Shown: positions 1 to 64,000 of the stretch, piece after piece | Position numbering within the stretch: position 1 is the first letter of the stretch | How the letters are laid out: the number at the start of each line of letters is the position of its first letter | From: Bacillota bacterium | GTDB lineage: Bacteria; Bacillota; Sulfobacillia; JACIYH01 | Length of the DNA stretch: 64,000 nt | Reading direction: 5' to 3' | Assembly: GCA_030019365.1 (NCBI GenBank) | Contig: JASEFA010000002.1 | Coordinates: forward strand, 1 to 64,000 | Program-made: the position numbers and the translations under genes | Notes under the pieces: generated by a model | The model's input: the letters and a program-made list of their open reading frames with translations, nothing else | Told to the model about the DNA's origin: nothing | Database searches by the model: none

Positions 1-69
1 CCTTCAGCGAAGCCAATCTACACCTCATGCCTTCCTACAAACTGTCGAAGGCCGGTCTAAGCGGACTGA

Positions 70-100
70 GAAAATGTCACCCATGAGAGGAGACATTTTC
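70..100. repeat. Inverted repeat at IS remnant left end
   Basis: A perfect 9-bp inverted repeat (GAAAATGTC at 70-78, GACATTTTC at 92-100) lies directly in front of the transposase fragment. Such repeats are common at the transposase-proximal end of insertion sequences, and it probably marks the left end of the decayed element. The hairpin would also sit over the fragment's ribosome-binding region. Confidence 0.5.
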
Positions 101-430
101 TTGAAAGGGAAGGAAGCGAGAAGGCTCTACGTGATGGAGCAGGTGCTCCAGGGTAAACTCACGATCGCTCAAGCGGCTCAACTCCTCGGCCTCAGCGAAC
201 GCCAGGTTAAGCGCCTCAAGGGAGGCATGAAAGTGGACGCCTTCTGCCGACACGGTGCCGGGCAGTGGTCACCAGGCCCCTTCCCTCGTGCACGTCGCAA
301 AAGAAGAACAGTACGAACCAAAGACCAACCGGCGGAGGGCGGCCACAGGTCCTTGACAGGATGCGGCAACCGCTCTCACCTGCCAGAACGGTCACGCACC
401 GGATCACCGGCACCAGCCCCACCGACGTGA
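101..430 (+). pseudogene. Truncated IS transposase (N-terminal helix-turn-helix only)
   Basis: The first ~45 residues from a TTG at 101 (or ATG at 74) carry a helix-turn-helix typical of ISNCY-like transposases: a KGKEARRLYVMEQVL start, then TIAQAAQLLGLSERQVKRLKGG. Recognisable homology stops near base 231. The rest of the open frame is Arg/Pro-rich, looks non-coding, and no DDE catalytic domain follows. I read this as a decayed element whose 3' part was lost. The family name is from memory of the N-terminal motif and is tentative; the truncation itself is clear. Confidence 0.6.
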
Positions 431-639
431 AGGACCACCTCGAACTGGCAAAGAAACACCTCCCTGACCCTGGATGCCGTCGAGAACTACCTCGTCAGCC
501 GGGGCATCAAGGTCAAGGAACCGGCTTCGGGAGGGCCGCTCTTGGTTGCCGCCCGCTCGCCGGCTTCGGCAACAGGCTCTTCTTCCGGGCAATTTCCCGC
601 CCGAGTCCCAGGCCTGAATCTACGAAGGAGGATGCCGCC
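431..639. other. Gene-free stretch with possible coding relic
   Basis: No complete gene is visible. Around 463-530 one plus-strand frame reads SLTLDAVENYLVSRGIKV, which looks like a coding fragment but has no start and no recognisable family. The stretch ends in a strong ribosome-binding site (GAAGGAGG at 624-631) that serves the permease starting at 640. Confidence 0.3.
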
Positions 640-1557
640 GTGAGCTCGGGCTGGTTCCTGGTAGTCTTGATTGCCGCTTTCTTGCACGCGGCCTGGAACA
701 TGTTGCTCAAGACCGCACGCGGGGGTATGGCCTTCACCATCATCATGCTCACGGCCACGGTGGTCCTGTACCTGCCTGGTTTCCTGATCGTACACGACCT
801 GGGAGGCTTTACCCGCAAAGCCTGGCTATGTGTGGTGGGCAGTGGTGCGGTCCACGGGTTGTACTTTACCCTGCTGTCGATATCGTACAGCCGTGCTCAT
901 CTATCCCTCGCTTATCCCGTGGCACGGGGGTCGGGCGCCGCGCTGGCAGCCCTGGGGGGCACCGCAATATTGGGGGAGAGGCCGGATGCCACGGGGTGGA
1001 CCGGCATAGCAGCGGTCCTGGTCGGGATGGGTGTCCTTTGGGTGTCCGAACATGTGGATGGCCATCTTCGTTCCGTGCCCGGGGCGAGCAGGCGGCGACC
1101 ACAAGGCATCCCTGGGCTATGGTGGGCACTGGGTACCGGGGTGTCGATCGCCACCTACAGCCTGGTGGACAAGGTGGGCGTGTCCGTCAGCCATCCCTTC
1201 GCCTACGTGTACCTGGCGATGGCCTTTGCCGCAGTCATCATCCTGTTTGTCTCCCTCGGTCAGCAGCGGTGTGCGGCGGTAGGAGGAAGAAGCTGGCGAG
1301 AGGGACTGGTTTCCGAATGGAACCGCAACGGAACCCGGGCAGTCGCTGCGGGCTTTTTCATGCTCTTCACTTACCTGCTCGTGCTGTTCGCCATGCGGGC
1401 TTCCCAGCTTTCCTATGTGGCCCCTCTACGCGAGAGCAGCGTCTTGTTCTCGATGCTGCTCGGGCGCTTGGTGCTGAAAGAACCGATCAGCGCTCACCGT
1501 TGGGCAGCCGGGGCGGCCATCTGCCTGGGAGTCGTCTTGCTGGGCCTCGCCCGTTAA
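640..1557 (+). CDS. EamA/DMT-family membrane permease
   Basis: A 305-residue integral membrane protein with about ten hydrophobic segments in two EamA-like halves (near 1-135 and 160-305), the usual size and layout of drug/metabolite transporters. The second half ends in a typical pattern: YVAPLRESSVLFSMLLGRL, then EPISAHRW. The GTG start at 640 is chosen because a strong Shine-Dalgarno sequence lies 8 bases upstream; the frame stays open further 5' but that part is IS debris. The substrate is unknown; amino-acid or metabolite export is typical of the family. It appears monocistronic. Confidence 0.85.
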   Translation: MSSGWFLVVLIAAFLHAAWNMLLKTARGGMAFTIIMLTATVVLYLPGFLIVHDLGGFTRKAWLCVVGSGAVHGLYFTLLSISYSRAHLSLAYPVARGSGAALAALGGTAILGERPDATGWTGIAAVLVGMGVLWVSEHVDGHLRSVPGASRRRPQGIPGLWWALGTGVSIATYSLVDKVGVSVSHPFAYVYLAMAFAAVIILFVSLGQQRCAAVGGRSWREGLVSEWNRNGTRAVAAGFFMLFTYLLVLFAMRASQLSYVAPLRESSVLFSMLLGRLVLKEPISAHRWAAGAAICLGVVLLGLAR

Positions 1558-1685
1558 ACCCGGTCCTCGTTCAGCCAATGCAGCACCCGTTGCCGGTTCG
1601 CACAACTCTCATCTCAGAATGACAGCGGCCTGCCTCAGAGTCAGCGCCGCCGAACGGGGCAGGTCCTCATCTACCAGGAGACGCA

Positions 1686-1811
1686 TCATGCGGTCACCCG
1701 CACCTGTTCCTGACCCACCACCCTGGCAGCATGCGCGAGTATAGCGAGAACCTCCTCCCGCTCCAATCCGTACTCCTCCTGGATCTCCTCAAAGGTCATC
1801 CCTGAAGACAC
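1686..1811 (-). pseudogene. DUF433 C-terminal remnant
   Basis: The last ~40 codons before a TGA at 1686 read SSGMTFEEIQEEYGLE followed by REEVLAILAHAARV, matching the C-terminal half of DUF433, a small winged-helix-like protein often found as the antitoxin partner of a PIN-like nuclease. The conserved N-terminal half with its GTRIPV-like motif is missing, and no toxin gene is beside it. This is most likely a truncated leftover of a toxin-antitoxin type locus, overlapping the leader of bioY on the opposite strand. Confidence 0.5.
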
Positions 1812-1889
1812 TCGGGCAGGGAAAACAGCTGCGGGCCGGGAACTCAGCAGACCGGGGCCTCGCAGATACTCGATCCGGAGGTAGTGACC

Positions 1890-2453
1890 ATGAAAGTAAG
1901 GCCGCTGATACTGGCCGCACTCTTCGCCGCCGTGCTGTCCGCTCTGGCCCGGCTTGCCATCCCCATTCCCTTCTCCCCCGTCCCCGTCACCGGGCAGATG
2001 TGCGGGGTATTCCTGGCCGGTGCGGTTCTGGGTAGCCGCCTGGGCAGCTTCTCGGTGCTTGTCTACGTCCTGCTGGGGGCCTTCGGCCTGCCTGTGTTTG
2101 CCCAGGGCCGGGCGGGCCCGGGGGTCCTCTTGGGGCCATCCGGCGGCTACCTGGCTGGATTCGTCCTCGGCACCTACGCCTCGGGCAGGGTCCTGGAGAG
2201 GCGAGAGCGACCGGGGTACCTCACCACCGCCGCCGCGATGGCCCTCTGCCTGCTGGTTACCTACGGGGCCGGTGTCACCCAGCTGGCCCTGGTGTTGCAC
2301 CTTCCCCCGGCCAAGGCCCTGGGGGCGGGAGTTCTTCCCTTCCTCCCCCTGGACCTGGCAAAGCTCGCAATTGCCGCCGGGGTGGCCGTGCCGGTACGGC
2401 GTTCTCTTGAGGCGGCCCACCTGCTCCCGAGCCGGTCCAGCGGGCGTCGCTGA
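1890..2453 (+). CDS. bioY: Biotin transporter BioY (ECF S component)
   Basis: A 187-residue membrane protein with about six hydrophobic segments and BioY signatures: PFSPVPVTGQMCGVFLAG near 30-47, LLGAFGLPVFA near 65-75 and GPSGGYLAGF near 85-95. BioY binds biotin as the substrate-specific unit of an energy-coupling-factor importer or works alone at low efficiency. The ATG at 1890 is preferred over a GTG at 1884 because GGAGGT at 1877-1882 then sits 7 bases upstream. No ECF ATPase/T-component genes are nearby, so it probably uses a shared module encoded elsewhere. It converges on the trp operon. Confidence 0.92.
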   Translation: MKVRPLILAALFAAVLSALARLAIPIPFSPVPVTGQMCGVFLAGAVLGSRLGSFSVLVYVLLGAFGLPVFAQGRAGPGVLLGPSGGYLAGFVLGTYASGRVLERRERPGYLTTAAAMALCLLVTYGAGVTQLALVLHLPPAKALGAGVLPFLPLDLAKLAIAAGVAVPVRRSLEAAHLLPSRSSGRR

Positions 2454-2469
2454 CGAAGGTATGCCAGCA

Positions 2470-2652
2470 TCAGCTGGCCACGTGCCGAACCTCTCCGCCC
2501 TCGCCCGTGGCCCTCCCGGCAAGCAGTCTCGCCGATTCTTCCGCGTCGAGCTCCATGATGTGGGGCACGCCGGTCACACGCGCGGCTGCAGCCCGGCGGG
2601 CACCTTGGGGTGGAAGTGGGGCTCCTGGACCGCCCCCGGCCCACAGAATCAC
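2470..2652 (-). CDS. Possible small ORF coupled to trpA
   Basis: A 60-codon frame whose GTG start (2652-2650) overlaps the trpA stop as GTGA, the same kind of junction used between real genes in this operon. The second half (VTGVPHIMELDAEESARLL) has a normal-looking composition; the first half is Gly/Pro/Ala-rich. I recognise no family. It may be a short translated tail gene or chance read-through in G+C-rich DNA. No clear Rho-independent terminator is visible between trpA and bioY. Confidence 0.25.
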   Translation of the reverse strand: MILWAGGGPGAPLPPQGARRAAAARVTGVPHIMELDAEESARLLAGRATGEGGEVRHVAS

Positions 2653-3458
2653 GGCGCCGCCAGCGGTAGTGCCTCTCGCAGTGCGGCCACGAAGCCGTGG
2701 ACCGAAGAGGCCGCCTCTTCCGGGGAAGAAGCCGCGGCCACGCGCTGTACCAGGGCGCTCCCCACGACCACCCCATCCGCCCAGCCCGCCACCTCGCGGG
2801 CCTGGTCCGGCGACGAAATCCCGAAACCGACCAGCACGGGGAGCGAGGTATACACCCGCACGCGACCCACCAGATCCCGGGCCCGGGCCGAAACTGAATC
2901 CCTCGCCCCGGTTACGCCGGTGACGGAGATGCAGTAGACGAAACCGTCGCCGGCCTCCACGGCCATTTTCATCCGCTCATCGGGACTGGTGGGAGCCACG
3001 AAGGGGACCAGCGCCACTCCATGGCCCCGCGCCGCCTGCCCGAGATCCGCTGCCTCCTCGGGGGGCAGGTCGGGCACCAGCAACCCCGCTATCCCCGCGG
3101 AAGCGGCGTCGCGACAGAACTTGTCGAGCCCGTATTGCAGCACCGGGTTGAAGTATGTCATCACCGCCAGGGGTGTTCCACTTCCCCTCACCCGGCGGGC
3201 GATTTCCCAGGTGTCCCGCAGGCGGAACCCGGCCCGCAGGGAACGAACGGCCGCCGCCTGGATCACGCGGCCGTCGGCCAGGGGGTCGGAGTACGGGATG
3301 CCGATCTCGACGCAATCCGCCCCGGCCGCCGCAGCGGCCCCCACCACCCGCACCGTCGTCTCCAGGTCAGGGTCACCCGCGGTGAAGTAGGCGGCCAGCG
3401 CCTTACCACCGGCAGCGACCCGGCTCCTCATCCGCTCCACCAGCGCGTTATCGCGCAC
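2649..3458 (-). CDS. trpA: Tryptophan synthase alpha subunit
   Basis: A 269-residue TIM barrel that cleaves indole-3-glycerol phosphate to indole and glyceraldehyde-3-phosphate and passes indole to TrpB. Visible motifs are AYFTAGDPD near 20-28, the catalytic glutamate in [15 protein letters not shown] near 50-64, the second catalytic acid in [10 protein letters not shown], and the phosphate loop [10 protein letters not shown]. The GTG start at 3458 lies 11 bases inside the end of trpB and has GGGAGGT upstream, so translation is probably coupled. It is the last well-supported gene of trpEGDCFBA. Confidence 0.97.
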
Positions 3459-4662
3459 CCTGCCCACCTCCCTGCCGGCGGTAGCTCTCCAGCACCATGG
3501 GCACGTCTTTGTCCCCCCGGCCGGACAGGCAGACCACCACCACGTCGTCGGGCTCGAGGCGCCCGGCCAGCTTCTCCAGGTAGGCCACGGCGTGAGCACT
3601 TTCCAGGGCCGGGATAATCCCCTCGAGCCGGCTCAGCAGCTCGAATCCCTGCAGGGCCTCCCCGTCGGTGACTGCCACGTACTCCGCCCTTCCCGTCGCC
3701 TTGAAGAAGGCGTGCTCGGGTCCCACCCCGGGGTAGTCGAGCCCGGCCGAAACCGAGTGGGCTTCGCGCACCTGGCCGTCTTCATCCTGAAGCAGGTAGC
3801 TGTAGGACCCGTGCAGCACCCCCCGCGACCCCGCGGTGAGGCTGGCGCCGTGCCTCCCCGTCTCGATCCCCTCCCCCGCCGCCTCCACCCCCACCATGCG
3901 CACGTCATCGGAGTAGAAGGGGTGGAACAGGCCCATGGCGTTGCTGCCGCCCCCCACGCACGCCACCAGATACTCGGGAAGCCTGCCCTCCAGGGCCACG
4001 ACCTGCTCCCGCACCTCCTGACCTATGACGGACTGGAAGTCCCGCACCATGGCGGGGTAAGGGTGGGGCCCCACCACGGAGCCGATCACGTAGTGCGTGG
4101 TTTCCACGTTGGTCACCCAGTCACGGATGGCCTCGTTGATGGCGTCCTTGAGGGTGCGGCTGCCCGTGCCCACCGGTACCACTTCAGAACCCAGCAGGCG
4201 CATGCGGAAGACGTTGAGCTCTTGCCGGCGCATGTCTTCTTCCCCCATATAGACGTGGCACTCCAGCCCGAGGAGGGCGGCAGCGGCGGCCGTGGCCACC
4301 CCGTGCTGGCCCGCCCCGGTCTCGGCGATGATGCGCCGCTTGCCCATCCACCTGGCCAGCAGGACCTGCCCCAGAGCATTGTTGATCTTGTGGGCCCCCG
4401 TGTGGGCCAGGTCTTCCCGCTTCAGGTACACCCTTCCCCGCCCCAGATGCTCCGCAAGCCGGCGCGCCGGGTACAGGGGCGTGGGCCTGCCCACGTACCT
4501 CTCCAGGTAGTACCGGAACTCCGCCCCGAAGGCGGCATCGCCCCGGGCGCGCCGGTATGCCCGTTCCAGCTCCTCGAGGGCGGCCATGAGGGTCTCCGGC
4601 ACGAACCGGCCCCCGAACTCCCCGAACCGGCCCCGCTCATCGGGCCACGGGTACACTGCCAT
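3448..4662 (-). CDS. trpB: Tryptophan synthase beta subunit
   Basis: A 404-residue PLP enzyme of the TrpB1 type that condenses indole with serine. The PLP lysine lies in HTGAHKINN (around 90-98), the Gly-rich phosphate loop is [10 protein letters not shown], and [12 protein letters not shown] and LSGRGDKD mark the C-terminal end. The ATG at 4662 is chosen because GGGGAGGTG precedes it; this places the start 26 bases inside trpF. Length is normal for the family and no key residue is missing. Confidence 0.98.
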
Positions 4663-5317
4663 CCCGAACACCTCCCCTGAAGCGCTGCTCCCACTGCCGC
4701 ACCGCCTGCACGAACCGGTGCATCTTGCCCCGCTCCTTGACGCCCGCCGACTCCACCCCGCTGGACACATCCACCCCGGCGGGGCGCACCCGCTCCAGCG
4801 CGGTGCCCACGTTTTCCGGGGTCAGGCCCCCAGCCACGATCACCGGCAAGGGTAACGCCAGGCCTGTGGCCAGGTCCCAATCCCAGGGCACTCCCGTCCC
4901 TCCCCGCCCGACCAGAGTGTCCAGGAGCAGGTAGTCGGCCAGGCCGGCCAGGCGCAGGGCGTCCCGGTAACCGTCTTTCCCGCCGGAAAGCGCCGCCGCC
5001 ACCACCATCTTTACCCGGGGCCGCAGCCGCCGCAGCTCCTCCATCACCGCCTCCCGGTAGGGACCGTGCCACTGCACCGCGTCCAGAGGAACTCCATCCA
5101 CCAGGGTAAGCAATTCCTCCAGGGACGGGCCCGCCACCACGCCCACCCTGATGACTCCGGGCGGTGCCTCAGCCGCCAGCCGCCGGGCGCGCTCCACCGT
5201 CACCGCCCGCCGGCTGGCCGGGTGGAACACCAAGCCCACCCCGTCGGCACCGGCTTCCGCTGCCCACGCCACCTCTTCGGGCCGGGTCAGCCCGCATATC
5301 TTCACGAATACCCTCAC
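4637..5317 (-). CDS. trpF: Phosphoribosylanthranilate isomerase
   Basis: A 226-residue beta/alpha-barrel that converts N-phosphoribosylanthranilate to the carboxyphenylamino-deoxyribulose phosphate. The catalytic Cys sits in [11 protein letters not shown] at the N-terminus and the catalytic Asp in [23 protein letters not shown] near the C-terminus is the phosphate-binding end. It follows trpC after 6 bases and overlaps trpB by 26 bases. The last ~15 residues are slightly longer than usual and occupy that overlap. Confidence 0.97.
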
Positions 5318-5323
5318 GTTCTC

Positions 5324-6157
5324 TCACCTCCCGGTACCCGCACCAGCAAACGAGCGCAACCGGCCCCCCGGGTCGGGTGTGGTGAGCAACGCTTCCCCCA
5401 CCAGCACCGCCCTGGCTCCCACCCGGGCCAGCCGTTCGACGTCACCACGGTCCCGCACGCCGCTTTCGCCCACCACGGTGACCCCGGGCGGGCACAGGGG
5501 AGCCAGTCGCTCGGTCACGGCCAGGTCGGTCCGGAAGGTACGGAGGTCGCGGTTGTTGATGCCCACCAGCTCCGCACCCGCAGCGAGGGCCGCTTCCAGC
5601 TCGGCCTCGTCGTGCACCTCCACCAGCACGTCCAGACCCAGCTCCCGGGCCAGCGCGTGCACATCCCCCAGATTCGGCGGCGGGAGCACTGCGGCGATCA
5701 GCAGGATGGCGTCAGCCCCCAGGGCTGCCGTCTCGTACACCTGGTACTCGTCGATTACGAAATCCTTCCGCAGCACCGGCAACCCGACTGCCTTTCTCAC
5801 CCGGGGCAATTCCTCGGGATCCCCCCGGAAGAAGCGGCTCTCGGTGACAACGGACAGGGCGCGGGCCCCGTTTCTCTCGTAGACGAGGGCGAGATCGACG
5901 GGCCGGACCGTCCCGCCCATGAGCACCCCCCGGGAGGGCGAAGCCCGCTTGATCTCGGCGATGATGCTCACCCACCCGGAGGGACCCGCCAGCAGGGCCT
6001 GCCTGAACCCCCGGGGGCGATCCCGGCAGCGCTCGCTCAGGTCCCGCGAACGCTCGGCCAGATCCCTGATGGCGGGCAGGGGCACGCGCGCTCTCCTGAC
6101 TTCCACATCTTGCCGGGCCGCCGCCACCAGCAGATCGAGAAACCCTCCCCCGTTCAT
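5324..6157 (-). CDS. trpC: Indole-3-glycerol phosphate synthase
   Basis: A 277-residue barrel enzyme closing the indole ring. The family motifs IIAEIKRASPSRG (lysine near 70), VLRKDFVIDEYQVYE and LVGINNRDLRTF are intact, as is VGESGVRDR in the phosphate-binding region. The start codon overlaps the trpD stop as ATGA, indicating coupled translation. TrpC and TrpF are separate polypeptides here, as usual outside the enterobacteria. Confidence 0.97.
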   Translation of the reverse strand: MNGGGFLDLLVAAARQDVEVRRARVPLPAIRDLAERSRDLSERCRDRPRGFRQALLAGPSGWVSIIAEIKRASPSRGVLMGGTVRPVDLALVYERNGARALSVVTESRFFRGDPEELPRVRKAVGLPVLRKDFVIDEYQVYETAALGADAILLIAAVLPPPNLGDVHALARELGLDVLVEVHDEAELEAALAAGAELVGINNRDLRTFRTDLAVTERLAPLCPPGVTVVGESGVRDRGDVERLARVGARAVLVGEALLTTPDPGGRLRSFAGAGTGR

Positions 6158-7194
6158 GGCTCCCCACCCGCGGCCCCATCGGCCGCTTCCGCCGTGAAGC
6201 GCTGCAGGGCACCCAGGGTGGCCATCGCCCGGCCGGTATCGATGGCCCGGGCGGCGAGAGAGATTCCCTCCCGCAGGCTGCCCGCCTGACCGCTCGCGTA
6301 GAGGGCAGCACCCCCGTTGAGCACCACCACGTCCCGGCGCGGCCCCCTCTCTCCCGAAAGCAGGGCCACGATCATCTCGGCGTTGTCCTGCGGGGTACCT
6401 CCAACCAGGTCCCCGCGGCCCGCCCGCGGAAGACCCAGGTCCCTGGCGTCCACCTCATCCACGCGCACGCCCCGCGGTGTCACCTCCGCCACCAGATTGG
6501 GACCGGTGGTGGTCAGCTCGTCGAAGCCATCACCGTGCACCACCAGGGCATGCTCGGTGCCCACGAGGGCCAGCACGCGGGCCACCAGCCCGACCAGGGA
6601 GGCATCGTATACGCCTAGCAACTGCCGGCGGGCCCCGGCCGGATTGGTCAGCGGTCCCAGCAGATTGAAGATCGTGCGCATCCCCAGCTCCCTGCGGGGA
6701 CGGGCGGCAAACCTCATGGCCGCGTGGAGCCGGGGAGCATACAGGAACGCGATTCCCACCTCGTCCAGGCAGTACGCCATCTGGCCCGGATCGAGGTCTA
6801 TCCTGACACCCAGCGCTTCCAGCACGTCGGCGCTCCCGGACCGGCTGGAAACGCCCCGGTTGCCGTGCTTGGCCACGGGCTGGCCCGCCCCCGCCACCAC
6901 CAGTGCGGCGGCCGTGGATATGTTGAAGCTCCCCCTCCCGTCGCCCCCCGTGCCACAGGTGTCCACCAGCCGCGGGTGCCGGCACACCACCGGGGTCGCC
7001 AGCGCCCGCATGGCCCGCGCTGACCCGGCGATCTCGTCCGCCGTTTCCCCTTTCATGCGCAGCGCAGTCAGGTACGCCCCGATCTGAGCTTCCGTCGCGC
7101 GGCCCTCCATGATCTCGCGCATGGCCGCCTCCGCTTCCCCAGCGGAAAGGGAAACCCCTTCGACTACCCTATGCAGCGCCTCTTGCAGCATCAT
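6154..7194 (-). CDS. trpD: Anthranilate phosphoribosyltransferase
   Basis: A 346-residue enzyme that transfers phosphoribose from PRPP to anthranilate. The PRPP loop DTCGTGGDGRGSFNIST (near 78-94) and the KHGNRGVSSRSGSADVLE motif are intact, and FNLLGPLTNPA marks the hinge. It is a stand-alone protein rather than fused to TrpG. It overlaps trpG by 4 bases (ATGA). Two adjacent Met codons are possible starts; the upstream one is given. Confidence 0.97.
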   Translation of the reverse strand: MMLQEALHRVVEGVSLSAGEAEAAMREIMEGRATEAQIGAYLTALRMKGETADEIAGSARAMRALATPVVCRHPRLVDTCGTGGDGRGSFNISTAAALVVAGAGQPVAKHGNRGVSSRSGSADVLEALGVRIDLDPGQMAYCLDEVGIAFLYAPRLHAAMRFAARPRRELGMRTIFNLLGPLTNPAGARRQLLGVYDASLVGLVARVLALVGTEHALVVHGDGFDELTTTGPNLVAEVTPRGVRVDEVDARDLGLPRAGRGDLVGGTPQDNAEMIVALLSGERGPRRDVVVLNGGAALYASGQAGSLREGISLAARAIDTGRAMATLGALQRFTAEAADGAAGGEP

Positions 7195-7787
7195 TGCATC
7201 CCCCTCGCGCTCGCCGCCATCCCGGGCCGTCCCAGAAAGTTGGCCAGGATGGTTTTCCCGGGCCCTGTGAGCACCGATTCGGGATGAAACTGCACCCCTT
7301 CCACCGGGTACAGGCGGTGCCTGATCCCCATGACCAGTCCGTCCTGCGTCCAGGCGGTGACTTCCAGATCAGGGGGCAGCCCCGATCGGTCCACGATCAA
7401 CGAATGGTACCTGGCGGCCTCAAAGGGTACGGGAAGGCCCGTGTACAGGCCGTCCCCCCGGTGCCAGATGGCGGAGACCTTCCCGTGGACGGGCTCCGGA
7501 GCCCGGCACACCTTCCCCCCGTATGCTACCGCCACGGCCTGATGGCCCAGGCACACCCCCAGGAGGGGGACGCGCGCCCCCAGGGCCCGCACCAGCGCAA
7601 TGCTTATGCCCGCTTCCTCCGGCCGGCCCGGGCCGGGCGATATCACGACGGCCTCCGGGCGCATCCCGGCCAGGGTCTGCACATCGACGGCGTCGTTCCG
7701 ATACACCGTCACCTCGGCCCCCAGCTCGGCCAGATACTGCACCAGGTTGTAGGTAAACGAATCGTAGTTGTCCAGGATCACCACCAA
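7191..7787 (-). CDS. trpG: Anthranilate synthase glutaminase subunit
   Basis: A 198-residue class I glutamine amidotransferase. The triad is visible: nucleophile Cys in LGVCLGHQAVA (about 78-80), then His and Glu in VQFHPESVLT (about 170). DNYDSFTYNLVQ at the N-terminus is typical of TrpG/PabA. It supplies ammonia to TrpE; no separate pabA occurs in the window, so it could also serve folate synthesis. It starts 6 bases after trpE. Confidence 0.96.
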   Translation of the reverse strand: MVVILDNYDSFTYNLVQYLAELGAEVTVYRNDAVDVQTLAGMRPEAVVISPGPGRPEEAGISIALVRALGARVPLLGVCLGHQAVAVAYGGKVCRAPEPVHGKVSAIWHRGDGLYTGLPVPFEAARYHSLIVDRSGLPPDLEVTAWTQDGLVMGIRHRLYPVEGVQFHPESVLTGPGKTILANFLGRPGMAASARGMQ

Positions 7788-7793
7788 GCCCCC

Positions 7794-9368
7794 TCACCTC
7801 CCTCCCCGTTTCAGCGCCCCAGAGACGTGCCTCCCCCCTGCGGGGCGAGATCCGTCAGCAAAAGCCCTCGCGGGCACACCCGACCCACCGGCCGCCTCCA
7901 CCGCCAGAAGCAGGGCCCGCGCCTTGGCCAGAGTCTCCTCATACTCACGGTCAGGGTCGGAATCCGCCACGATGCCGGCACCGGCCTGCACCACCACCCT
8001 GCCCCTGCGCATCTGGACCGTGCGAATGGTGATGCACATGTCCGCGTTCCCGGAAAAAGCGAAATACCCCACGGCACCGCCGTAGGGGCCGCGCTCGACC
8101 GGCTCCAAGTCGCTGATGATTTCCATGGCCCGGACCTTGGGCGCTCCCGTGAGCGTGCCCGCGGGGAAGCAACTCGCCAGCGCAGAGAAAGCGTCGGCAT
8201 CGGGACACAGCTTCCCCCGCACGGCGGAGACGATGTGCATCACGTGAGAGTACCGCTCGACCGTCATGAACTCGGTGACCCGCACCGTGCCGGGCTGCGA
8301 CACCCGGCCCACGTCGTTGCGGCCCAGGTCCACCAGCATGACGTGCTCCGCCCGCTCTTTGGGGTCGGACAGCAACTCCCGCGCCAGCACCTCGTCCTCG
8401 ACAGCATCCCGGCCCCGCAGGCGCGTCCCCGCGATGGGACGAGTTTCCACCCAGCCATCCTCCACCCGCACCAGCATCTCCGGTGACGCCCCCGCCAGCT
8501 GCATGTCCCCCAGGTCGAGGAAGAACATGTAAGGGGAAGGGTTGACGGCCCGCAGCACCCGGTAAACGGAAAGGGGGCTTGAGTGGAGGGGAGCCTCCAG
8601 GCGCTGGGAAAGCACTACCTGGAAGATTTCCCCCGCCCGGATGTACTCCTTGGCCCGGCGCACCGCCTGGCAGAATTCCTCCCGGCTCAGGTTGCTGCGA
8701 AACGAAGTACCGGGGCCGCCCGCCGTCACCGGACTGGCCAGGACGCCGCCTTCCAGAGGGCGGGCCAGGTCGCCTTTGATCTCCTCAATGCGCGCCCTTG
8801 CCCTGCGGTAACACGACTCGGCGTCATCACCGGGAAGGGCGTTGACGACGATCCCCAGGGTGTGGCGCAGGTGGTCGAATACCACCACCACTTCCGCCAT
8901 CACGAACACCGCTTCCGGCCACCCCGCGCTCCCCCCACGCGGCCGGGGCAGCTTCTCCAGCCGGTGGACCCATTCGTACGAAACATAGCCCACCGCTCCC
9001 CCGCAAAACCGCGGCAGGATTCCCACCACCCGCAGCCGGTAGCGGGCCATGCGGGAGCGCAGGACAGCCACCGGGTCCCCGCTCAGGCACTCCTCGCCGC
9101 CCCGGTGCCGAATCGTCACCGTGTCGCCCTCGCCCCTCACCTCCCAGAAAGGGTCCAGTCCCAGGAACGAGTAACGTCCCACATGCTCGCCCCCTTCGGC
9201 GCTTTCCAGCAAGAAGACGGGCCTGTGCCGGGCCAGCTTTAGCAGCGCCGACACCGGGGTTTCCACATCCGCCACCACCTCCTCCCATACCGGAATCACC
9301 ACCTCCCCCGCCTCGCCATCCGCCCCGCGTGCCAGTCGCACGAACTCTTCCCGCGACGGCCTCGCCAC
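7794..9368 (-). CDS. trpE: Anthranilate synthase component I
   Basis: A 524-residue chorismate-utilising enzyme making anthranilate. The LLES motif near residue 52, used for tryptophan feedback, is present as FLLESAEGG. The catalytic domain shows MQLAGASPEMLV, ETRPIAGTRLRG, DLGRNDVGRV, FPAGTLTGAPKVRAMEII and VVQAGAGIVADSDP. GTG at 9368 is chosen because GGGGAGGTG lies just upstream; the frame is open for 73 codons further 5' but those lie in the T-box leader. It is the first gene of the operon. Confidence 0.96.
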   Translation of the reverse strand: MARPSREEFVRLARGADGEAGEVVIPVWEEVVADVETPVSALLKLARHRPVFLLESAEGGEHVGRYSFLGLDPFWEVRGEGDTVTIRHRGGEECLSGDPVAVLRSRMARYRLRVVGILPRFCGGAVGYVSYEWVHRLEKLPRPRGGSAGWPEAVFVMAEVVVVFDHLRHTLGIVVNALPGDDAESCYRRARARIEEIKGDLARPLEGGVLASPVTAGGPGTSFRSNLSREEFCQAVRRAKEYIRAGEIFQVVLSQRLEAPLHSSPLSVYRVLRAVNPSPYMFFLDLGDMQLAGASPEMLVRVEDGWVETRPIAGTRLRGRDAVEDEVLARELLSDPKERAEHVMLVDLGRNDVGRVSQPGTVRVTEFMTVERYSHVMHIVSAVRGKLCPDADAFSALASCFPAGTLTGAPKVRAMEIISDLEPVERGPYGGAVGYFAFSGNADMCITIRTVQMRRGRVVVQAGAGIVADSDPDREYEETLAKARALLLAVEAAGGSGVPARAFADGSRPAGGRHVSGALKRGGR

Positions 9369-9467
9369 ACTCCCACCTCCCCAGTACTGCCCTCCATCTG
9401 CTACCCGGGAACGCCGCCGACCCCGAGGCACCCCGATTGCACGACCCAACAGCCCGTCCCACAAAGC

Positions 9468-9499
9468 AAAGGGCCCCCGCCGCTGGGACGAGGGCCTTT
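9468..9499 (-). terminator. Second trp leader terminator
   Basis: An imperfect stem (AAAGGCCC against GGGCCCTTT, with one bulge) downstream of the second T-box sequence. The following U-tract is weak (GCTTTG). It is probably a second regulated termination point, less efficient than the first. Confidence 0.6.
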
Positions 9500-9542
9500 C
9501 CCCCGTGGTACCACCCAACTGGGGTCCCCCGGCCCGCGAAAC

Positions 9543-9570
9543 AAAAAACCTTTCGCCCTGGGGCGAAAGG
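9543..9570 (-). terminator. First trp leader terminator
   Basis: A 10-bp perfect stem (CCTTTCGCCC and GGGCGAAAGG, 9549-9570) with a two-base loop, followed on the minus strand by six U residues (9548-9543). It lies directly downstream of the first T-box sequence, as expected for the regulated terminator. Confidence 0.85.
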
Positions 9571-9816
9571 TCGTTCCGCGGTGCCACCCAAGTGAGGAAT
9601 CCCCACTCTGCCGGTACGGGCTGCCAGGCAGCCGATACCGCTTCCCGCTAACGGGGGAAATCCGGCCACCCATACTGGAGGCACGGCCTCGTTGGGGCGG
9701 CGGCTCCGGGGCCCATTCCCCGCATCGGCTCCGGCCGGGCTCTCACCTCACCCCGGCTCTCTGGGCGGCGACTGGTGCGGGTACTCCTCCCCTTCTTCGC
9801 CTCTTGCTTGACTCAT

Positions 9817-9845
9817 ACTTTAGCGGCCAGAACACCGTCTGTCAA
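9817..9845 (-). promoter_or_regulatory. Sigma-A-type promoter of trp operon
   Basis: TTGACA (9845-9840), a 17-base spacer and TAAAGT (9822-9817) on the minus strand. Transcription would start near 9810, giving a leader of about 440 bases before trpE. No operator-like repeat is visible, consistent with control by the RNA leader. Confidence 0.75.
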
Positions 9846-9923
9846 GCACGCTGGGTCGGCGCTCTGACCTGTCCAAGGGTAGCACCTGCCAGGGAGAACC
9901 TGCCCCGACGGCGGCCGACTGCC

Positions 9924-11066
9924 TCACAGGAAGCGCAGCGCGCGCACGGGATCGATGCGGGACGCGTGCCGGGCAGGGAAACAGGCGCTGGCGACGGCCA
10001 CGGCGAGGGTCCCCAGCCAGGCCAGAAGCCCCAGGAGGGGATGCCAGCCCACCGGTGGCGACGCCGGGTCCAATGCGGGAAGCAGCAGGCGGGCAAGGGA
10101 TATCCCGGCTCCGTAACCCACCACGGCCGCCCCGCTCCCCAGCATCAGCACCTCAACCAGGATGATCTCCAACACATCCCGCTGCCCGTACCCCAGGGTC
10201 CGCAGGACCCCCACTTCCCTGGTCCGGTCTCGCACACTGGCAGCCTCCGTGGCACCCACCAGCAGACAGCCTGTCATGGCGGCCAGGACCGCCACCAGCG
10301 GCACCATCGATCTGATCTGCCCGAGGATGGCCAGGCGAGCCTCTCCCTCAGTGCGTATGGGAGTAATCTCTACGCCTGGCAGGAGCGCCTTCAGGCGGGC
10401 CACCGGGTCCGCCCCGGGGGCGGACCGTAGTTCCACGAAAGTCAGGCCCGCGGGCCGGCTCACGCGACGGCGTAATTCGGCCAGCGAAAGGAAAAGGACG
10501 CCGTCCTCTTCCTTGCCCGTCTCCTCCAGGACTCCCGCCACCCAATAGGCCCTGCCAGACAGCCGGACGTGCCCTCCAGGGCCCGTTCCCCACAGATCGG
10601 CCAGATGGGAGCCCAGCAGGATCTCGTCCTCCCGTTCGGGATATCTCCCCCGGACCTGCCAGTAAGTTCTCATCCTCCGCTCCGCTTCCCAGTCGACACC
10701 CACGGCCAGGGTCTCATCGCCCGCCGGTCCCGGTATCAGTTCCAGCAGCTTGGGAGCCACCACATCGATGCCGCCCGCCTGCTCCACCCTGGCAACAGTG
10801 TCGGTGGGGAGGTCCTCCGCCCGGTAGCTGAGGCCCGGTCCCACCGGGAAGCCCGCGTAAGTGAAGTCCCATTCCTGGCGCGGGGCCGAAATCACCACCC
10901 TGAGGGCACCGGCATGCAACTCTTCCCCCAGCTCGCCCTCCATGGTGCGAGTGATGGCCAGGAGCCCCACCACCGTGGCCACGCCGGCCGCCAGGCCCAG
11001 GAGTAAGAGCAGGCTCAGGCCCGGCCGGCGTCGCAGATGACATAGGGCGAGAGCGGTTCGGGTCAT
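9924..11066 (-). CDS. FtsX/MacB-like ABC permease (second)
   Basis: A 380-residue permease with one transmembrane segment near 15-37, a large extracytoplasmic domain (~45-255) and three C-terminal segments (near 262-375), the four-helix layout of MacB/FtsX-type mechanotransmission exporters. The C-terminus IDPVRALRFL is nearly identical to that of the other permease in this operon, suggesting duplication. It overlaps the ATPase gene by 4 bases. The pair plus ATPase probably forms a heterodimeric transporter. The substrate is unknown; family context with DUF2318 suggests a metal- or redox-related role. Confidence 0.85.
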   Translation of the reverse strand: MTRTALALCHLRRRPGLSLLLLLGLAAGVATVVGLLAITRTMEGELGEELHAGALRVVISAPRQEWDFTYAGFPVGPGLSYRAEDLPTDTVARVEQAGGIDVVAPKLLELIPGPAGDETLAVGVDWEAERRMRTYWQVRGRYPEREDEILLGSHLADLWGTGPGGHVRLSGRAYWVAGVLEETGKEEDGVLFLSLAELRRRVSRPAGLTFVELRSAPGADPVARLKALLPGVEITPIRTEGEARLAILGQIRSMVPLVAVLAAMTGCLLVGATEAASVRDRTREVGVLRTLGYGQRDVLEIILVEVLMLGSGAAVVGYGAGISLARLLLPALDPASPPVGWHPLLGLLAWLGTLAVAVASACFPARHASRIDPVRALRFL

Positions 11067-11827
11067 GGCGACCCCGTCCCCCCGGCCAGGGCACCATCTC
11101 GCATGGAAAGGACCCTGCCGGCGTAACGCAGGTTCTCCGGATTATGGGTCACCATCACGACGGATACGCCGTCTCCGTTCAGCGCCGCAAAGAGATCCAG
11201 GACCTGGGCCCCCGTGCGCGAGTCGAGGGCGCCGGTTGGTTCGTCGGCCAGCACCACGGCCGGCCCGTTGACGACGGCCCGGGCAATGGCCACCCGCTGC
11301 TGCTCGCCCCCGGACAGTTGATGGGGCAGGCGGTGACGCCTGTCGACCAGTCCCACCCTGGCCAGAGCCTCCTCCGCAATCTCCCGCTGGCGCTTCCGGG
11401 GCACGGCCCCCGCCACCAGGGGGAGCATCACGTTCTGCAAGGCGGTGAGATAGGGGATGAGTTGAAACTCCTGGAAGACGAAGCCCACGTACTCGTTGCG
11501 GAAGCGGGCCAGCCTTTCCGGATGTAGCCGGTAAATGTCCATACCATCGACCACCAGGCGCCCGGATGTAGGCGGGTTGAGACCGCCGAGGACTCCGAGG
11601 AGAGTGCTCTTGCCGGAACCCGACGGCCCCGTCACCCCCACGAACTCCCCCGGCCTGACCTCCAGCGAGACATGGCCGAGGGCGACCACGGGCCCGTCCC
11701 CGCTGGGATACTCCTTGCGCAGGTTCTCCGCCCGGATCAGGCTCTCCACCCCGGTCAGGCTTTCCGCCCGCGTCAGGACGTCCACCCCGGTCAGGTTGTG
11801 CGCTCGCATCATGCTCATGCCGCCCAT
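11063..11827 (-). CDS. MacB/LolD-type ABC transporter ATPase
   Basis: An ATPase of about 254 residues with Walker A GPSGSGKST, Q-loop FVFQEFQLIPYLT, signature LSGGEQQRVAIARA, Walker B VVLADEPTGALD and the switch histidine in VMVTHNPENL. These features place it in the MacB/LolD/FtsE group that energises FtsX-type permeases, in line with its two neighbours. The N-terminus is odd: the normal start (RAENLRKEY) is preceded by two imperfect 12-residue copies (RAHNLTGVDVLT, RAESLTGVESLI). ATG at 11827 or 11818, or an internal GTG within the repeats, could be the real start. Confidence 0.88.
   Translation of the reverse strand: MGGMSMMRAHNLTGVDVLTRAESLTGVESLIRAENLRKEYPSGDGPVVALGHVSLEVRPGEFVGVTGPSGSGKSTLLGVLGGLNPPTSGRLVVDGMDIYRLHPERLARFRNEYVGFVFQEFQLIPYLTALQNVMLPLVAGAVPRKRQREIAEEALARVGLVDRRHRLPHQLSGGEQQRVAIARAVVNGPAVVLADEPTGALDSRTGAQVLDLFAALNGDGVSVVMVTHNPENLRYAGRVLSMRDGALAGGTGSP
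11720..11806 (-). repeat. 36-bp tandem repeat at ATPase 5' end
   Basis: Two full and one partial imperfect copies of a 36-bp unit lie in frame at the start of the ATPase gene and encode RAxxLTGVxxLx. The third copy is the ancestral N-terminus of the ATPase, so the gene start appears to have been tandemly duplicated. Confidence 0.75.
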
Positions 11828-11847
11828 ACCCCCTGCCTGCGCTCTTC

Positions 11848-13092
11848 TCACAGGAAGCGTAACGCTCTTACCGGATCCACACGGGCGCCCTGCCAGGCGG
11901 GTACAGTGCACGCCAGCAGGGCCATCACCACCGCACCCACCACTCCCCCTGCCAGGAGCAGGGGACTCGCGGAGACCGGCTGGTTCACCCAGGCCAGGGA
12001 CGGTCCCATGAGACGGGCCACCGCGCCACCCAGAACGGCACCCGTAGCCCCTCCCGCCAGACCGACCAACCCCGCTTCCAGGTAGAAGAGAGCCAGCACC
12101 TGACGCTGCCCAAAACCCAGGGCGCGCATGATGCCGATTTGCCTGGTTCTCTCCTTCGCCGCGCCCAGCACCGCCAGGGCCACCGCCAGAAAACCGAGTC
12201 CTGCTGCGGTCGCGGCCAGCGCCAGGGCGAGACGGCCGAAGCGGTCCACCACTGCGCGGCGGGCCGCCACTGCCTCCTTGATGGCACTCACCTGCGCGTC
12301 CGGAATCTTCTCCGCAACCTGCCTCACGATCTCGTCAATGGGGCAGCTGTTACACAGGGCGGCCACCTCGAGGAGGCTGACCCGGCCCGCTCTGCCGCTG
12401 AGTTCCTGCAGGACCCCCAGGTCCATCCAGACCGCCCGGTCTTCGTCGGAGCCCACGGGATCGATCACCCCTGCGACCCGGAACGCCCGGCCCGCCAGAT
12501 AGACGGTGTCACCCACGTCCTTTTGCCACCGCTCCGCCACCCGCGCCCCCAGCAACACCTGGTCCGGAGCCAGGGACAGCACGGGATAGGCAGGAGCGTA
12601 GCCCGCGTCCCGATCGGGAGTATGGCCGGCGGAGGGAGCCTGGCTGCCGGGCATCGCGCGAACCACCCTTATCCTCCACCACTTCTTCAGCCGCAGCTCG
12701 GCCCCAAAGCGCACGCCCACGGCCAGGGCCGGTCCCTCGGGGCTCCGGACCACGGCCAGGAGCTTGGGTGCCACCACCGCGATGCTGTCCCGGTTTCTGA
12801 TGGAACGCACCGCCTCCGTGCTGCCTTCCACCAGGTACTGCTCCCTGACCGCCGCGGCGGGCAGGGCAACTCCGGCGTAGCTGAACCGCCTCCCGGCCCG
12901 GGGAAGGACCAGGATGTTGGCCCCTATCCGGTCAAACGCGTCCCCGACCGCCCTTCGCATGGCTCCCGTAAGGGCGAACATAGCCGTCACCGTGGCCACG
13001 CCCACCGCTATGACCAGGACCAGGAAGGCCGCCCTCCCCGCGGTGCGACGCAGGTTGCCCCAGGCGATATCAGCCAGGCTCAACCACCCCAC
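11848..13092 (-). CDS. FtsX/MacB-like ABC permease (first)
   Basis: A 414-residue permease with a transmembrane segment at ~20-42, an extracytoplasmic domain to ~285 and three C-terminal segments (~290-310, 335-360, 378-398). A CxxC motif (CNSCP, Cys247 and Cys250) sits late in the extracytoplasmic domain and is absent from the second permease; it could bind metal or undergo disulphide exchange. The protein ends in RVDPVRALRFL like its paralogue. About 147 bases separate it from the upstream gene, filled by short repeats, and 20 bases separate it from the ATPase gene. Confidence 0.85.
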   Translation of the reverse strand: MGWLSLADIAWGNLRRTAGRAAFLVLVIAVGVATVTAMFALTGAMRRAVGDAFDRIGANILVLPRAGRRFSYAGVALPAAAVREQYLVEGSTEAVRSIRNRDSIAVVAPKLLAVVRSPEGPALAVGVRFGAELRLKKWWRIRVVRAMPGSQAPSAGHTPDRDAGYAPAYPVLSLAPDQVLLGARVAERWQKDVGDTVYLAGRAFRVAGVIDPVGSDEDRAVWMDLGVLQELSGRAGRVSLLEVAALCNSCPIDEIVRQVAEKIPDAQVSAIKEAVAARRAVVDRFGRLALALAATAAGLGFLAVALAVLGAAKERTRQIGIMRALGFGQRQVLALFYLEAGLVGLAGGATGAVLGGAVARLMGPSLAWVNQPVSASPLLLAGGVVGAVVMALLACTVPAWQGARVDPVRALRFL

Positions 13093-13145
13093 CTCCTACC
13101 CGCCGGCCCTGCCCGCTTGTGCCGGGCTGGCAGCCCCGGGCGCGA

Positions 13146-13267
13146 GATCTCCTGCCACCCGCCGCACCGTGGGCGGCAGATCTCCTGCCACCGGCCGTAG
13201 CACGGCGAGGAGAGCTGCAGCCGCCCGCCGTAGCAACGGCTAGTCGATCTCCTGCCACTGGCCGTAG
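13146..13267 (-). repeat. ~33-bp degenerate tandem repeat at gene 3' end
   Basis: Related units begin at about 13146, 13179, 13212 (degenerate) and 13246, sharing the plus-strand core GATCTCCTGCCAC followed by a GGCCGTAG-like end. The 13246 copy is the 3' coding end (YGQWQEI and stop) of the Gly/Cys-rich gene, so the end of that gene has been copied repeatedly into the space ahead of the permease. Confidence 0.7.
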
Positions 13268-13743
13268 CGGTAAATGTAGCTCTCGACCAGCCGCCCGTCC
13301 TTGTAAACGTCGGCCTGCAGGTGACAGCCGAAATCTCTCACCTGCACCCGGACCGGTCCCGTGTCCCCCGTTTGCTCGCGGTACACCTCCAGGGCAGCCT
13401 GCTCCAGGGCCTTCAGATCCGGCCCGGACCCGCCGGCCCAGGCGGCCCCGCTCCGACCCCAGAAGCCGCAACCGCCCGGCCCACCGGCGCAGCACCCGAA
13501 ACCCGTCCCCCCGCGGCCCCAGAAACCGCCCCCGCCCGGTCCGGCGGAGGGTGCGGCGTCACCTGCACCCGTCCCCCGGACCAGAGGCGCAAAGGCACCT
13601 CCATATGCGGCAGCGACGCCGCGCAGCCCGGCTGCCGCCACCCCGCCCCAACTACGGAACCCCACCATTAGCGCCACCGCGAGGACCAGTGCGACAATGA
13701 GCACCGGTCCGGCCCGCCGCCCGGTAAGGTAGCCTCCTGGCAT
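13240..13743 (-). CDS. Membrane-anchored Gly/Cys-rich protein of unknown function
   Basis: A 167-residue protein with one N-terminal transmembrane segment (~12-30), a Gly-rich middle holding three cysteines (GFGCCAGGPGGCGFWG, near 80-95) and a compact C-terminal domain (~110-167) with one more Cys in VRDFGCHLQADVYKDG. I recognise no family. Its place between DUF2318 and FtsX-type permeases, and the Cys cluster, suggest an extracytoplasmic metal- or redox-active accessory. It starts 17 bases after the DUF2318 gene. The function is inferred from context only. Confidence 0.7.
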   Translation of the reverse strand: MPGGYLTGRRAGPVLIVALVLAVALMVGFRSWGGVAAAGLRGVAAAYGGAFAPLVRGTGAGDAAPSAGPGGGGFWGRGGTGFGCCAGGPGGCGFWGRSGAAWAGGSGPDLKALEQAALEVYREQTGDTGPVRVQVRDFGCHLQADVYKDGRLVESYIYRYGQWQEID

Positions 13744-13760
13744 CCCCGTCCCTCTCCTTT

Positions 13761-14381
13761 CTAGATCCTGGGTTTCCAGGATCGCAGCTCCTGTTCATCG
13801 AGGATAAGTCTGCCGCCATCCACCCGGTAGTTGACTTGATCAGGCGGGAACAGCAGGCACCCTCCGGACACTCCTTTGAGATCCTCCAGTCGCCACTGGG
13901 TACCGCAGACGTTGCACACCAGGCGGTCTCCCCGGATGTGGAAACTGGTACCGCTGCAGGGCTCACAGAAGGAAACCGCCGCCACCACCCGGCCCGATGG
14001 AGCCACGAACACGGTTACGGGGAGGTAGTCGAAGCTGCTCCCGTTGGGCAACCTGACGGGCTGGTCCGGAATCTTGAACCACACCATCCCCTTCTCCTCG
14101 ACGGTTGGCAGGTCAACGTATATCTTGCCGTCGCGGAACTCCGGCACGATCTCCGTCTGCCCAGTGCTCACGCCCGGGTCGTACCTCCGGGGCGCAAGCC
14201 GGTAGGACTCTCCCTGGGCTGCCCGGCCGGGGGTATCCCGGTTACCCGCCATGAGGATACCCGCCAGCAGGATCCCCACCAGCGCCGCCGCCCCCCCGAG
14301 CACGGAGATGGCAGGGAACCGGCGGCGCTGCCCGCCTGGACCACCCAACACCCTGGCCTTCTTGTCGGCGTTCGTGCTCAC
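13761..14381 (-). CDS. DUF2318 membrane-anchored Cys-rich protein
   Basis: A 206-residue protein with a transmembrane anchor at ~22-46 and a DUF2318 domain in the C-terminal half. Two CxxC pairs (Cys139/142 in SFCEPCSGTSF, Cys156/159 in LVCNVCGTQW) and Cys175 in VSGGCLLFPP fit a bound metal or Fe-S centre. DUF2318 proteins accompany FtsX-type ABC transporters and iron-uptake genes, for example in the Campylobacter P19 locus. GTG at 14381 is chosen for its upstream AGGAGGGT. No P19 or Ftr1 gene is present here. Confidence 0.85.
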   Translation of the reverse strand: MSTNADKKARVLGGPGGQRRRFPAISVLGGAAALVGILLAGILMAGNRDTPGRAAQGESYRLAPRRYDPGVSTGQTEIVPEFRDGKIYVDLPTVEEKGMVWFKIPDQPVRLPNGSSFDYLPVTVFVAPSGRVVAAVSFCEPCSGTSFHIRGDRLVCNVCGTQWRLEDLKGVSGGCLLFPPDQVNYRVDGGRLILDEQELRSWKPRI

Positions 14382-14431
14382 CTGTGCCACCCTCCTACAG
14401 CGCGTAGTAGATTGGGGCATAAAAGAGACCG

Positions 14432-15391
14432 TCAGCACAGCGGGACCAGAATCGCTCCCGTGAGCAGCCACACGGCCAGCACGACCCAGCGCGCCCTGCT
14501 GCCTTCCTCCACGGGCGATAGTCCCCCCAGCAACCGCTCGGCCCTACGTTGCACCTCTCCGGCGCCCGTGAGAGGCGTGAAGTTGTCCAGGGCCAGCTGC
14601 CACCAGCCTCCGGCAGCACCCAGCCGGTAGCTCTTGAGGAGGGCGGCTGCCAGGGCCAGGGGCCTGCCGGTGACGCGGGCAGATACGGCGTCGGCCATCA
14701 CTTCCGTCTCGGCCTGCAGCCGTCGGGACACCAGAGGAGAGAACCCGGTGAACAACAGGATGTCCCGCAGCGTGGCGGCCAACCACTTCTTCCAGTGGTC
14801 GCCGGCCCTCACGTGAGCCAGCTCATGGGCCAGCACCGCCTCCAGCTCTTCATCGTCGAGCCCGTCCGCCAGGGGCCGGGAAAGCACCACCACCGGCCGG
14901 AGGATGCCTGCGGTGAACGCCTGCGAGACGGGACGCGGTACCACCATCACCGCCGGCGGCCTCATGCCCATGCCCTCGGCCACAGCCCTCAGCGCCAGGG
15001 CCACCCTGCTCTCATCGGGCTCGGGCCCGAAACGGTGCCAGAGGCGGCCAATCAGTACCGCTCCCGCGATGGCCTTGCCCAGCCCCGCCACCAGGAACAC
15101 CGCGAATAAGGGCGCCAGCAACTGAGCGAGCACGGTGCCCGCCCAGCACAACCAGCCCAGGAAGACGCCTGCGGACCGGTGCCCTCCCAACACCGGGACC
15201 CAGCACTCGACCCGCCAGCGCCACGTCCAGGAGGCAGCGTACAGGACGAAGGGCACCGCCAGAGGAGCCCACCACGCCCCGCGCCGGACACCAGAGGACA
15301 GCCCCGGTAGCCTCGTCACCAGCGCGGCCAGGGCCGTGCCCACGAGGATCCCGAAGAAAGCGTAAACAATGAACGGGTGCAGGTAGCTCAT
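14432..15391 (-). CDS. M56/M48-type membrane metallopeptidase (BlaR1-like)
   Basis: A 319-residue membrane protein with several N-terminal hydrophobic segments (~8-30, 40-58, 75-115), a zinc motif HELAH at 189-193, a distal glutamate in ETEVMADAVS as probable third ligand, and a C-terminal membrane segment (~300-318). It lacks the penicillin-binding sensor domain of classical BlaR1. Its start overlaps the BlaI stop (ATGA). By analogy it would sense an envelope signal and trigger cleavage of the neighbouring repressor. Confidence 0.85.
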   Translation of the reverse strand: MSYLHPFIVYAFFGILVGTALAALVTRLPGLSSGVRRGAWWAPLAVPFVLYAASWTWRWRVECWVPVLGGHRSAGVFLGWLCWAGTVLAQLLAPLFAVFLVAGLGKAIAGAVLIGRLWHRFGPEPDESRVALALRAVAEGMGMRPPAVMVVPRPVSQAFTAGILRPVVVLSRPLADGLDDEELEAVLAHELAHVRAGDHWKKWLAATLRDILLFTGFSPLVSRRLQAETEVMADAVSARVTGRPLALAAALLKSYRLGAAGGWWQLALDNFTPLTGAGEVQRRAERLLGGLSPVEEGSRARWVVLAVWLLTGAILVPLC

Positions 15392-15876
15392 CCTCGCGTC
15401 TGTTCCTCCGACCCTCGCGGTTCCGCCGCTCCCTGGCTCGACCGTGGCGACCCGGGCTCTGCTGAGCGCCGCCGCCTGATGACCTCTTCCAGCTCCCTCA
15501 ACCTGGCTTCATCCTCGGTACCGAGCCTTTCTACCAGGTGGGACAGGACCGGCCGGGCGAACTCTTCCAACAGGCCGTCCAGCACCGTCCTGGCCACCTT
15601 ATCCCTGAACTCCTCCCTGCTCAGGGCGGGCCGGTAAACGTAGTAGTTCCGTTCCTGCTCTCTCTCCAGGAGACCCTTCTGCGCCAGGCGGGTCATGGTG
15701 GTCATCACAGTGGTGTAGGCGAGGGGCCGCCTGCCGGCGAGATGCCGATGCACGTCCCGCACGGTGACCCGGCGCAGGCGCCAGGTTACTTCCATGACGT
15801 CGGTCTCCAGGTCTCCCAGGACCTTGGTCAGCCCCGTTTCCCGGGGACGAAACTCGAAGGGAATGTCCCCCGCCAT
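15388..15876 (-). CDS. BlaI/MecI/CopY-family repressor
   Basis: A 162-residue protein with the family's winged helix-turn-helix: ETDVMEVTWRLRRVTVRDVH, then RRPLAYTTVMTTMTRLAQKG and LLEREQERNYYVYRP, followed by a dimerisation region with REEF. The ATG at 15876 is used. It is the first gene of the operon, preceded by a near-consensus promoter overlapped by an inverted repeat, so it very probably represses its own operon. Partnered with M56, it would be inactivated by proteolysis upon signal. Confidence 0.9.
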   Translation of the reverse strand: MAGDIPFEFRPRETGLTKVLGDLETDVMEVTWRLRRVTVRDVHRHLAGRRPLAYTTVMTTMTRLAQKGLLEREQERNYYVYRPALSREEFRDKVARTVLDGLLEEFARPVLSHLVERLGTEDEARLRELEEVIRRRRSAEPGSPRSSQGAAEPRGSEEQTRG

Positions 15877-15897
15877 CCTCCCACCCCCTGCGGGTGC

Positions 15898-15933
15898 ATT
15901 ATACACTCCGCATCTACTACAGTCAATCGTAGT
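15898..15933 (-). promoter_or_regulatory. Promoter and probable BlaI operator
   Basis: TTGACT (15926-15921), a 17-base spacer and a perfect TATAAT (15903-15898) on the minus strand. The inverted repeat ACTAC-(8)-GTAGT at 15916-15933 covers the -35 box completely. BlaI-family operators are built around TAC/GTA half-sites, so this is a good operator candidate, though its spacing differs from the classical TACAnnTGTA. Confidence 0.8.
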
Positions 15934-15972
15934 TGCTGACCACTCACCCACCGCAGTCCCGCAAGCCGGGTG

Positions 15973-16806
15973 CTACAGGGAGCCCTCGGAGCCGGCCATC
16001 CCCAGCAGAAGGGTGCCCCAGAGCATGCGGAATGCCTCCAGGTAGGTGGGGGCGGACACGGCTACGGTCTTGGCGGAGGCCTTCTTCACCTGCGGGAACA
16101 GGGTGGCGCTGGTGACCGCCGCCGAGGTCTTGAAATCCACCTGGAACTCCACCTGCCCGCTCACCACGAAGGGTCTGACCGTGCCCCGGCCCGCCACCGC
16201 CCGGGCAGCGGCATCGCGAATGAGTTCCCGCGTGCGGGCGGGAGGCAGGCTGGCGCCGCTGAGCCGGTCGATCCCCGTCTTCACCGGCACCACCTCGATA
16301 TCCCCCAGCAGGGAGCTGGCCTCCCGGCAGACCGCTTCGTCACCGGTGACCAGCACCACGGGAACGCCAAAAGCGCCGGCGATGCCGGCACTGATGGCCG
16401 TCTCACCTACGGGCTGGCCGTTGAGTCTCACTTCGTTGACCAGGCGGCCGAGCAGGGTGTGATTGAGGACGCCGCCGTCGGTGCCTTCGCGGGAATGGTA
16501 TGCCACCAGGAAGGCACAGGCGAAGGAATCGTCGATTCCCTCCATCTGCAGGAGTTGCTTGTTCACGCCCGCGACCAGCCGCGCCCGGGGGTCGAGTTCC
16601 TCGATCAGGATGTTGATCATGTTCCCGTGGGCGTCGTTGACCACCACCTCGGTGACGCCCGCCTGGCAGGCCCCTTCGACGGCAGCGTTGACGTCGCCGG
16701 TGAGCAGCTTACGCATGCGCTGGTACTCGGCATGGGAGCTGTCGGTGTGGGGACGCACCACCACTCCCGTAGCGCCCTCCATGTCCGCGGAGATGTAGAC
16801 TTTCAT
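15973..16806 (-). CDS. M55 family D-aminopeptidase (DppA-like)
   Basis: A 277-residue protein of the DppA family, zinc D-aminopeptidases that form ring-shaped decamers and release D-amino acids from short peptides. The metal-binding starts are visible: KVYISADMEGATGV (Asp8, Glu10), VNDAHGNM (His), AYHSREGTDGGVLNHT (His) and a Glu-rich GETAISAG region. ATG at 16806 follows GGAGG at a good distance. It is the last gene of the binding protein-permease-deacylase operon, 40 bases downstream of the deacylase. Confidence 0.9.
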   Translation of the reverse strand: MKVYISADMEGATGVVVRPHTDSSHAEYQRMRKLLTGDVNAAVEGACQAGVTEVVVNDAHGNMINILIEELDPRARLVAGVNKQLLQMEGIDDSFACAFLVAYHSREGTDGGVLNHTLLGRLVNEVRLNGQPVGETAISAGIAGAFGVPVVLVTGDEAVCREASSLLGDIEVVPVKTGIDRLSGASLPPARTRELIRDAAARAVAGRGTVRPFVVSGQVEFQVDFKTSAAVTSATLFPQVKKASAKTVAVSAPTYLEAFRMLWGTLLLGMAGSEGSL

Positions 16807-16846
16807 CCCGAGAACCTCCTTCACACAGTCGGCGGGCCAGGCGCTC

Positions 16847-18589
16847 TCACCGGGCGAGGACCCGGCCGGGACGAGCATCACGCTGCCCGCCCTCCTCCAC
16901 CACCACCTGACCATTCACCAGCACCCACCTGATCCCCTTCGGGTAGCGCCGGGGCTCCAGGTAGTCGCCCCCTTCGTCCACGGTGGCGGGGTCGAAGGCC
17001 ACCAGGTCGGCATATGCGCCTTCCCGGATCACACCCCGGTCATCCAGGCCCAGGGCGCGGGCGGGGCGGGAGGTGATGCGGGCGACCCCCTCTTCCAGCG
17101 AAGGTCCCGCGTAACGGCGCAGGTACCTGGGGAACACCCCGTACGTATTGGGGTGAGGCAGGAAATACGGGGGATGACGGACCTCCCAGCGGTCGTCGAA
17201 GATGAAGCTGTCGCTGCAGGCCATGGAGCGGGGGTGGCTGAAGAATACGGGGAGGGCTTCCTCCCGGCCCAGCATCCCCATGCGCGCCCGGGTACGCGGA
17301 TACCGCTGCACCAGGTCGAACAGGGTGGCCAGGGAGTCGCCCGTCCCCTCGCGGGCGATGGCCGCCAGGCTCCTCCTCTCCAGAGAGGTATCCTCGCACC
17401 GCAGGATCACGACGGCCTCCGCCCAGCGGGGATCCCCGCGCGGGTTGAGGGAGTACCACTTCCCCGCCTCGACGAACTCGCGCACCTCCGCCTGGTAGTC
17501 CGGGGCAGCCAGGAGATCCCCCAGGCGCTCGGGGGAACCGGCATCGCGCAGCCAGGGCGAAAGCAGCGACACCAGATAGGGGGCGATCACCACTCCTCCG
17601 TCCACGTTGGGGATGACGTCAAAGGACACGTCCACCCCCTGGCGGAGTCCTTCGTCCAGTATCTCCAGGGTGGCCTCGGCCGCCGCCTTCAGCAGAGAGG
17701 CAGGCGGATCGGGGAAGATCCGGTATGCCGGAAGCAGGTGGGAAACCTGCACCCTCACCCCCGCCTGGCGTCCGATTTCCACCGCCTCCTTCAGCCCCCG
17801 CGCCAGGGCGGGCTCGGGAGTCCCCTTGCGGATGCCCGTCCGCCGCCAGTGCGTGGCATATATGCCCCCGAACCCGGGCAGCACCCGGGCCAGTTCTACG
17901 ATTTCGGAGGTCTCCGCGTACCCACCGGGTTCGTAGTCCAGGCCGGTGGACATGCCCCGGGCTCCCTCCTCCAGGGCCCGCCGGAGGAGATCGCGCATGG
18001 CGGAGATTTCCTCGGGCCGGGCGGGCCGAGCGTAGTCGGTGCCCATCACGATGGTGCGCAGGGCATTGTGCCCCACCAGGGGGACGTAGTTCACGGCCGG
18101 GCGGGCCGCCTCCACCCGGGCCAGGAAGTCCCCGAAGGAGCGCCAGTCGATGTCCAGGTCGTGTTTCTCGGCCGCCTTGCGGCGCACCGCTTCCAGCGGT
18201 CGCATGGTGGGCTCGTAATACTTATAGGGGGCCACCTCGTGCCACCAGTCGAACTCCCAGAACGAGAGCACCCACTGGTCGCCCAACGGGGCGGGCGAAA
18301 AGCCGCAGTTGCCCCCCGCGAAGGTGGTGATGCCCTGTCGCACCGCACTGGGGGCACCGGGGTAGAGGAGCAGGGTCTCGTCCCCGTGGGAGTGGATGTC
18401 GATGAAGCCGGGAGAAACCACCAGCCCGGCCGCATCCAGCACCCGGGCGGCCTCCACTCCCTCGGGCAGGGGCGGCGGGCCTACCGCGGCGATGCGGTCA
18501 CCCCGCAACCCCACCCATCCCCGGAATCCCGGGCTGCCGGTTCCGTCTACCACCAGGCCGTCAGAAACGATGAGGTCGAAACGGCTCAT
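16847..18589 (-). CDS. N-acyl-D-amino-acid deacylase family amidohydrolase
   Basis: A 580-residue amidohydrolase. HxH is in FIDIHSHGDE (His66, His68), the family's Cys ligand in TFAGGNCGFSPAP, and later metal ligands in LVGHNALR and VSHL; the C-terminal HPNTYGVFPRYLRR and GVIREGAYADLVAFDP are typical of D-aminoacylases. It should remove acyl groups from N-acyl-D-amino acids (or act on related D-configured amides). RBS GGGAGGAG precedes the ATG. It follows the dipeptide-type permeases, so imported substrate is probably processed here and by DppA. Confidence 0.9.
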   Translation of the reverse strand: MSRFDLIVSDGLVVDGTGSPGFRGWVGLRGDRIAAVGPPPLPEGVEAARVLDAAGLVVSPGFIDIHSHGDETLLLYPGAPSAVRQGITTFAGGNCGFSPAPLGDQWVLSFWEFDWWHEVAPYKYYEPTMRPLEAVRRKAAEKHDLDIDWRSFGDFLARVEAARPAVNYVPLVGHNALRTIVMGTDYARPARPEEISAMRDLLRRALEEGARGMSTGLDYEPGGYAETSEIVELARVLPGFGGIYATHWRRTGIRKGTPEPALARGLKEAVEIGRQAGVRVQVSHLLPAYRIFPDPPASLLKAAAEATLEILDEGLRQGVDVSFDVIPNVDGGVVIAPYLVSLLSPWLRDAGSPERLGDLLAAPDYQAEVREFVEAGKWYSLNPRGDPRWAEAVVILRCEDTSLERRSLAAIAREGTGDSLATLFDLVQRYPRTRARMGMLGREEALPVFFSHPRSMACSDSFIFDDRWEVRHPPYFLPHPNTYGVFPRYLRRYAGPSLEEGVARITSRPARALGLDDRGVIREGAYADLVAFDPATVDEGGDYLEPRRYPKGIRWVLVNGQVVVEEGGQRDARPGRVLAR

Positions 18590-18665
18590 ACTCTCTCCTC
18601 CCATACCGTTCCTGTCATCGCCCGAGCTACCGGGGGCAAGGCCCGTCCCGGCCACCGCAGGCCGA

Positions 18666-19493
18666 TCACACTTTCAGGCGGGGGTCGAGCAGGTCGCGCA
18701 GCCCATCCCCGAACAGGTTGATACCCAGCACCGCCACCACGATGGCGATGCCGGGGAAGATATACAGCCACCAGGCCAGGCCCAGCCACTGCCTGCCCGC
18801 GTTGATCATGGCCCCCCACTCCGGCTGGGGAGGCTGGGCACCCAGCCCCAGGAAGGAAAGCGCCGCCCCCATCAGGATGGCGCTGGCAAAGTGGAGGGTG
18901 GCCAGCACGATGATGGTGCTCCCTATGTTGGGCAGGACGTGCCGCCCCAGGATGCGCGGGCTGGCGGCACCGGCCGCCGAGGCTGCTTCCACGAACTCTT
19001 TCTCCCGCAGGGGGAGAACGGCGCTGTGCACCACCCGGGCGAACCCGGGCACCATGGAAAGCACCACCGCCAGCATGGCGTTGCGGAGGGACGGCCCCAG
19101 TACGGCCACGATGACGATGGCAAAGAGCATGGTGGGGAAGGCCAGCCAGAGGTCGACCACCCGCGCGATGAAGGTGCCCAGGCCGGGGAAATAGCCCCAG
19201 AGAACCCCGGCCAGCGTGCCCAGCAGCACGGTGAGCACGGTGGCCGCAAGGCCCATGGTGAGGGAAATGCGTGAGCCCCACACGATGCGGCTGAACACGT
19301 CCCGGCCGAACTCGTCGGTCCCGCACAGGTGCTCCAGGGAAGGAGGCTGAAGACGCTGCTCCACGCGCATGTCGACCGGTCCGTAGGGGGCAATGTGAGG
19401 GGCCAGGATGGCGCACGCCACCACCGCCAGCACCATGAGTGCGCCCGCGATCATCCCTCTGTTGTGCCCGGCGATGCGTCGCAGCCTGCGCAT
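18666..19493 (-). CDS. Dipeptide-type ABC permease, DppC-like
   Basis: A 275-residue inner-membrane permease with about six membrane segments; HLCGTDEFGRDVFSRIVWG near 55-73 is the DppC/OppC N-terminal signature, and the cytoplasmic EAA loop is FVEAASAAGAASPRILGRHVLP. It pairs with the adjacent DppB-like protein. The start codon lies one base after the dppB stop. No dppD/dppF ATPases occur in this operon. Confidence 0.93.
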   Translation of the reverse strand: MRRLRRIAGHNRGMIAGALMVLAVVACAILAPHIAPYGPVDMRVEQRLQPPSLEHLCGTDEFGRDVFSRIVWGSRISLTMGLAATVLTVLLGTLAGVLWGYFPGLGTFIARVVDLWLAFPTMLFAIVIVAVLGPSLRNAMLAVVLSMVPGFARVVHSAVLPLREKEFVEAASAAGAASPRILGRHVLPNIGSTIIVLATLHFASAILMGAALSFLGLGAQPPQPEWGAMINAGRQWLGLAWWLYIFPGIAIVVAVLGINLFGDGLRDLLDPRLKV

Positions 19494-19494
19494 G

Positions 19495-20415
19495 TCAGGC
19501 CTTCACCCGGGGATCCAGGGCCCCGTAGAGGAGATCTACCACCAGGTTCACCAGCACGAAGGTGGCCGCCACCACCAGTACCCCTCCCTGCACCACCGGG
19601 AAGTCACGGGTGAGGATACCCTGCACCACGTAGGAGCCGACGCCGGGCAGGGCGAACACCGTCTCGGTCACGATGGCACCTCCCAGCAGGTACCCCAGAT
19701 CCAGCCCCACCATGGTCACCACCGGGATGAGGACGTTCTTGAGGGCATGCCGGTACAGCACCGCCCGCTCGGACAGACCCTTGGAGCGGGCGGTGCGCAC
19801 GTAATCCTGCCCCAGAACCTCCAGCAGGCTGGAGCGGGTAACCCGGGCGATGTAGGCGGCCGAGAGGATGCCCAGCGTGAATGCCGGAAGCACCAGGTGA
19901 TACGGTCCCCCATACCCGCTGATGGGGAACCATCCCAGCAGGAAGCCGAACAGCCACATGAGGGCCAGCGCCAGCCAGAACGAGGGCAGGGACATCCCCA
20001 GCACCGCCACCGAGGTGGTGAGGTAGTCGAGGGCGCTGCCCCGGCGCACCGCCGCCAGGATGCCCGCCGTCACCCCCAGCACGGTCTCGATGAGCAGAGC
20101 ATAGATGGCCAGCTGCATGGTGACCCGGTATCGCTGGAGCAGTTCCCGGGCCACCGGGATCCCGGTGAGGAGCGAACGACCCAGGTCCCCGTGGCCGAGA
20201 TGAAGGAAGAACCGGGCCAGCTGCAGGTGTAGGGGAAGATCCAGGCCCAGTCCGTGGCGCAGGGCAGCAACAGCCTCAGGAGTAGCCCGCTCGCCCAGCA
20301 TCCGTTGCACCGGGTCACCCGGCACCATGTGGATCATCAAGAACACCACTATGGATATGCCGACCAGGACCAGGAATCCCTGCCAGAGACGCCGGGCGAC
20401 GTACTGGTAACGCAG
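19495..20415 (-). CDS. Dipeptide-type ABC permease, DppB-like (probable CTG start)
   Basis: A permease of about 306 residues with the EAA loop DYVRTARSKGLSERAVLYRHALKN and the conserved ALPGVGSYVVQGI. The first in-frame ATG/GTG/TTG codons (20349 onward) would cut off the N-terminal LRYQYVARRLWQGFLVLV that every DppB has. That segment is open upstream and is best started by CTG at 20415, which has GGAGGT nine bases before it. I therefore give the CTG; the exact start is uncertain. A large stem-loop separates it from the binding-protein gene. Confidence 0.88.
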   Translation of the reverse strand: MRYQYVARRLWQGFLVLVGISIVVFLMIHMVPGDPVQRMLGERATPEAVAALRHGLGLDLPLHLQLARFFLHLGHGDLGRSLLTGIPVARELLQRYRVTMQLAIYALLIETVLGVTAGILAAVRRGSALDYLTTSVAVLGMSLPSFWLALALMWLFGFLLGWFPISGYGGPYHLVLPAFTLGILSAAYIARVTRSSLLEVLGQDYVRTARSKGLSERAVLYRHALKNVLIPVVTMVGLDLGYLLGGAIVTETVFALPGVGSYVVQGILTRDFPVVQGGVLVVAATFVLVNLVVDLLYGALDPRVKA

Positions 20416-20443
20416 ACCCGTTCTACCTCCCCCGCCCCGGGGA

Positions 20444-20506
20444 GGGGCTCCGGCCGCAGTGACGGGGACGCCTCAGGACGCCCCCGCCCGCCCCGGCCGG
20501 AGCCCC
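20444..20506 (-). other. Strong intergenic stem-loop between binding protein and permease
   Basis: A perfect 13-bp inverted repeat (GGGGCTCCGGCCG at 20444-20456, CGGCCGGAGCCCC at 20494-20506) with a G+C-rich loop and no U-tract. Such hairpins commonly protect the 3' end of binding-protein mRNA or reduce downstream expression, giving more binding protein than permease. Confidence 0.6.
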
Positions 20507-20520
20507 AGCCGGATGCAGTC

Positions 20521-22101
20521 TCATTTCTCGATGGAGATGTCGTTGTACAGGATGCCCACGAAGGGGTTGTAGCGCAGGTCCTTCACCGAGGTGCGGGCCG
20601 CCACGAAGCCCTTCCGCACCACCAGGGGCACCCAGGGGGCGCCGTCCAGGATCAGGTTCTGGGCCTGCTCGTAGTACTGGGCGCGCTGGGCGGGATCCAC
20701 CGTGGTGCGTCCCTTCATCAGCAGGTCGTCCAGCTCGTCCGTACCCCAGTGCATGCGCACGCGCCCGCTGTCCTTGTGGAACAGGAAGTACAGGATATCG
20801 GGGTCGGTCCACCCGTACATCCACAGGATGGACTGGTGCAAGCCTTTGGGCGTGCCGTCCCGGATGGCGGCGTCCTCCATTACCTGGATGTTCACCTTGC
20901 CGCCCGCGGCGGCGACCTGCTTCTGGATGAGCTGAGCTGCCCTCTGGTCCACGGGGTCGTTGGTGATCCACAGCGAGAACTCCAGGGCCTTGCCGTCCTT
21001 CTCTACGATGCCGTCCCCGTTGCTGTCCTTCCAGCCGTCTTCGGCCAGCACCTGCTTCGCCCGCGCGGGATTGTAGCCATATTCGGTCTTCGCCTGTTCC
21101 TCCAGGGTCTTGGAGTGGCCGGGCAGGTGGTGAGGCAGAGCGGTGTAGACGGGAGTGGCCAGCCCGTCATAGCCCACCTGGGCGATCTCGTCCCGGTTAA
21201 TGGCCAGGTTCATGGCCTGGCGCACCTTCACGTCATCGAAGGGCCACTTCTGGCAGTTGAAGCCCAGGTAGCGGATGCCGTTCTCGGGGAATTCCACCAG
21301 CTGGATATCCTTGTCCTGCTTGAGCTTGGCTACCTGCTGCGGGGGAACGGTGAGCAAGAGGTCGATGTTGCCCTTCTCGAGCTCCAGGATGCGGGTGGCC
21401 TCGTCCGGTATGATCCGGAACACCAGCTTATCCACCTTGGGAGCACCCTGGTTCTTCGCGAACGGGGGAGCCCACCCGTAGTCGGGATTCTTCTCGAAGA
21501 CGATCTCCGACCCGCGGGTGTGAGAGACGAACTTGAAGGGTCCCGCCCCCACCGGATGCTGGCCGTAGTCCTCCCCCTGTTTCTTGATGGCTGTGGGAGA
21601 CATGAAGGAGGCGAAGGTCAGAGCGAAGGTGGTCCACAGGGAGACGTCCACCTGGGAGCAGGTAAGCTGCACGGTGCGTTCGTCCAGCACCTTGATGTCG
21701 CTGATGGAACCGACCATCTCCCGGTTGAGCCCCTTGGGGTCGTCCCGCATGCGCTCCAGGCGGAACTTCACCGCCTCGGCGTCCAGCTTGGTGCCGTCCT
21801 GGAACTTCAGGCCGGGCTTGAGCTTGAACGTGATCACCTTGCCGTCAGGCGACACGTCCCACGACTCAGCCATGTTGGGTACGAACTTGCCGTCGAAATC
21901 CATCGACACCAAACCGTAGTCGTAAAGCACCATGAACGGGTCCTCAATCCAGGTGGTGCGATCGATATCGAAGGTGGCAGGGTCGTTGACGATGCCCACC
22001 CTGAGCACCTTCTGCTGTTGCGCCGGCTGGCCGCCACAACCGGCCAGCACCAGGCCGACTGCCAGCGCCGCCACCAGCGCAACCATGGCAACCCTCTTCA
22101 T
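20521..22101 (-). CDS. Dipeptide/oligopeptide-binding lipoprotein (SBP family 5)
   Basis: A 526-residue extracellular solute-binding protein of family 5. The signal peptide ends in a lipobox (VGLVLAGCGG, lipidated Cys near 21), followed by VLRVGIVNDPATFD and the family's central pattern WDVSPDGKVITFKLKPGLKF with DDVKVRQAMNLAINR. It delivers peptides or related compounds to the DppBC-type permeases downstream. ATG at 22101 was chosen because the signal peptide starts there and GGAGG lies upstream. Confidence 0.93.
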   Translation of the reverse strand: MKRVAMVALVAALAVGLVLAGCGGQPAQQQKVLRVGIVNDPATFDIDRTTWIEDPFMVLYDYGLVSMDFDGKFVPNMAESWDVSPDGKVITFKLKPGLKFQDGTKLDAEAVKFRLERMRDDPKGLNREMVGSISDIKVLDERTVQLTCSQVDVSLWTTFALTFASFMSPTAIKKQGEDYGQHPVGAGPFKFVSHTRGSEIVFEKNPDYGWAPPFAKNQGAPKVDKLVFRIIPDEATRILELEKGNIDLLLTVPPQQVAKLKQDKDIQLVEFPENGIRYLGFNCQKWPFDDVKVRQAMNLAINRDEIAQVGYDGLATPVYTALPHHLPGHSKTLEEQAKTEYGYNPARAKQVLAEDGWKDSNGDGIVEKDGKALEFSLWITNDPVDQRAAQLIQKQVAAAGGKVNIQVMEDAAIRDGTPKGLHQSILWMYGWTDPDILYFLFHKDSGRVRMHWGTDELDDLLMKGRTTVDPAQRAQYYEQAQNLILDGAPWVPLVVRKGFVAARTSVKDLRYNPFVGILYNDISIEK

Positions 22102-22273
22102 CTGCGTTGTGTCCTCCTTCCGGGCCGCGACTCCCGAATTCCCTCTGACCCTCGGAAACCAAGACAGGCGTAGCGCGTAGCGCGCGCACCTCGAGCTGTG
22201 ACCGGCCCCACCTCCTTGCAACAGGAATGACCGCCGCCTTCGATTTATGCATAGAAGGGGTGCTTGTTTTTAC

Positions 22274-22303
22274 AGTATAAAACTCGCTCACAACCGCTGT
22301 CAA
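22274..22303 (-). promoter_or_regulatory. Promoter of binding protein-permease-deacylase operon
   Basis: TTGACA (22303-22298), an 18-base spacer and TATACT (22279-22274) on the minus strand, in a locally A+T-rich patch. It gives a leader of about 165 bases before the binding-protein gene. I see no riboswitch motif in that leader. Confidence 0.7.
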
Positions 22304-22382
22304 TCAAAATGTGCACCACCAGGCGGCGGACCAGCCCCCGGGAAGGCCGGGTCGGCCCGCAAAGACGTAAGCCGCGCCATTA

Positions 22383-23798
22383 TCACTCCCGCCGTCTGGG
22401 CAGAGGGCTCCCTGCCGTGCCCGAAGCGGCCCGCTCCGCCATGCGGCGGGACATCTCCCTCGCCCGCCGGGCCACCTCCCGTTCGTCCGGCAGCCCCACC
22501 AGGTGGCCGTCCTCCACCACCACGCGGCCGTTCACGATCACCATGTCCACCGTACCGGGTCCCGTGGTGACCAGCGCAGTCACCGGGTCCCCGGCAGTAC
22601 CGGCGAACTCCAGCCGGCCCAGGTCGATCAACACCAGGTCAGCGGCCATACCAGGGGCCAGGTACCCGATCTCGTGCCGGGCCAGAACCGCCGCCCCGCC
22701 CGCCGTGGCCAGGTAAAGCACCTCTTCGGCGGAGAGACCCCGCTCACCCAGGGCCAGCTTCTGCAGGAGGTAGGCCACCCTCACCTCCCCCCACATGTGG
22801 GAGCTGTCGTTGCTGGCGCTGCCGTCCACCGCCAGCCCCACCCGCGCCCCGGCGGCGAGCAGGTCGCGCACCCGGCACACCCCGGAGGAAAGCTTCATGT
22901 TGGACGCAGGACAGTGGGCCACCCCGGTGCGGGTCTCACCCAGGAGGCGGACCTCGCCATCGTCCAGGTGAATGGCGTGGGCGAACCAGACGTCCCGACC
23001 CAGCCACCCCAACTGCTCCAGGTAGGCCACCGGCCGGCATCCGAACTTCTCCAGGCAGAAGCGCTCCTCGTCCCTGGTCTCCGCCAGGTGGGTGTGCAGG
23101 AGAACCCCCCGGGAGCGGGCCAGCTCCGCCGTCTCCTTCATCAGGCGGGGAGTGACGGAAAAGGGCGAACAGGGCGCCAGGGCCAGGCGGCACATGGCAT
23201 AGGGGGCGGGATCGTGGTAACGGTCGAGCAGGCGCTCGCAGTCGGCCAGGATGGCGTCCTCGTCCTGGGCCACCTCGTCGGGGGGCAGACCCCCCTGGCT
23301 GCGCCCCAGGGACATGCTCCCCCGGGTGGGATGGAACCGTATGCCCAGCTGCCGGGCGGCCGCGATTTCGGCCTCGATGAACCCCTCTGGCCGATCCCGG
23401 GGAAAGACGTAGTGATGGTCGGTGGACGTGGTGCATCCGCTCTTCAGCAGCTCCCCCAGCCCCACCAGGGCGCCCAGATACACGGCTTCCGGCGTGATCC
23501 CCCGCCATATCTCGTACAGGGCGAGCAGCCAGGGGAAGAGGGGGATGTCCTGCACGGCCGGGATGGCCCGGGTGAGGGTCTGGTAGAGATGATGGTGCGT
23601 GTTCACGAACCCGGGGAACACCGCCCACCCGGAGGCATCGATGACCCGGTCCACGGTCTCCCCTTCCCCGGCGCCAGGACCGAGGGCAGCAATCCGGCAG
23701 CCGTCGATGAGGACATTCCCGCCCCGGACACGCTCCCGGAGGGGGTTCATGGTCACTATCCAGTCCGCATTCCTGATCAACGTCCGCATGGGTCTCAT
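22383..23798 (-). CDS. 8-oxoguanine deaminase-type aminohydrolase
   Basis: A 471-residue TRZ/ATZ-type amidohydrolase. Zinc ligands are NTHHHLYQ (His68/70), LLHTHLAET and the distal GLAVDGSASND; CTTSTDHHYVFP, TRGSMSLGRSQGGLPPD and LAPCSPFSVT match 8-oxoguanine deaminases and the related hydroxyatrazine hydrolases. The reaction would be hydrolytic removal of an exocyclic amine from a purine or triazine. The start overlaps the upstream gene by 4 bases (ATGA). It lies at the end of an operon with SsnA- and hydantoinase-type genes, fitting purine salvage or catabolism. Confidence 0.88.
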   Translation of the reverse strand: MRPMRTLIRNADWIVTMNPLRERVRGGNVLIDGCRIAALGPGAGEGETVDRVIDASGWAVFPGFVNTHHHLYQTLTRAIPAVQDIPLFPWLLALYEIWRGITPEAVYLGALVGLGELLKSGCTTSTDHHYVFPRDRPEGFIEAEIAAARQLGIRFHPTRGSMSLGRSQGGLPPDEVAQDEDAILADCERLLDRYHDPAPYAMCRLALAPCSPFSVTPRLMKETAELARSRGVLLHTHLAETRDEERFCLEKFGCRPVAYLEQLGWLGRDVWFAHAIHLDDGEVRLLGETRTGVAHCPASNMKLSSGVCRVRDLLAAGARVGLAVDGSASNDSSHMWGEVRVAYLLQKLALGERGLSAEEVLYLATAGGAAVLARHEIGYLAPGMAADLVLIDLGRLEFAGTAGDPVTALVTTGPGTVDMVIVNGRVVVEDGHLVGLPDEREVARRAREMSRRMAERAASGTAGSPLPRRRE

Positions 23799-24976
23799 TC
23801 CCGCATGGCATGAATGTCCAGGGCCCGGTAGGCGGCGACCAGGTTGGCCGGCGAGACCCCTTCCGGGACCAGACCCGAGGAGGTACCGACCACCAGCCCT
23901 CCGTCCCGGGCGGCCCGGGCCAACCGCATCGCTTCCCGCACCACCGCCTCCGGGGTGCCGCGGCTGAGCAGGTCTACCGACAGGCCTCCCAGCAGCCCCA
24001 GTCGGCCCCGCCACATCCCCACCAGCCGGGCGACGTCCATCCCGGCTTCCGGTTCCAGGGAGTGCAGGCCGTGGAAGCCCGCCGCCGCGATGTCGGCCAG
24101 CAATGGTGCTACCGCCCCGTCGCTGTGGAAGACCAGGAGGGGGATGTCTCCCCTGGCGGTGCGGGCAGTGCGGCAACGGGCGGCCACCTCCGCCCAGAGC
24201 GGCCGGAGCCGATGCCGGACGACCCGGGGAGAAAGCAGCAGGCCCCCGGTGTATGCCAGGTCCTCCCCCATCACGATGCCGTCGGCACCCGCCGCCAGGG
24301 CCTGCGCCACCTGGCCGAGCACCCGGTCAAGCTGCACGAGGAGCAACGTGTCCGCATCCCCCAACCACGAGTCCGCATCCTCCCACCACGAGTCCGCATC
24401 CTCCCACCACGAGTCCGCATCCCCCAGTCCCGAGCCGACATGCCCCGACGAGGAGCCCGCCTCACCCAGTTCCGAGCCGGCGTCCCCCAACCCAGAGTCA
24501 CTCCCATCGCTCCGCGGGCGGCGGTGCGCCCCGGTCAGGAGAAGCAAGGCCTGCGACCAGCCCAGCAGGCCCGCCAGGCCCTGCCAGGGCCCATCCACCA
24601 CCGCCCATACGAAGAGATCACGCCCCGCCCAATGAGCAATCTCCTGGATCCAGGACGAGTGGGGCGCCGGCTCAACGGGCGCGATCAGGGGTGGGCTGTC
24701 GCCGGCGGCAGACCCCGCCGGCGGCCACGCAGCCGCTACCGCCCGCGGACCTGGCGGCGGGAGCGATGGGACCGGCACGCCCACCATGTCCGCACCCAGG
24801 AGGCGCAGGGCCTCCTCTTCCGCCTGCCAGCGGCCGGGCCCGCCGGCAGGGAGAGGACGTGCGTGCCCTCCCAGCAGGGCCCGGACCAGCACTCCCGCCA
24901 TCCGGAACTCCCCCCGGGGCACGCGATCGGGCGGCCGGCCCTCAAGGGCCTCCCGCACCCGCCGGTAACCGGTCAT
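23795..24976 (-). CDS. Uroporphyrinogen decarboxylase-like protein with heptad insert
   Basis: A 393-residue URO-D superfamily protein, closer to corrinoid methyltransferases (MtaA/CmuA type) than to HemE: it keeps VFHSDGAVAPLL, GLHSLEPEAGMDV and GTSSGLVPEGVSP, and HemE neighbours are absent. Between residues ~160 and 208 it carries seven tandem seven-residue units (DSGLGDA, GSELGEA, GSSSGHV, GSGLGDA, DSWWEDA twice, DSWLGDA), apparently in a surface loop. Both ends overlap neighbours by 4 bases. The substrate is unknown; the operon suggests methyl or one-carbon handling beside purine degradation. Confidence 0.8.
   Translation of the reverse strand: MTGYRRVREALEGRPPDRVPRGEFRMAGVLVRALLGGHARPLPAGGPGRWQAEEEALRLLGADMVGVPVPSLPPPGPRAVAAAWPPAGSAAGDSPPLIAPVEPAPHSSWIQEIAHWAGRDLFVWAVVDGPWQGLAGLLGWSQALLLLTGAHRRPRSDGSDSGLGDAGSELGEAGSSSGHVGSGLGDADSWWEDADSWWEDADSWLGDADTLLLVQLDRVLGQVAQALAAGADGIVMGEDLAYTGGLLLSPRVVRHRLRPLWAEVAARCRTARTARGDIPLLVFHSDGAVAPLLADIAAAGFHGLHSLEPEAGMDVARLVGMWRGRLGLLGGLSVDLLSRGTPEAVVREAMRLARAARDGGLVVGTSSGLVPEGVSPANLVAAYRALDIHAMRE
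24353..24499 (-). repeat. 21-bp tandem array inside URO-D-like gene
   Basis: Seven in-frame units of 21 bp. The three units nearest the gene's 3' side share the plus-strand core GAGTCCGCATCCTCCCACCA with almost no change, while the other four are diverged, which points to recent expansion at one end of the array. Confidence 0.9.
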
Positions 24977-25992
24977 TCCCTCCCGGCCAGCATCTCTCGG
25001 GCCCGCCACAGCTCGTCACCTTCCGGAGAAAGAATGGGGACCCGCGCCCCTTCCTTGAGCAGCCAGTTTCCTTCCGGCACCACACGCCCGACCACCGCCG
25101 CCCGGATACCCGCCCCGCCCAGAGCACCCAGCAGCGGCCCCGGGTCGGGCACTGCCACCAGGAGTGAACCGCTGGAAACCAGACGCAGGGGGTCCACCGA
25201 CAGAGCCCGGCAGATGGCATCCACCTCGGGCGGGACGGGGACCTCCTCGGCCCGGATTTCCACACCCAGCCCGGCGGCGTATGCCATTTCCCAGGCCGCT
25301 CCCAGAACGCCACCCTCGGTCACGTCGTGCATGGCGGTAGCCCCGCACCCCACGGCCACCTTCGCCTCGGGCAAAACGCTCAATGAGTCAAACAGGGACC
25401 GCGCCCGGTCGATGACATCCGCCGGGACCAGAGCGGACAGCCGGGCGGGGAAATCCACAGCCAGTACGGCAGCCCCTTCGATCCCCGCCCCCTTGGTGAG
25501 CACCAGGGCATCGCCCGCCTGCGGCCCCTCGGGCAACCGGCAACCGGGCCAGGGCTGCCCCAGGGCGGCAACACATACAAGGGGCAAGGGGAGGCCGGGC
25601 ACCAGCTCCGTGTGCCCCCCGGCGATGGCCACCTTCAACTTCCGGCAGGCGGCGTCAGCCTCGGCCATGAACCGGGCCACGTACTCTTCTCCCAGTTCGA
25701 GGGGAACCAGCAGGGTGATGCCCACGGCCACCGGCTCGGCCCCGGCAGCGGCCAGGTCGTTGCACGCCACGTAGATGCATAGCTCGCCCGTGCGGGTGCT
25801 GCTGCCGGTGATGGGATCCACCGAAAAGACACACATCCCGCCCCCCAGCCGCAGGACGGCGGCATCCACACCGATGCCCGCACCCCGGATGACCTCCGGC
25901 CGCCGGGCGCCCTGATGGGCGAGCACCATCTTCTCCAGGATCACCGGAGGGAGCTTACCCCCCGGCGCCCTCGCTGTTTTCTGCCTTTCCAC
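24973..25992 (-). CDS. AIR synthase-like (HypE/PurM/ThiL superfamily) protein
   Basis: A 339-residue ATP-binding protein of the PurM superfamily with N-terminal GKLPPVILEKMVL and GIGVDAAVLRL, the central GDALVLTKGAGIEGAA and MHDVTEGGVLGAAWE, most like stand-alone AIR-synthase-related proteins near HypE. It should phosphorylate or dehydrate a carboxamide or formamide-type substrate with ATP, but the substrate is unknown. No hydrogenase or purine-synthesis genes are near. GTG at 25992 has GGAGG nine bases upstream; it overlaps the URO-D-like gene by 4 bases. Confidence 0.82.
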   Translation of the reverse strand: MERQKTARAPGGKLPPVILEKMVLAHQGARRPEVIRGAGIGVDAAVLRLGGGMCVFSVDPITGSSTRTGELCIYVACNDLAAAGAEPVAVGITLLVPLELGEEYVARFMAEADAACRKLKVAIAGGHTELVPGLPLPLVCVAALGQPWPGCRLPEGPQAGDALVLTKGAGIEGAAVLAVDFPARLSALVPADVIDRARSLFDSLSVLPEAKVAVGCGATAMHDVTEGGVLGAAWEMAYAAGLGVEIRAEEVPVPPEVDAICRALSVDPLRLVSSGSLLVAVPDPGPLLGALGGAGIRAAVVGRVVPEGNWLLKEGARVPILSPEGDELWRAREMLAGRE

Positions 25993-25996
25993 GAAA

Positions 25997-27061
25997 TCAG
26001 CCTCCGGATCTAGCGGTGATGAGGCCCAGGAGAAGCCTTCCCGCCTCCCGGCAGTTACGGGCCAGCAAATCCAGGGTGGAAGGGTCAGCCCCGTCCACAT
26101 GGACGCCCGCCACTCCCACCACCGGCGAGCACGTCACCCGCGCCAGCTCGTCGGCCAGGGGACGGATCACCTCTTCCTCCTTGTGGGCCGGCAGGTTGAT
26201 CACCGAGGAGGTGCAGCTCGACCTCTCCGGGTCGGCCAGGCTGGGTCGCGGCACGCTCACCACCACGGTGCCCACGTGGGTGCGGTCGCCCCCGAACAGC
26301 CCCACCACGTAGCCGTCGTCGGTGGCCCAGGCCCGGGCCTGCACCCGCAGGTGCCCTTCACCCGCCCGCGCCTCCCACTCCCGCAGGCGCCCCTCCGCCG
26401 CCCCCGCCTCGCGCTCCCACCATCCGCCCCCGCTCGTGCCTGCTTCGTGCTGCGGCCGGGCGGCAGCCTCCTCGCGCTGCTCCGCTTCACCCTGGCCTTC
26501 CCAGCGCGGGCTCAACCGGTGGGATATACCCAGGTGATCCAGGATCCGTGCCACGGTATGGTCGACCAGGTCGGCCGGGGAGGCAGGATGGCAGTAAAAG
26601 GCGGGCATGGGGGGAAGGACCACCACTCCCAGTCGCGCCAGCCGCAACAGGTTCCCCAGGTGAACGGCACTGAGCGGGGTCTCCCGGGGAACCACGATGA
26701 GCCGCCGCCGCTCCTTCAGGCACACGTCGGCCGCCCGGACGATGAGATCGGCGGAGTAGCCGTGGGCGATGGCCGCCGCCGTCTTCATGCTGCAGGGGGC
26801 GATGACCATCCCGTCTACGGGGAAGCTTCCACTCGCCACCGGCGCGCCCAGGTCGTCGGGGCTGTGGGTATGGGTGGCCATCCCCCTCAGCCCGTCAGGG
26901 GGAAGCCCCGTCTCCAGGCGCACGGTCTCCCATCCCCACCGGCTGACGATGAGGTGGGTTTCCCTTCCCGCCTCCCGCAGGACTTCCAGGAGGCGGACGC
27001 CGTACACCGCCCCCGAAGCTCCCGTGATGGCCACTATGACCCGCGCCATCTCTGCCACCAT
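25997..27061 (-). CDS. UbiX flavin prenyltransferase fused to LpdD-like domain
   Basis: A 354-residue two-domain protein. Residues ~5-185 are UbiX-like: IVAITGASGAVYGVRLLE, VIAPCSMKTAAAIAHGYS, LIVVPRETPLSAVHL and GVVVLPPMPAFY. UbiX makes prenylated FMN, the cofactor of UbiD decarboxylases. Residues ~244-348 (LFGGDRTHVGTVVVSVPRPS, then SVINLPAHKEEEV) resemble LpdD, a small protein proposed as a prenyl-FMN chaperone, normally separate. The domains are joined by a repetitive charged linker (~186-243). No UbiD is in the window. The start shares one base with the ssnA-like stop. Confidence 0.82.
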   Translation of the reverse strand: MVAEMARVIVAITGASGAVYGVRLLEVLREAGRETHLIVSRWGWETVRLETGLPPDGLRGMATHTHSPDDLGAPVASGSFPVDGMVIAPCSMKTAAAIAHGYSADLIVRAADVCLKERRRLIVVPRETPLSAVHLGNLLRLARLGVVVLPPMPAFYCHPASPADLVDHTVARILDHLGISHRLSPRWEGQGEAEQREEAAARPQHEAGTSGGGWWEREAGAAEGRLREWEARAGEGHLRVQARAWATDDGYVVGLFGGDRTHVGTVVVSVPRPSLADPERSSCTSSVINLPAHKEEEVIRPLADELARVTCSPVVGVAGVHVDGADPSTLDLLARNCREAGRLLLGLITARSGG

Positions 27062-28404
27062 CAGTACCGCTGCCAGAGGGCCCGGGCCCGTTCCCGCGAC
27101 CGGGCCAGGATGGCCTCTTCATCCACGGCCTGGAACTCACCACCGCGCACGAGGATGCGCCCCCCCACCATCACGGTGTCCACGGCCGACCCCGGCACCC
27201 CGTATGTGAGGTGACCCATGTAGTTGGTCTCGTCCAGGGGAGTGAAGGGCCGGTAATCCACCAGGATGATGTCGGCGTATCCTCCTTCCGTGATCCGTCC
27301 CAGGGGACGGTCCCAGTACCGGGCCGCCAGGCGGGCACTGTTCACCCAGGTCACTCGCCTGAGCTCTTCGCCCCCCATCACGCGGGGATCCTCCCGGTCC
27401 AGGCGGGCGACCATGGCGGCGAGGTTCATCTCCCGCCACAGGTCGAGGAAGCCATCGCCGCCCAGCACCACGTTGATCCCGGCCTCCAGCAGCGCGGGGA
27501 CGGGCGACGTACCCACGGCGTTGTTCATGTTCGACTGGGGGTTGTGGGCCACCGTGCATCCCCTCTCCCGCAGGGTGGCGATCTCCTCTTCGCCCACCAG
27601 GACGCAGTGAGCCGCGATGCTATTCTCCCCCAGCACCCCCGCTTCCGCCAGGCGCCGCACGGGATGCTTCCCGAACTGGCGCCGCGACTCCTCTACGTCG
27701 GCCTCCCCCTCCGCCACATGGACGTGAAACCCGGCCCCCAGACTGTTACCCATCGCCGCGGCCATGTGCAGGGTCTCCTCGCCCACCGTGAAGGAAGCGT
27801 GCAGCCCGAAGGCTGCTCTGAGGAGCGGTCCACCTTCCTTCCGGCACCGCTCGACGAAGCGGCAGTTCTCCTCCAGCCCCCGGCGCGCCACGTCCGGGCC
27901 GTCCCGGTCCGACACCTCGTAGCACAGGCAGCCCCGCACCCCCAGGTCGGTGAAGGCACGTGCCACCTGGTCCAGGCTTCCCGGGCAGACGCGGGGGCTG
28001 GCATGGTGATCGAAGAGCGTGGTGACCCCGTGCCGGACGGCCTCCAGCAGCCCGGCCAGGGACTGGTAGTAGTTGTCTTCCGGCGTCAGGGCCTTGTCCA
28101 GCCGCCACCACAGCCGCTCCAGGATCTGGCGAAAGCTCCCCGCCGGCTCCCCCCGGCCGGGAATGCCGCGCGCCCACTGCCCGTACAGGTGGGTGTGCCC
28201 CGTCACCAGCCCGGGCAGGATGAGCATCCCGCCCGCATCGACGAAGGGCACCCCCGGGTGGCGGACCCGCATCTCGGCCGTGGCACCGACCTCTTTCACC
28301 ATTTCTCCTTCCACCAGGACCGCCCCGTCGGGGAAGAACCGGTTGCGTTCCTCCATGGTGATGAGGATGCCGTTGCCCACCAGCGTCCTCGTTTCCGTCC
28401 CCAC
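27061..28404 (-). CDS. ssnA: SsnA-family aminohydrolase
   Basis: A 447-residue amidohydrolase resembling E. coli SsnA: TGHTHLYGQWARGIPG (His70/72), FDHHASPRVCPGSLDQ, FHVHVAEGEADVEE, AHNPQSNMNNAVG, LGGDGF and the C-terminal YMGHLTYGVPGSAVD. SsnA proteins occur in purine-degradation clusters with dihydropyrimidinase-like HyuA and molybdenum hydroxylases and are presumed purine deaminases. Here it follows a hydantoinase and precedes the UbiX fusion, but no xanthine dehydrogenase is seen in the window. GTG start at 28404. Confidence 0.86.
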   Translation of the reverse strand: MGTETRTLVGNGILITMEERNRFFPDGAVLVEGEMVKEVGATAEMRVRHPGVPFVDAGGMLILPGLVTGHTHLYGQWARGIPGRGEPAGSFRQILERLWWRLDKALTPEDNYYQSLAGLLEAVRHGVTTLFDHHASPRVCPGSLDQVARAFTDLGVRGCLCYEVSDRDGPDVARRGLEENCRFVERCRKEGGPLLRAAFGLHASFTVGEETLHMAAAMGNSLGAGFHVHVAEGEADVEESRRQFGKHPVRRLAEAGVLGENSIAAHCVLVGEEEIATLRERGCTVAHNPQSNMNNAVGTSPVPALLEAGINVVLGGDGFLDLWREMNLAAMVARLDREDPRVMGGEELRRVTWVNSARLAARYWDRPLGRITEGGYADIILVDYRPFTPLDETNYMGHLTYGVPGSAVDTVMVGGRILVRGGEFQAVDEEAILARSRERARALWQRY

Positions 28405-28470
28405 TTCCCCACCCCCTGGTCTCGGACAGCTCCCTCACTGGCCCCTGCCTGCCGGCCCCGGTCGGGCACC

Positions 28471-28551
28471 CGGCGTCATCACACCGCCGGCGCGTCCAGA
28501 TGGAGGCCCCCAGCCGGCGTCATCACGCAGCCGGGACGTCCAGATAGAGGC
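28471..28551 (-). repeat. 44-bp tandem duplication of hydantoinase 3' end
   Basis: Two ~37-bp copies (28471-28507 and 28515-28551), 44 bases apart, share most positions. The second includes the last codons and stop of the hydantoinase gene; the first lies in the spacer before the SsnA gene and still reads a similar peptide end plus stop. The gene's end was evidently duplicated in tandem. Confidence 0.8.
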
Positions 28552-29917
28552 CGCGGCCCGGCCGCCCGCAAAACTCGCCTTCCTCTACGATGACCTCTCC
28601 CCGGGAGATCACCATGCGCGGCCAGCCCTGCAGATCCCACCCCTCATAGGGAGACCAGCGCAGCGCAGGCCCTGACCCCGCTATACCCACCTTCTGCCTG
28701 GCGCAGGGGTCGACCAACACCAGATCGGCGTCCGCCCCGGGGAGGAGCGTCCCCTTACGGGGATAGAGGCGGAAGGCGCCGGCCGCGGCCGTACTGGTCA
28801 GCTCCGCCAGCCGGGGAATGTCAATATGCCCCGCCACCACTCCCAGCGTGTACGTCAGGGGCAGGAAGGTGGCGAACCCGGGGAGACCACCCGGAACCCG
28901 GAGGAAGTGGGGAGCGGCGTCCTTTTGGGCCACGCTCAGGGCGCAATGGTCCGTGCCCAGGAAATCCACCTGGCCGGCGGCAATCCCCCGCCAGAGGGCA
29001 TGCTGATCCTCCAAGGTCCGCAGAGGCGGGCTGCAGATGAAGCGGTGGCCGTCCTCTCGCGCGTACACCGAATCGTCCAGGGCCAGGTAGTGGGGGGCCG
29101 TCTCCACCCAGGCGACCCGGCCGGAGCCGCCTCTCCGGCGCAGTGCCCCCTGCTCCCGGCGGGCGGCTATCACCGCCGCCAGCCCTTCTCTGCTGGACAG
29201 GTGGCGGATGCACACGGGAGCCCCTTCCAGCCGCGCCAGGGTGAGCACACGATACACCGCTTCTCCTTCCGCCAGTGCGGGCCGGGTGTGGGGAAACCGG
29301 GCAGCTCCGCCGTGCGCTTCCCTCACCCGCGCGGTCATCGCCTCCACCACGGCAGCCGATTCGGCATGGACGGTGGCCAGGGCCCCCGTACGCCCGACAG
29401 CACCCAGGGACGCCAGCAGGCCCCGGTCATCCACCATGAGGCCGGGATTGACCGTATATAGCTTGAACGAACGCACTCCCCCGCCGGCCAGAGCGGGTAC
29501 CTCGGCCAGGGTGTCGGGGTCGGGGGAAGTAATGGTCACGCTGAAGGCATAATCCACCACCGCGCGTCCCCCGGCCTGCGTCCGCCTCTCCTGGAGGGAC
29601 TCAGCAAGGCTTTGACCGGGCCGCGCCTGAGCGAAGTCACTCACCGTGGTGATGCCGCCGCAGGCGGCGGCCACCGTCCCGGTGTACCAGTCATCGCAGG
29701 TGGCAATGCCGCTGGCCAAAGACATCGCAATGTGAGTGTGGGGGTCGATCAAACCGGGCAGCACCAGGAGGCCGCGGGCGTCCACCACCTTCCCGGCCCG
29801 GAAACGCCCGAGCTGACCCAGAGCAGCCACCCGTCCGGCCCGGACACCCACGTCGATTTCGCCCCAATCCCGAGGCCCGTAAACCCGTCCGCCCTGCACC
29901 ACCAGGTCAAAATCCAC
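28523..29917 (-). CDS. Dihydropyrimidinase/hydantoinase
   Basis: A 464-residue cyclic amidohydrolase. DPHTHIAMSL (His60/62) starts the binuclear metal site, the lysine in GVRSFKLYT is the likely carboxylated bridge, and CIRHLSSREG, ETAPHYLALDD, FLGTDHCAL complete it. It opens hydantoins or dihydropyrimidines to N-carbamoyl amino acids. It heads the purine/hydantoin operon. GTG at 29917 is preferred to 29929 because AAGGGGTGGGG then has usable spacing. No carbamoylase is in this operon; a double racemase is encoded at 46560. Confidence 0.9.
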   Translation of the reverse strand: MDFDLVVQGGRVYGPRDWGEIDVGVRAGRVAALGQLGRFRAGKVVDARGLLVLPGLIDPHTHIAMSLASGIATCDDWYTGTVAAACGGITTVSDFAQARPGQSLAESLQERRTQAGGRAVVDYAFSVTITSPDPDTLAEVPALAGGGVRSFKLYTVNPGLMVDDRGLLASLGAVGRTGALATVHAESAAVVEAMTARVREAHGGAARFPHTRPALAEGEAVYRVLTLARLEGAPVCIRHLSSREGLAAVIAARREQGALRRRGGSGRVAWVETAPHYLALDDSVYAREDGHRFICSPPLRTLEDQHALWRGIAAGQVDFLGTDHCALSVAQKDAAPHFLRVPGGLPGFATFLPLTYTLGVVAGHIDIPRLAELTSTAAAGAFRLYPRKGTLLPGADADLVLVDPCARQKVGIAGSGPALRWSPYEGWDLQGWPRMVISRGEVIVEEGEFCGRPGRGLYLDVPAA

Positions 29918-29998
29918 GGGCCACCCCACCCCTTGGTCGCTGCCACTTCACAGTTCGCCCCATCCCGGCGTCTTTCCTCCGCCACCATGTAACAGTTG

Positions 29999-30020
29999 CG
30001 CGGACCCTCGCGGGTCCGCG
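29999..30020 (-). terminator. Hairpin after RNase P RNA
   Basis: A perfect 9-bp stem (CGCGGACCC and GGGTCCGCG) with a 4-base loop lies just past the 3' end of the RNase P RNA. No U-tract follows, so it is either a weak terminator or a 3'-end processing barrier. Confidence 0.5.
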
Positions 30021-30030
30021 CCCGAATGCG

Positions 30031-30418
30031 GTGAGCAGGTCTGTAAGCCGAATTCTGTGCCCCCGCGACCGGCCGCACCGGTGGGCGGGGCGGCAACCAT
30101 CCATCTGGGACCCCGGTTGCCCGGGGCCTCCTGCGACCTAACCCGGGGAGTCCACGGGCCGCCTCATTCTCCCCCTACTTGGTCTTGCTCCGGGTGGGGT
30201 TTACCTAGCGAGCCGGTCGCCCGGCTCCTGGTGGTCTCTTACACCACCATTGCACCCTTACCTTCGGGACATACACTCCCGCAGGCGGTTTCTTTCTGTG
30301 GCACTGTCCCTGGGGTTGCCCCCGCTGGACGTTATCCAGCACCCTGCCCTGTGGAGTTCGGACTTTCCTCGAACACGACCTCGCGGTCATTGTGCCCGCG
30401 GTTGCCCAACCTGCTCTA
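30031..30418 (-). ncRNA. rnpB: RNase P RNA (bacterial type A-like)
   Basis: The catalytic RNA that matures tRNA 5' ends, about 388 bases. Reading the minus strand, the ends pair as helix P1 (GAGCAGGT with ACCTGCTC). Universally conserved elements are present: GAGGAAAGTCCGAACTCC, CAGGGTGCTGG, GGTAAGGGTGCAATGG, the AGGTAAACCCCACC region, GAGCAAGACCAAGTAGG and, near the 3' end, GAATTCGGCTTACAG. The overlapping plus-strand open frame here is spurious. Confidence 0.95.
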
Positions 30419-30423
30419 TGAAC

Positions 30424-30452
30424 AGCTTAACATCCCTTCCCCACCTCGTCAA
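30424..30452 (-). promoter_or_regulatory. Probable rnpB promoter
   Basis: TTGACG (30452-30447), a 17-base spacer and TAAGCT (30429-30424), ending just ahead of the RNA's 5' end. The -35 is good and the -10 weak, so confidence is moderate. Confidence 0.5.
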
Positions 30453-31006
30453 CTTCCCTGTACTGCTGCACCACTGCTTCGCACAGCACTACTGCTGTAC
30501 TACTTCCGCCATGGCAGCGCAATGTGCCGAAAACTGGCCCAGACTCAGCCAATAACTGCGCCAGAAAAAGCGCGCACGGACGAGTCCGCCAACCAGTCCA
30601 CCCACCTTGTCCATCTGCCCTTACCAAACCTGAGCACAACTACCCCAGTTACTCAAGTATATACCACCATTTTCTGGAGACACCAGCCTCCATATCTCGC
30701 AGGAACCCTCCGGCCTCAGGAGAGGCGGACCAGTATGCCAGAATCTGGCTCATACTGGGAAGGGGAGTTCGCCAGTTTTCGGCGCACTCCCCTTGTTGAG
30801 GGACTTCACCGGCCCCGGCGACCTGCCTGATGCGGGCCCAGCGGTGTACTACGAATTCCTGCTACCGGCACAGGGCAGAGGCCAGGAGGGGTGGTTGGAG
30901 CAGCGGGCACGAGAAGGAGTGCGGGCGGTCGACGTCGAATACTGACGAAGAGCCGGCACTCAAGGGGGTAGCCGGTCTTGAGCTTTTGCACGGAGGTCGA
31001 TGTTCC
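30453..31006. other. Long gene-free region with adjacent hairpins
   Basis: No intact gene is visible and the left part is more A+T-rich than its surroundings. Two perfect hairpins abut: CCAGTATG/CATACTGG (30730-30758) and AAGGGGAGT/ACTCCCCTT (30760-30794), neither followed by a U-tract. From about 30800 to 30946 one plus frame reads like the end of a gene (VYYEFLLPAQGRGQEGWLEQ to a TGA) without a credible start, possibly a relic. The right end carries the GGAGGT of the NEW3 gene. Confidence 0.45.
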
Positions 31007-32200
31007 ATGGGTGGTGCGCATCGCGTCGTTGGAGTCGGGTGGGGGAAGCGGCTGGTTCCCGCCCTGGTTGCAGTGTTGTTCCTCTGCGCCACGCTGGGCC
31101 TGCCGGCACGGGCCCGCGCCCAGGGCCTGGTCCTTTTCACGCCCTTCCCCGGGGTGGTGGCCAGGCCGGGAGAAACCCTCACCTTTCAGCTGCACCTTTC
31201 TGCCCGGGGCCCGGGCGGCCAGAAAGTGACTCTGTACGTGACCGGGCAACCGAAGGGATGGGAGGCCTTCCTCCTGGGTGAGGGCCGCCAGGTCTACCAG
31301 GTGTACGTACCCGCAGATCAGGAGCAGGAGGTCCAGCTACAGGTCAAGGTACCTGATGATGCCCGGCCCGGCGAGGCGCACGTAACGGTGAGCGCCCGTT
31401 CCGCCGCCGGAACCGCCAGCCTGCAGGTGAGCATCCGGGTCAGTACCGAGGAGGCGGGTCCCGACCGGCTGGTGACCCAGTATCCTTCCCTCACCGGCCC
31501 GAGCAACGCCACCTTCAGTTTCCGCCTGGATCTGACCAACAATGGGCCTCGCGAGCGCTCCTACAGCCTGCGCGCCGACGCCCCGGACGGATGGCAGGTC
31601 ACCTTCAGTCCCGCATACGAGCAGAAGCAGATCGCCGGCCTGACCCTGGGCGCGGGGGAAACCAGAGGCCTGGATGTGCAGGTCAGGCCCCCCCAGAAGG
31701 TGGCGGCCGGCCGGTACAACATCACGGTGCAGGCCCTCTCCGCAGCCAGCCAGGCGTCCGCGGCCCTCGAGCTCAACATCCTGGGAACCTTCGAGCTGAA
31801 GCTCACCACCCCCTCGGGGCGGCTCAGCGCCGACGCCAACCCGGGGCGGGAAACCCCGGTCAAACTGGTGGTGGACAACACCGGCAGCGCCGACCTGGGA
31901 CGGGTCACCTTCTCTTCCAGCCCGCCCCCCAGCTGGTCGGTGCGTTTCGATCCCGAAAGCATTGACGTTCTGCGGGCGGGGGAAAGCCGGGAGGTCACCG
32001 CCTACATCAAACCTGACAGTCGCGCCATCGCCGGCGACTACGTGGTGACCCTCAGCACCAGCTCTCAGGGCGCGTGGGAGAGCGCGGACTTTCGGGTGAC
32101 GGTCCTCACCCCCACCGCCTGGGGGATGGTGGGGATCGCCCTGGTGGCAGCGGTGATGGCGGGCGTGTGGGCCACGTTCCGCAAGTACGGCCGCCGCTGA
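31007..32200 (+). CDS. Secreted NEW3/COG1470-like domain protein, membrane-anchored
   Basis: A 397-residue extracytoplasmic protein with a signal segment at ~13-35, three immunoglobulin-like repeats of ~100 residues (PFPGVVARPGETLTFQLHL, YPSLTGPSNATFSFRLDL, LSADANPGRETPVKLVVDN) and a C-terminal membrane anchor (~370-390) followed by a basic tail. The repeats resemble NEW3 and COG1470 domains, often encoded beside ABC-2 exporters in Gram-positives, as here. It probably acts outside the membrane with the transporter encoded next to it. The ATG at 31007 follows GGAGGT. Confidence 0.8.
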   Translation: MGGAHRVVGVGWGKRLVPALVAVLFLCATLGLPARARAQGLVLFTPFPGVVARPGETLTFQLHLSARGPGGQKVTLYVTGQPKGWEAFLLGEGRQVYQVYVPADQEQEVQLQVKVPDDARPGEAHVTVSARSAAGTASLQVSIRVSTEEAGPDRLVTQYPSLTGPSNATFSFRLDLTNNGPRERSYSLRADAPDGWQVTFSPAYEQKQIAGLTLGAGETRGLDVQVRPPQKVAAGRYNITVQALSAASQASAALELNILGTFELKLTTPSGRLSADANPGRETPVKLVVDNTGSADLGRVTFSSSPPPSWSVRFDPESIDVLRAGESREVTAYIKPDSRAIAGDYVVTLSTSSQGAWESADFRVTVLTPTAWGMVGIALVAAVMAGVWATFRKYGRR

Positions 32201-32277
32201 CCCGCCCGGGACAGCACGAGCTGCGCGGGCCCCAGGTATCCGGAACTGTAAGTCGGTCACTTGAGGCGGGTAGTGCC

Positions 32278-33024
32278 ATGGAAAAGGACGTCATCGTCAG
32301 CCTGCGGGGACTGACGAAGAAATACGGCAACCTGGTGGCGGTGGACCACCTGGATCTGGACATCTACAGGGGTGAGGTTTTCGGGCTGCTGGGGCCGAAC
32401 GGGGCTGGCAAGACCACCACCATCCTCATGCTCCTGGGCCTCACCGAGCCCACCGAGGGGACGGTGCGGGTGGCGGGCCACGATCCCGCCCGCGAGCCCC
32501 TGGCGGTAAAGGCCATGGTGGGATACCTTCCCGACAACGTGGGATTCTACGAGGACATGACCGGACGGGAGAACCTCCGCTATACCGCCCGACTGAACCA
32601 CATCCCGCTCCCGGAGGCAGAAAGGCAAATCGCGCGGTTGCTGGAGACGGTGGGGCTGGGGGATGTCGGTGACCGGGCCGTCCGGGAGTACTCGCGGGGC
32701 ATGCGCCAGCGCCTGGGGATGGCCGACGCCCTGGTCAAAGATCCCCGCCTGCTCATCCTGGATGAACCCACCCTGGGGATCGACCCCGAGGGGGTGCAGG
32801 AGGTGCTGGCCCTCATCGTCCGCCTGGCCCAGGAGGAACAGCGCGCGGTCCTGATCTCGTCCCACCTGCTGTATCAGGTGCAGGAGATATGCGACCGCGT
32901 GGCCATCTTCGTGCGGGGACGGCTGGTCGACCCCGGGCCCGTCTCCGTGCGGGAGCTGGTGGCCAGCGGGCGGAGCCTGGATCACTACTACCGCCAGTAT
33001 TTCCAGGGGGGTGACTCCCGGTGA
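32278..33024 (+). CDS. ABC-2 type exporter ATPase
   Basis: A 248-residue ATPase of the CcmA/NatA type: Walker A GPNGAGKTTT, Q-loop VGYLPDNVGFYEDMT, a variant signature YSRGMRQRLGMADALV, Walker B LLILDEPTLGID and the switch His in SSHLLYQVQ. The signature S-R-G-M-R-Q is common in ABC-2 exporters. It starts 77 bases after the NEW3 gene and overlaps the permease gene by 4 bases (GTGA), so the three genes form one operon. Confidence 0.93.
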   Translation: MEKDVIVSLRGLTKKYGNLVAVDHLDLDIYRGEVFGLLGPNGAGKTTTILMLLGLTEPTEGTVRVAGHDPAREPLAVKAMVGYLPDNVGFYEDMTGRENLRYTARLNHIPLPEAERQIARLLETVGLGDVGDRAVREYSRGMRQRLGMADALVKDPRLLILDEPTLGIDPEGVQEVLALIVRLAQEEQRAVLISSHLLYQVQEICDRVAIFVRGRLVDPGPVSVRELVASGRSLDHYYRQYFQGGDSR

Positions 33025-34043
33025 AGCCGGGCATGGGTGCAAGCGTTACGCCGGCTGCGCTCTCCTCTCTATGGCAAAGGGTGAAGCACAGCACTTCCTC
33101 CTGGTCGAGCGGAGGCCTGGGAGTGGTGTGCGCCAAAGAGATAGGGGATCACACCTCCAGCATCCGCTTCCTCATCCTCTTTCTGCTGGTGGGCATCACC
33201 GGACTGAGCAGCATGTACGTCGGGGCCCAGAGCATCCGCGAGACCGTGGCCCAGGAGGGGAGCCACTTCGTCTTCCTGCGCCTGTTCACCACCTCGGGCA
33301 GCCTGCCCCCCTTCATCGCCTTTGTGTCCTTCCTGGGCCCCCTGGTGGGACTGGCCATGGGATTCGACGCCATCGTGGGCGAACGTACTCGCGGCACCCT
33401 CAGCCGCCTGCTGTCCCAGCCCATATATCGGGATGACGTCATCAACGGCAAGTTCCTGGCTGGCATCTCCATGCTGGGATGGATGATGGGATCCCTGGGC
33501 CTGCTGGTGGCCGGGCTGGGTCTCATCCTGACGGGAGTGCCACCCACCACGGAAGAGGTGGTGCGGGTCCTGGCCTACCTGGTGGTGACGGTAATCTACG
33601 TGGCCTTCTGGCTGGCCCTGGGTATCCTCTTTTCGGTCATATTCCGGCAGGCGGCCAGCTCGGCACTGGCGGGCATCGCGGTGTGGCTGTTCTTCGCCGT
33701 CTTCGCCCGCCTGCTGGCCGGTCTGATAGCGGACACCTTCTTCCCCGTAACGCAAGACACCCCGGTGGACGTGGCCCTGCGCAACGCCCGCTGGCACCTG
33801 GGCCTGGCTCGCCTCTCCCCCACCGTCCTCTACGAAGAGGCCATCATAACCCTGCTCAACCCCAGCATTCGCACCCTGGGTCCCTTCCTGCTGGAACAGG
33901 TGCAGGGCGCCATCGCCGGGTTCCTGTCCCCGGGGCAAAGCCTGCTCCTGGTGTGGCCCCACCTGGTGACCCTCGTCGCTCTCACCGCGGGCGTTTTCGG
34001 GGTCGCCTACTACCTCTTCATCCGCCAGGAAATCCGGGCCTGA
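33021..34043 (+). CDS. ABC-2 type permease with long N-terminus
   Basis: A 340-residue membrane protein with about six hydrophobic segments: near 48-70, 95-115, 145-170, 180-210, 218-240 and 315-335. FDAIVGERTRGTLSRLLSQP is the conserved ABC-2 loop after the second segment, and YRDDVINGKFLAG follows it. It would export an unknown substrate with the upstream ATPase and NEW3 protein. The 3' end overlaps the convergent glutamate-synthase gene by 26 bases. Confidence 0.88.
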   Translation: MKPGMGASVTPAALSSLWQRVKHSTSSWSSGGLGVVCAKEIGDHTSSIRFLILFLLVGITGLSSMYVGAQSIRETVAQEGSHFVFLRLFTTSGSLPPFIAFVSFLGPLVGLAMGFDAIVGERTRGTLSRLLSQPIYRDDVINGKFLAGISMLGWMMGSLGLLVAGLGLILTGVPPTTEEVVRVLAYLVVTVIYVAFWLALGILFSVIFRQAASSALAGIAVWLFFAVFARLLAGLIADTFFPVTQDTPVDVALRNARWHLGLARLSPTVLYEEAIITLLNPSIRTLGPFLLEQVQGAIAGFLSPGQSLLLVWPHLVTLVALTAGVFGVAYYLFIRQEIRA

Positions 34044-34890
34044 CCCCGGGCGATTCTCTGCGGCCTCCACGGCCTCGCCAGGGGGCGCCGTTACTGTCCG
34101 CTGGTGATTTCCCCGCCTCAGGGAGGGCACTGCCTCGGAGCACGCTGTGGTCGTGGGTGTACTGGTCGCCATAAGGCCGCAGGCGCCTGGGCACCAGCTT
34201 GACGAAGGAGGAGGCCAGGAACTGGTCCGGATCCAGGTCGAAGAACCGGCAGTATTGCGATACGTCTTCCTGCACCTGACTCCAGTCCGCGTCTTCCAGT
34301 TCGCACACGCGCACGTCCGGTGATAGGCGATCCGCGCTGGCTCCTCCCCGCAGGCAGATAGCCCCGCCGTGCATGCCCGCTCCCGTCCAGTCTCCGGTAA
34401 TCGTTCCCAGTACGACTATGCGCCCACCCGCCATGTACTCACCCAGGAAACCCCCGGCCGCACCGCCGATGACGAGCACGGGGCACCGGTCGCCCGCAGC
34501 CTTCATGTTTATGCCGGCCCTGTAACCCACGTCACCCCGGATGTATACCCGCCCGCCCCGCATGGCATAGCAGAGCACGTTGCGGGCGTCGCCGTGGACC
34601 ACGATCTCACCGCCGCTCATGGTGTTGGCAACGGCATCCTGGACATTGCCGATCACCCTGATGTGGGGCCCATCCATAAAGGCCCCCAGGTCGTTCCCCG
34701 GGACCCCCCGCACCACGACGGAGGCGTCCCCGGCCAGGCCCGCAGCTATGTAACGCTGACCGCAGACGCCCTCCACGTAGATCCTCCGTGCCCCCCCGGC
34801 CACCGCCTGGCGGATATTCCTGCCCAGCTCGCGGAAGTCCATCCCGCCTGCGCAGATCGTGTACGCGCCTCCGCTGTCGGCACTGCCCAT
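34018..34890 (-). CDS. Glutamate synthase GXGXG-domain subunit (GltB3-like)
   Basis: A 290-residue protein consisting mainly of the beta-helical GXGXG domain found at the C-terminus of large glutamate synthases: ARRIYVEGVCGQRYIAAGL, VANTMSGGEIVVHGDA, AMRGGRVYIRGDVGYRAG, GEYMAGGRIVVLG and GAGMHGGAICLRG. In archaeal-type enzymes this domain is a separate subunit, as here. It is the last gene of the split glt operon, 40 bases after the FMN subunit, and its end overlaps the convergent ABC-2 gene. Confidence 0.9.
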   Translation of the reverse strand: MGSADSGGAYTICAGGMDFRELGRNIRQAVAGGARRIYVEGVCGQRYIAAGLAGDASVVVRGVPGNDLGAFMDGPHIRVIGNVQDAVANTMSGGEIVVHGDARNVLCYAMRGGRVYIRGDVGYRAGINMKAAGDRCPVLVIGGAAGGFLGEYMAGGRIVVLGTITGDWTGAGMHGGAICLRGGASADRLSPDVRVCELEDADWSQVQEDVSQYCRFFDLDPDQFLASSFVKLVPRRLRPYGDQYTHDHSVLRGSALPEAGKSPADSNGAPWRGRGGRRESPGVRPGFPGG

Positions 34891-34930
34891 TGAGATCACC
34901 TCGCTGCCTCGCAAAATGCCCAGAGATCCT

Positions 34931-36436
34931 TCACCTGCCTGCGGGCTGCACGCCGAGAATGTCCAGGGTCAACGAGTCCAGGCCCAGCCCGCGCAACCGG
35001 TCCCGGTTGCCCCGCAGGCTCTCGATGGCGTTGATGCCCATGGCCCCGAGCATCTCCTTTATCTCCAGGCCCCAGGCCCGCAGGAGGTTACCCAACCGGA
35101 GAGCCGCTGCCTCCGGGTCGAGGCGGCTGGCCAGCTCCGGATCCTGCGTGGTGATGCCCCACGCGCACCTGCCCGTGTAGCACCTCTGGCAGAGGCGGCA
35201 TCCCAGGGCTACCAGAGCAGCGGTACCGATGGCCACCGCGTCCGCACCCAGGGCAATGGCCTTCAGCGCATCAGCGGCGCTGCGGATGCCGCCGCTCGCC
35301 ACGAGCGACACCAGGTGCCGGATGCCTTCCTCCCGCAGCCGCCGGTCCACTGCCGCCAGGGCAACCTCCAGGGGGATACCCAGGTGGTCCCGCACAACCA
35401 GGGGTGACGCACCGGTCCCGCCCCGGAAACCGTCGATGGTGATGAAGTCAGCCCCTGCCCTGACGATGCCGCTTGCTATGGCGGCCACGTTGTGTACGGC
35501 GGCGATCTTCACCCCTACCGCCTTCTGGTAGTCCACGGCCTCCTTGATGGCGTAGATGAGCTGGCGCAGGTCTTCGATCGAGTAGATGTCGTGGTGCGGG
35601 GCAGGGGAGATGGCGTCCGTGCCCACCGGGATCATGCGGGTGGCCGCTATCTGGGGCGTCACCTTCTCCCCCGGCAGGTGCCCGCCGATGCCGGGTTTGG
35701 CCCCCTGCCCGATCTTTATCTCGACTGCCGCCGCCGCCCGGAAGTAATCGGGGTCGACGCCGAACCGGCCCGATGCGCACTGGACGATGATGCGGTCGCC
35801 ACAGGACAGCAGGTCCCGGTGCAGGCCGCCTTCCCCCGAGTTCATGAACGTACCCATCTCGCGGGCAGCCATGGCCAGAGCGCGGTGCACGTCGAGGCTC
35901 ACCGCCCCGTACGACATGGCCGCGAACATGATGGGGATCTCCAGCTCGAGCTGTGGCTGCAGAGCCTCACCCGGTACCAGCCTGTCCGGCTTCCTCCCCA
36001 GGTAGGTCCGTAACTCCATGGGCTCCCTCAAGGGATCGATGGAGGGATTGGTAACCTGGGCGGCGTCCAGCAGGAGATGATCCCACAGGATGGGGTAGGG
36101 CTTGTCGTTGCCGCATCCGGTCAGGCTCTTCGCGCCGCTGGCGGCCTGCTGCCATATGCCGCGGACCGCCCACTCCGGCCAGAAACCGTTGGGCTTCAGG
36201 GGCCAGAGGTTCGGCGCCACCGAAATGGCCCCCGCGGGGCAGACGGCCGCACAGCGCAGGCAACCGGCGCAGCTGCCCTCCTGCGGCGTCACCCGTTCCT
36301 GGAAGCTCAAGGCACCAAAAGAGCATTGCCGCACGCACAGGTGGCAGGACCTGCAGCGGGCCTCGTCCACCCTGACACTGAATTGGGGTGGAACGTAGGA
36401 CGCGTGGCGCATCCTGTCCCGGATGGCGCCGCTCAT
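34931..36436 (-). CDS. Glutamate synthase FMN subunit with ferredoxin domain (GltB2-like)
   Basis: A 501-residue subunit. An N-terminal pair of 4Fe-4S motifs (CRSCHLCVRQC and CAGCLRCAAVC, ~28-70) suggests ferredoxin-type electron input. The FMN barrel shows MFAAMSYGAVSLD, NSGEGGLHRD, KIGQGAKPGIGGHLPGEKV, TIDGFRGGTGASPLV and VASGGIRSAADALKA. The Cys motif CRLCQRCYTGRCAWGI fits the enzyme's own Fe-S cluster. It makes glutamate from 2-oxoglutarate and ammonia released by the amidotransferase subunit. It overlaps that gene by 4 bases. Confidence 0.93.
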   Translation of the reverse strand: MSGAIRDRMRHASYVPPQFSVRVDEARCRSCHLCVRQCSFGALSFQERVTPQEGSCAGCLRCAAVCPAGAISVAPNLWPLKPNGFWPEWAVRGIWQQAASGAKSLTGCGNDKPYPILWDHLLLDAAQVTNPSIDPLREPMELRTYLGRKPDRLVPGEALQPQLELEIPIMFAAMSYGAVSLDVHRALAMAAREMGTFMNSGEGGLHRDLLSCGDRIIVQCASGRFGVDPDYFRAAAAVEIKIGQGAKPGIGGHLPGEKVTPQIAATRMIPVGTDAISPAPHHDIYSIEDLRQLIYAIKEAVDYQKAVGVKIAAVHNVAAIASGIVRAGADFITIDGFRGGTGASPLVVRDHLGIPLEVALAAVDRRLREEGIRHLVSLVASGGIRSAADALKAIALGADAVAIGTAALVALGCRLCQRCYTGRCAWGITTQDPELASRLDPEAAALRLGNLLRAWGLEIKEMLGAMGINAIESLRGNRDRLRGLGLDSLTLDILGVQPAGR

Positions 36437-37608
36437 GATCGCGCCACCCCCACGGAAACGGCGACCTGCGGCCGCCCCACCTCGACCATGATCGGCTCCC
36501 CCGCGAGGGGAGCCCAAACCCTGTCGGGGCCCGAGCAGACGGCGCGGATGGCCGCTTCCTCAGAGGCGAGGTAAGACAGGTCGCCCCGGGTAGCTGCCAC
36601 CAGCGGCCTCAGCATAAGGCGGTCGGTAAGCCCAACCAACCCGCGGGAGTGCCCCAATATGGTAGTGAACGGGCCGTTCAGCAGGGCTCCCGCGTATACG
36701 ATGCGGGCAGCACGGAGCAGCGCCGCCTGATCCCCCGACCCGTCCAGCTCCTTCCAGAAGGGAGGGGTGAGGACGCGGCATGCAACTTCCAGGGCCAGGC
36801 CGTGCCTGCGCACCAGCAGGTCAACCAGGTAGACGATCACCTCGGTGTCGGTCAGCAGTGTGCACCTGTACCCGAACGACTCCACGTAGCGGCGGTTGGT
36901 CCCGTAAGACGACAGTTCCCCGTTATGCACCACCGACCATTCCAGCAGCGAGAACGGGTGTGCCCCGCCCCACCAGCCAGGGGTGTTGGTGGGAAACCGG
37001 GAGTGCCCCAGCCAGGAGTAACCCCGGTACTGGTCGAGCATGAAGAAGTCTGCCACTGCCTCCGGGTGACCGACCGCCTTGAACACGCCCATCTCCCTGC
37101 CGCTGGAAAAGACAAACGCCCCCGGAATCCCGGTGTTGATCTCCATCACCGCCCGCACCACGTACTCGTCCGGACCGCACCACTCGCGCTGTGCCCGTTC
37201 GGCCGGGCGTTCGTCCCAGGAGTGCGCGGCTACCTCTTCCGGCAGCCTGAGAAAGTAGCGCCAGAGCATGGGGGCCCCGGGCAGGACTCCGGGCCGGGTG
37301 GGGATGGGTTCCGCAGCATCCACCTGAAACCTCGCCCGCAGCAGATCCTCGGTCGCCGTGCGGGCCTGGCCGTCCTCATACATGAGGTGGAACACGTAAC
37401 ACTCTGCCAGGTCCGCATATATCCCGTAGGCGGCAAATCCCGCCCCCAGGCCATTGGTGCGTTCGGGCATGGCGCAGACCATGCACGCGACCGTGGCCCC
37501 CGAAATGAGCCGTCCCCTCGTGCTCGCCACGGCGGCAACCCCGCACCCGGACGGGATGCGCATCCCGTCCGCAGTCTCACCCCGGCGCAGCCCAACTCTG
37601 GCTCCCAT
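36433..37608 (-). CDS. Glutamate synthase amidotransferase subunit (GltB1-like)
   Basis: A 391-residue class II glutamine amidotransferase. Probable nucleophile Cys is in IPSGCGVAAVAS after a ~20-residue leader, so an N-terminal propeptide must be removed. SWLGHSRFPTNTPGWWGGAHPFS, WSVVHNGELSSYGTNRRY and TLLTDTEVIVYLVD are class II motifs. It supplies ammonia to the FMN subunit. ATG at 37608 follows a GGAGG. No NAD(P)H-dependent GltD gene is in the operon. Confidence 0.88.
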   Translation of the reverse strand: MGARVGLRRGETADGMRIPSGCGVAAVASTRGRLISGATVACMVCAMPERTNGLGAGFAAYGIYADLAECYVFHLMYEDGQARTATEDLLRARFQVDAAEPIPTRPGVLPGAPMLWRYFLRLPEEVAAHSWDERPAERAQREWCGPDEYVVRAVMEINTGIPGAFVFSSGREMGVFKAVGHPEAVADFFMLDQYRGYSWLGHSRFPTNTPGWWGGAHPFSLLEWSVVHNGELSSYGTNRRYVESFGYRCTLLTDTEVIVYLVDLLVRRHGLALEVACRVLTPPFWKELDGSGDQAALLRAARIVYAGALLNGPFTTILGHSRGLVGLTDRLMLRPLVAATRGDLSYLASEEAAIRAVCSGPDRVWAPLAGEPIMVEVGRPQVAVSVGVARS

Positions 37609-37704
37609 CCCTACCGTCCTCCCTCCCGTCGCGTCTGCCGGGTGCTCCCCGCCCCCACATGCTGTCTTCGCCTTGCAGAAGGCTGTGGGGCTGTCACCCG
37701 AGGA

Positions 37705-37752
37705 TAAGAAAAACCCGCGCGGAATTCCGACAGACGGAACCTTCCGCTCGGG
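37705..37752 (-). terminator. Riboswitch-controlled terminator of glt operon
   Basis: A stem of about 11 bp (plus strand CCCGCGCGGAA at 37714-37724 against TTCCGCTCGGG at 37742-37752) followed on the minus strand by a U-rich run (TTTTTCTT, 37712-37705). It directly follows the ykkC-like aptamer and can only be bypassed if the aptamer alters folding. Confidence 0.85.
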
Positions 37753-37875
37753 TCTTCTACTACCCACGGTGTTGCAGCATCCGCTGCATTGCGCCGCTTG
37801 GTCCAGACCATTCCCCGGCTGCAGCACGCCAGACCGGCCTGGAAATGCGGAACCCTAGGCGCACTCCCGCCCCAG
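37753..37875 (-). promoter_or_regulatory. ykkC-2 class riboswitch (ppGpp or PRPP type)
   Basis: Minus-strand leader elements match the ykkC-2 consensus in order: CTAGGGTTCCG (37858-37848), then GGACCAAGCGG, a variable hairpin, CACCGTGGG and AAGACCCG leading into the terminator. This is the PRPP/ppGpp subtype, not the guanidine-I form, which carries GGTCCGAGAG instead. Association with glutamate synthase favours the ppGpp subtype, described upstream of amino-acid biosynthetic genes. Ligand binding in this class normally switches expression on. Confidence 0.8.
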
Positions 37876-37916
37876 CACTGCGATTTGGCCCCAGATCCAT
37901 ATTCCTTTTGATGCGA

Positions 37917-37945
37917 ATTCTAGTCACATCTGGAGGCAATGTCAA
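37917..37945 (-). promoter_or_regulatory. Promoter of glutamate synthase operon
   Basis: TTGACA (37945-37940), a 17-base spacer and TAGAAT (37922-37917) on the minus strand. Transcription starts ~30 bases before the riboswitch aptamer. Confidence 0.8.
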
Positions 37946-38072
37946 TATCCTGCGTCAGGTTCCCTGACAAGATCTGAGCTCCTGCCGCTCAAGTGGCTAA
38001 ACATACGATTTCGCGCATAGTAAATCTCTGGCACCATTCCAAGAAAACAGATGCCAGGAGGCAATTCCCCCC

Positions 38073-39341
38073 TCAGCCGTCCAGGTCGCACACCAGGAGC
38101 CCGGCGGGCACCTTGGGGTGGAAATAGGTGGTCTTCCGGGGGAACCGGTAACCCTCCCGAGCCTTGCGGAATACCTCGCCCACCGAGACAGCAGGGACCA
38201 GGAAAGTGACCTCGGCCTGCCCGGCCAGGACCTCGTCCAGGGCGTAAGCCGCATCCCTGGTGTACTCCACGGCCCGGGCGGCACCCGCCTCACCATCAGC
38301 CGTCGGCCCCTGCGTCGCCCGCTGCGTTGCCCCCTGCCCCCCGTGCACGACGCCATCCAGCACCCTCAGGGCCTCAGCCGTCTCGCCCTGATAGCTCAGC
38401 ACCCGTGCCCCACCTGCGGTCACCGCCGCCAAGGATACCAGGCCAGAACGAGAGGATACGAGGGACTCCAAGCGTGCCCACCAGGCAGCCGCCCCTGCCC
38501 GAGGGGCACGGGCGACGACCTCCGCGCAGCCGAACGCGGCAGCCACGGCGTCGACGAGACCCTCGGCACCGCCCGGGCCCGCCCTGCGCACGAGGCGATG
38601 GGTGGGCAGTACCAGCAGCCCCGGATCAGCTGTGGATACGAGGGCAGCCAGCACACGCTCGTGCCGTTCTTCCCCCGTTTCCTCCGCGAACCGGCGCGCG
38701 GACTCGTAACGGTGATGCCCGTCGGCGATCACGGCGGGCAGGGGAGCCACAACCCCGGTTACCCGGGCGACCGCGTCCTCCTTCAGGCGCCACACCCGCA
38801 AAACCTCTTCCCCTGTGTGCACCTCCAGTTCGGGCGGTCTCCCCGCCACCCCGGAACGCAGCGCTGACGCCACCCGGCCGTGGGGGTCTTCGTACAGGAC
38901 GAGAATGGGGCTGAACTGGGCGTGGCAGGCACGCAGCAGCTCCAGGCGATCCTGTTTGGGCACGGCCATCGTCTCTTCGTGAGCCATGACGCCGGGCGCC
39001 AGGCAACCCACCAGGGCGGCGCGGACCAGGTGGCGGCCCTCGTGGAAGAAGGCGTGCTCGCAGACGTAGAGGGATGGCACCTCATCCTGCACCAGGATAC
39101 CCTCTCGGCGCCATGCCTCCCACAGCGCTGCGGCCCGGCAGTACCGGTCAGCAGGGCTTTCCGCGCTTGGGATATGGAGTTCAAGGCGGACGGAGTTGTA
39201 CGGATGCCGTTCCGCAAGGCCGCCCGCCGCTTCCCCGTCCACCACATCGTAGGGCGGTGAAATCAGAGCACCGAGATCCACTCCCACGCGCCGGGGGTCG
39301 TAGTGAACCGCCCGGAAAGGCATAAGTCGCGGCATCCTCAC
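38073..39341 (-). CDS. DUF1015 family protein
   Basis: A 422-residue soluble protein of the DUF1015 family: MPFRAVHYDP at the N-terminus, ISPPYDVVD near 28-36, YVCEHAFF, VPKQDRLELL, FSPILVLYED, IADGHHRYESARRF in the centre and YFHPKVPAGLL at the end. The family has no proven function but often lies beside serA and serine-pathway genes, as here, 6 bases after serA. A short Gly/Gln/Thr repeat (GATQRATQGPT, near 333) forms a loop-like insertion. Confidence 0.88.
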   Translation of the reverse strand: MRMPRLMPFRAVHYDPRRVGVDLGALISPPYDVVDGEAAGGLAERHPYNSVRLELHIPSAESPADRYCRAAALWEAWRREGILVQDEVPSLYVCEHAFFHEGRHLVRAALVGCLAPGVMAHEETMAVPKQDRLELLRACHAQFSPILVLYEDPHGRVASALRSGVAGRPPELEVHTGEEVLRVWRLKEDAVARVTGVVAPLPAVIADGHHRYESARRFAEETGEERHERVLAALVSTADPGLLVLPTHRLVRRAGPGGAEGLVDAVAAAFGCAEVVARAPRAGAAAWWARLESLVSSRSGLVSLAAVTAGGARVLSYQGETAEALRVLDGVVHGGQGATQRATQGPTADGEAGAARAVEYTRDAAYALDEVLAGQAEVTFLVPAVSVGEVFRKAREGYRFPRKTTYFHPKVPAGLLVCDLDG

Positions 39342-39347
39342 TCCCCC

Positions 39348-40937
39348 TCACGCCGGCCGGTGCAGGTACACGGGACGGGCGGAAATGACGCCCCGCACCC
39401 GGGCGATGCGGGCAAGGGCCTCGGGGGGCGCGGGAGAGTCCATGCCCAGCACCATGATGGCCTCTCCGCCTCGCGCCAGTCTCGCCACCTGCATGCCGGA
39501 GATGTTCACGCCGGCTTCCCCCAGGATGGTGCCCACCTGACCGATGATGCCCGGCTGGTCCACGTGGGGGCAGACCAGCATGAACTCGGCCAGGGGGGTA
39601 TCTGTACGATATCCGTCTATGCGCACCAGGCGCGGTTCCCCCCGGGGGGACAGGCTCCCGGCCACGCTCCGCTCGCCCCGACTGGTGACCGTGGAGACAG
39701 ATATCTCACCCGGGTAGCCGTCGCCTTCATCCATCCTCACCTCGCTGACCCGGATTCCCCTCTCCCGGGCCAGCAGGGGGGCGTTCACCGCGTTGACATG
39801 GTCCTGCAGGAGAGGACGAAGCAGCCCCTTGAGCACGGCGGAGAGCAGGGGACGAGTGTCCATCCTCGCCACCTCGCCCGACCAGGCCACGCGCACGCCG
39901 CCGATCATGCCTTCTGACCACCCGGCCGAAAAGGCACCCAGAGTTTCCGCCAGCGGCAGCAGGGGGGCAAGGCGCTGGCCGTCTTCGGGGGCGGGAGCGG
40001 GCACGTTGACGGCGGTGGGTACCAGTTCTCCCCTGAGCACGGCCAGCACGGCGCGGGCCGTTTCCACGGCCACGCTCGCCTGGGCCTCGGCGGTGGAAGC
40101 ACCCAGGTGGGGAGTGATCACCACGTTGTCCAGGCCCAAAAGGGGATGGTCGGGCGGAGGGGGCTCCGACGCCAGCACGTCCAGCGCCGCCCCTGCCACC
40201 TCTCCCTCCCGGAGCGCTCGGGCCAGGGCCTCCTCGTCCACCACACCGCCTCGGGAGCAGTTGATGATGTGCACTCCCGGCTTCATCCGCGAGATGGCCT
40301 CCTCGCCGATCAGGCCCTGCGTTTCCCGGGTCAGGGGGACGTGCACACTGATGAAGTCCGCGGCAGGGAAAATGACGGCGGGCTCAGCCGGGATTACACC
40401 CACGGCCTCCATGCGCTCGGGCGAGACGGCGGGGTCATATGCCATCACCTTCATCCCCAGGGCCAGGGCCCGCCTGGCCACCTCGGAACCGATCCGTCCC
40501 AAACCGAGTAACCCCAGGGTCTTGCCCCGCACTTCCGTCCCCAGGAAGCGGCTCCTCTCCCACTTCCCCGATCTGGCGTGCAGGTGGGCCTGGGGGATCC
40601 TGCGGGCCAGGGAGAGGATAAGGCCGATGGTGTGCTCGGCCACGGCCACCGTGTTTCCACCCGGAGCGTTCACGACCACGATGCCCGCGCGGGTGGCTGC
40701 TTCCAGGTCAATGTTGTCAACTCCTACCCCCGCCCGTCCGATCACCCGCAGCCGGGGCGCCGCCGCAATCGCGCGGGAGGTGACACGGGTGGAACTGCGC
40801 ACCAGTATCCCGTCGTACTCGCCGATGCGCTCGATCAGCTGCTCCTCGCGCAGGGGCCCGCAGACGTCAACCTCTGCCTCCTCCCTGAGGACCTTAACCC
40901 CTTCCTCCGCTATACCGTCGGTTACCAGGATGCGCAT
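39348..40937 (-). CDS. serA: D-3-phosphoglycerate dehydrogenase
   Basis: A 529-residue SerA of the long type: catalytic domain, NAD-binding GLLGLGRIGSEVA, catalytic Arg and Glu regions (SVHVPLTRETQGLI, INCSRGGVVDEEAL) and His in TPHLGASTAEAQ, then an intermediate domain and a C-terminal ACT domain (LVCPHVDQPGIIGQVGTIL). It makes 3-phosphohydroxypyruvate, the first step of serine synthesis. ATG at 40937 has a GGGTGAGGG before it; a GTG at 40946 would overlap the upstream stop as GTGA. Confidence 0.96.
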   Translation of the reverse strand: MRILVTDGIAEEGVKVLREEAEVDVCGPLREEQLIERIGEYDGILVRSSTRVTSRAIAAAPRLRVIGRAGVGVDNIDLEAATRAGIVVVNAPGGNTVAVAEHTIGLILSLARRIPQAHLHARSGKWERSRFLGTEVRGKTLGLLGLGRIGSEVARRALALGMKVMAYDPAVSPERMEAVGVIPAEPAVIFPAADFISVHVPLTRETQGLIGEEAISRMKPGVHIINCSRGGVVDEEALARALREGEVAGAALDVLASEPPPPDHPLLGLDNVVITPHLGASTAEAQASVAVETARAVLAVLRGELVPTAVNVPAPAPEDGQRLAPLLPLAETLGAFSAGWSEGMIGGVRVAWSGEVARMDTRPLLSAVLKGLLRPLLQDHVNAVNAPLLARERGIRVSEVRMDEGDGYPGEISVSTVTSRGERSVAGSLSPRGEPRLVRIDGYRTDTPLAEFMLVCPHVDQPGIIGQVGTILGEAGVNISGMQVARLARGGEAIMVLGMDSPAPPEALARIARVRGVISARPVYLHRPA

Positions 40938-40942
40938 GGCCC

Positions 40943-42097
40943 TCACCCTTCCCAGCCGAACACTTCTTCGGCAGCAGCCACAGCCCGGCCGCGTTCAACC
41001 TCTGCCCCCAGATCCAGGCAGGCCATTTCCAGCGCGGCCAGCGTCACCACCACATCCTGCCAGCTCACCTGGCCCACGTGACCGATGCGGAACACACGCC
41101 CGGCCAGCGGTCCCTGGCCCCCGGCCAGGATCACCCCGTACTTCTCCCGAAGGAGGCCGAGGAGCTTCTGCCCGTCGAGCCATGACGGCACCGTGACCGC
41201 GGTCACGGTGTGGGAAGCGCACTCGTCGCGGGCCAGGGTCCCGAGCCCCAGGGCGCGCACCCCCGCGCGCACGGCCCGGGCCACGGTGGCATGACGGCGG
41301 AGCACGCTCTCCAGGCCCTCGGATTCGAGCATCCGCAACGACTCCCGCAGGGCATACAGCAGGGACACGGCCGGGGTGTAGGGCGTTTGGGGCGTGGGGC
41401 GTTCCAGGAAGCGCCGCGCCGCCCCGAAACTCCAGTAAACGCTGCGGCAGGTGGTCCGGTTCGCCCTGTCCCACGCCCGGGGACTCACGGACACCACGGC
41501 CAGGCCGGGCGGAGCCATGAGACCCTTTTGGGAGGCTCCCACCACCACGTCGATGCCCCAATCGTCCGTGCGCAGCTCGATGGCGCCCACCGAACTGATG
41601 GCATCCACCACGAACAGCACGTCGTCCCGGGGAATGGCAGCCCTGATGGCGGGAAGGTCCATGGTCACCCCGGTAGAAGTCTCGTTGTGGGTCACCACCA
41701 CCATCCCGATGGACGGATCCGCCTCCAGCGCCTCGCGCACGGACCCGGGGTCGACCGCAGTCCCCCACGCGAACTCCAGGGTGCGGACGCCGGCGCCGGC
41801 CACCCGCATGATTTCGGCAAAACGCGCTCCGAACTCGCCGGCCACCGCCACCAGCACCCGCTCCCCCGGTCCCACCAGATTGGCGGCCACCGCCTCCATG
41901 GCCCCGGTACCGGCGGCGGGGAACACCAGCACGGTATGGCCCGTCATGAACACGCGTCTCAGTCCGTCCGTCACTTCCCCGAGCAGGGCACCGAACTCGG
42001 GACCCCGGTGGTTGATCATGGGTGCCGCTTCGGCCAGCGCCGCCCGCGCCGGCACCGGCGTCGGCCCCGGGATCATGAGACACTGCCTTTGCAACAT
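40943..42097 (-). CDS. Class V aminotransferase acting in serine synthesis
   Basis: A 384-residue PLP enzyme of the alanine-glyoxylate/serine-pyruvate type. Its start IPGPTPVPARA, VVVTHNETSTGV and the PLP lysine in VVGASQKGLMAPPG (Lys191) are intact. It is the first gene after a serine-specific T-box and is followed by serA, so it probably transaminates 3-phosphohydroxypyruvate in place of a classical SerC, not found in this window. The start ATG follows GGAGGT at 6 bases. Activity on glyoxylate cannot be excluded. Confidence 0.88.
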   Translation of the reverse strand: MLQRQCLMIPGPTPVPARAALAEAAPMINHRGPEFGALLGEVTDGLRRVFMTGHTVLVFPAAGTGAMEAVAANLVGPGERVLVAVAGEFGARFAEIMRVAGAGVRTLEFAWGTAVDPGSVREALEADPSIGMVVVTHNETSTGVTMDLPAIRAAIPRDDVLFVVDAISSVGAIELRTDDWGIDVVVGASQKGLMAPPGLAVVSVSPRAWDRANRTTCRSVYWSFGAARRFLERPTPQTPYTPAVSLLYALRESLRMLESEGLESVLRRHATVARAVRAGVRALGLGTLARDECASHTVTAVTVPSWLDGQKLLGLLREKYGVILAGGQGPLAGRVFRIGHVGQVSWQDVVVTLAALEMACLDLGAEVERGRAVAAAEEVFGWEG

Positions 42098-42130
42098 GTC
42101 CTACCTCCTCTCCTAAACCGTCCCTTGCAT

Positions 42131-42420
42131 GCAAAAAGCCACTCGCCACCCACTGATCGGGGACGAGAGGCTTTCTCCCGCGGTGCCACCCCGCTTGTCG
42201 CGCCGGAAAGCGCGCACTCCCGAAACCGAGCGCGCTCCGGCCGCGACCCCTCATTGGGCGATAACGGGCCCTCCGTCCGGGCTTGGGCACCCGCCTTGTG
42301 CCTGCCCTCGGGGCTGGATTCCCCAGACGGGGGGCCAGCTCGCACCTCCCGCTGGCTCTCTGATTCCCCACGCTTTCCAGGTACTGTGCCCCTCAACGGT
42401 TCATCAGGCTACTTGGCGCA
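42131..42420 (-). promoter_or_regulatory. Serine T-box leader
   Basis: T-box riboswitch ahead of the aminotransferase-serA-DUF1015 operon. On the minus strand the loop-E AGTA (in GGCACAGTACC), the AG-rich Stem I loop (GAGAGCCAGCGGGAGG) and GGGAA-UCC place the specifier UCC (Ser) at 42318-42316. The T-box sequence GGGTGGCACCGCGG lies at 42178-42192 and a terminator follows. Uncharged tRNA-Ser should turn the operon on. Confidence 0.88.
42133..42173 (-). terminator. Serine T-box terminator
   Basis: On the minus strand AAAGCC-T-CTCG pairs with CGAG-T-GGCTTT, giving about 10 bp with one mismatch, followed by a U-run. It competes with the T-box antiterminator and lies ~35 bases before the aminotransferase ribosome-binding site. 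Confidence 0.85.
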
Positions 42421-42421
42421 A

Positions 42422-42451
42422 AGTCTACCAGGTTTGCCGCCGAAATGTCAA
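42422..42451 (-). promoter_or_regulatory. Promoter of serine operon
   Basis: TTGACA (42451-42446), an 18-base spacer and TAGACT (42427-42422) on the minus strand, just before the T-box Stem I. Confidence 0.7.
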
Positions 42452-42578
42452 CATGCAGGCCTCTATTCCTCTATCGTGATGGCGTCTATCGTCAGTGTAC
42501 CGCAACTTCGCCCCACGCCCGCTCCGGCCGGGGCGGCTTGCACCGTGCCCCGGTCGACACCGTGGAGAAAGAAGCCGG

Positions 42579-43540
42579 TCAGACCAGGTGGCAGGCTACC
42601 TGGTGGTCAGGGGCAAAGGGACGGAGGACCGGTACTTCGCGCCGGCACTCGTCTCTGGCCCTCGGGCAGCGAGGCCAGAACCGACATCCCGGCGGCGGAG
42701 ACGAGGGGTCGGGAACGTCGCCCTCGAGGGGAACCCCCAGGGTGCGCCGGCGGGGATCGGGTACGGGGACCGCCCCGATCAGGGCCTGGGTGTATGGGTG
42801 CAGCGGCGTGCCCAGCACTTTCTCAACCGGCCCGCTCTCTACCAGCACCCCCAGGTACATCACCCCCACCCGGTCGCACATGTGCTCCACTACGGCGATG
42901 TCGTGGGAAATCAGCAGATACGAGAGTCCCAGCCTGACCTGCAGGTCGGCGAGGAGGTTCAGCACCTGAGCCTGCACGGAAACGTCCAGGGAACTGGTGG
43001 GCTCGTCCAGGACCAGCAGGGAGGGGTTGAGCGCCAGGGCGCGGGCCACGCCCACCCGCTGCCGCTGGCCCCCGCTCATCTCGTGCGGGTAGCGGTTCAG
43101 GAACTCGCCGGGGAGACCCACCAGGGCGCACAACTCTGCCACGCGCTCCCGCAGCTGGCGCCCGCCCATGGGCACGTGAGCGCGCAGGGGCTCCGCCACG
43201 ATGTCCAGGACCCGCAAACGCGGATCCAGGGACCAGTACGGGTCCTGGAACACCATCTGCACGTGCCGGCGCATGCGGCGCAACTCTTCCCCCCTGAGGG
43301 AAGTGAGGTCGCGACCCTCGAACAGCACCCGCCCCTCCGTGGGCTCGACCAGACGCAGCACGGTGCGGGCCAGGGTGCTCTTGCCGCAACCCGACTCCCC
43401 CACGATGCCCAGTGATTCCCCCCGGGTAGAAACAGTGAAGGTGACTCCGTCCACGGCCCGGACCCAGCCCGTCACCCGACGCAGCATTCCCGTCCTGATG
43501 GGGAAGTACCTCTTCAGCCCCCTCACCTCGAGGAGCGGGG

Positions 43541-43544
<4 letters not shown>
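42579..43544 (-). CDS. Oligopeptide ABC transporter ATPase OppF/DppF-like
   Basis: A 321-residue ATPase with Walker [10 protein letters not shown], signature [16 protein letters not shown], Walker [13 protein letters not shown], switch His in [12 protein letters not shown] and the C-terminal OppD/F extension with conserved cysteines ([17 protein letters not shown]). That extension can bind an Fe-S cluster in related proteins. It overlaps oppD by 4 bases and is the last gene of the peptide operon begun by the binding protein at 52935. Confidence 0.94.
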
Positions 43545-44563
<1,019 letters not shown>

Positions 44564-44568
44564 CCAGG

Positions 44569-45483
44569 CTACGCCTCCCGTGTGCGGGGATCGGAAATCT
44601 CCCTGATCCCGTCTCCCACCAGGTTGAATGCCAGCACGGCCACAAATATGGCCAGGCCGGGGAAAGTAACATACCACCACTGGTTAAGAAAGAAGTTGCG
44701 CCCGATGCTCACCAGCAGCCCCCACTCAGGCGTAGGGGGCTGCGCCCCCATCCCCAGGAACCCTAAAGACGCCGCAGTGAGGATCACCCCGCCGAAGTCC
44801 ATGGAGGCCTGCACCACCACCGGAGCCATGGTATTGGGCAGGATGTGGCGCCAGATAACCACCCAGGGCTTGACCCCCGCCGCGCGGGCGGCCTCCACGA
44901 ACCCCCGCTCCCTCACCGAGAGGGCCTGGCCCCGGATGAGGCGGCTGTACCAGGGCCACCACGCTATGCCGATAGAAATCATGACGTTGGTCAGGCTGGG
45001 ACCCAGCATGGCGCATATGGCCACCGACAGTAACAAGGGCGGAAAGCTCATGAACACGTCGCACACCCGCATGAGCACCTCGTCCACCGTTCCCCCGAAG
45101 AACCCGGCCGCCAGGCCGACGGGCACCCCGATGAGCAGGGCCAGCCCGATGGCAATGACCCCCACCGTCAGGGATATGCGGGAGCCAAACAATACCCGGC
45201 TGAACAGGTCGCGCCCCAGTTCGTCCGTGCCAAACGGGTGCTCCCGGCTGGGCGTAAGCAGGGCCCTCTCCGGATGCACGTCGGTACCGGCATCCCCTGG
45301 ATAGGGCGCCAGCCAGGGGGCGGCCAGCGCCACCAGGATAAGCAGCAGCACCACCGCCGTGCCGGCCACCGTCAGGCGGTTGCGCCGGAAAAGGTACCAC
45401 GTATAGCCGAGCCCCGCCCTCCTGCGCTCTTGACTGTTGTGATCCGGTGTGGCGTCCGGAGTGCGCGTTGCCTCGTCGCTCAT
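44569..45483 (-). CDS. Peptide ABC permease OppC/DppC-like
   Basis: A 304-residue permease with about six membrane segments after a ~35-residue cytoplasmic tail. HPFGTDELGRDLFSRVLFG is the family N-terminal signature, and FVEAARAAGVKPWVVIWRHILPN the EAA loop. It starts one base after dppB ends and precedes the OppD gene by 5 bases. It is distinct from the DppC-like protein at 18666, indicating two separate importers. Confidence 0.94.
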   Translation of the reverse strand: MSDEATRTPDATPDHNSQERRRAGLGYTWYLFRRNRLTVAGTAVVLLLILVALAAPWLAPYPGDAGTDVHPERALLTPSREHPFGTDELGRDLFSRVLFGSRISLTVGVIAIGLALLIGVPVGLAAGFFGGTVDEVLMRVCDVFMSFPPLLLSVAICAMLGPSLTNVMISIGIAWWPWYSRLIRGQALSVRERGFVEAARAAGVKPWVVIWRHILPNTMAPVVVQASMDFGGVILTAASLGFLGMGAQPPTPEWGLLVSIGRNFFLNQWWYVTFPGLAIFVAVLAFNLVGDGIREISDPRTREA

Positions 45484-45484
45484 G

Positions 45485-46504
45485 TCATCCCTCCAGCCGG
45501 ATGCGCGGATCGAGCCAGGCCAGGATGAGGTCAACCACCAGGTTGACAATCACGTAGGTACATGCCACCACGATGGTGACTCCCATGATGGCGGGGTAGT
45601 CCGCCGAGAGGATGGACTGGGAAGCGTACTGCCCCAACCCTGGCCAGTTGAAGACGCTTTCCACCAGGAACGTCTCCGCCAGGGAATACGCGAAGGTGAG
45701 CCCCAGTACGGTAATGGTGGGCCCCAGCGCGTTCTTGAGGGCGTACCGGTAATACACCACCGGGCGCGGGATGCCGTACGCCCGTGGCACCACGATGTAC
45801 TCCTCGCTCATCACCTCGAGGAGAGAGGAGCGGGTCATCCTGGTGATGAGCCCCAGGGGGTATGCGGCCATGGTGACGGCCGGCAGCACCATGTGGCTGA
45901 GGGCGTTGCTGAATACCGGCCAGTTACCCGTAAGGAGGGAGTCCAGCAAATACGACCCGGTGATGCGGTGGATGGGATAGGTGAGCCGCACCACGGTGTC
46001 CACCCGGCCCCCCAGGGGTAGAATCCCAAGGTAGCCGAAAAAGAGCAATTGCAGCAGCATGGCCAGCCAGAAGGTGGGCACCGAAACCGCCCCGATGGAC
46101 AGCAGCCGGGCACCGTGATCGGGCAGCCTATCCTTGCGGGTGGCGGAAAGGATGCCCATCGGCACCCCCACCGCCACGGCGATCAACATGCCGCTCAGTA
46201 TGAGCTCCAGCGAGGCGGGCAGGAAGGCGCGAATATCCGCGATGACCGGCCGGTGGGTGCGGATGGACCTGCCCCACTCCCCCCGCAACAGGTCCCCCAT
46301 GTAGCGCAGGTACTGCACGTACAGCGGCTTGTCCAGGCCCAGCTCTACCCGGGCGCGGGCAATCTGCTCCGCGGTGGGGTGGCCTCCCACCCAGCGCGCC
46401 GCGGGGTCGGAGGGGATGACCCTGGCGATGAAGAAGGTCACCAGTGTCACCCCACATAATACCGCAACTCCCAGCAGCAACCTGCGAACAATATACGCTC
46501 TCAA
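45485..46504 (-). CDS. Peptide ABC permease OppB/DppB-like
   Basis: A 339-residue permease beginning MRAYIVRRLLLGVAVLCGV, a normal OppB start, with the EAA loop EYIVVPRAYGIPRPVVYYRYALKN and NWPGLGQYASQSIL. It pairs with the OppC-like protein. The binding protein lies 5 kb upstream at 51352, beyond a racemase, two M29-like proteins and DUF917, in the same transcriptional direction. Confidence 0.94.
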   Translation of the reverse strand: MRAYIVRRLLLGVAVLCGVTLVTFFIARVIPSDPAARWVGGHPTAEQIARARVELGLDKPLYVQYLRYMGDLLRGEWGRSIRTHRPVIADIRAFLPASLELILSGMLIAVAVGVPMGILSATRKDRLPDHGARLLSIGAVSVPTFWLAMLLQLLFFGYLGILPLGGRVDTVVRLTYPIHRITGSYLLDSLLTGNWPVFSNALSHMVLPAVTMAAYPLGLITRMTRSSLLEVMSEEYIVVPRAYGIPRPVVYYRYALKNALGPTITVLGLTFAYSLAETFLVESVFNWPGLGQYASQSILSADYPAIMGVTIVVACTYVIVNLVVDLILAWLDPRIRLEG

Positions 46505-46559
46505 CCCCTGCCGTACCTCCCGACCGTGTCACGATAAGCGCCACTTCCTCCCGACAGCG

Positions 46560-48074
46560 TCATCTCTTCCGCCAAGGCCTCGCCCTCCCCACCAGGTCGG
46601 CCAGGTTAAGAGCTACCGCCAATGGCTCCAGGACGGGTACGTCCAGTCTCTCGGCTACCGCGTGGGCCATCTTCGCCATCGCACCGCAGCCCAGCACAAT
46701 CACCTCCGCCCCCCGTCCTACCAGATTCCGGGCTTCCGAGAGGATTGCTTCCGCCGTGACGGCCTCGTCACTGGAAAGTTCCAGGACCCCTATGTCGATC
46801 CCCACCGCACCCGCCAGCCGATGAGTCAACCCCATCTCCCTGACCTGCAGCTCGGCCCAGGGGCCGGCGTTCCGCCCCGTCGATACCACCCCGAAGCGGT
46901 GCCCCAGCAGCAGAGCCAGTCTGCAGCTGGCCTCTGCCAGGCCAATAGCAGGTCTGCCCGTGGACTCCCGCAGGGCCAGCACGGCCGGGTCGGCGAAGCA
47001 GTTTACCACACTGACGTCGAATGCCCCGCCCTCACCGCGCGCTGCCCGCACCACACCGGGACGGGCACATGCCTCCTGGTAAAAGGTTTCTATACATCGC
47101 GGTCCTGCGCTGATGTCCTTCACGTTTGCCCTGGTCCAGGGCGGCAGCACGGTGCGAGCATATTCCGGTACCCATGATAGCAGGCCGGGCGAGACTACCG
47201 GATTCACCAGCAAAACATCTACGGGATCAGGATCCCCGCCGATCCTGCCGCCAGGCCCGCCCGCGAACACCCCTGCTTGCTCCCCAGGCCCGCTGGTACC
47301 TTCAGCGCCGCAACCCTGGATCCTCCCAACCCGCGGCTCCCGGTAAGGGGCATACAGGCCCCCCCGGTAATGGGACAATCCCAGCCTGGCCAGGACCTGC
47401 GCGGCCCGGAAGGCAAGGGCCATCGGCTCCAGCACCACCAGCCCCATCCCCTCCAGGACGGCAGCCACCCTGGGGGCAAGCGGGGCCAGGCCGGTGCAGC
47501 CCAGCACCATTACCTGGGCGTTCGCCTCCTCGTGGGCGCGCAAGGCGGCCCGCACCGCGCACTCCACCGTGCGGTCGGGCTGGCGTTCCAAATCCGCCAC
47601 CGCCACGCCCAGGGGGTAAACGCCGCCCACCGTCCCCTGCAGACCCAGGCGACGCACGTAACGGCGGAACATGACCGCGGCGGTCTCGTCGGGAGCCAGC
47701 ACCGCCACCCCTTCCCCGAAAAGGGGAGCCAGGGCCAGGGCCGTCTCGCCCGCCCCCAGCACCGGACAGGCGAGGAGTTCGCGGCCGGGGGCCAGGCCGG
47801 GGTCGGCGCAGCAGTTGATGACCACGGCGTCATACGCGTCTCTGCCCGGGCCCCGTTCCGGTGCCCCGCCCGCCTCCGCCAGAGCGTCCAGCAACGCCGC
47901 TACCCCGTACTCGGCCTCCACCAGCCTCGTCTCCCTGTCCACCGCCGGGGGCCCGTACCTCAGGCTGGCCACCCGTACCTCGTCCCCGGGTGCGACGAGG
48001 GAACGGAGGTATGCCTCATCCTGGGCGTCCCAGACGTCCGTCCCCACGGGATTGACAAAAAGGTACCTGGCCAC
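46560..48074 (-). CDS. Double Asp/Glu/hydantoin racemase-family protein
   Basis: A 504-residue protein made of two homologous racemase domains (~1-250 and ~285-504) of a family usually ~240 residues long. Each half keeps its catalytic Cys pair: INCCADPGL (Cys88/89) with VLGCTGL (Cys193), and VNCFADPAVL (Cys359) with VLGCGAMA (Cys463). A Gly-rich linker joins them. The motifs fit hydantoin racemase best, which would feed the hydantoinase encoded at 28523. GTG at 48074 has a G-rich site upstream. Confidence 0.85.
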   Translation of the reverse strand: MARYLFVNPVGTDVWDAQDEAYLRSLVAPGDEVRVASLRYGPPAVDRETRLVEAEYGVAALLDALAEAGGAPERGPGRDAYDAVVINCCADPGLAPGRELLACPVLGAGETALALAPLFGEGVAVLAPDETAAVMFRRYVRRLGLQGTVGGVYPLGVAVADLERQPDRTVECAVRAALRAHEEANAQVMVLGCTGLAPLAPRVAAVLEGMGLVVLEPMALAFRAAQVLARLGLSHYRGGLYAPYREPRVGRIQGCGAEGTSGPGEQAGVFAGGPGGRIGGDPDPVDVLLVNPVVSPGLLSWVPEYARTVLPPWTRANVKDISAGPRCIETFYQEACARPGVVRAARGEGGAFDVSVVNCFADPAVLALRESTGRPAIGLAEASCRLALLLGHRFGVVSTGRNAGPWAELQVREMGLTHRLAGAVGIDIGVLELSSDEAVTAEAILSEARNLVGRGAEVIVLGCGAMAKMAHAVAERLDVPVLEPLAVALNLADLVGRARPWRKR

Positions 48075-48125
48075 ACTCGTCCCCCCAGTACCGGCCCCTC
48101 CCCGGCCTTGCGTCACCCTGCCGGC

Positions 48126-49097
48126 TCACGCCCACCCGGACATCTCCGCCAGGACTCCGGCGCGCAGAATGACCTCTCCGTCCAGGAAAAGGGTAGGTGA
48201 CATGATGATGCCGTCGACGTGCAGGGGAACCTGCACGTGCCCGCCCATGCTGGCGTTGTCCCCGAAGGCCACGTGAACCGTACCCAGGACTTTTTCGTCC
48301 TCGAGCACGTTCCCGCTCACCGTGGCCAGGTCGTTGGTACCGATCCCCAGCTCCGCAAGGTTGGCAGCTCCCTCGCCCACCTCTTCCATGAGCCGCCTCA
48401 GTTCGGCGGCCACCCGGCCGCCCTCGATCCGCACCGCGCGGCCACCTTCCAGCCATACCCGCACGGGTTGATCCACTCGCACGTCCAGCAGAGATCCATC
48501 GATCACCACCACACCCTCGGCCGTTCCCTCCACCGGGGCGATGTAGGCCTCTCCGGCGGGCAGGTTCCCGAAGCTCCCGGGGGTCAGGTAAAGCCCGGTG
48601 TCGGCATGACCCACCCGCCCGGCCAGAGACATGGTGACGCCGGTACCACCGGCACTCACGATGCGGGCCCTCCCCGCCCGGGTGAGGAGGTCGGCCAGCG
48701 TCGTCGCTCGCCGGGCCACCAGGTGGTAGTCGGCGGGGAGCACCCTGGCCATCATATCCGCCGTTATCCCCGGCATAGAGGCGACGCGGGCCCCGCGCGC
48801 ACAGGCCTCCCGTCGGGCGGAAGTGTGGGACAGGGAAAAGGTGGTGGGCATCACCACCACGTGCGCGTGAGCCATGGCAGCGGCCACCGCGGCGGGCGGC
48901 TCCTCCCCGTCCCGGTTGCGCACCTCCATGAGCACCAGAACCGGCTCCGCACCCAGTTCCCGGGCAGCCCGGCGAAATGCTTGCCCCAATTCGAGGCTGG
49001 GCGCGTCGCAGACCACCGCCACCACCTCGCCCGGCTTCACCCCCAGGCACACCTGGAGGGCCCGCCGGGCTCCTGCCATCACGTCCACCGCATCCAT
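48126..49097 (-). CDS. M29 aminopeptidase-like protein (2)
   Basis: A 323-residue protein with the M29 (AmpS/PepS/aminopeptidase T) layout. The N-terminal LGVKPGEVVAVVCDAPSLE is typical, and the C-terminal metal region is visible in ATVSGNVLEDEKVLGTVHVAFGDN and QVPLHVDGIIM. Members are cobalt/zinc aminopeptidases, but short ones like this may have other roles. It starts 5 bases after its paralogue. In this peptide-import operon it probably hydrolyses imported peptides or amides. Confidence 0.82.
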   Translation of the reverse strand: MDAVDVMAGARRALQVCLGVKPGEVVAVVCDAPSLELGQAFRRAARELGAEPVLVLMEVRNRDGEEPPAAVAAAMAHAHVVVMPTTFSLSHTSARREACARGARVASMPGITADMMARVLPADYHLVARRATTLADLLTRAGRARIVSAGGTGVTMSLAGRVGHADTGLYLTPGSFGNLPAGEAYIAPVEGTAEGVVVIDGSLLDVRVDQPVRVWLEGGRAVRIEGGRVAAELRRLMEEVGEGAANLAELGIGTNDLATVSGNVLEDEKVLGTVHVAFGDNASMGGHVQVPLHVDGIIMSPTLFLDGEVILRAGVLAEMSGWA

Positions 49098-49102
49098 ATC
49101 CC

Positions 49103-50149
49103 TCACCCGCCCCGCGCAGCTCTGCCCAGATCCTCCAGTTCCGGGCCCACCACCCGGCCCCGGTCCAGGATCTGGACCCCATCCAGCCACACAGATGAAT
49201 TGAGGCATATCCCGTCGCAGTGCGAGGCGGCCCGGATGCCGTCGGGCGGGACATCAATGGGGCTCATGTAACCGATGCCCCACTCCGTGCACCCCCACAC
49301 CCGCTCGTCTTCCAGCACGTTTCCCGTGAGCCTGGCCCCAGGGTTAAACCCGTAGCAGACGTGGCCGAGCCGGAGCATATTGGGATCCCGGAAGGATTCC
49401 AGCCAGGCCCGGAACTCCTCCGCCTGGGGGCCACCCGCGATGGAGACTATGCGGCCCTCCCGTATCTCGAGGGAAATCGGCGCCTTGAGAATGCCCAGAG
49501 GCGGGCACAGCGACCCGTCGAACACGATGGTTCCTTCCACCGTCTCCAGCCGGGGGGACCAGCCTACCTGCCCGGCCAGCATCCACACGCCGGGGGTGGA
49601 CGCATCTCCCCAGTCACAACTGATGAAGTGGTCAGGCCCCACGTTCTGGAATGACACCTCCGTGCCGGCAGGGGTGGTGATCCGCACACTGGTGGCCCGG
49701 GAGGTCAGGTCGCGCACCTTCTCCAGGAAGCGACGCAGGGCGGCCGTGTCCACGCGACCGACAGCCCTCACCATGAGGTCCGCAGTCATGCCGCACAGGC
49801 ACAGGTAGCGCAGTTCCGGGTTGGCGGCCGTAGCATGCTCGTATACCCCCGAATACAGCAGCCACTGGAGGTTATACTCCACCCAGGCCTGGGAGGATGC
49901 CACCGCCCGGGCCAGAGCTTCTACGGGAAGGTCGGGGTCGGCCGCCTTACCCACCCCGCGGGGAGTCGCCACTTTCAGGACCAGGGGCTTGCCCCCCGAA
50001 TCCAGCACCGCGGCGGCCGTGGCCCGCACCACCTCCTCGTCACTCAGCGTGTCCGCCGTGATGGCCACCACTTCCCCCGGCTTGACCCGCAGGGACTCCC
50101 GTACCAGCTTCCCGGCGGCCGCGCTCAACTCAAATTCGTAGGCGCCCAT
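49103..50149 (-). CDS. M29 aminopeptidase-like protein (1)
   Basis: A 348-residue paralogue of the neighbouring protein: LRVKPGEVVAITADTLSDEE at the start, and NVLEDERVWGCTEWGIGYMSP with RAASHCDGICLNSSVWLDG near the C-terminus, where M29 enzymes bind metal. The Glu in TEWGIGY and the His/Asp in SHCDG are probable ligands. ATG at 50149 is used. Tandem copies suggest either a heteromer or two substrate ranges. Confidence 0.82.
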   Translation of the reverse strand: MGAYEFELSAAAGKLVRESLRVKPGEVVAITADTLSDEEVVRATAAAVLDSGGKPLVLKVATPRGVGKAADPDLPVEALARAVASSQAWVEYNLQWLLYSGVYEHATAANPELRYLCLCGMTADLMVRAVGRVDTAALRRFLEKVRDLTSRATSVRITTPAGTEVSFQNVGPDHFISCDWGDASTPGVWMLAGQVGWSPRLETVEGTIVFDGSLCPPLGILKAPISLEIREGRIVSIAGGPQAEEFRAWLESFRDPNMLRLGHVCYGFNPGARLTGNVLEDERVWGCTEWGIGYMSPIDVPPDGIRAASHCDGICLNSSVWLDGVQILDRGRVVGPELEDLGRAARGG

Positions 50150-50211
50150 TGGTATCACCCGTCCTCGTGTCGGGCGTCTCTCCCAGACCGTGGCACCGGC
50201 AAGAGCCCTAC

Positions 50212-51330
50212 CTACCCCTGCCGGGCGAACCGGCCGGGATCCCAGTCCACGTCGAACCCGAAGAAGCGAGGAACCAGGATACCCAGCCCCCGCTCGTTGA
50301 GCCACTCCCGGGGAGCGGGGAATCCGACCACCGCCACCTCCGTCCCCGCCGGGGCATGAGGATTGAGGATCGGGCTGCCGTCTTCCTGGCGGAGCACGCA
50401 GATGAGATCGGGAACGGTGACGTCCACGTGCCCGTCCTTCCAGGAGATGATGTTTTCGTTCTTGAACCAGATGCGGTACCTGCTACCCGCCCAAGCACCG
50501 GTACCCTCGAGTTCCATCTCCCCGAACAGGAAACCTTCCCTGTCTTCCCAGCGGGGATCGGTGCGCACCACACCCCGGAACAGGAGTTCCCCTCCGCCGG
50601 TCCGCACCACCGCCTCCACAGGATCCCGGCCCGCCTCCCAGGCTTCGCGCCGCGCCCGTCCCACCGCCAGGGCCCGCGTCAGTGCCCCCGGGATCACCCC
50701 GCCCGCTCGCAACTGCCCCACCCGAGCGGGGTGATCCGCCGTAGCCACCATCCCCCCGCTGGCCACGGCGACGGCCCGCACCAGGTCTTCCGCCCGGAAA
50801 TCGTCCACCACCCGCTCGATGACCACGGGTTCCCCGAAATCGGTGCACAGGGCCAGCGGGTAGATAGGCAGCCCCTGCAGGTAGTACGTGGAGAACTGCA
50901 GGTCGGGAACAGCCCGACCCGCGGCATCGGCGTCCAGGAGGGGAATCCCGGCCCGGGCGGCCACGGCCATCCCCACCGCCGTGTTAAGCCCGCCGTACTC
51001 AATGGACACCAGGGCAGCAAACGGACGGCCCAGGTGCCGCTCCAGGGCGCGCATGGCCAGGTATGCGGGCAGCTCTTGGGGCCGTGGCAACCGGGCGAAG
51101 CGGGCGGATGCCTCCGGGCTTTTGGGAGCCGTGGAACCCGTGAAGTACACCGAGCAGGTGGAGGCGTCATCCGGCAACTCCTGTGGCGAGGCCAACCAGA
51201 ACACCTGTCCCGCCTCGTGCTCGCGCCGCACCATCTCCCACCCCAGGGAGGGATCTCCCCCGCCGCCGGTGGCGAGCAGGGCACAACCATCCAGCACGTC
51301 CCTGGCTTCCTGGATCTCCAGCTTGCGCAA
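50212..51330 (-). CDS. DUF917 domain protein
   Basis: A 372-residue DUF917 protein: LLATGGGGDPSLGWEMV near 18-34, VSIEYGGLNTAVGMAVAARAGIPLLDADAAGRA (about 108-140), and C-terminal RIWFKNENIISWKDG with PDLICVL. DUF917 occurs beside hydantoinase/oxoprolinase and PucR genes and includes a proposed S-methyl-thiohydantoin desulfurase. It probably acts on a cyclic amide or hydantoin-like compound taken up by the adjacent transporter. The exact reaction is unknown. Confidence 0.85.
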   Translation of the reverse strand: MRKLEIQEARDVLDGCALLATGGGGDPSLGWEMVRREHEAGQVFWLASPQELPDDASTCSVYFTGSTAPKSPEASARFARLPRPQELPAYLAMRALERHLGRPFAALVSIEYGGLNTAVGMAVAARAGIPLLDADAAGRAVPDLQFSTYYLQGLPIYPLALCTDFGEPVVIERVVDDFRAEDLVRAVAVASGGMVATADHPARVGQLRAGGVIPGALTRALAVGRARREAWEAGRDPVEAVVRTGGGELLFRGVVRTDPRWEDREGFLFGEMELEGTGAWAGSRYRIWFKNENIISWKDGHVDVTVPDLICVLRQEDGSPILNPHAPAGTEVAVVGFPAPREWLNERGLGILVPRFFGFDVDWDPGRFARQG

Positions 51331-51351
51331 CGAAGACCACCCCCAGGGAGG

Positions 51352-52935
51352 CTACTTTGCCTCCTCGCGATAACAGTCGTACCACCACACCGCGTGCGGA
51401 TAGGCCGGGTTGTCTACGAAGCCTTTCAGCGACGCCGCCACGGGCCGCACGTACTCCAGGTCGTACAGGAACAGGGCAGCTGCGTCTTCCACCAGGATCT
51501 TCTGCGCCTGCACGTACTTGGCGATGGCCTGTTGCCGGTCGATGCCGGAAACCCGGCGCCCCTCCTCGATGAGCCGGTCGTACTCGGGATTCCTGTAGTA
51601 GCTCAGGTTGAAGACGATCTCAGGCTCGGAGTGGAAGAGGTTGACCAGGAAGCTGTACGGATCGGCGTAATCAGGCCACCAGTAAAAGAGGAAGATGTCC
51701 TGACGCTTCTGGGGGTCCGGATTCTTGGCGAGTTCCCACTGCTGCTCCCAGTTCATGACCCGGATTTCCAGGCCGATACCGAGCTCGGCGAAGGACGCCT
51801 TCATGAGTTCCGCCACCCTGCGCTCCTGGTCGTCCCCGCTGGTGTACGTCAGCGTCAGCTTCAACCCGCCCTTGCCGTAGCCGGCCTTCTCCAGCAGGGC
51901 GCGGGCCTTGTCCGGGTCGTACGCGTACTGGGGCACTTCCTCGGAGTAGCCCCACAAGCCCTTGGGCACCGGCCCGCGGGCCTGGGAAGCGTAACCGAGC
52001 ATGACCGTGGAGATGATGTCCCGGTAAGGCACGGCGCACGAGATGGCCCGCCGGACATCCGGGTTGTTCAGCGGCTTCTTCTCCGTATTCAGCATCCCCA
52101 GGAGGTTCTGGAAGGAGGGGGTCACCACCACATTGACCTTGGGATTCTTCTGCAGGTCGGCGATTTGATCCAGGGGAAGCTGGTTGGTGTAGTCAGCCTG
52201 CCCCGCCTCGATCATCTGGCGGCGGGTGGTGGGTTCGGTAACCTGCTTGAACACCACCTTGTCGAAGTGCTTACCTTCCCACCCTCCCCAGTAGTCGGGG
52301 AACTCGGTGAGCACCAGGTCCCCGGCCTTGTCGTAGCTCTCCAGCGTGTAAGGACCCGTGCCGGCCTCATGCCCGGCCGCGAACCAGTCCTCCCCGTGCT
52401 CCTTCACCGCCTGGGGGTCGAATACATGGGCTCCGTACCCCGAAGAAACGACGAGGTCAAGCGGAGCCGGGTACTTCAGCTTGAACACCACCGTGTACTG
52501 GTCGGGCACCTCTATCCTGTCCACGGAATCCCATATGAAGGACGCTCCCTTCCCCCGCTGGATGGTGCGTTCGATGGAGTACTTCACGGCATGGGCGTCC
52601 ACGGCATTGCCGGTGTGGAACTTCACACCCTTGCGGATGTGGAACGTCCATTCCAGCCCGTCGGGAGAATGGGAATAGTCCGTGGCCAGCACCGGGGTGA
52701 ACTTCTGAGCGATGGGGTCGTAGCGGAGCAGGGTCTCGTACATGTTGTTCATGGCGACGATCTCGTTGGAGAAGCTGTCGCTCGGGTCCCAGAACACCAT
52801 TACCTCGCTCGAGTTGGCGTAGACCGCGACCTGGGGTTTGGCCGGCTGCTGGGCCGGCTTGCTGCAGGCAGCCAGCAGGGAAACTGTCAGGATCACCACC
52901 AGCAGTGGGCCTAACCTACCTTTGCGCCCGTTCAT
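51352..52935 (-). CDS. Dipeptide/oligopeptide-binding lipoprotein (second SBP family 5)
   Basis: A 527-residue binding protein with a signal peptide and lipobox (VSLLAACSKP, Cys near 24). YSHSPDGLEWTFHIRKGVKFHTG and NPDVRRAISCAVPYRDII are family-5 landmarks. It starts the long operon whose permeases and ATPases lie at 42579-46504, and is divergent from the PucR regulator, which likely controls it. ATG at 52935 follows AAGGGGGGA. Confidence 0.93.
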   Translation of the reverse strand: MNGRKGRLGPLLVVILTVSLLAACSKPAQQPAKPQVAVYANSSEVMVFWDPSDSFSNEIVAMNNMYETLLRYDPIAQKFTPVLATDYSHSPDGLEWTFHIRKGVKFHTGNAVDAHAVKYSIERTIQRGKGASFIWDSVDRIEVPDQYTVVFKLKYPAPLDLVVSSGYGAHVFDPQAVKEHGEDWFAAGHEAGTGPYTLESYDKAGDLVLTEFPDYWGGWEGKHFDKVVFKQVTEPTTRRQMIEAGQADYTNQLPLDQIADLQKNPKVNVVVTPSFQNLLGMLNTEKKPLNNPDVRRAISCAVPYRDIISTVMLGYASQARGPVPKGLWGYSEEVPQYAYDPDKARALLEKAGYGKGGLKLTLTYTSGDDQERRVAELMKASFAELGIGLEIRVMNWEQQWELAKNPDPQKRQDIFLFYWWPDYADPYSFLVNLFHSEPEIVFNLSYYRNPEYDRLIEEGRRVSGIDRQQAIAKYVQAQKILVEDAAALFLYDLEYVRPVAASLKGFVDNPAYPHAVWWYDCYREEAK

Positions 52936-53247
52936 CCCTGTCCCCCCTTTGCTTGCGCGTGGGCCGGGCCCGCACCCCGGCCCGGCTCACTCCGGGTGTC
53001 CTGTGCTCCCCCGCTCGCCCGCCGGGCTCCGCCGCATGGGCCGGCTCTCTCCCGGCACCGGGGCAGGTGCCAGTACCGCTGGACGGGGCAACACCGCAAC
53101 CCGTTTGGTTAGCGAGTGTTCTGCAGCCGTGCCTGGCATCCTGCCGTCCTGGTCCTCCCTTTTGCACCAAAAGTGGGTCATTGCCTTGTCCGATATACAC
53201 AGGGAAATACCCCGGGCAGCGCGAAATCACCCTCAGGGGGACTGGCC
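52936..53247. other. Divergent regulatory region between SBP and pucR
   Basis: No gene is visible. The inverted repeat CTTTTG-CAC-CAAAAG (53159-53173) lies between the two genes and is a candidate PucR operator. A GATATA near 53190 could be a weak -10 for pucR, but no good -35 is seen; no clear promoter is visible for the binding-protein gene. Confidence 0.45.
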
Positions 53248-54513
53248 GTGGCCATCAGTGTCATGGAGGCGCTGCGCATAGGCAAACTCCAGCGGGCCCG
53301 TGTTCTGGCCGGCCGCCGGGGGCTCGGCAGGCTCATCGAGCACGTGGACGTCATCGAAATGCCCGAGATCGACCCCTGGGTACGAGCGAACGTCCTGTAT
53401 CTGACCAGCTTCTACGCCATCAGGGACAATCTACGGACCCAGCAGGACCTCATCCGTTACCTGGCCGCGCACGGGGCAGCCGCCATAGCGCTCGATACCA
53501 AGAGCTACCTCAACGGTGCTCCCCCGCAGGTACTCGAGGTGGCGGAGTCGTGCGATTTTCCCGTCATCGAGATCCCGGAAGACGCCAGCTACATCGACAT
53601 CATCACTCCGGTGCTGGAAGCGGTGTTCACCCGCAAGCGCAGCCGGGACGATTTCCTGGAAGACCTCCTGGAGGGCAACGTCAAACCCGAGGCGATCCAG
53701 CAACGGGCCAGGTACCTGGCCTGGAAGCTGGATGGCAAGCGCACGGTGCTCATCGTTGACCTGGACGATTTCCAATCGTTCTGCCTGTCAGGCCGCCTCT
53801 CCGAGCGGGCCATCCAGGAATTGAAGAGGCGCTTCCTGGCCGTAGTGGCGGAGACCACCCACAGGACCCTGGCAGGAGAGCACGTGGTGGCTCCCCGCAG
53901 CGACAGCGTGGTGATCCTGGCCCAGGTACCCGACGATAACCTATCCCCCACCTCCCCCTATCCCTGCCCCCTGCCCCCCGCCCCGCGGGCGACCATCGAG
54001 GACCTGGCCCTCAGGGTTAAGCAGGCGGCCGCGCGTGTCCTGCCCGGTCTCACTCTCTCGGTGGGGATAGGCCTCTTGTGCAACTGTCCCTCCCAGATCG
54101 CAGAAAGCTTTGCAGCCGCCGGAGATGCCCTCAACATCAGCCTCGGGCTGGCGGGAGGCGACCGCATCGCCTTTTATCAGGACCTGGGGATACATCGCCT
54201 CTTGCTGAGGATCGGACCGCAGGCGGAACTGGAGCGGTTCGTGAGCGAAGAAATCGGCCCCCTCATCGAACACGACCGCCGCCGGGGCTCCCAGCTTGTG
54301 CGCACGCTGGAAGTATTCCTGGACAGCGGATGTCACCTGGAGAGGGCCGCTTCCCGGCTCTACGTCCACCGGAATTCGCTCAAGTACCGCCTTACCCGGA
54401 TCAAGCAACTCTTACGGCTGACCAGCCTGGAAGGCGAACGCCTCGCCTCCCTCGCCTTCGCCGTCAAGGCCCATCGCATCCTGACCGAACGCAACCGGGC
54501 CGATGCCCGATGA
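53248..54513 (+). CDS. PucR-family transcriptional regulator
   Basis: A 421-residue regulator with an N-terminal PucR sensor domain (MEALRIGKLQRARVLAGRRG to ~125), a central GGDEF-like/CdaR domain holding a Pro-rich insertion (~245), and a C-terminal helix-turn-helix (CHLERAASRLYVHRNSLKYRLTRIKQ). PucR proteins activate purine or amino-acid catabolic operons. Divergent orientation makes the peptide/hydantoin operon its likely target. GTG at 53248 has GGGGGACT upstream. Confidence 0.9.
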   Translation: MAISVMEALRIGKLQRARVLAGRRGLGRLIEHVDVIEMPEIDPWVRANVLYLTSFYAIRDNLRTQQDLIRYLAAHGAAAIALDTKSYLNGAPPQVLEVAESCDFPVIEIPEDASYIDIITPVLEAVFTRKRSRDDFLEDLLEGNVKPEAIQQRARYLAWKLDGKRTVLIVDLDDFQSFCLSGRLSERAIQELKRRFLAVVAETTHRTLAGEHVVAPRSDSVVILAQVPDDNLSPTSPYPCPLPPAPRATIEDLALRVKQAAARVLPGLTLSVGIGLLCNCPSQIAESFAAAGDALNISLGLAGGDRIAFYQDLGIHRLLLRIGPQAELERFVSEEIGPLIEHDRRRGSQLVRTLEVFLDSGCHLERAASRLYVHRNSLKYRLTRIKQLLRLTSLEGERLASLAFAVKAHRILTERNRADAR

Positions 54514-54603
54514 CCCCGCTGCGAGGCAAGCGATTGCGCCGGCACCCACCACACCTCACTCGGGCCCGCTGTGCATGGGAGATGTTAGGGGTATTTCCAG
54601 TCG

Positions 54604-54632
54604 TTGAAGGAATTGGTCGGTGCGTGTAGTAT
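54604..54632 (+). promoter_or_regulatory. Promoter of subtilase gene
   Basis: TTGAAG (54604-54609), a 17-base spacer and TAGTAT (54627-54632); a perfect TATAAT at 54630-54635 overlaps it in another spacing. It lies ~40 bases before the start codon. Confidence 0.6.
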
Positions 54633-54672
54633 AATTACAATAATGGCAGAACACGGCAGAGGAGGTGAAGGC

Positions 54673-56385
54673 ATGCGTAGAGTTGCGTTGGTGTTGCTGG
54701 CCCTGACCTGTGCGCTCGTGCTGGCCGCCCCGGTGGCCGCCGGAGAGAGCCTGGTGCCGGCAGCACCCATTGGGGACGCGGCAGTCCCGGTCCAGGCGCC
54801 CGGGGCAAAGGCGCCGGCGGAAGGGGCACCGTTACCTTTCCTGGGCGACCGGGACGGGAACGGTCTGGCAGACGACCTGGATGAATGCCTCACCGGGGTC
54901 GGTCCCGGGGAAGGCGTCCCGGTGGTGGTGGTCCTCAGGGAGGCTCCAGAGGAAGGTGTGATGGCTCGGGTCGAGGAAACCGCCGGCGGGTTCCAGGTGA
55001 GGACGCAGTGGAAACACGCCCTCAACGGTTTCGCCGCTACGCTCACCCGTGGCCAGATTGAAGCGCTGGCCCGCAGCCCGCTCGTGGCGCGTATCGACCG
55101 GGACCGTGAGGTCCACGCCTTGCTGGATAAAGCGACGTACTGGACGGGCGTCAGGCAGGCGTGGGCTGACTTCGGGGTGACCGGTGACCGGGATGGCAAC
55201 CCGGACTCGTACTCGAACAACGACGTGGTGATCGCCGTCCTCGACACCGGTATCGATGCCACCCACGTCGACCTGGACGGGGGCAAGGTCATTGGCTGGT
55301 ACGACGTGATCAACGGCCTGACCAGCCCCTACGACGACCACGGCCACGGTACCCACGTGGCCAGCATCGCTGCGGGCACCGGCGAAGGGAACTCGGCATA
55401 CCGTGGTGTGGCACCGGGGGCCGCCCTGGTAGGCATCAAGGTGCTGGACGCCAACGGCAGCGGCACTACCAGCGGGATCATCACGGGTATCGACTGGATG
55501 ATCGCGAACAAGAGCACGTACGGCATCCGCGTCGGTAACATGAGTCTGGGTTCCAGTGGGTCGTCCGATGGTACCGACTCACTGTCCCTGGCCGTCAACA
55601 ACGCCGTGAGCAACGGGATCGTCATGGCGGTGGCGGCGGGGAACTCCGGGCCGGCCACGTACACCATCGGTTCTCCTGCCGCCGCAGCCGATGCCATCAC
55701 CGTTGGGGCGCTGTACGATCCCGGGGAGAAGGGTTGGGTGCTGGCTGAGTTCTCCAGCCGGGGTCCCACGGCCGATGGCCGCACGAAACCCGACATCTGC
55801 ACGCCCGGACGTTATATAACGGCTGCACAGGCCAACTCCGGGAACGGCTACGTCACTTACAGCGGCACCTCCATGGCCACGCCCTTCCTGGCGGGCGTGG
55901 TGGCCCTGATGCTGGACGCGAACTACGGCCTCACGGACGCCCAGGTGAAGGACATCCTGTACAGCGGCACCAACGTGAAGGACTTCGGCCCCGCGGGCAA
56001 GGACATCGACTTCGGTTACGGCATCAGCCTCTGCTACAATGCCGTCAAGCAGGCGGGCGGGTACTCGGGTACCTGGAGCGATGGCCTCAGCTTTGGTTAC
56101 GCTTCCGGATACCTTTCCGGCAGGGGTGATGCCGACTGGTGGCAGTTCGACGTCACCGATGCCTCCCGGCCGGTCGGCATCACGCTGGTTATCGTCGACT
56201 GGGCGGTGAACAGGGACTTCGATGTCTACCTGTACGATCCCGCGGGGACCCTGGTGGCTTCTTCCACAGGCACCAAGCGGCAGGAGCAGATCCTCTACCA
56301 GCCCACGGCTACCGGGACTTACCTGATCAGGGTCTATTCCTTCCTGGGCTCGGGCAGTTACTGGTTCAACGTGAGCTGGAAATAG
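54673..56385 (+). CDS. Secreted subtilisin-like serine protease
   Basis: A 570-residue S8 peptidase with a signal peptide (1-23), an acidic calcium-type loop (DRDGNGLADDLDE, 59-71), an inhibitor-I9-like propeptide (~80-150) and the catalytic triad Asp191 (AVLDTGID), His225 (DHGHGTHVAS), Ser400 (GTSMATP), with oxyanion Asn324 (AAGNSG). A PPC-like domain (~475-570, DWWQFDVTD to YWFNVSW) ends the protein. It is exported and probably degrades extracellular protein, supplying peptides to the neighbouring importers. GAGGAGGTG precedes ATG 54673. Confidence 0.95.
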   Translation: MRRVALVLLALTCALVLAAPVAAGESLVPAAPIGDAAVPVQAPGAKAPAEGAPLPFLGDRDGNGLADDLDECLTGVGPGEGVPVVVVLREAPEEGVMARVEETAGGFQVRTQWKHALNGFAATLTRGQIEALARSPLVARIDRDREVHALLDKATYWTGVRQAWADFGVTGDRDGNPDSYSNNDVVIAVLDTGIDATHVDLDGGKVIGWYDVINGLTSPYDDHGHGTHVASIAAGTGEGNSAYRGVAPGAALVGIKVLDANGSGTTSGIITGIDWMIANKSTYGIRVGNMSLGSSGSSDGTDSLSLAVNNAVSNGIVMAVAAGNSGPATYTIGSPAAAADAITVGALYDPGEKGWVLAEFSSRGPTADGRTKPDICTPGRYITAAQANSGNGYVTYSGTSMATPFLAGVVALMLDANYGLTDAQVKDILYSGTNVKDFGPAGKDIDFGYGISLCYNAVKQAGGYSGTWSDGLSFGYASGYLSGRGDADWWQFDVTDASRPVGITLVIVDWAVNRDFDVYLYDPAGTLVASSTGTKRQEQILYQPTATGTYLIRVYSFLGSGSYWFNVSWK

Positions 56386-56422
56386 GGGAGATCCAGGCCG
56401 GGCCAACGGCTCACAGAGTATG

Positions 56423-56458
56423 CACAGGCGCATCGCGGGACCGGGATGCGCCCGTGTG
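56423..56458. terminator. Hairpin terminator between subtilase and lemA
   Basis: GGCGCATC (56427-56434) pairs with GATGCGCC (56445-56452), extended by CACA/TGTG with a bulge. It lies between two converging genes and may stop both, though U-tracts are short on either side. Confidence 0.6.
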
Positions 56459-56495
56459 ATCCTCCTTTAAAAGAAGTTGAACTCGGGGACGCCGG

Positions 56496-57077
56496 CTACT
56501 TGCCGAAGTTCACGCGGGGGGCGGTCTCGGCCCCCTCCTGGGCCTGGAAATAGGGCCGCTGGTCGAACCCCAGAGCCCCGGCCAGCAGGACGGTGGGGAA
56601 CGTGCGGATTATGCGGTTGTACTGTTTCACCGCCTCGTTGTAACGCATGCGCGCCACGTTGATGCGGTTCTCCGTACCCGCCAGCTCGTCCATCATGCGG
56701 TTGAACTGCTCGTTGGCCTTCAGGTCCGGGTACCGCTCCACGATCACCAGCAGCCGGGCCAGCGCGCTCTCCATCTGGTTGGCCGCCTGCACCTGCTCGG
56801 AGGTGCTGGCCGCCCCGGCCAGCCTGGCCCTCGCCTCTGCGACGGCGGTGAACACCTCCTGCTCGTGAGCGGCATATCCCTTAACCGTCTCCACCAGGTT
56901 GGGGATGAGGTCATAGCGCCGCTGCAGCTGGCTCTCAATCTGCGCCCACTGCTCGTTGACCTGCTCGGACACATTCACCAGGCGGTTGTAGGTGGCGGCC
57001 AGCGTGCCACCGGCCGCCAGGAAGATAGCCAGCACCACGGCCAGGACCACCACAATCGTTCTCCGCAATCTCCTCAC
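56496..57077 (-). CDS. lemA: LemA family protein
   Basis: A 193-residue membrane-anchored coiled-coil protein with an N-terminal transmembrane segment (~8-28) and LemA landmarks YNRLVNVSEQVNEQWAQIES, LQRRYDLIPNLVETVKGYA, NRMMDELAGTENRINVARM and YNEAVKQYNRIIRTFPTVL. LemA is usually encoded beside a TPM-domain protein, as here. Its molecular function is unclear; the pair is linked to envelope or membrane stress in some bacteria. Confidence 0.95.
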   Translation of the reverse strand: MRRLRRTIVVVLAVVLAIFLAAGGTLAATYNRLVNVSEQVNEQWAQIESQLQRRYDLIPNLVETVKGYAAHEQEVFTAVAEARARLAGAASTSEQVQAANQMESALARLLVIVERYPDLKANEQFNRMMDELAGTENRINVARMRYNEAVKQYNRIIRTFPTVLLAGALGFDQRPYFQAQEGAETAPRVNFGK

Positions 57078-57185
57078 CCTTCCTCCGCTTCTTCCGGGCA
57101 GCGCGGGCCCGGTACTGTCAATCTGGTGTTGCCCGGTATCGAGCGTGGGCCCCCGCGGGCGGCACTCCCCGGCCCCGGGGTGCGG

Positions 57186-58202
57186 TCACCAGCCCCGGCC
57201 GGCTCCCCCGCCGCCGCTGCGCCCTCTCCCGAAGCCACCGAACTTGCCGCCCGAGCGTCCGGACCAGCCTCCCCCACCGAAAGGCCCCCAGAACGGCCCG
57301 CCCCGGCGGGAGGTACCCGTCCCGTACACGGGGACCAGCCGGGTCAGCACCCGCTTCTTCTCCCGCCGGTAGCCGCAGCGGGGACATGTGTACAGCACCA
57401 GGGCCGTGCCGGTGGCCAGCATGGTGGCCGGGGTCACCACCTTCTCCCGGACCAGCAGGCGGGCGTGGCAGGAAGGGCAGCGGGGTGAACCGGCGCGGGC
57501 CAGGACGTACACCAGGAAGATCACAAATGCTGCCATGCCCAGCCCGAACAGCACCGGGAAGGCCACCGCCGAAACCGGCGCGGGCCGGGCGGGCCCACGC
57601 TCCGCCTCCTCCGCCGGAGCGGCCCCGATTTCGGCCGCCAGGGCGCGGGCGCAGGCGGACAGCCCCTCGCCGTATCTGCCCTCCTTGAACGCGGGCACCA
57701 GGTAGCGATCCAGGATGGCACCCACCTTGCCGTCAGGGAGGACGCCCTCCAGCCCGTACCCCACCTCCACCCAGACCCGGCGGTCTTCCATGGCCGCCAG
57801 AATGAGGACGCCGTTGTCCCTGCCCTTTTTGCCGATCCCCCAGGCTTCGAACAGCCGCACCGCATACATCTGGATGCTCTCGTCACCGGTGCGCCGGACG
57901 GTGACAATGGCCATTTCCGCCCCCGTCCGGGCTTCCAGGGAGGAGCAGAACTCCTCCAGACTCTGCCGCTCGGCGGCGGAGAGCACCCCCGCAAAGTCGT
58001 TCACGAACCCGCTGGGCGCGGGCAATCCCCCGGACGCCCCCGGCACCGATACCCCCACCTCGGACGCGCCCGACCCGGGTGCCCCTGCCCCGGATGCCGC
58101 TGCACCCCACGTCTCCACCAGGGTCACCGTCACCAGGAAGGCAACTGCGAGGATCAGGGTGAGGGTGCGCGCCGCCCCGGACGCCGGGACCCTCTTGCTC
58201 AC
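57186..58202 (-). CDS. TPM-domain membrane protein (YgcG-like)
   Basis: A 338-residue protein with a signal segment (~10-32), a Pro/Gly-rich stretch, the TPM domain (~55-195: FVNDFAGVLSAAERQSLEEF, GAEMAIVTVRRTG, YAVRLFEAWGIGKKGRDNGVL), a membrane segment (~215-240), a CPSCHARL/CPRCGYR zinc ribbon (~245-285) and a Gly/Arg/Phe-rich tail. It starts one base after the RNase H gene. With LemA it forms the common LemA-TPM pair. Confidence 0.9.
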   Translation of the reverse strand: MSKRVPASGAARTLTLILAVAFLVTVTLVETWGAAASGAGAPGSGASEVGVSVPGASGGLPAPSGFVNDFAGVLSAAERQSLEEFCSSLEARTGAEMAIVTVRRTGDESIQMYAVRLFEAWGIGKKGRDNGVLILAAMEDRRVWVEVGYGLEGVLPDGKVGAILDRYLVPAFKEGRYGEGLSACARALAAEIGAAPAEEAERGPARPAPVSAVAFPVLFGLGMAAFVIFLVYVLARAGSPRCPSCHARLLVREKVVTPATMLATGTALVLYTCPRCGYRREKKRVLTRLVPVYGTGTSRRGGPFWGPFGGGGWSGRSGGKFGGFGRGRSGGGGAGRGW

Positions 58203-58203
58203 G

Positions 58204-58767
58204 CTAAGGCCCGCTCCCCTCATCCGCCCGCACGCTCCCCTCATCCGCCCGCGCGCTCTGCAACGCGGCGTAGCGGCCGACCCAGTCCAGCGTGCGATTG
58301 ACCAGGGAGTCGGCCGCCCGGTTCTCCTCGCGCCGCACGTGACGGATCTCGAACCGGCGCAGCCCGCGGATGAGCCGCTCGGCCTGCCCGTGCAGGTCCA
58401 CCAGCCTTGGACTCCTCACCCGGTACGCCCCCGTCACCTGGCGGGCGAGCAGTTCGCTATCCGTAAACACCGTCATCTCGGCCACCTTCGCCCGCCGGGC
58501 CTCTTCCAGAACCCAAACCAGAGCAAGGTATTCGGCCACGTTGTTGGTGGTGACCCCCAGGTACACACAGAACTGCCTTTGATTTCGGGAACCGTCGGTG
58601 ATCACTCCGGCAGCAGCGGCCGGCCCGGGATTACCCCGGGCCCCCCCATCGATGTAGACGGTCCACGCCTCACCTGCGTTGCTCCTGCCGCCCAGCTCCC
58701 TTACCCCCGTCCCGCCACGCCAGCTGCCCCGCCGGAGGCAGCAGTCTGCCCACATGCGGCCTCGCAT
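58204..58767 (-). CDS. RNase HI-type nuclease
   Basis: An RNase H of ~185 residues: Asp in VYIDGGARGNPG, Glu in NNVAEYLALV, Asp in FTDSELLARQ and the last Asp in ENRAADSLVNR give the four catalytic acids. It resembles the RNase HI/cell-wall-associated ribonuclease branch and removes RNA from RNA-DNA hybrids. The N-terminal ~30 residues are not conserved and the start (58767 or 58755) is uncertain. The 3' end holds a 21-bp tandem duplication encoding ARADEGS and VRADEGS. Confidence 0.87.
   Translation of the reverse strand: MRGRMWADCCLRRGSWRGGTGVRELGGRSNAGEAWTVYIDGGARGNPGPAAAAGVITDGSRNQRQFCVYLGVTTNNVAEYLALVWVLEEARRAKVAEMTVFTDSELLARQVTGAYRVRSPRLVDLHGQAERLIRGLRRFEIRHVRREENRAADSLVNRTLDWVGRYAALQSARADEGSVRADEGSGP
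58212..58251 (-). repeat. 21-bp duplication at RNase H 3' end
   Basis: Two near-identical 21-bp units (starting at 58212 and 58233, sharing CGCTCCCCTCATCCGCCCG on the plus strand) encode seven residues each at the very end of the gene, one codon before GP and the stop. Confidence 0.8.
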
Positions 58768-58930
58768 AAGAGTATAGCATACCGTTTGACGCCGAGAGCT
58801 GGCAGGCGGTGCTCTGGTAAGCCGGGCCGAGGCACCGGCCGCCGACGGCGAGAGCTGGAGCCGGGTGACTTAACAGTACTGCGTTTGCGGCGGTAGCCTG
58901 CGGGCAGTCGTCAGCGGGACCCTCGCTGCG
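58768..58930. other. Short spacer with no visible feature
   Basis: No gene, promoter or hairpin is clear. Two faint related stretches contain GAGAGCTGG about 50 bases apart (near 58795 and 58849), too diverged to call a repeat. Confidence 0.3.
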
Positions 58931-59692
58931 TCAGGGAAGGGGACGGCCGGTGATGTAAGCTTCCGTGCGGGGATCGCGGGGAGCGGTGAACAGGGTTTCG
59001 GTGGGTGCCCACTCCACCAGCTCTCCGTCCAGGATGAAGGCGGTGAGGTCCGAGGCCCGGGCCGCCTGTTGCATGTTATGGGTGACGATGATGATGGTAT
59101 ACCGCTCTTTGAGCTCCTGAATCAGCTGCTCGATGCGCAGGGTGGAAATGGGATCGAGGGCAGAGCAGGGTTCGTCCAGGAGGATGACCTCCGGTTCCAC
59201 CGCTAGCACCCGGGCCAGGCAAAGCTGCTGCTGCTGACCGAGGGAGAGGTCGAGGGCGGGTCGGCGCAGGCGGCCCCGCAGCTCGTCCCAGAGGCCCACC
59301 GCCCGCAGGCACTTCTCCACGATCTCCCCCAGTGCGCTGCGGTCGCGAATGCCGTGCACGCGGGGACCGTAGGCCACGTTGTCGAACACGGACAGCGGAA
59401 AGGGATTGGGGCGCTGGAACACCATCCCCACCCGCCGGCGCAGCTCCTCGAGGAGCATCCCGCCCGTGTAGATGTCCTGGCCATCGAGGAGGACGTTGCC
59501 TTCGATGCGCACCTCGGGGATGAGGTCGTTCATGCGGTTGACGGTGCGCAGCAGGGTGGACTTGCCGCACCCGGAAGGACCGATGATGGCGGTGATGGCC
59601 TTTTCCGGGAAGACCAGGGTGATGTCCCGGAGGGCCGGTCTCCCCCGGTAGGACAGGTGCAGCCGGGATACCACTACCTTACCGTTCACCAA
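58931..59692 (-). CDS. pstB: Phosphate-type ABC ATPase with altered signature (PstB2)
   Basis: A 253-residue PstB-like ATPase: Walker [10 protein letters not shown] (38-46), [20 protein letters not shown], Walker [14 protein letters not shown] and switch His in [11 protein letters not shown]. The signature is [13 protein letters not shown] instead of LSGGQQQRLCIAR, with the second Gly and the Arg changed, which may reduce ATP hydrolysis. It is the last gene of the pst operon and a paralogue of the gene upstream; the two may form a heterodimer. A TTG or GTG start lies at 59692/59689. Confidence 0.88.
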
Positions 59693-59697
59693 CCGCC

Positions 59698-59755
59698 GCT
59701 CACCTCATCTTGCCTCCACCCGGCGGGTGCTCACCTGATCCTGCCTCCGCCCGGC
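59698..59755 (-). repeat. 31-bp tandem duplication before pstB2
   Basis: Two ~27-bp copies (59698-59724 and 59729-59755) with a 31-bp period share GCTCACCT-ATC-TGCCTCC-CCCGGC on the plus strand. The copy nearest the gene contains the pstB2 ribosome-binding site (GAGGTGAG), so the translation start region was duplicated. Confidence 0.75.
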
Positions 59756-59806
59756 CGCTGCGCCCGCGCCACACGCCCCGGCCGGCGCGCCGGACCACGC
59801 CCGCCC

Positions 59807-60625
59807 TTAACCGAAACGGCCGGAGATGTAATCCTCTGTCCGGCGATCACCGGGCCGGGTGAAGAGCTGTCCCGCAGGGCCGCACTCCACCAGCTCACCC
59901 AGGTAGAAAAACGCCACCCGGCCGCCCAGGCGAGCCGCCTGCTGCGGGTTGTGGGTCACGAAAACGATGGTATACCTCCCCCGCAGCTGCTCCACCGTTT
60001 CCTCCACCCGCAGGGTGGAAATGGGATCCAGCCCCGAGCAGGGCTCGTCCATGAGGACGACCTCGGGCTCCACCGCCAGCACGCGGGCGATGGAGAGACG
60101 TTGCTGCTGACCCCCGGAGAGGCTGAAGGCGGAGTCACCCAGGCGGTCCTTCGCCTCGTCCCACAGCGCCGCCGCCCGCAGGCTGCGCTCCACCATTTCG
60201 GCCAGGCGCCTGCCTCGCACCCCGTGCAGGCGGGGCCCGTAAGCCACGTTGTCGAAAATGGACATGGGCAGCGCGATGGGCAGGGCGAATACCATCCCCA
60301 CTCGCCGGCGCAGGGCATCCACATCCGCACCCGGCCGGTACACGTCCTGACCGTCTATGAGGAGATCTCCCTCGTGCCGGGTGCCCGAAACCAGGTCGTT
60401 CAGCCGGTTCAGGCAGCGCAGAAAGGTGGTCTTCCCGCTGCCCGTGGGTCCCATGATGGTAAACTGTTCTCCCCGGCTCACCTCCAGGCTGATGCCCTTC
60501 AAGGCCTGCACGGTGCCGTACCAGAACTTGAGGTCGCGGGCCAGGATCTTCGCCGGCTCCCGCCCGTCCCGCGGGGCCGCCGGGTGCCTGCGGGCCCCTC
60601 CCGCTTCGCCGGCCGGGTACGTCAT
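59807..60625 (-). CDS. pstB: Phosphate ABC transporter ATPase (PstB1)
   Basis: A 272-residue PstB with a ~25-residue N-terminal tail, Walker A GPTGSGKTT (59-67), canonical signature LSGGQQQRLSIARVLA, Walker B VVLMDEPCSGLDP and His in FVTHNPQQAAR. It energises PstCA-mediated phosphate uptake. Its start overlaps the pstA stop (ATGA). About 114 bases separate it from pstB2. Confidence 0.95.
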   Translation of the reverse strand: MTYPAGEAGGARRHPAAPRDGREPAKILARDLKFWYGTVQALKGISLEVSRGEQFTIMGPTGSGKTTFLRCLNRLNDLVSGTRHEGDLLIDGQDVYRPGADVDALRRRVGMVFALPIALPMSIFDNVAYGPRLHGVRGRRLAEMVERSLRAAALWDEAKDRLGDSAFSLSGGQQQRLSIARVLAVEPEVVLMDEPCSGLDPISTLRVEETVEQLRGRYTIVFVTHNPQQAARLGGRVAFFYLGELVECGPAGQLFTRPGDRRTEDYISGRFG

Positions 60626-61494
60626 CGTCCCGCCCCCCGCACCCGGGCCAGGTGGCGGTGCATCAGGTAGTAGGCCACGAAGTTGACGGCCAGCACCGAA
60701 AGCACCAGCACCGCAGCGGTGCCGTAGGCGTTCCGCATGGATATCCCCTCCCGCGCCAGGAGGTAAAAGTGCACCGACATGGTGCGCACGGGGTCCAGTA
60801 CGGAGCGGGGCACCCGCAGGGAGGCTCCCGCGGTGAAGATCACGGCCGCCGTTTCCCCCACGCTGCGCCCGACCCCGAGCATGACGCCGGTGAGGATGCC
60901 GGGCAGCGCATTGGGCAGCACCACCCGGGTGATGGTCTGCCAGCGCGACCCTCCCAGGGAGTAGCTCACCTCGCGGTAGGCGCGGGGCACGGCGAGCATG
61001 GCTTCCTCGGCCGTACGGATGATGGTGGGCAGGATCATGCCGGCCAGGGTGAGGGCGCCGGAGAGGATGGACCATCCCATCCCCAGGTAGATGACGAAAA
61101 ACAGGAAGCCGAATACGCCGAATATGATCGAAGGAATGCCCGCCAGGGATTCGGTGCCGAAGCGGATGAGAGACACCACGCGCCCCTGGTGGGCGTACTC
61201 GGCCAGGTAGATGGCCGTGGCCACTCCCAGGGGAGCCGCCACCAGCACGGCACCGGCGGTGAGGAGAACGGTGCCCACGATGGTGGGGAAAATGCCGCCC
61301 GCCCGGCCCATCTTCTCGGGGGCTTCCAGGAGAAAGGCAGGGGCGAGGACGGGCAGGCCCTGCCAGAGCACGTACCCCACAATCAGCACCAGGATGCCCA
61401 CGGCCAGCACGGCGCTGGCCGTCAGCATCCCCCGCATGAGACGGTCCCGCCGCCGCGAACGCAGTATGACTTCCCGCCCCCAGCGACCGCTCAC
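60622..61494 (-). CDS. pstA: Phosphate ABC permease PstA
   Basis: A 290-residue membrane protein with about six segments. TAIYLAEYAHQG, GIPSIIFGVFGFLF and the EAA loop AVPRAYREVSYSLGGSRWQTITRVVLP are PstA landmarks, as is GRSVGETAAVIFTAG. It forms the phosphate channel with PstC, and overlaps both pstB1 and pstC by 4 bases. Confidence 0.96.
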   Translation of the reverse strand: MSGRWGREVILRSRRRDRLMRGMLTASAVLAVGILVLIVGYVLWQGLPVLAPAFLLEAPEKMGRAGGIFPTIVGTVLLTAGAVLVAAPLGVATAIYLAEYAHQGRVVSLIRFGTESLAGIPSIIFGVFGFLFFVIYLGMGWSILSGALTLAGMILPTIIRTAEEAMLAVPRAYREVSYSLGGSRWQTITRVVLPNALPGILTGVMLGVGRSVGETAAVIFTAGASLRVPRSVLDPVRTMSVHFYLLAREGISMRNAYGTAAVLVLSVLAVNFVAYYLMHRHLARVRGAGR

Positions 61495-62342
61495 CGGGAC
61501 TTCCCCCTGCCGGCCACCGCTCCGGCCACCAAGTTGAGGACCATGATGATCAGGAACAGCACCACCCCCGTGGCGAACAGGGCCTCGCGGTGCTTGCCCG
61601 CCGCATAACCCAGCTCCAGGGCGATGTTGGAGGTCAGGGTGCGCACCGGGTCCAGGGGGGAAACCGGTACCAGGGTGGCGTTTCCCGCCACCATGATCAC
61701 CGCCATGGTCTCCCCCACCGCCCTCCCCATACCCAGGATCACCCCCGCCAGGATGCCCGAGCGGGCCGCCGGCAGCACGCTCATGCTGATGGTCTGCCAG
61801 CGGGTGGCCCCCAGGGCCAGGGAGCCTTCCCGGTAGGTGGGCGGCACCGCCCGCAGGGCATCATAGGAGACGCTGGTCACCGTGGGCAGGATCATGACCG
61901 CCAGCACGCAGGCGGCGGCCAGCACGGAAAAGCCGGGTCCTCCCAGGAACTGGCGGATCAGGGGGACCAGCAGCACCAGCCCCAGGAAGCCGTACACCAC
62001 CGAGGGAATCCCCGCCAGCAACTCCAGGGCGGGCTTGACCACCCGTCCCACCCCTTCGGAGGCCACCTCCGAAAGGTACATGGCACACGCCAGGGCTACG
62101 GGCACCCCCAGCACCAGGGCTCCCGCCGTCACCCACAGGGAACCCACGATCATGGGCAGGATGCCGAAGTGGCCCCGGGTGGGCGCCCACCTGGTCCCGG
62201 CCAGGAACTCCCCCAGTCCCACCTGGGCCATGATGGGAATCCCACCCGCGAAAATGAACACGGCGATGAGGCCGAGCAGGCTGAGAGACGAGAACGCCAC
62301 CACCACGAGCAGGCGATGGATGAGCCACTCCCGGCCTTTCAC
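61491..62342 (-). CDS. pstC: Phosphate ABC permease PstC
   Basis: A 283-residue permease: AMYLSEVASEGV, GIPSVVYGFLGLVLLVPLI, the EAA loop AVPPTYREGSLALGATRWQTISM and GRAVGETMAVIMVAGN. It pairs with PstA. Coupled by 4-base overlaps on both sides. Confidence 0.96.
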   Translation of the reverse strand: MKGREWLIHRLLVVVAFSSLSLLGLIAVFIFAGGIPIMAQVGLGEFLAGTRWAPTRGHFGILPMIVGSLWVTAGALVLGVPVALACAMYLSEVASEGVGRVVKPALELLAGIPSVVYGFLGLVLLVPLIRQFLGGPGFSVLAAACVLAVMILPTVTSVSYDALRAVPPTYREGSLALGATRWQTISMSVLPAARSGILAGVILGMGRAVGETMAVIMVAGNATLVPVSPLDPVRTLTSNIALELGYAAGKHREALFATGVVLFLIIMVLNLVAGAVAGRGKSR

Positions 62343-63244
62343 GGATTCCCACTCCCCTTCGCCGCCGGGATCAGGCCCTCTTCCCGCAGGATGGCCTGGC
62401 CCGGCCCCAGAACAAAGTCGAGGAAAAGGAGAGCGGGTTCCCGGGGCTCACCCTTGAGGACGAACAGGAAGGGCCGCACGAGCTGGTACCTGCCCTCCAG
62501 CACGGCCGGCACCGAGGGAGTCATCCCGTCGATGGAGACGGGCCTGACCCGCTCATCCACCAGGCCCAGGCTGATGTAACCGATGGCCCCGGGGTCGTGG
62601 GCCACCGTTTCCCGCACGGCGCCATTGGAGTCCTGCACCAGGGCCCGGGGATCCGGATCGGAGCCCTCCATGATCATCTCCTCGAAGGAAGCCCTGGTGC
62701 CCGAACCTTCCTCCCGCAGTATGACGTGGATGGCAGAGGGAGGCCCTCCCACCTGGCTCCAGTTGCGGATACGGCCCGCGAATATGTCCCGCGCCTGATC
62801 CCGGGTGAGTCCCCTGACGGGATTGGAGGGGTGCACCACCACCGCCACGGCGTCCTGCGCTATGAGGACCGGCCGCAACTGGGCCTGTTCGGCCGGCAGC
62901 AGATGACGGGAAGACATGCCTATGTCGGCAGCACCGCTCAGGGCCGCCTCGATGCCGGCGCTGGAGCCGCCTCCCTGCACGTTGACGGATATCTCCGGAT
63001 GGCGGGACATGAACACTTCCGCCAGCAGCTCGGCAAAGGGCTGCACCGAGGTCGATCCCGCCAGGGTAACGGTGTGGACTCTTGCCTCCCGGCGGCAGCC
63101 GCCCAGGGCGGTCAGGGTCAGGAGCACGACGCCCGTCAAGGCGAGAGCCCCCGCCCACCCCCTGCGCGGGCGCAGATTAGACGTTGAGGTCGCGGAGGTC
63201 TCCGGTGAGCATGTAGATGACTCTTTCTGCGATGTTGGTGGCAT
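62339..63244 (-). CDS. pstS: Phosphate-binding lipoprotein PstS
   Basis: A ~301-residue binding protein with a lipobox (LTALGGC, Cys near 50) after an unusually long n-region, and phosphate-binding loops LAGSTSVQPFAE, GGGSSAGIEAALSGAADIGMSSR and REEGSGTRASFEE. ATG 63244 lies 68 bases inside phoU and has GGGGGACC upstream; no ATG, GTG or TTG occurs between there and the hydrophobic core, so the overlap is probably genuine. It delivers phosphate to PstCA. Confidence 0.9.
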   Translation of the reverse strand: MPPTSQKESSTCSPETSATSTSNLRPRRGWAGALALTGVVLLTLTALGGCRREARVHTVTLAGSTSVQPFAELLAEVFMSRHPEISVNVQGGGSSAGIEAALSGAADIGMSSRHLLPAEQAQLRPVLIAQDAVAVVVHPSNPVRGLTRDQARDIFAGRIRNWSQVGGPPSAIHVILREEGSGTRASFEEMIMEGSDPDPRALVQDSNGAVRETVAHDPGAIGYISLGLVDERVRPVSIDGMTPSVPAVLEGRYQLVRPFLFVLKGEPREPALLFLDFVLGPGQAILREEGLIPAAKGSGNP

Positions 63245-63830
63245 GGTCCCCCATCCGCTCGATGTGCTGGGTAACCAGGATCAGTTCCAGGGCCCGGGAA
63301 ATGTTCCGGGGATCCTCCATCATGTAGGTCAGCAGCTCACGAAACACCTGGGATCGGAGGCCATCCACCACGTCATCGTCCCGGGCCACCTCGGCCGCCT
63401 TGCGGGCGTCCCGCTCCACAAAAGCCTCCAGAGCCTTCTTGAGCATGCCCTGCACCACTTCCGCCATGCGCGGCACGTCGATGAGCGGTTTCAGCAACGG
63501 TTGCCGGGCAATGCGCACCGCCGCCGAGGCCACCCCCTCGGCATGGTCGGCCACCCGTTCCAGGTCGATGCTTATCACCATGGCGGCACCGATCACCCGC
63601 AGGTCCCCCGCCATGGGTTGCTGGGTGGCGATCAGCTCCATGCAGCGGTTCTGGATCTCCAGGTGCAGGCTGTCGATGGGTTCATCTCCTGCAATTACCT
63701 TCTCGGCCAGCTCCACGTCCTGACGCTTCAGGGCGTCCACCGAAAGGGCCACCGCTTCCGAGGCCATGTGGCCCAGGCGCAGCAAATCCTCCCGCAGGTT
63801 AGCCAGCCCTTCTTCAAACGACCTGCGCAC
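63177..63830 (-). CDS. phoU: Phosphate-signalling protein PhoU
   Basis: A 217-residue helical-bundle protein beginning RRSFEEGLANLREDLLRLG, an excellent match to PhoU starts, with two repeats carrying metal-ligand acids (SIDLERVADHAEGVA, HIERMGDHATNIAERV). GTG at 63830 has GGGGGAGG eight bases upstream and is preferred to a GTG at 63881. It normally restrains the Pst transporter and PhoR signalling. Here phoU is first in the operon instead of last. Confidence 0.94.
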   Translation of the reverse strand: MRRSFEEGLANLREDLLRLGHMASEAVALSVDALKRQDVELAEKVIAGDEPIDSLHLEIQNRCMELIATQQPMAGDLRVIGAAMVISIDLERVADHAEGVASAAVRIARQPLLKPLIDVPRMAEVVQGMLKKALEAFVERDARKAAEVARDDDVVDGLRSQVFRELLTYMMEDPRNISRALELILVTQHIERMGDHATNIAERVIYMLTGDLRDLNV

Positions 63831-64000
63831 CGTCGCGCCTCCCCCGCAAACGATTCCCGGTTGTTGTTCTCCCTCTGCCACCGCTTTCCCTTCCTCTCCT
63901 CGCTCCCCACGTCACAAACGACGCGCGGCAGGAAAGCGCCGGGCGGCCGGCGAATCCGTCTCCCGCGCCCGCCCACGCGCGGTCGGCCAGTCCGGCCGTC
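63831..64000. other. Upstream end of pst operon region
   Basis: No gene or convincing promoter is visible in these 170 bases. The operon's promoter probably lies beyond the window, or is too weak to call here. Confidence 0.3.

Follow-up and report, generated by a model that had tools for sequence, protein, structure and literature searches.

Prenylated FMN (prFMN) is an unusual cofactor derived from vitamin B2. Many UbiD enzymes, including UbiD of E. coli, are hard to obtain in active form, and the acquisition of this air-sensitive cofactor by UbiD is an open practical problem. A related system has been described in Lactobacillus plantarum, in which UbiX makes the reduced cofactor prFMNH2, LpdD binds prFMN only in its reduced form, and the LpdD-prFMNH2 complex activates apo-UbiD (PMC10865409). 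Another helper of UbiD activation is the prFMN maturase PhdC/YclD; unlike LpdD, it is a flavin-reductase-fold enzyme that oxidises prFMN, and it is unrelated to the LpdD fold (PMC13040415). A third related system is the late futalosine pathway formed by MqnL, MqnM and MqnP, in which MqnM is the UbiX (PMC4746308).

In the DNA analysed here, a stretch of 64,000 nucleotides from an uncultured bacterium to which we refer as the window, UbiX and an LpdD-family domain are encoded together in a single chain. A published description of such a fusion was not found in the literature searched, whose journal coverage was partial.

The fusion gene and its two domains

The coordinates of the fusion gene, its parts and its immediate neighbours are presented in Table 1. 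The gene can be read through all of its 354 codons without a stop or a frameshift, and its product consists of an N-terminal UbiX domain, a linker of 46 residues and a C-terminal LpdD-family domain. The three genomes of the genus (the window genome, G001 and G002) all have this architecture, and it also occurs in G037, which belongs to a different family of the same class. Across the class, an LpdD domain was detected in 16 of 154 genomes, and in four of these it is part of a UbiX fusion. A match from Lentisphaerae was considered doubtful, its reading frame not being clean, and was left out.

Table 1. Features of the fusion gene and its surroundings, with positions in the window.
Feature	Position	Strand	Remarks
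UbiX-LpdD fusion gene, 354 aa	25997..27061	-	one open frame; same architecture in G001, G002, G037
UbiX flavin prenyltransferase domain, residues 7-187	26501..27043	-	TIGR00421; eight active-site positions
Linker, residues 188-233	26363..26500	-	26% identical to G001; dN/dS about 0.6
LpdD-family prFMNH2 chaperone domain (predicted), residues 234-354	26000..26362	-	PF21758, LpdD profile match, fold
36-bp tandem repeat, 2.1 copies	26344-26418		Tandem Repeats Finder score 101
AIRS-like (HypE/SelD-related) gene	24973..25992	-	PF00586, PF02769; HypE 2z1e E 5e-15
SsnA-type aminohydrolase, directly upstream	27061..28404	-	TIGR03314 471 bits; stop codon overlaps the ATG of the fusion

The N-terminal domain matches the UbiX profile TIGR00421 over its whole length (249 bits, cut-off 108.9; profile positions 1-181 of 181), and its best solved relative is UbiX of E. 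coli O157 (1sbz). In the alignment with P. aeruginosa UbiX (3zqu/4zaf), all eight active-site positions that were checked are identical: residues S16, E50, R109, K116, R126, E127, Y156 and R172 of the fusion correspond to what we take to be S15, E49, R122, K129, R139, E140, Y169 and R185 of the Pseudomonas enzyme. Three of the latter (E49, E140 and Y169) are also given in PMC6541611. The position concerned with specificity for DMAP or DMAPP (F181) is occupied by H168, just as it is occupied by His in the O157 enzyme, which accepts both DMAP and DMAPP (PMC6541611). Judged from these comparisons, the domain is an intact flavin prenyltransferase, and synthesis of prFMNH2 is predicted for it. It resembles the known UbiX proteins in the whole domain and in the active site, and differs from them in the C-terminal extension that carries the second domain.

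The C-terminal domain matches PF21758 (PAC_bac) with 91.2 bits (cut-off 27) over residues 235-344. A profile constructed from 11 homologous domains matches the LpdD structures 8po5, 8pzh and 8p4w with E values of 6e-12 to 7e-12, and the next match after the LpdD structures has an E value of 0.24. When the domain was modelled alone (pLDDT 63, a modest confidence), LpdD was the top family in both structure comparisons, with Z values of 7.0-7.8 over 98-110 residues; in the model of the whole fusion the C-terminal half had a pLDDT under 50, and this model was set aside in favour of the better one of the isolated domain. A first-pass annotation of this DNA, made from the sequence alone, had described UbiX and an LpdD-like domain, normally separate proteins, as joined in one chain, and had named the profile comparison with LpdD as the test that could overturn this identification and a structural model as a further check. 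The matches to TIGR00421 and PF21758, the presence of the same chain in four genomes, the profile match at E 6e-12 and the PDB matches of the model all bear it out.

With LpdD of L. plantarum (8po5, 8pzo, 8pzh, 8p4w; PMC10865409) the domain shares its profile, its fold and both histidines of the metal/prFMN-binding pair, H35 and H61 of LpdD being represented by H262 and H293. The two differ in that LpdD stands alone, whereas the domain described here is tethered to UbiX and carries E295, a possible but different ligand, in place of the metal ligand D63. In LpdD the metal is not essential and H35 matters for binding, the H35A variant showing no prFMNH2 binding in vitro (PMC10865409).

Comparison of the window gene with that of G001 gave a dN/dS of about 0.2 for the UbiX part (0.176/0.852), about 0.2 for the LpdD part (0.144/0.719) and about 0.64 for the linker. 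By this measure, purifying selection acts on both domains, and the linker is not conserved. The linker had been described in the first-pass annotation as charged and repetitive. This is explained by the 36-bp tandem repeat, which runs from the last part of the linker into the first part of the LpdD domain, but the feature is not shared by the relatives. The linkers of the four fusions are 46 (window), 45, 58 and 38 residues long, and those of the relatives (38-58 residues) are unrelated in sequence, so that the charged repeat is peculiar to the window gene. It was also considered whether translation could start again inside the linker and yield LpdD as a separate protein. This was rejected, because the linkers of the window gene and of G001 contain no in-frame start codon; as GTG codons are present in the linkers of G002 and G037, the rejection holds for the window gene and G001 only.

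The presumed client and the origin of the fusion

The fusion is the one UbiX over the cut-off in the window genome. The absence of UbiD beside the gene, pointed out in the first-pass annotation, was confirmed, and a search of the whole genome found exactly one UbiD, located on another contig (C7, L026:9065-10507). It matches TIGR03701, the profile of the menaquinone (vitamin K) biosynthesis decarboxylase, with 611 bits (cut-off 495.9). The annotation had left the client open; given that the sole UbiX is the fusion and the sole UbiD is of the MqnL type, the client is most likely this decarboxylase.

In region L026:9065-14125 (C7), the gene of the MqnL-type UbiD is followed by those of an MqnP-like UbiA prenyltransferase and of an NMT1/SsuA-type ABC importer. 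The same UbiD-UbiA-importer block is found in G001 and G002 (L039, L040), with identities of 76-89%. MqnA/D (PF02621) and full MqnE are absent from all three genomes of the genus, full MqnC was not found in the window genome, and MenB is missing from the genus genomes that bear the block; the missing early menaquinone genes are counted over three draft genomes with an estimated completeness of 98-99%, and such assemblies may lack genes. Since MqnA/D, MqnE and full MqnC are missing, we call the UbiD MqnL-type, and do not treat it as a proven member of a complete pathway. The importer, UbiD and UbiA may serve to import a soluble menaquinone precursor, e.g. 1,4-dihydroxy-6-naphthoate, so that only the final part of the synthesis would be carried out. 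Additionally, a truncated MqnC/CofH-type radical SAM protein, represented by its C-terminal 250 residues, is encoded directly after a transposase gene (C1, L076:6434-8932), and may be what is left of a futalosine pathway that was lost. In comparison with MqnL-MqnM-MqnP (PMC4746308), the presumed client is likewise MqnL-type and its neighbour is an MqnP-like UbiA, whereas the UbiX that replaces MqnM is fused and encoded elsewhere, and the genus is without the early pathway genes.

Gene sets with the same components were found in two further genomes. In G178 (L072), UbiX, LpdD and an MqnL-type UbiD are encoded by three separate genes in a row, the UbiD being 60% identical to that of the window genome; in G014 (L031), adjacent UbiX and LpdD genes are divergent from a UbiD-UbiA block. 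Both sets match the window genome in their components and in the MqnL-type UbiD, but there the genes are separate, whereas in the window genome they are fused and lie far from ubiD. The likeliest origin of the fusion is therefore the joining of two adjacent genes in a set encoding UbiX, LpdD and UbiD. The UbiX-LpdD gene set would then most likely have parted from ubiD after the fusion, in the genus of the window.

Downstream of the fusion of G037 lie, in the same orientation, genes for dihydroorotate-dehydrogenase-like proteins, an aldehyde ferredoxin oxidoreductase, UbiD, a DUF6282 protein and a TRAP-type transporter. As this UbiD scores 275 bits, below the MqnL cut-off, the architecture occurs with more than one type of UbiD. 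The LpdD halves of the UbiX fusions group in a single clade of the LpdD tree (100/98), but the tree of the UbiX halves is unresolved, and a single origin of the fusion is therefore likely, not proven.

Other LpdD fusions and the co-occurrence of LpdD with UbiD

LpdD was also found fused to other enzymes. In G026 (L037:6590-7450), G055 (L038:7446-8342) and G526 (L106), it is joined to a CTP-dependent riboflavin kinase domain (PF01982, 70 and 63 bits in two of the cases; the case of G526 comes from tblastn), whose solved relative is the riboflavin kinase of M. jannaschii (E 7e-10). The CTP-dependent riboflavin kinase is an FMN maker of the archaeal type, here found in bacteria. The gene of G026 directly follows UbiX. 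In G407 (L075:5182-6075, minus strand), the LpdD domain is followed in one chain by a type-I isopentenyl-diphosphate isomerase (TIGR02150, 113 bits, cut-off 105.8; PRK03759, 144, cut-off 127); this gene is located directly after UbiX, and a UbiD lies about 1.5 kb upstream of UbiX. It is important to mention that the isomerase fusion was seen in one draft genome only and has yet to be confirmed. Possible LpdD fusions in G198 and G043 were rejected, since visual inspection of the long open frames around LpdD suggested GC-rich DNA read out of frame.

The kinase-fused domains form a clade of their own in the LpdD tree (100/94), and the isomerase-fused domain groups elsewhere, with stand-alone LpdD (98/85). 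Together with the position of the UbiX-fused domains, these placements indicate that LpdD was joined separately to UbiX and to suppliers of both prFMN ingredients, namely riboflavin kinase for FMN and isopentenyl-diphosphate isomerase for DMAPP. The kinase and isomerase fusions point to an LpdD that is close to the cofactor supply. A more general, tentative idea, which we put forward with some doubt, is that LpdD might be a modular docking and carrier hub that evolution has tethered separately to the makers of FMN, DMAPP and prFMN, so that the unstable cofactor would be built and would reach apo-UbiD unreleased.

LpdD and UbiD tend to occur together. Among 61 relatives, the LpdD domain is present in 13, all of which have UbiD, and UbiD is present in 28 of the 61 (Fisher p 6e-6, kinship ignored). 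The larger sample of 398 genomes of the phylum includes 84 with the LpdD domain, spread over 41 families; 83 of the 84 have UbiD, which is present in 173 of the 398 (p 2e-35, kinship ignored). Of the sampled phylum genomes that have UbiD, about half carry LpdD (83/173). LpdD was previously described as 'only rarely present alongside UbiD' (PMC10865409). By our counts, it appears to be commoner among UbiD-bearing genomes, at least those of this phylum, than this remark implies and is probably not rare, although the remark may have referred to gene adjacency; the Pfam name hides the family as proteasome-chaperone-like. Four genomes (G055, G024, G017 and G005) were seen to have UbiD and no UbiX over the cut-off, G024 being assembled as one contig.

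Proposed function and alternative explanations

We consider it fairly probable that the fusion is a single-chain prFMN supply protein, composed of a maker and a tethered carrier, that loads apo-MqnL. The N-terminal domain would join FMNH2 to a dimethylallyl group, giving prFMNH2; the LpdD domain, held on a flexible linker, would bind this oxygen-sensitive product and deliver it to an apo-UbiD encoded elsewhere, here MqnL. Through the tether, the carrier would be locally more concentrated around the active site of UbiX, and prFMNH2 could be shielded from one-electron oxidation. We infer catalysis, the binding of prFMNH2, its handover along the tether and the role of MqnL as client from the comparisons described above, in which all assignments are made by sequence. 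UbiX forms dodecamers and LpdD is a dimer, so that several carrier pairs could sit on one particle.

Several observations were counted against the loading of MqnL: the UbiD gene lies on another contig, the constant neighbour of the fusion in the genus is the AIRS-like gene, D63 is replaced by Glu, and the missing early menaquinone genes leave the pathway of MqnL incomplete on paper. If the fusion does combine a maker with a carrier, such a natural chain might be used to load UbiD enzymes that are difficult to activate, and a single cut in the linker would let direct handover be tested.

Alternatively, the fusion may merely fix the ratio and the co-location of UbiX and LpdD, each of which would work by diffusion, with no direct handover. 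This would be in agreement with the function of LpdD and UbiX as separate proteins in L. plantarum (PMC10865409), and with a linker that is unconserved. The joining of LpdD to prFMN-supply enzymes on three separate occasions, however, suggests that closeness is useful, though not how, and we regard co-location alone as an unlikely explanation, if one to be taken seriously.

The C-terminal domain could also be an assembly or scaffolding domain and not a carrier of prFMN, as its Pfam name hints. PF21758 is named after the proteasome assembling chaperones, the fold is similar to Pba3/Pba4 and PAC3, and the change of D63 to Glu would fit such a role. In the structure comparisons, however, the yeast proteasome chaperone 2z5c reached a Z of 5.9 and the human chaperones were also placed below LpdD. 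LpdD structures are the best matches by both sequence and fold, and the domain accompanies UbiD in nearly all of the phylum genomes that carry it. Despite its name, PF21758 is the LpdD family, and a scaffolding role seems very improbable.

According to another explanation, raised as a possibility in the first-pass annotation, the fusion serves a neighbouring enzyme of the operon (AIRS-like, URO-D-like or an amidohydrolase) and not UbiD. In the window, the fusion is surrounded by hydantoinase-, 8-oxoguanine-deaminase- and URO-D-like genes. The AIRS-like gene adjoins it throughout the genus (three genomes), and the likely GTG start of this gene, at 25992, is located 4 bases after the stop codon of the fusion; the two are probably translationally coupled. 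HypE and SelD are the solved relatives of the AIRS-like protein, which scores below every equivalog cut-off and for which a kinase-like role is conceivable. G001 keeps the surroundings seen in the window, but in G002 the amidohydrolases are missing from beside the fusion and the AIRS-like gene, and the fusion of G037 has no AIRS gene as a neighbour. Moreover, every fusion-bearing genome has UbiD, and we know of no prFMN enzymes outside the UbiD family. A client among the operon members is thus hardly to be expected, and we prefer the reading in which the fusion supplies UbiD.

An assembly or sequencing error that joined two genes might be feared in a draft genome of multiple contigs, but an identical architecture in four separately assembled genomes, with differing linkers and no stops, makes such an artefact practically negligible.

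The URO-D-like open reading frame of the window (23795-25009) contains a 21-bp tandem repeat of about 5 copies (24342-24446), which encodes an insert rich in Ser, Asp and Trp.
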